From: a bacterium
GTDB taxonomy: Bacteria; Planctomycetota; J058; JAJDCP01
DNA: 11,356 bases
Direction: 5' to 3'
Assembly (NCBI GenBank): GCA_030428695.1
Contig: JAUIEM010000332.1
Coordinates: 1-11,356, forward strand
Shown here: positions 1 to 11,356 of the stretch, one piece after another
Layout: the number at the start of each line of letters is the position of its first letter
How positions within the stretch are numbered: position 1 is the stretch's first letter
Notes under the pieces: model-generated
Databases searched by the model: none
The model's input: only the letters and a program-made list of their open reading frames with translations
What the model was told of the DNA's origin: nothing
Made by a program: the position numbers and the translations under genes

Positions 1-436
1 GGATCTCGTCGAGCTGACCGGAGGCCTCACCCGCGCGGATCATGTTGATGTAGATGTTGTCGAAGATGCGCGGGTAGCGGCGCAGGGACTCGGAGAAGTC
101 GTTACCGCTGCGCACGTTCTCGGCGATGTCGGCGATCGCGGCCTTGAAGCCGGGATCTTCGGCTTGCTCCGTCAGGATCTCGAGGGTCTCGAGCAACGGA
201 ATACCGGCCGACAGCATGGTCGCGAGCTGGCGCGTGAACACCAGCATGTCGGCCATCTTCACCTTCGCGCGACGCGCCGAGCGCGGCCCGACCGTGCCCG
301 CCGCCGGATCGATCTGGATCGGCTGCAGGTTCTGCCGCTTGAGGTCTTCGGCCGCCTCGTTGAGGTTGGCGGCGGTCAGGGTTCCCGCGACCCGCTTTCC
401 GGCCGGATTCCGCGCGGAGTACGTGAACTTTGGCAT
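1..436 (-). CDS. pilC: PilC/GspF-family inner-membrane platform protein of type IV pilus or type II secretion (partial, C-terminus outside window)
   Basis: This encodes the inner-membrane platform protein around which the assembly ATPase works in type IV pilus and type II secretion machines. Only the first 145 residues are visible; the family is usually about 400 residues, so roughly two thirds lies beyond the left edge. The N-terminus (MPKFTYSARNPAGKRVAGTL) is the usual short beta-rich start of PilC/GspF. The first T2SSF helical domain begins near residue 66 with FTRQLATMLSAGIPLLETLE, and residues 131-144 (NMIRAGEASGQLDE) form the family's hallmark segment. The start is the ATG complementary to 434-436, with an AGAGGG-like ribosome binding site at 447-452, somewhat far at 10 bases. 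It lies 36 bases after the ATPase stop, so it is surely in the same operon. PilC versus GspF cannot be settled; the symbol is a family-level choice. Confidence 0.93.
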   Translation of the reverse strand, partial: MPKFTYSARNPAGKRVAGTLTAANLNEAAEDLKRQNLQPIQIDPAAGTVGPRSARRAKVKMADMLVFTRQLATMLSAGIPLLETLEILTEQAEDPGFKAAIADIAENVRSGNDFSESLRRYPRIFDNIYINMIRAGEASGQLDEI

Positions 437-472
437 CGGCTCTGGACCCTCTGTGGTGTTTCCCTGGCTGGA

Positions 473-2179
473 CTAGTCGCCGGCGGTCACGCGCAGCAGC
501 TCCTCGATGCTGGTCGTGCCCTTCAGGACGTTGAGGACTCCGACACGGCGCAACGTCAACATCCCCTCCGCCACACCCGCGTCCTTGATCTCCAGACCCT
601 TGGCTCCGTCGAGGATCAGCCGCTGGATCGCATCGGTGACCGCGAGCGTCTCGAGCAGCGCGAACCGACCGCGGTAGCCGTTCTTGCAACGGTTGCAGCC
701 CTTGGGCTTGTAGATGGTCGCCTCGTCTGTCAGCTCGTCCTCCCGGAATCCGATCTCGAGCAGGCGCTGGCGAGGGAGGTCGGCCGCAGCCTTGCAGCCA
801 CAGAGCCGGCGAGCCAGACGTTGCGCGCACACGACCTTGGTCGTCGAGGCGACCATGAAGGGATCGACCCCCATGTCGACCATACGGGTGATGGTAGATG
901 CGGCGTCATTGGTGTGCAAGGTCGACAGCACGAGGTGGCCGGTCAGCGCGGCTTTGATCGCGATCTCGAGGGTCTCGCGGTCACGAATCTCGCCGACCAT
1001 GATCTTGTCGGGGTCCTGACGCAGGATCGAGCGCAGCGCGGCTGCGAAGCTCAGCCCGCGCTTGACGTTGATCGGCACCTGGTTGATGCCCGCGATCTGG
1101 TACTCGACCGGGTCCTCGACCGTGACGATGTTCTCCTCGGGGGTGATGATCGCCTGCAGCGAGGAGTACAGCGTCGTCGTCTTGCCCGAGCCGGTCGGCC
1201 CGGTGACGAGGATCATGCCCCACGGCTCGTTCAGCGCGGTCTGCAGGTCGCTCATACACTTCGGCTCGAAGCCGAGGGAGTCGAGGCTGAGCTTGAGGTT
1301 CGAGCTGTCGAGAATACGCAGCACGACCTTCTCGCCGTGCACCGTCGGCAGCGTCGAGACACGGAAGTCGACCTTGCGCCCCTCGACCTTCATCTGGAAC
1401 TTGCCGTCCTGGGGCACGCGGCGCTCGGCGATGTCGAGGTGGGCGAGGATCTTGATGCGCGACACGATCGCGCTGTGCAGGCTCTTGGGAGGCGCGGGCT
1501 TCTCGACCATCACGCCGTCGATACGCGTGCGCAGCCGGATGCGTTTCTCCTCCACCTCGATGTGGATGTCGGAGCACTTCTCCTTGATGCCCTGGAAGAT
1601 GATCAGGCGCACGACCTTGACGGCGGGCGAGGAGTCGGGGTCGAACTCCTCGTCGGGGTCCTCTTCGAACTCGTCCTCGATGTCCGGGTCGACCAGCTCG
1701 TCGTAGAGCTCGCTCATCTGGCGCGCCGACTTGTCGTAGGCCCGGGCGATCGCGGTGTTGATCGCGTCCTCCGTCGACAGCACCGGACGCAGCTCGCAGC
1801 CGGTCATCAGGCGCAGGTCGTCGAGCTTGAGAATGTCGAAGGGGTTGTGCACCGCGAGGGTCAGGATGTCGCCGAGCCGGGACAGCGGGAGCACGCTGTA
1901 CATCTCGGCGTCGTCCTTGCTGAGGAACTCGAGGACGTCCTCTTCGACCCGCACCCGGGCGAGGTCGATCGGGGGCAGCTTCATCTCCCGGGAGATCGCG
2001 CGCAGCAGCTTGCGCTCGGTCGTAAACTTGTTCTTGATCAGCACCGAGGTCAGCGGCTCGTTCTGGGTCCTGGCCATGCCGAGCGCCTCGTCGATCTCGG
2101 AGGATTCGAGGCAGCCGTGCTTGATCAGGATCGACCGGACCCGCTTGTCGTACTTGGCTGAACGGCGGGACTTGCCCAT
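473..2179 (-). CDS. pilB: PilB/GspE-family assembly ATPase (type IV pilus extension or type II secretion)
   Basis: This is a hexameric cytoplasmic ATPase that powers pilin or pseudopilin polymerisation, 568 residues, typical for PilB. Residues about 10-150 form an N-terminal MshEN/T2SSE_N-like domain. An acidic linker (about 160-183, rich in D and E) leads to the ATPase core. Walker A is GPTGSGKT (327-334), the Asp box lies around IVTVEDPVEY (351-360), the Walker B region is DKIMVGEIRD (391-400) with E397 as presumed catalytic glutamate, and the His box is TGHLVLSTLHTND (413-425). The C-terminal zinc-type cysteines are C460, C462, C495 and C498; the first pair is spaced C-x-C rather than the usual C-x2-C. 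The ATG is preceded by GGGAG overlapping the end of the upstream gene, whose stop is 3 bases away, so translation is probably coupled. Placement next to pilC fits either pilus or secretion use; no retraction ATPase or pilin is visible to decide. Confidence 0.95.
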   Translation of the reverse strand: MGKSRRSAKYDKRVRSILIKHGCLESSEIDEALGMARTQNEPLTSVLIKNKFTTERKLLRAISREMKLPPIDLARVRVEEDVLEFLSKDDAEMYSVLPLSRLGDILTLAVHNPFDILKLDDLRLMTGCELRPVLSTEDAINTAIARAYDKSARQMSELYDELVDPDIEDEFEEDPDEEFDPDSSPAVKVVRLIIFQGIKEKCSDIHIEVEEKRIRLRTRIDGVMVEKPAPPKSLHSAIVSRIKILAHLDIAERRVPQDGKFQMKVEGRKVDFRVSTLPTVHGEKVVLRILDSSNLKLSLDSLGFEPKCMSDLQTALNEPWGMILVTGPTGSGKTTTLYSSLQAIITPEENIVTVEDPVEYQIAGINQVPINVKRGLSFAAALRSILRQDPDKIMVGEIRDRETLEIAIKAALTGHLVLSTLHTNDAASTITRMVDMGVDPFMVASTTKVVCAQRLARRLCGCKAAADLPRQRLLEIGFREDELTDEATIYKPKGCNRCKNGYRGRFALLETLAVTDAIQRLILDGAKGLEIKDAGVAEGMLTLRRVGVLNVLKGTTSIEELLRVTAGD

Positions 2180-2182
2180 CTT

Positions 2183-2881
2183 CTACTCCCGGTTCCCGAG
2201 CTGCTTGCGCAGCGCCTGGACCTCTCCGCGCAGGATCTGTACCTGGCCTTCGAGCACCGTCAGGCGCTCCCACAGCTTGAGCGTCATCCGGCTCTCTTCG
2301 ACCGCCGGGTCGCCCCGGGGCGCGGGCTTCTCGAGCACCTGCGTCGCGATCTCGAAGCGGCCGGCCCGGATCGTCGGGTGCTCGGACTTCGCGCAGAACG
2401 CGTCGAGCGCGCGCTCGAGGGCTTCCTCGGAGGCGACGACGGTGCGGCAGGGCTGGTTGATGTGCCGCTTGACCTCGTCGATCGCGTCGAGGTCGAAGGG
2501 ATCGCAGACCGCGACCAGCACCACCCCTCCCTCCCGGGAGATCGGCAGCGCCTTGCAGCGCTCGGCGGTGTCGGGGTCGAGGAGGTAGGCCGTGTGGGGC
2601 GCGATCACGTAGGCGTCGAGGTCGACCGCCTCGGTGCCGGCCTCGATCGCGAGCGCGACGGGCTCGTCCTCGGCGGTCAGCAGGCCGCACGCGCGGAAGG
2701 CCGCGGTCAACCTGCCGCCGTCGGCGACGTAGCGGTCGACCGCGCCGCGTACCTGTTCCTCGGCGAGCACGAAGGCTTCGCGGAACAGGCGCACGATCCG
2801 CCGCTCCTCGCTGTCGAGGTGGGAGACCGGATCGGCGCGGGCCGTCTCGTTGTCGCTCACTCGTCGCTCCAGGCTCGTCAT
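2183..2881 (-). CDS. Stand-alone MshEN/GspE N-terminal-domain-like protein with C-terminal coiled coil
   Basis: This 232-residue protein has no ATPase core. Residues about 50-163 resemble the N-terminal domain of PilB/GspE/MshE ATPases: GGRLTAAFRACGLLTAED near 55-72, then YVIAPHTAYLLDPDTAERCK (91-110), ALPISREGGVVLVAVCDPFD (111-130), and an IDEVKRH...ASEEALERAL helix pair. The same layout occurs in the N-domain of the ATPase encoded just downstream. Residues about 199-230 (LKLWERLTVLEGQVQILRGE onward) form a likely coiled coil. The protein would be cytoplasmic, and I infer a regulator or partner of the pilus ATPase. In MshEN the two c-di-GMP motifs start with RLG; here it is RLT, so nucleotide binding is doubtful. 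The listed ATG lacks a clear ribosome site. A GTG at residue 8 (complement of 2858-2860) has GGAG six bases upstream and may be the true start, giving 225 residues. Confidence 0.8.
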   Translation of the reverse strand: MTSLERRVSDNETARADPVSHLDSEERRIVRLFREAFVLAEEQVRGAVDRYVADGGRLTAAFRACGLLTAEDEPVALAIEAGTEAVDLDAYVIAPHTAYLLDPDTAERCKALPISREGGVVLVAVCDPFDLDAIDEVKRHINQPCRTVVASEEALERALDAFCAKSEHPTIRAGRFEIATQVLEKPAPRGDPAVEESRMTLKLWERLTVLEGQVQILRGEVQALRKQLGNRE

Positions 2882-2920
2882 GTCGCGTTGGAAGAATTCG
2901 GCCGGCTGCGGGACCCCGTT

Positions 2921-2949
2921 TTAATAGCACAGCAGAGGTTTTTTTTCAG
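2921..2949 (-). promoter_or_regulatory. Candidate sigma-70 promoter of the pilus operon
   Basis: Reading the minus strand, CTGAAA (2944-2949) and TATTAA (2921-2926) are separated by exactly 17 bases, each matching the consensus at four of six positions. A run of eight A residues starts within the -35 box and fills the first part of the spacer. The predicted start of transcription near 2914 leaves a leader of about 33 bases before the ATG at 2881. It is the only AT-rich patch in this divergent intergenic region. No experimental support. Confidence 0.4.
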
Positions 2950-2975
2950 CGCGGGCTCGTTACCCTGTGCGTGTC

Positions 2976-2999
2976 TCCGCCCCAGGCTTCGCTGGCGGA
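2976..2999 (+). other. Short hairpin just upstream of the MTHFR-like gene's ribosome binding site
   Basis: TCCGCC (2976-2981) and GGCGGA (2994-2999) can form a six-base-pair stem with a 12-base loop, six bases before the AAAGGA ribosome binding site. It could modulate initiation, but such short GC hairpins are frequent in DNA of this composition. No recognised riboswitch pattern is visible, and the leader is too short for a SAM riboswitch. Confidence 0.2.
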
Positions 3000-3014
3000 C
3001 AGACGAAAGGAACC

Positions 3015-3920
3015 ATGGCTCGCACACCCCAACCGCCCCACGCCTCCGGCCCCGGCTGGCTCGATCGGCTCCGCGACGCGCGCGACTTCTACGCGGTCGA
3101 GCTGCGGCCGCCGCGCTCGGGATTGAGCGGGAGCGCGAGCATCGACGCCTGGATCGACCTGCAGCACGGGGTGCGCACCCTCGCCCGCGACGACTGCGCG
3201 GTGTTGTTGACCGACAACGCCGTCGGCACCCGTGAGGAAGAGAACCTCCGGCACCTGTGCGCGAACGCCGACGACACCGTCGACCGCGGGCGGCTCGTGC
3301 CGATCCTGACCTGCCTGCACAGCTTGGACTACTGCCTCGACTACGCCGCGCGTGCGCAGGCGGAGGGCTTCTCGGCCCTGGCGGTGCTCGGCGGCGACCG
3401 CACGGCGGGCATCCCGCGCTGCGTGCCGCACGCCTGGCAGCTGCGCGAGCGCATCCGCGAGCGCGCCCCCGGCCTGGCTCTCGGCGGCTGGGCGAACCCG
3501 CACCGCGATGTGCGGAGCCAGATCGACTACCTGCTCGCGGAGCGGGCCCACGTCGACTTCTTCCTGACCCAGGTGGTGTCGAGCTCGCAGCTCGGGCGGG
3601 TCGAGGCCTTCCTCGAGGCGACGGTGGGCCAGGGCCTCGAGGTGCCGGCGATGTTCGGCGTGTTCCACTACCGCAGCGCCAACCCGCGCACCCTGCGCCG
3701 GCTCGCGAGCTTCCTGCCCGTCCCCGAGGCCGAGGTCAGCGACGCCTTCGCCGCCGGGCTCTCGCCCGAAGAGCTGACCGGACGCACCCTCGCGGGGTTG
3801 CACGCGCTCGGCGTGCGCAAGCTCTACCTGTCGAACCTGCCGGCCGAGCAGCCGTCCCGGGCGTTGTCTGCGATCCTCGACGCCGCCGGCCGCTTCGGTG
3901 GAGCCTCCGTGCGCGGTTGA
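3015..3920 (+). CDS. Methylenetetrahydrofolate reductase (MetF/MTHFR) family protein
   Basis: This is a 301-residue cytoplasmic protein with the length and motif order of the single-domain, FAD-dependent TIM-barrel reductases that convert 5,10-methylene-THF to 5-methyl-THF for methionine synthesis. FYAVELRPPR (25-34) matches the family's N-terminal EFFPP strand, with E29 as the equivalent of E. coli MetF Glu28. LAVLGGDR (122-129) gives D128, equivalent to Asp120. FFLTQVVSSSQ (182-192) gives Q186, equivalent to Gln183. GGWANPHRD (157-165) corresponds to the family's A-x-x-P-x-x-H segment. The sequence otherwise diverges from classical MetF, so the substrate could differ. I chose the ATG at 3015 because AAAGGA (3006-3011) sits just before it; a GTG at 2967 would add 16 unconserved residues. 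It is transcribed away from the pilus operon and has no methionine-pathway neighbour here. Confidence 0.78.
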   Translation: MARTPQPPHASGPGWLDRLRDARDFYAVELRPPRSGLSGSASIDAWIDLQHGVRTLARDDCAVLLTDNAVGTREEENLRHLCANADDTVDRGRLVPILTCLHSLDYCLDYAARAQAEGFSALAVLGGDRTAGIPRCVPHAWQLRERIRERAPGLALGGWANPHRDVRSQIDYLLAERAHVDFFLTQVVSSSQLGRVEAFLEATVGQGLEVPAMFGVFHYRSANPRTLRRLASFLPVPEAEVSDAFAAGLSPEELTGRTLAGLHALGVRKLYLSNLPAEQPSRALSAILDAAGRFGGASVRG

Positions 3921-4026
3921 CGCGGGCCTGCCCAGCGTCCCGCTCGGTACCAGCCTGCGCCCGTTTGCGCTATAGTCCATCGGTTCACGGAACGGGTCTC
4001 GGTCTCACGGTACGCGCCTGCACCCA

Positions 4027-4056
4027 GCGTCCCGTCTTTACGCGATTCTTTTTTTT
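4027..4056 (+). terminator. Weak candidate terminator with T8 tract
   Basis: GCGT (4027-4030) pairs with ACGC (4040-4043) around a nine-base loop, followed after GATTC by eight T residues ending at 4056. The stem is only four base pairs and the distance to the preceding stop is over 100 bases, so intrinsic termination would be inefficient. Confidence 0.2.
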
Positions 4057-4177
4057 GTGTCCGCTCGGTCGGTCTCAGCCGTCAGCTGCACCCGCGTGGC
4101 CCCGCGGTTTGTCACAGAAGTGTACAGGTCCGCTGTCCAGGCTGGTCCAGCAACGGCCCCGTCGAACGGGAACCGCT

Positions 4178-4206
4178 TTGAAACGCAAACCCTTTTCTGT
4201 GATACC
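4178..4206 (+). promoter_or_regulatory. Candidate promoter of the lipoprotein gene
   Basis: TTGAAA (4178-4183, five of six matches to the -35 consensus) is followed 17 bases later by GATACC (4201-4206), a poor -10 box preceded by TGT, which makes an extended -10. Transcription would start near 4213, leaving a leader of about 32 bases that carries the strong ribosome site. This is a pattern match only. Confidence 0.35.
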
Positions 4207-4232
4207 TACGTATCTGCTTAAAGATCGGTAGA

Positions 4233-4255
4233 GGGAGGTGTGACGTGGCAGTCAC
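4233..4255 (+). promoter_or_regulatory. Strong ribosome binding site with start codon in a small hairpin loop
   Basis: GGGAGG (4233-4238) ends six bases before the GTG at 4245 and decides this start. GTGAC (4240-4244) and GTCAC (4251-4255) are complementary, so the six-base loop between them (4245-4250) is the start codon plus the next codon. Confidence 0.55.
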
Positions 4256-7200
4256 GAGAGGTCGCGCAGGCGCGATCCTGTTGTCTTTGGCGTTGGGAAT
4301 GGTCGGCTGCGGCGGCGGCTCGAGCGGTGGAGGGGGCGGAAGCGGAATCGCGATCACGACGAGCGGTCTTTCCGACGGCGCGGTCGGGACCACGTACGCC
4401 GCGACGGTGACGACGAATGCGTCCGCCGGCACGACCTTGAACTGGAACCTGATCGGCAGCCTGCCCCCGGGCCTGTCGATCGTGTACACGAACTTCGAGG
4501 CCTTCATCAGCGGCAATCCGGCCGCGGCGGGCACCTTCAACTTCACCCTCGAAGTCAGCGACGGCGGGGGAAATGACTCGCAGGCCCTGGCGATCACCAT
4601 CCTGCCCGGGCCGCCGTCCATCGTGACGACGAGCCTCAATGACGGCGTGATCAACCTCGCGTACTCCGCGCAGATCACCGCCACCGGCGGCAGCAGCGCC
4701 GGCTACACCTGGAGCGTGACGAGCGGGAGCCTGCCGCCGGGGCTGAGCCTGACCGACGGGACGCCGAGCGCGACCCTGTCCGGCACCCCGACGCAGACCG
4801 GGACCTTCAACTTCACGCTGAACCTGATCGACTCGGTCGGGCTGACCGCGTCGCAGGCCCTGTCGGTGACGATCAACAACCCCGCGCCCCTGAACATCAC
4901 GACCGTCCAGCTTCCCGGAGGGGTCGTCGGGGCGAGCTACAACGAGCTGATCACCGCCCAGGACGGCACGGTCGCCGGCTACACCTGGAGCGTGACGAGC
5001 GGCAGCCTGCCGGCCGGCCTCAGCCTGAGCAACGGGACGCCGAGCGCGACCCTGTCCGGGCAGCCGACCACCTCACAGACCTACAACTTCGACCTGACCG
5101 TCACCGATTCGGGCGGGAACATGGACACCCAGTCCTACACCGTCACGATCAACCCGGCGCTCGTGATCACGACGACCACCCTGCCGGGCGCTCTCGAGGG
5201 CTACCCCTTCAGCGAGACGATCAGCGCGACCGGAGGCACCGGCCTCAACTACGACTTCACGCTGACCGGCACGCCGCCCCCGGGGCTGAACCTGACCGAC
5301 GGCACCCCGGACGCGCTCTTCGATGGCACGCCGACCACGGCCGGCACGTACAACTTCACCATCGAGCTGATCGACTCCGAGAACAACATGACCAGCCAGG
5401 CGTACACGATGGACATCGTGCTCGGTGACCCGATCCGCCTGCGCACCTTCATCCTCCCCCACGGGCAGCAGAACCAGCCGCTGACCCTCGAGATCGAGGC
5501 TGCGGGCGGCATCGTCGGGACGGACCCGAGCTTCGCCCTCAGCAGCGGCAGCCTGCCGCCAGGGATGTCGATCACGCAGCCGAGCACCGGCTCGAAGGTC
5601 GGCTCGATCGGCGGCACGCCGACCACCCCCGGCCACTACCGCTACGCGATCGAGGTCACCGACGGCTTCAGCACCGTCGAGCACGAGTACGTGACGACCA
5701 TCGCGGTCCCCACGCGCTGGATCGTCTACCGGGCCGACCTGACGACGAGCGCCTTCGAAGAGCTGTACGCCGTCGACATCAGCACCGGCACCCCCGGGAC
5801 TCCGATCGCCCTCGACCCGATGCACGAGGTGACCGACGACTTCGAATACAAGTTCAGCTGGGACGGCAACTGGCTCTTCTACATCGGCAACGCTCCGGGG
5901 CGGGTCTACGGCATCGACATGAGCGGGCCCACGCCCGGGACGCCGGTCGAGCTGACCTCCGCGGGTCATGTCGGCGACGTCAACGCGATCCAGATCTCCC
6001 CCGACGACCGCTGGCTGGTCTACGCCGGCGACCAGGACGTGCTGAACCAGGACGAGCTGTACGCGGTCGACATCAGCGGTGGCGCGCCCTTCCCGGCGCC
6101 GATCAAGATCAGCACCGCCACGCCCCCGACCAACTCGGACGTGCTCGACGACGACATCGACCCGACCTCGTACATCCCAGGCCTGGTCTACGGCTCGCCG
6201 AGCCCGTCGACCTTCGACGGCTACGCCTTCTCGCCCGACGGCAACTGGCTGGCCTACCGCCACGACGGGATGGTCGACAACTTCATCGAGGTCTGGGTGC
6301 TCGACATGAGCGGCACGACCCCGGGGCTGCCGCAGCGGGCGATCGACCGCAACCCTCCGCACACGACGGTCGCCGAGGAGTTCTGCTGGTCGAACGACTC
6401 GCAGTGGCTCGCGATCACCGGCGACTACGAGATCGACGGTGACCTCGAGATCTACGTCGTCAACATGGACAGCATCGGCGTCGAGACCAACGTCACGGGG
6501 CCCCAGGGAGGAGGCGGATCGCTCGAGGTCATCAGCGGGGTCGGCTACTACAACTACTTCACCTTCGCCCCGGACGCGACCTCGCTCGTCTACCGCGCCG
6601 ACCCCGACGTCAGCCTGCAGTACGAGCTGTTCTTCTGCTCTCTCGCCGGCGGCACACCGATGCCGGGCGTCAAAGTCAGCGGCGGCGCGATCGGCACCAA
6701 CGAGGACGTGCTCGGCTGGGTCTACTCGCCGGACAGCCGGTATCTCGCCTACGTCTCGGACGAGCAGACCACGGACAAGAACGAGCTCTACCTGGTCAGC
6801 GTCGACGAGGGCGTGCTCGGGACGCCGACGATCATCAGCCACACGCCGGGGATCGCCGCCGCGGACGTCATCTCGTTCAGCACGACCGACCGGAATGTGG
6901 TCTGGGCCTCCTCGGACCACATCGTCTTCCGCTCGGACGGCGTCACCGACGCGGTCAACGAAGCCTTCGTCGTCGATGTCAGCGGTGGCGCGCCCTTCCC
7001 GCAGCCGGTGGCCCTGGCGCCGACCCCGGTGACCAACGGGGACGTCGGGACCGTCTGGCCCCTGCCGGACGGCGACCGGGTCGGCCTCATCGGCGACATC
7101 CTGGTCGACAACAGCCAGGATCTGTTCATCGCCTTCATCAGCAGCCCCGGCACCATCCACCGCGTCAGCAACCAGACCGGCGCCCAGACCTCGATCACCC

Positions 7201-7418
7201 TCGAGGTCGCCGACACCGCCGACAACGACGGCGGCTGCTTCCACTCCCCGAACGAGCGTCTGATGGGGATCTTCGGCGACCAGCTGACCAGCGTTGTCGA
7301 CGAGCTGTGGATCAACGACATCAGCGGGGCGCCGCCCTACCCCATGCCCGCGCAGAAGGTCAGCCCGACGAACACCAACAGCGCGCTCGATGTGTGGTCG
7401 TACCTGTTCCAGCCCTGA
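4245..7418 (+). CDS. Large surface lipoprotein: five Ig-like (He_PIG) repeats plus TolB/PD40-like beta-propeller
   Basis: This is a 1057-residue exported protein of unknown specific function. Residues 1-21 are a signal peptide (RGR, then a hydrophobic stretch) ending in MVGC, a plausible lipobox with C22 as lipidated cysteine. A Gly/Ser linker follows (23-34). Residues about 35-489 hold five tandem Ig-like domains of about 90 residues, each with the He_PIG signature of LPPGLSL, then SGTPT or a variant, then GTYNF and a DS/DG turn; the third has LPAGLSL and the fifth GGTPTTPGHY. Residues about 490-1057 hold about ten blades with the TolB/PD40 pattern SPDGNWLAY / ELYAVDIS and a recurring VDxSGGAPFPxP strand. 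I see no enzyme motif or sortase/type 9 anchor, so binding or adhesion at the outer membrane is inferred. The GTG start is chosen for its strong ribosome site. It is probably monocistronic, with a palindrome 26 bases after the stop. Confidence 0.88.
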   Translation: MAVTRGRAGAILLSLALGMVGCGGGSSGGGGGSGIAITTSGLSDGAVGTTYAATVTTNASAGTTLNWNLIGSLPPGLSIVYTNFEAFISGNPAAAGTFNFTLEVSDGGGNDSQALAITILPGPPSIVTTSLNDGVINLAYSAQITATGGSSAGYTWSVTSGSLPPGLSLTDGTPSATLSGTPTQTGTFNFTLNLIDSVGLTASQALSVTINNPAPLNITTVQLPGGVVGASYNELITAQDGTVAGYTWSVTSGSLPAGLSLSNGTPSATLSGQPTTSQTYNFDLTVTDSGGNMDTQSYTVTINPALVITTTTLPGALEGYPFSETISATGGTGLNYDFTLTGTPPPGLNLTDGTPDALFDGTPTTAGTYNFTIELIDSENNMTSQAYTMDIVLGDPIRLRTFILPHGQQNQPLTLEIEAAGGIVGTDPSFALSSGSLPPGMSITQPSTGSKVGSIGGTPTTPGHYRYAIEVTDGFSTVEHEYVTTIAVPTRWIVYRADLTTSAFEELYAVDISTGTPGTPIALDPMHEVTDDFEYKFSWDGNWLFYIGNAPGRVYGIDMSGPTPGTPVELTSAGHVGDVNAIQISPDDRWLVYAGDQDVLNQDELYAVDISGGAPFPAPIKISTATPPTNSDVLDDDIDPTSYIPGLVYGSPSPSTFDGYAFSPDGNWLAYRHDGMVDNFIEVWVLDMSGTTPGLPQRAIDRNPPHTTVAEEFCWSNDSQWLAITGDYEIDGDLEIYVVNMDSIGVETNVTGPQGGGGSLEVISGVGYYNYFTFAPDATSLVYRADPDVSLQYELFFCSLAGGTPMPGVKVSGGAIGTNEDVLGWVYSPDSRYLAYVSDEQTTDKNELYLVSVDEGVLGTPTIISHTPGIAAADVISFSTTDRNVVWASSDHIVFRSDGVTDAVNEAFVVDVSGGAPFPQPVALAPTPVTNGDVGTVWPLPDGDRVGLIGDILVDNSQDLFIAFISSPGTIHRVSNQTGAQTSITLEVADTADNDGGCFHSPNERLMGIFGDQLTSVVDELWINDISGAPPYPMPAQKVSPTNTNSALDVWSYLFQP
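4698..4783 (+). repeat. In-frame tandem repeat unit, copy 1 (Ig-like domain 2)
   Basis: This 86-base segment is nearly identical to 4974-5059 (about seven mismatches by my count), offset by 276 bases or 92 codons, which is one Ig-like domain. Both ends of the segment are exact matches, and both copies encode the AGYTWSVTSGSLP...GTPSATLSG portion. Confidence 0.85.
4974..5059 (+). repeat. In-frame tandem repeat unit, copy 2 (Ig-like domain 3)
   Basis: Second copy of the 86-base segment at 4698-4783. Domains 4 and 5 encode similar protein but do not share this DNA identity, so domains 2 and 3 look like the most recent duplication or gene-conversion pair. Confidence 0.85.
6074..6095 (+). repeat. 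22-base exact in-frame repeat, copy 1 (propeller blade strand)
   Basis: This is identical to 6980-7001, offset by 906 bases (302 codons). It encodes the SGGAPFP part of the recurring blade motif. A third, diverged version encoding SGAPPYP occurs near 7321-7341. Confidence 0.85.
6980..7001 (+). repeat. 22-base exact in-frame repeat, copy 2 (propeller blade strand)
   Basis: Second copy of the segment at 6074-6095, placed in a blade three to five blades later. Exact DNA identity over 22 bases points to exchange between blades or strong constraint. Confidence 0.85.
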
Positions 7419-7423
7419 GCCGA

Positions 7424-7488
7424 GTCGCCCTGAGCGACAACCTTCGATGCGAAAGAGCCCGCCTCCAGGAGGCGGGCTCTTCGCATCG
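7424..7488. terminator. Tandem hairpins, candidate bidirectional terminator
   Basis: A small stem GTCGC/GCGAC (7424-7428 with 7434-7438) is followed by a long near-perfect palindrome at 7445-7488: 21 pairable positions per arm, one extra A in the left arm, and a single A between the arms. It lies 26 bases after the lipoprotein stop and 12 bases beyond the stop of the convergent small ORF, the usual place for a bidirectional terminator. Neither side has a U tract, so it is not a textbook intrinsic terminator and may act as an mRNA 3'-end stabiliser. Confidence 0.6.
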
Positions 7489-7500
7489 ACGGCGGGTGTC

Positions 7501-7605
7501 TCAGCCGGCCCGGGGCACGATCAGTTCGATGGTGCTGGGCTCGGCGTCGAGCAGGTTGGCGAGGGCGCGGGTGTAGCCGGCGCGCAGCTGGGTTTTGCGT
7601 TTCAT
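7501..7605 (-). CDS. Small 34-residue protein of unknown function
   Basis: The predicted peptide begins MKRKTQLRAGYTRALANLLD and ends in AEPSTIELIVPRAG. It has a basic N-terminus, a possible helix at 9-20, and a C-terminal strand-like TIELIVP. The ATG (complement of 7603-7605) has GAGGA six bases upstream (complement of 7612-7616), a very good ribosome binding site, and third codon positions are G/C-rich as in the neighbouring genes. An in-frame upstream start near 7692 would add 29 residues but has no such site. It converges on the lipoprotein gene across the palindrome and diverges from the CNNM gene. I recognise no family; it could be a small regulatory or membrane-associated peptide, or a chance ORF. 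Confidence 0.5.
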   Translation of the reverse strand: MKRKTQLRAGYTRALANLLDAEPSTIELIVPRAG

Positions 7606-7641
7606 GTTCCGTCCTCGGTTCGGGTGTGTTCCGTTTGGGTT

Positions 7642-7677
7642 CCAGGAGCGGCGGAAACGGCCGTCCGCACGTCCTGG
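7642..7677. other. Imperfect hairpin in the divergent intergenic region
   Basis: CCAGGA (7642-7647) pairs with TCCTGG (7672-7677). Inside it GCGGCGG can pair with CCG-T-CCGC (one bulged T), leaving a six-base loop. About 13 pairs form in total, with an unpaired ACG on the right arm. It lies between the small ORF and the CNNM gene, and could be an operator or leader structure for either. High GC content makes chance pairing fairly likely. Confidence 0.3.
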
Positions 7678-7702
7678 GAGGAGAGGAAGCAAACGGTGTT
7701 CC

Positions 7703-7731
7703 TTGCAGTCCTCCCGCCGATGCCGGAGAAT
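7703..7731 (+). promoter_or_regulatory. Weak candidate promoter of the CNNM operon
   Basis: TTGCAG (7703-7708) and GAGAAT (7726-7731) are spaced by 17 bases, matching the consensus at three and four positions. Transcription would start near 7738, giving a leader of about 26 bases before the GTG at 7764. Confidence 0.22.
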
Positions 7732-7763
7732 GGGCGCCTTCCTTTTCAGCGCGGGAGCCCCGG

Positions 7764-9005
7764 GTGGACTGGCTGGTCGAGCTTCCCACGATCATCCTGC
7801 TCGTCATGTGTCTCGTCTGCAGCGCCAGCTTCTCCGGCTCGGAGACCGCGCTGTTCTCGATCGACGAGGAGAAACAGAAGCGCCTGCGCAGCGGCTCGGC
7901 CCTCGAGCGCGCGGTCGCAGCCCTGCTCGCCCAGCCGCAGGCGCTGCTGGTCACGATCCTGCTCTGCAACCTGGTCGTCAACGTCCTGTACTTCAGCGCC
8001 TCCGCGACGCTGGCCGGGCGCCTCGAGCATCCGGGCATCGCGACCGCCGCCAACGTCGGCTGCTTCCTCCTGCTGCTGGTCTTCGGCGAGGTCGTCCCGA
8101 AGTCGATCGCGATCAACATGCCGCTGCGCATCGCCAAGCTCGCGGTCTACCCGCTGCGCCTGCTCGTGCTCGCGATGCGGCCCCTGCGCTGGGTGCTCGA
8201 GTCGCTGACGGAGGCGCTGAGCCAGCCCCTGTTCCGGCGCCTGAAGAACGCAGAGATGACCGCCGAGGACCTGCACCAGCTGGTCGAGATGATCGCCCAG
8301 GGAGGGGAGCTCAGCGTCTCGGAGAACACCTTCATGCGCCGCGTGCTCGAGCTGCGGCACGTCAAGGTGCGGGAGCTGATGGTGCCGCGGGTCGACCTGC
8401 CCTTCTTCGACATCACGGCCGGCCGCAAGGCCTACCTCGAGCTGCTCGCGCGCACGCGCCAGCGGGCGACCGTGGCCTACCGCGGCGATCCGGAGGACGT
8501 CGTCGGGGTCATCCTCGCCAAGAACGTGCTGTTCGGTGAGCTCGAGCCGGTCGAGGCGGTCAGCCGGGTGCGCTTCGTGCCCGAGCTGAAGCGGGTCGAC
8601 CAGCTCCTGCGCCAGTTCCGCGATGAGAAGATCGCGCGCGCCCTGGTCGTCGACGAGTACGGCACCGTCGCCGGCTTGATCACGATCGAGAACCTGCTCG
8701 AGTGGGTGGTCGGCAATATCGCCAACGAGTTCGAGACCGTCACGCCACCGGTGCGCACCGACGACGCGGGGCGTTGGATCCTGCGCGGCGACCTGCCGGT
8801 GCGGCTGTGGCGCGAGCTGATGGGCACCGAGCTCGACATCCCCCAGGACGTCGACACCCTCGGCGGGCTGATCGCCCACCTCTCCGGGACGATTCCCGAG
8901 GCCGGGGACAAGGTCCGGCACGGCAAGCTCTGCTTCACCGTGCGCTCGGTCAAGAAGGGGCGCATCCTCGAGGCCGCCCTCGATCCGGTCAAGGAGGACG
9001 AGTGA
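7764..9005 (+). CDS. CNNM/CBS/CorC_HlyC membrane protein, probable Mg2+ transporter or efflux protein
   Basis: This is a 413-residue inner-membrane protein of the CorC/HlyC (hemolysin C-like) family, whose bacterial members move Mg2+ (often with Na+) and sense nucleotide through CBS domains. Residues about 1-180 form the CNNM (DUF21) transmembrane domain with the metal-site motifs SGSETALF (24-31), N69/N73 in LLCNLVVNV, and GEVVPK (108-113, E109). A CBS pair covers about 203-317, including VVDEYG (295-300) and the family's LITIENLLEWVVG run. Residues about 337-407 form the CorC_HlyC domain (WILRGDLPV to the GRILEA strand). The GTG at 7764 is chosen because GGGAG (7753-7757) sits six bases before it and the protein then starts at the first membrane helix; an upstream GTG at 7626 adds 46 non-family residues. 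It is coupled to the next gene. Confidence 0.92.
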   Translation: MDWLVELPTIILLVMCLVCSASFSGSETALFSIDEEKQKRLRSGSALERAVAALLAQPQALLVTILLCNLVVNVLYFSASATLAGRLEHPGIATAANVGCFLLLLVFGEVVPKSIAINMPLRIAKLAVYPLRLLVLAMRPLRWVLESLTEALSQPLFRRLKNAEMTAEDLHQLVEMIAQGGELSVSENTFMRRVLELRHVKVRELMVPRVDLPFFDITAGRKAYLELLARTRQRATVAYRGDPEDVVGVILAKNVLFGELEPVEAVSRVRFVPELKRVDQLLRQFRDEKIARALVVDEYGTVAGLITIENLLEWVVGNIANEFETVTPPVRTDDAGRWILRGDLPVRLWRELMGTELDIPQDVDTLGGLIAHLSGTIPEAGDKVRHGKLCFTVRSVKKGRILEAALDPVKEDE

Positions 9006-9982
9006 TGGAGCCGGTGATCCTCCTCATCTCCCTCGTCTGCGGCATCCTCCTCGCCGGCTTCTACGCGGGCATCGAGACCGGCACCTACGGCCTGAACCGC
9101 ATGCGCCTGCGCCTGCACAGCGAACGCGGCGAGGCCGCGGCGATCTCGCTCAGCACGCTGATGCGCCGGCCGGAGACCGTGATCGCGACCGCGCTCGTCG
9201 GGCACAACCTCGCGGTCTGGTTCACGACCAGCCTGACCACCCTGATCTTCTCCGGGCTCTCGCCGGGCAACGCCGAGCTCCTGACCAGCGCGACGCTCAG
9301 CCCGATCCTGTTCGTGTTCGCCGAGGTCGTCCCCAAGGAGCTCTACCGGCGCCAGGCCGAGGTGCTCTCCTACGACTCCGCGCGGGTGCTCTGGATCTCG
9401 GCCCGGGCCTTCGCCCTGCCGGTCGCGGCGCTGCGCGCGGTCGCCCTCGGCATGGCGAAGCTGATCGGGGCCCAGGAGCGCATGCCGGAGCAGGTCTTCT
9501 CCCGGGTGCGTCTGCTCAGCTCCCTCGGCGAGGGGCGGGCAGTCGGCGTGCTGACCGCGTTCCAGAGCGAGCTCGCCCACAACATCGTCGAGCTGCGTGA
9601 CCAGAGCCTGAAGGCCGTGATGGTCCCGCTCGAGGAGGTCGCGCTGCTGCCGAACACCAAGACCCGGGACGAAGCGCAACAGCTCGCGCGGGAGCGACGC
9701 TTCTTCCGCTACCCCGTGTACCGCGGGAAGCCGGAAAACATCGTCGGCATCGTCAACATCGTCGACCTGTGGGTCGACGACAGGCCGGGCCTGACGATCC
9801 GCAACTACATCCGCGAGGTGCCGAAGGTGCACGAGGGCGCCGGCATCGAAGAGGCTCTCGCGGCCATCCGCGCCGCCCGCCAGCCGCTCGCCATCGTGAT
9901 CGACGGCGAAGACCGGGCTCTCGGCATCGTGACCGCCAAGGACCTGCTCGAGGAGATCACGGGCGAGCTGGAGAGCTTCTGA
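9005..9982 (+). CDS. Second CNNM/CBS membrane protein, lacking the CorC_HlyC domain
   Basis: This is a 325-residue paralogue of the preceding protein. Residues 1-180 form a CNNM transmembrane domain and about 202-321 a CBS pair (RYPVYRGKPENIVGIVN at 235-251, GIVTAKDLLEEITG at 307-320). The protein ends directly after the CBS pair, so the CorC_HlyC domain is absent. The usual S-x-S-E-T metal motif reads AGIETG (21-26), losing both serines. GEVVPK reads AEVVPK (106-111), keeping the glutamate, and the Asn of LVGHNLA (N68) is kept. Its ATG overlaps the previous stop (TGATG at 9003-9007) with GGAGG (8992-8996) seven bases before, a strong coupling signal. CNNM proteins are dimers, so a heterodimer with the upstream partner is inferred; an accessory or regulatory subunit is plausible. 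Its last 26 bases overlap the convergent gene. Confidence 0.9.
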   Translation: MEPVILLISLVCGILLAGFYAGIETGTYGLNRMRLRLHSERGEAAAISLSTLMRRPETVIATALVGHNLAVWFTTSLTTLIFSGLSPGNAELLTSATLSPILFVFAEVVPKELYRRQAEVLSYDSARVLWISARAFALPVAALRAVALGMAKLIGAQERMPEQVFSRVRLLSSLGEGRAVGVLTAFQSELAHNIVELRDQSLKAVMVPLEEVALLPNTKTRDEAQQLARERRFFRYPVYRGKPENIVGIVNIVDLWVDDRPGLTIRNYIREVPKVHEGAGIEEALAAIRAARQPLAIVIDGEDRALGIVTAKDLLEEITGELESF

Positions 9983-11356
9983 GCAGCGCCCGCACGACCT
10001 CCCGGTACAGCCCGACGGTGCGGCGGCTCTTCTCCAGCGGGAGCAGGCCGTCCTCGACGTTGAGCGCCGGCGAGCTGTTGACCTCGAGCACGATGCCCTC
10101 GGCCTCTTCGGGGGCCGCCGTCGGCTCCTCGAGCAGCAGGTCGACCCCCGCCAGCCGCAGGCGCAGAGCCGCGGCAGCGCGCAGGGCGACGTCCCGCCAG
10201 CCCGGATCGAGCGCGATCGCCAGGCGCCGTCCGCCGAGGCTGACGCTGCGGGCCGCGCTGAGCTCGAGCCGCTCCCCGTCGGCGAGCACGCGATCCCCCG
10301 CCGGGCCGTGCAGGAGGGCGTCGAGGTCGGCGAGCTTGCGCAGCCGCCGGTTGCGCTCGAGCTTCTCCACGAGCAGCTCCCGCACCGTCCGCGCGCCGTC
10401 GCCGCGCAGGGCCGCGGCGCGCCGCTCGTAGCAGGCGAGCACCCGGCCGTCGAGGATCAGCACGCGCACGTCGCGCCAGGGGTAGAAGGGCTGGACGAGC
10501 ACCGGTCGGTAGATGCTGGCCGCGAACAGGCGGTCGACGTGGGCCTGCAGCGGCTCCATCGCCGAGAAGAAGCCGACGCCGCTGCCCTGGGAGCCAGCGT
10601 TGGGCTTGACGACGACCTGCCCGAAGTCGGCGAGGGCGGCGCGGAGGCTGCCGGGGATGTCCTGCCCCGGCGTCTGGAAGGGATTCTCGATCAGCCGGGA
10701 GCCGGCGACCGGCAGCCCCTCGCAGGCGAGCACCTCCTCGCAGGCCTGCTTGTCGCGCGCGAGCTTGGCGGAGGTGATGCAGTTGAGGTCGTAGTGGTTC
10801 TTCGCGTAGGGCAGCTCGCCACCGTCCCAGGTCCAGCGCCCGAACAGCCGGGTCGAGGTGGGATGCACCCGGATCTCGGCGGGAACCTCCGCCAGCAGCG
10901 CGAGCGACAGCCGCCGCCGGCAGCCGGGCAGACCCTCGAGCGCGGCGGTGTCGGGGTCGCGCGCGGCGGGCAGGTCGAGCGCCTCCTCGAGCCCCGCCCC
11001 GAGGAACAGCGAGCCGAGCACCCAGGTCGGCCGCGCCGGGTCGGTCGCCGCCAGCGCCGCCCGGAGATCGGGAGCCACCGTCGCCGCCCGCGGGCACAGC
11101 GCGGCGAGCTCTTCCGGGGCCGCCGCCCGCGGGTGCTCCGCGCGGGTCAGGACCAGGCCCTCGAGCGGCGCCTCGGCGAGCAGCGCGAGCATGCCGGCGG
11201 CGTCCTTGCCGCGCCCGCAGCCGAAGATCACCTGGGCGCCAGGAGCCCGGCGCGCCAGCTCGCCGAGCACCGCCCGCAGCGCCGACGGGTTGTGCGCCCC
11301 GTCGCGCACGATCTCCCGCTCCCCGGGCAGGCGCTCGAGCCGGCCGGGCCAGCGGG
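9957..11356 (-). CDS. FolC-like Mur ligase C-terminal domain fused to CphA-like ATP-grasp ligase (partial, N-terminus outside window)
   Basis: This gene runs off the right edge; 465 codons are visible. Residues are numbered from the in-frame GTG at 11309, which is not the true start. Before it, WPGRLERLPGEREI reads on, and DGAHNPSA (3-10), the GRGKDAAGML segment (32-41), LTRAEHPRAA and WVLGSLFLG (96-104) match the C-terminal domain of folylpolyglutamate/dihydrofolate synthase. From about 150 on it resembles the ATP-grasp domain of cyanophycin synthetase: ITSAKLARDKQACEEVL, VVVKPNAGSQGSGVGFF (232-248, K235 as ATP lysine), DVRVLILDGRV, ALRGDGARTVRELL, GDRVLADGERLEL, SLGGRRLAIALDP, AGVDLL, and LEVNSSP (408-414, metal ligands E409 and N411). 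Both domains make amide bonds to amino acids using ATP, by acyl-phosphate chemistry. CphA has the opposite order, so this is not CphA. The substrate is unknown; a gamma- or alpha-linked amino-acid ligase on folate or a peptide is inference. The stop (9957-9959) lies inside the convergent CNNM gene. Confidence 0.85.
   Translation of the reverse strand, partial: RWPGRLERLPGEREIVRDGAHNPSALRAVLGELARRAPGAQVIFGCGRGKDAAGMLALLAEAPLEGLVLTRAEHPRAAAPEELAALCPRAATVAPDLRAALAATDPARPTWVLGSLFLGAGLEEALDLPAARDPDTAALEGLPGCRRRLSLALLAEVPAEIRVHPTSTRLFGRWTWDGGELPYAKNHYDLNCITSAKLARDKQACEEVLACEGLPVAGSRLIENPFQTPGQDIPGSLRAALADFGQVVVKPNAGSQGSGVGFFSAMEPLQAHVDRLFAASIYRPVLVQPFYPWRDVRVLILDGRVLACYERRAAALRGDGARTVRELLVEKLERNRRLRKLADLDALLHGPAGDRVLADGERLELSAARSVSLGGRRLAIALDPGWRDVALRAAAALRLRLAGVDLLLEEPTAAPEEAEGIVLEVNSSPALNVEDGLLPLEKSRRTVGLYREVVRALLRSSPARP

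Follow-up and report, generated by a model that had tools for sequence, protein, structure and literature searches.

A planctomycete contig encodes, in a single open frame, the C-terminal domain of a folylpolyglutamate synthetase (FolC) followed by a complete ATP-grasp ligase domain, which is a new domain architecture made of known ligase families. The window analysed here (all 11,356 nucleotides of contig JAUIEM010000332.1, assembly GCA_030428695.1; GTDB lineage Bacteria; Planctomycetota; J058; JAJDCP01) ends inside this gene, and a second protein of 781 amino acids (P0001) shares the architecture. We hypothesize that the fusion acts as a bifunctional synthetase of the folate tail: the FolC half would supply gamma-linked glutamates and the ATP-grasp half would add a further amino acid, most likely an alpha-linked glutamate. 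We regard this hypothesis as evenly poised between right and wrong, and we infer the substrate and linkage of the ATP-grasp half by analogy.

One Open Frame Joins the Two Ligase Domains

The open frame at 9957..11354 on the reverse strand (465 codons) runs off the right end of the window. Its earliest in-frame start-like codon, a GTG at 11309 (ORF 9957..11309), already lies within the conserved C-terminal domain of FolC, and the real start of the fusion gene is therefore placed beyond the window. The motifs from which the sequence-only reading had proposed a fusion, namely WPGRLE, DGAHNP and GSLFLG of FolC and then, without an intervening stop, KPNAGSQGSG, DVRVLILDG, GDGARTV and LEVNSSP of an ATP-grasp ligase, are all present in the translation of this one frame. 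Pfam searches of the frame recover both domains: Mur_ligase_C (PF02875) scores 46.8 bits over residues 4-109, where the cut-off is 28.4, and RimK-like ATP-grasp (PF08443) scores 43.1 bits, where it is 21, in two stretches of which residues 199-314 are the best. The parts of the gene are as follows:

9957..11354, reverse strand: 3' part of the FolC/ATP-grasp fusion gene, 465 codons and a stop, the 5' half lying beyond the window (open frame, identity to P0001, GC3)
10989..11354, reverse strand: FolC C-terminal (glutamate ligase) domain, residues 1-122, with WPGR, DGAHNP and GSLFL (Mur_ligase_C; TIGR01499 positions 266-396 of 400)
10926..10988, reverse strand: short inter-domain linker, residues 123-143, with no secondary structure and pLDDT <50 over most of its length in the model of residues 126-465; ungapped against P0001
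10776..10925, reverse strand: ATP-grasp N-terminal subdomain, residues 144-193, one helix and three strands (block pLDDT 62-78; included in most VIA alignments)
9975..10775, reverse strand: ATP-grasp core, residues 194-460, with K202, K250, R297, R311, D405, E424 and N426 (PF08443; AlphaFold2; catalytic residues mapped)
10248..10418, reverse strand: G-omega-type insertion, residues ~313-369, GDGARTVRELL..., CphA-like and missing from the RimK rows (alignment A4 and the alignment to TeCphA1)

Aligned to window residues 2-465, P0001 is 64% identical, and the 470 columns contain 7 gaps; the fusion junction is conserved between the two proteins and the linker aligns gap-free. The FolC N-terminal half that the window cuts off is present in P0001, where the FolC match spans residues 36-435 and the ATP-grasp domain follows. 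The N-terminal P-loop domain that the sequence-only reading had proposed to look for in the same frame is thus found in P0001, the window protein's own copy falling outside the window. A frameshift or assembly error, which that reading named as a possible refutation, is ruled out by the identity to P0001 together with the GC3 profile, which stays at 0.90-1.00 in all nine 50-codon blocks of codons 1-450, right across the junction. We accordingly rejected a frameshift or chimera as the origin of the frame. That the window ends inside the gene is the one point in favour of an artefact joining two genes, but both assemblies would need the same error to produce the same junction, and we attach negligible weight to this explanation.

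Downstream, the fusion gene converges on a CNNM/CBS gene (9005..9982, forward strand), which it overlaps by 26 bases. The window holds no Rfam match at the gathering threshold, and the repeats near the fusion gene are just short, imperfect ones, in our judgement of the kind expected of GC-rich coding DNA.

The FolC Half

FolC enzymes link gamma-glutamates to pteroate and folate. P0001 scores 298.3 bits against the TIGR01499 folC model (curated cut-off 162.65) over model positions 1-396 of 400, whereas the window fragment alone scores 50.3 bits over positions 266-396 only, a low value because the gene is cut by the window edge; the window protein is assigned to FolC through P0001, to which it is 64% identical. 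All 13 of the L. casei FPGS positions compared (T47, K50, G51, S52, S73, E143, D151, H170, K185, R300, D313, H316 and S412), which we take to be the P-loop, carbamylated lysine, Mg and glutamate-site residues, are identical in P0001, and the four that fall within the window (R, D, H and S) are also kept, as read from the translation. Judged by its sequence, P0001 is a complete FolC (predicted dihydrofolate/folylpolyglutamate synthetase), of which the window contains the C-terminal domain only. The fusion differs from FolC proper (TIGR01499; L. casei FPGS 1fgs, Thermotoga FPGS 1o5z) by a C-terminal ATP-grasp domain of ~315 residues and the linker that precedes it.

The ATP-Grasp Half Lies Outside the Named Ligase Families Compared

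ATP-grasp relatives of this kind phosphorylate an acceptor carboxylate and then attach an amino acid. The AlphaFold2 model of window residues 126-465 has a mean pLDDT of 84.3 and a pTM of 0.83, and in two fold comparisons the best 50 rows of each were all ATP-grasp enzymes or multidomain proteins containing one. Most VIA alignments to ATP-grasp enzymes begin near model residue 12-20 and so include the N-terminal subdomain. The P0001 model falls below pLDDT 50 over residues 442-501, a stretch whose counterpart the window model resolves only moderately; in the whole-protein VIA comparison of P0001, the best 50 rows all align to the FolC half (model 1-447) and therefore carry no information on the ATP-grasp part. 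The ATP-binding lysines K202 and K250 and the Mg-binding acidic residues D405 and E424, as well as N426, are retained, as in the ATP-grasp superfamily, and both fusion members, whose ATP-grasp domains are 66% identical, keep the residues mapped as binding ATP and Mg. On these sequence grounds the ATP-grasp half is a complete ligase domain. It could be an idle or regulatory tail on an ordinary FolC, yet residues of this kind are unlikely to be kept in a dead domain at such identity, and we consider an idle tail improbable.

CphA is the nearest named family both by score and by fold, which favours the sequence-only reading. That reading holds to the extent of the best-scoring family and the best fold match; it does not extend to membership, since the fusion lies far below the family cut-off, branches outside the CphA-like clade and has changed recognition residues. 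Against TIGR02068 (CphA; cut-off 850) the window fragment scores 83 bits and full-length P0001 98.6 bits, about one tenth of the cut-off. Of 12 TeCphA1 positions mapped, seven are kept (K220, K261, R309, R323, S396, D431 and E450) and five are changed: E215 to K197, H267 to Q256, N394 to S370, G456 to A and R458 to N432; P0001 shares the Q, S, A and N of the window protein. Residues for aspartate/primer recognition, among them E215, H267, N394 and R458, are assigned for TeCphA1 in PMC9427784, which also contrasts the loop histidine with GshF. The histidine is found in none of the seven CphA-like rows of our alignment, and P0014 likewise has Ser at Asn394, so these residues are characteristic of CphA1 itself but not of all CphA-like proteins. 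The Asn that S370 replaces is present in 12 of the 14 non-fusion rows.

The domain order is literally the reverse of that in CphA, as had been claimed: P0001 has FolC first and ATP-grasp second in place of the CphA order of N domain, ATP-grasp and MurE-like domain, and its FolC match, beginning at residue 36, leaves no room for a CphA N domain. Compared with CphA1 (TIGR02068; 7wac, 7lg5), the fusion therefore has a reversed order, no N domain, a FolC instead of a MurE-like Mur half, and Gln, Ser, Asn, Lys and Ala at His267, Asn394, Arg458, Glu215 and Gly456, respectively. The G-omega-type insertion is common to both; alignment A4, one of the two sources for it, put the FolC C-termini in the wrong place and was left out of the folding. 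A permuted CphA was rejected on the cut-off, domain order, residues, fold and tree placement.

Other ligase families score well below their cut-offs (window, then P0001): TIGR00768 (RimK family), 53.6 and 63.7 bits against 143.4, with only the broader PF08443 passed; TIGR04443 (CofF, gamma-F420-2:alpha-L-glutamate ligase), 13.0 and 19.6 against 300; NF040720 (MptN), 39.9 and 45.5 against 350; NF002688 (GshAB), 60.3 and 53.1 against 425; and TIGR03103 (N-acetylglutaminylglutamine synthetase), 58.7 and 55.5 against 569. The P-loop Gln of the fusion recurs in the three rows scoring above the RimK-family cut-off and also in P0017, an N-acetylglutaminylglutamine synthetase, so it is not unique to RimK. 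In contrast to the fusion, the aligned rows of RimK and RimK-family alpha-L-glutamate ligases (TIGR00768, PF08443) are without the G-omega insertion, and they form a separate branch. In GshF/GshAB (3ln6) the partner is a glutamate-cysteine ligase, whereas in the fusion it is a Mur ligase.

In an IQ-TREE maximum-likelihood tree of 20 ATP-grasp domains (199 core columns), the fusion falls outside both the CphA-like and the RimK clades: the clade of CphA-like proteins and N-acetylglutaminylglutamine synthetase excludes it with 98% ultrafast bootstrap support and the RimK clade with 97%, and the two fusion domains occupy their own long branch. In an earlier FastTree analysis of 16 sequences the fusion fell on the RimK side with support of 0.960, a placement that IQ-TREE did not uphold; RimK membership is not claimed, and we regard the tree position of the fusion ATP-grasp as provisional. 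Given S370 and a branch outside the RimK and CphA clades, specificity cannot be read off.

The Architecture Seems Rare

In three protein searches (5, 9 and 9 matches, P0001 among them in every case; best 7996, 7996 and 7990 candidates scored), P0001 was the one other FolC-first fusion found; P0019 and P0020 join both domain types, but in the CphA order. Two peptide-pattern scans of genome contigs gave 285 and 71 matches and a scan of viral contigs gave 55, none of them confirmed as a fusion. With P0001 as the tblastn query, none of 210 plasmid records and none of 26 phage records covered at least 80% of the query, and in the best 20 of the plasmid and the best 10 of the phage records the match was confined to the FolC half. 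The pairing seems rare, with two members, the window protein and P0001, found across the protein, genome, viral, plasmid and phage searches. The pattern scans rest on a few short peptides that would miss divergent relatives, and the true spread may be wider. Among the papers listed by our searches of open-licence PubMed Central, we found no description of a FolC/ATP-grasp fusion.

A Candidate Folate-Tail Synthetase and Its Alternatives

Under our hypothesis, the FolC half would attach one or more gamma-linked glutamates to pteroate or folate, and its product, with free alpha- and gamma-carboxylates at the tip, would be the acceptor for the ATP-grasp half. The latter would phosphorylate a carboxylate at the tail tip and join a further amino acid, most likely glutamate via the alpha-carboxylate, so extending or capping the tail, while the fusion would pass the tail between active sites and set the two activities at a constant ratio. 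Such a division of labour would resemble that of CofE and then CofF in coenzyme F420. CofF is described as putting a terminal alpha-linked glutamate on the gamma-linked F420 tail (PMC8498797), and MptN as adding glutamate to the alpha-carboxylate of the tail of a pterin cofactor, tetrahydrosarcinapterin (PMC8141765). The likeness that we infer to CofE and CofF lies in gamma-glutamates added by one ligase and a terminal alpha-glutamate by another; these enzymes and MptN are separate proteins, in contrast to the single chain of the fusion, and CofE is a COG1478 protein, outside the FolC family (PMC1971073). The same source states that folate tails affect the retention and use of folates. Citing Ferone 1986, it also reports alpha linkages in the distal part of the tail of E. 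coli folates; the title of the 1986 work speaks of synthesis in vitro with an enzyme preparation. The open-licence PubMed Central literature that we found names no gene for alpha-linked folate tails.

The two-headed ligase of the sequence-only reading is borne out insofar as a single chain carries both ligase domains complete (via P0001), but not in a cyanophycin-type ATP-grasp; the substrates and linkages proposed are by analogy. Domain fusion suggests a shared substrate and does not prove it. Counting against the folate-tail hypothesis, the nearest named family is CphA, an enzyme that adds aspartate, rather than RimK, MptN or CofF; the CofF and MptN scores are far below their cut-offs; and there are just two members, the N-terminal half of the window protein lying outside the window.

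The fusion might instead serve joint expression or channelling only, with FolC making ordinary folates and the ATP-grasp half acting on an unrelated acceptor, such as an N-acetylglutaminylglutamine or glutathione-type dipeptide or a RimK-type protein tail. The CphA-type insertion speaks for such an acceptor, as do window scores for GshAB (60.3 bits) and N-acetylglutaminylglutamine synthetase (58.7) slightly above that for the RimK family (53.6). These values are nonetheless far under the cut-offs of 425, 569 and 143.4, the junction is conserved in both members, and we know of no reason for fusing a glutathione, N-acetylglutaminylglutamine or RimK-type enzyme to FolC; we therefore think an unrelated acceptor unlikely, if worth keeping in view. 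Alternatively, the FolC-like half could have switched to another substrate, so that both domains act on a non-folate acceptor such as a peptide, a cofactor or a storage polymer. CphA, in which an ATP-grasp and a Mur ligase work on one growing chain (PMC9427784), offers a precedent, and varied acceptors are described for Mur-family ligases (PMC11915815). The FolC half, however, exceeds the folC cut-off and keeps 13 of 13 FPGS positions, the TeCphA1 aspartate/primer residues are changed, and P0001 has no space for the CphA N domain, all of which makes a non-folate acceptor unlikely.

The folate-tail hypothesis has a more specific form, which we put forward tentatively as possible but doubtful: the fusion could be a one-chain folylpoly-gamma/alpha-glutamate synthetase, a candidate gene, possibly the first, for alpha-linked or otherwise different folate-tail amino acids, and a "Rosetta stone" by which the folylpoly-alpha-glutamate synthetase activity reported biochemically for E. 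coli in 1986 could be traced to stand-alone ATP-grasp ligases. That FolC occurs naturally in one chain with an amino-acid ligase that activates carboxylates suggests a coupling of two tail-building chemistries. As a single clonable protein, the fusion is a testable lead. If the hypothesis is true, a new two-headed ligase architecture would stand beside CphA and GshF, the precedents for such ligases discussed in PMC9427784, with a possible use in making mixed-linkage peptides.

Other Genes in the Window and an Additional Relative

A 317-amino-acid open frame at 2967-3917 (forward) resembles, by eye, a methylenetetrahydrofolate-reductase barrel, which the Pfam (no match at E up to 10), NCBIfam (no match at 0.01) and PDB (best match E 0.041, not convincing) searches did not confirm. 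The genes at 7626-9005 and 9005-9982 (both forward) encode adjacent CNNM/CBS membrane proteins, the second without a CorC_HlyC match. At 473-2179 (reverse) lies a pilus/type II secretion ATPase gene (MshEN and T2SSE), directly preceded by a gene for a shorter protein (2183-2881, reverse) whose Pfam matches include MshEN but no ATPase domain. The 1057-amino-acid product of 4245-7418 (forward) has five Ig-like (He_PIG) stretches and, after them, matches a PD40-type beta-propeller; its start looks lipoprotein-like by eye. Among the relatives collected, P0015 (654 amino acids) seemingly has two tandem ATP-grasp domains, the second scoring 172 bits to CphA and 142.6 bits to GshAB.
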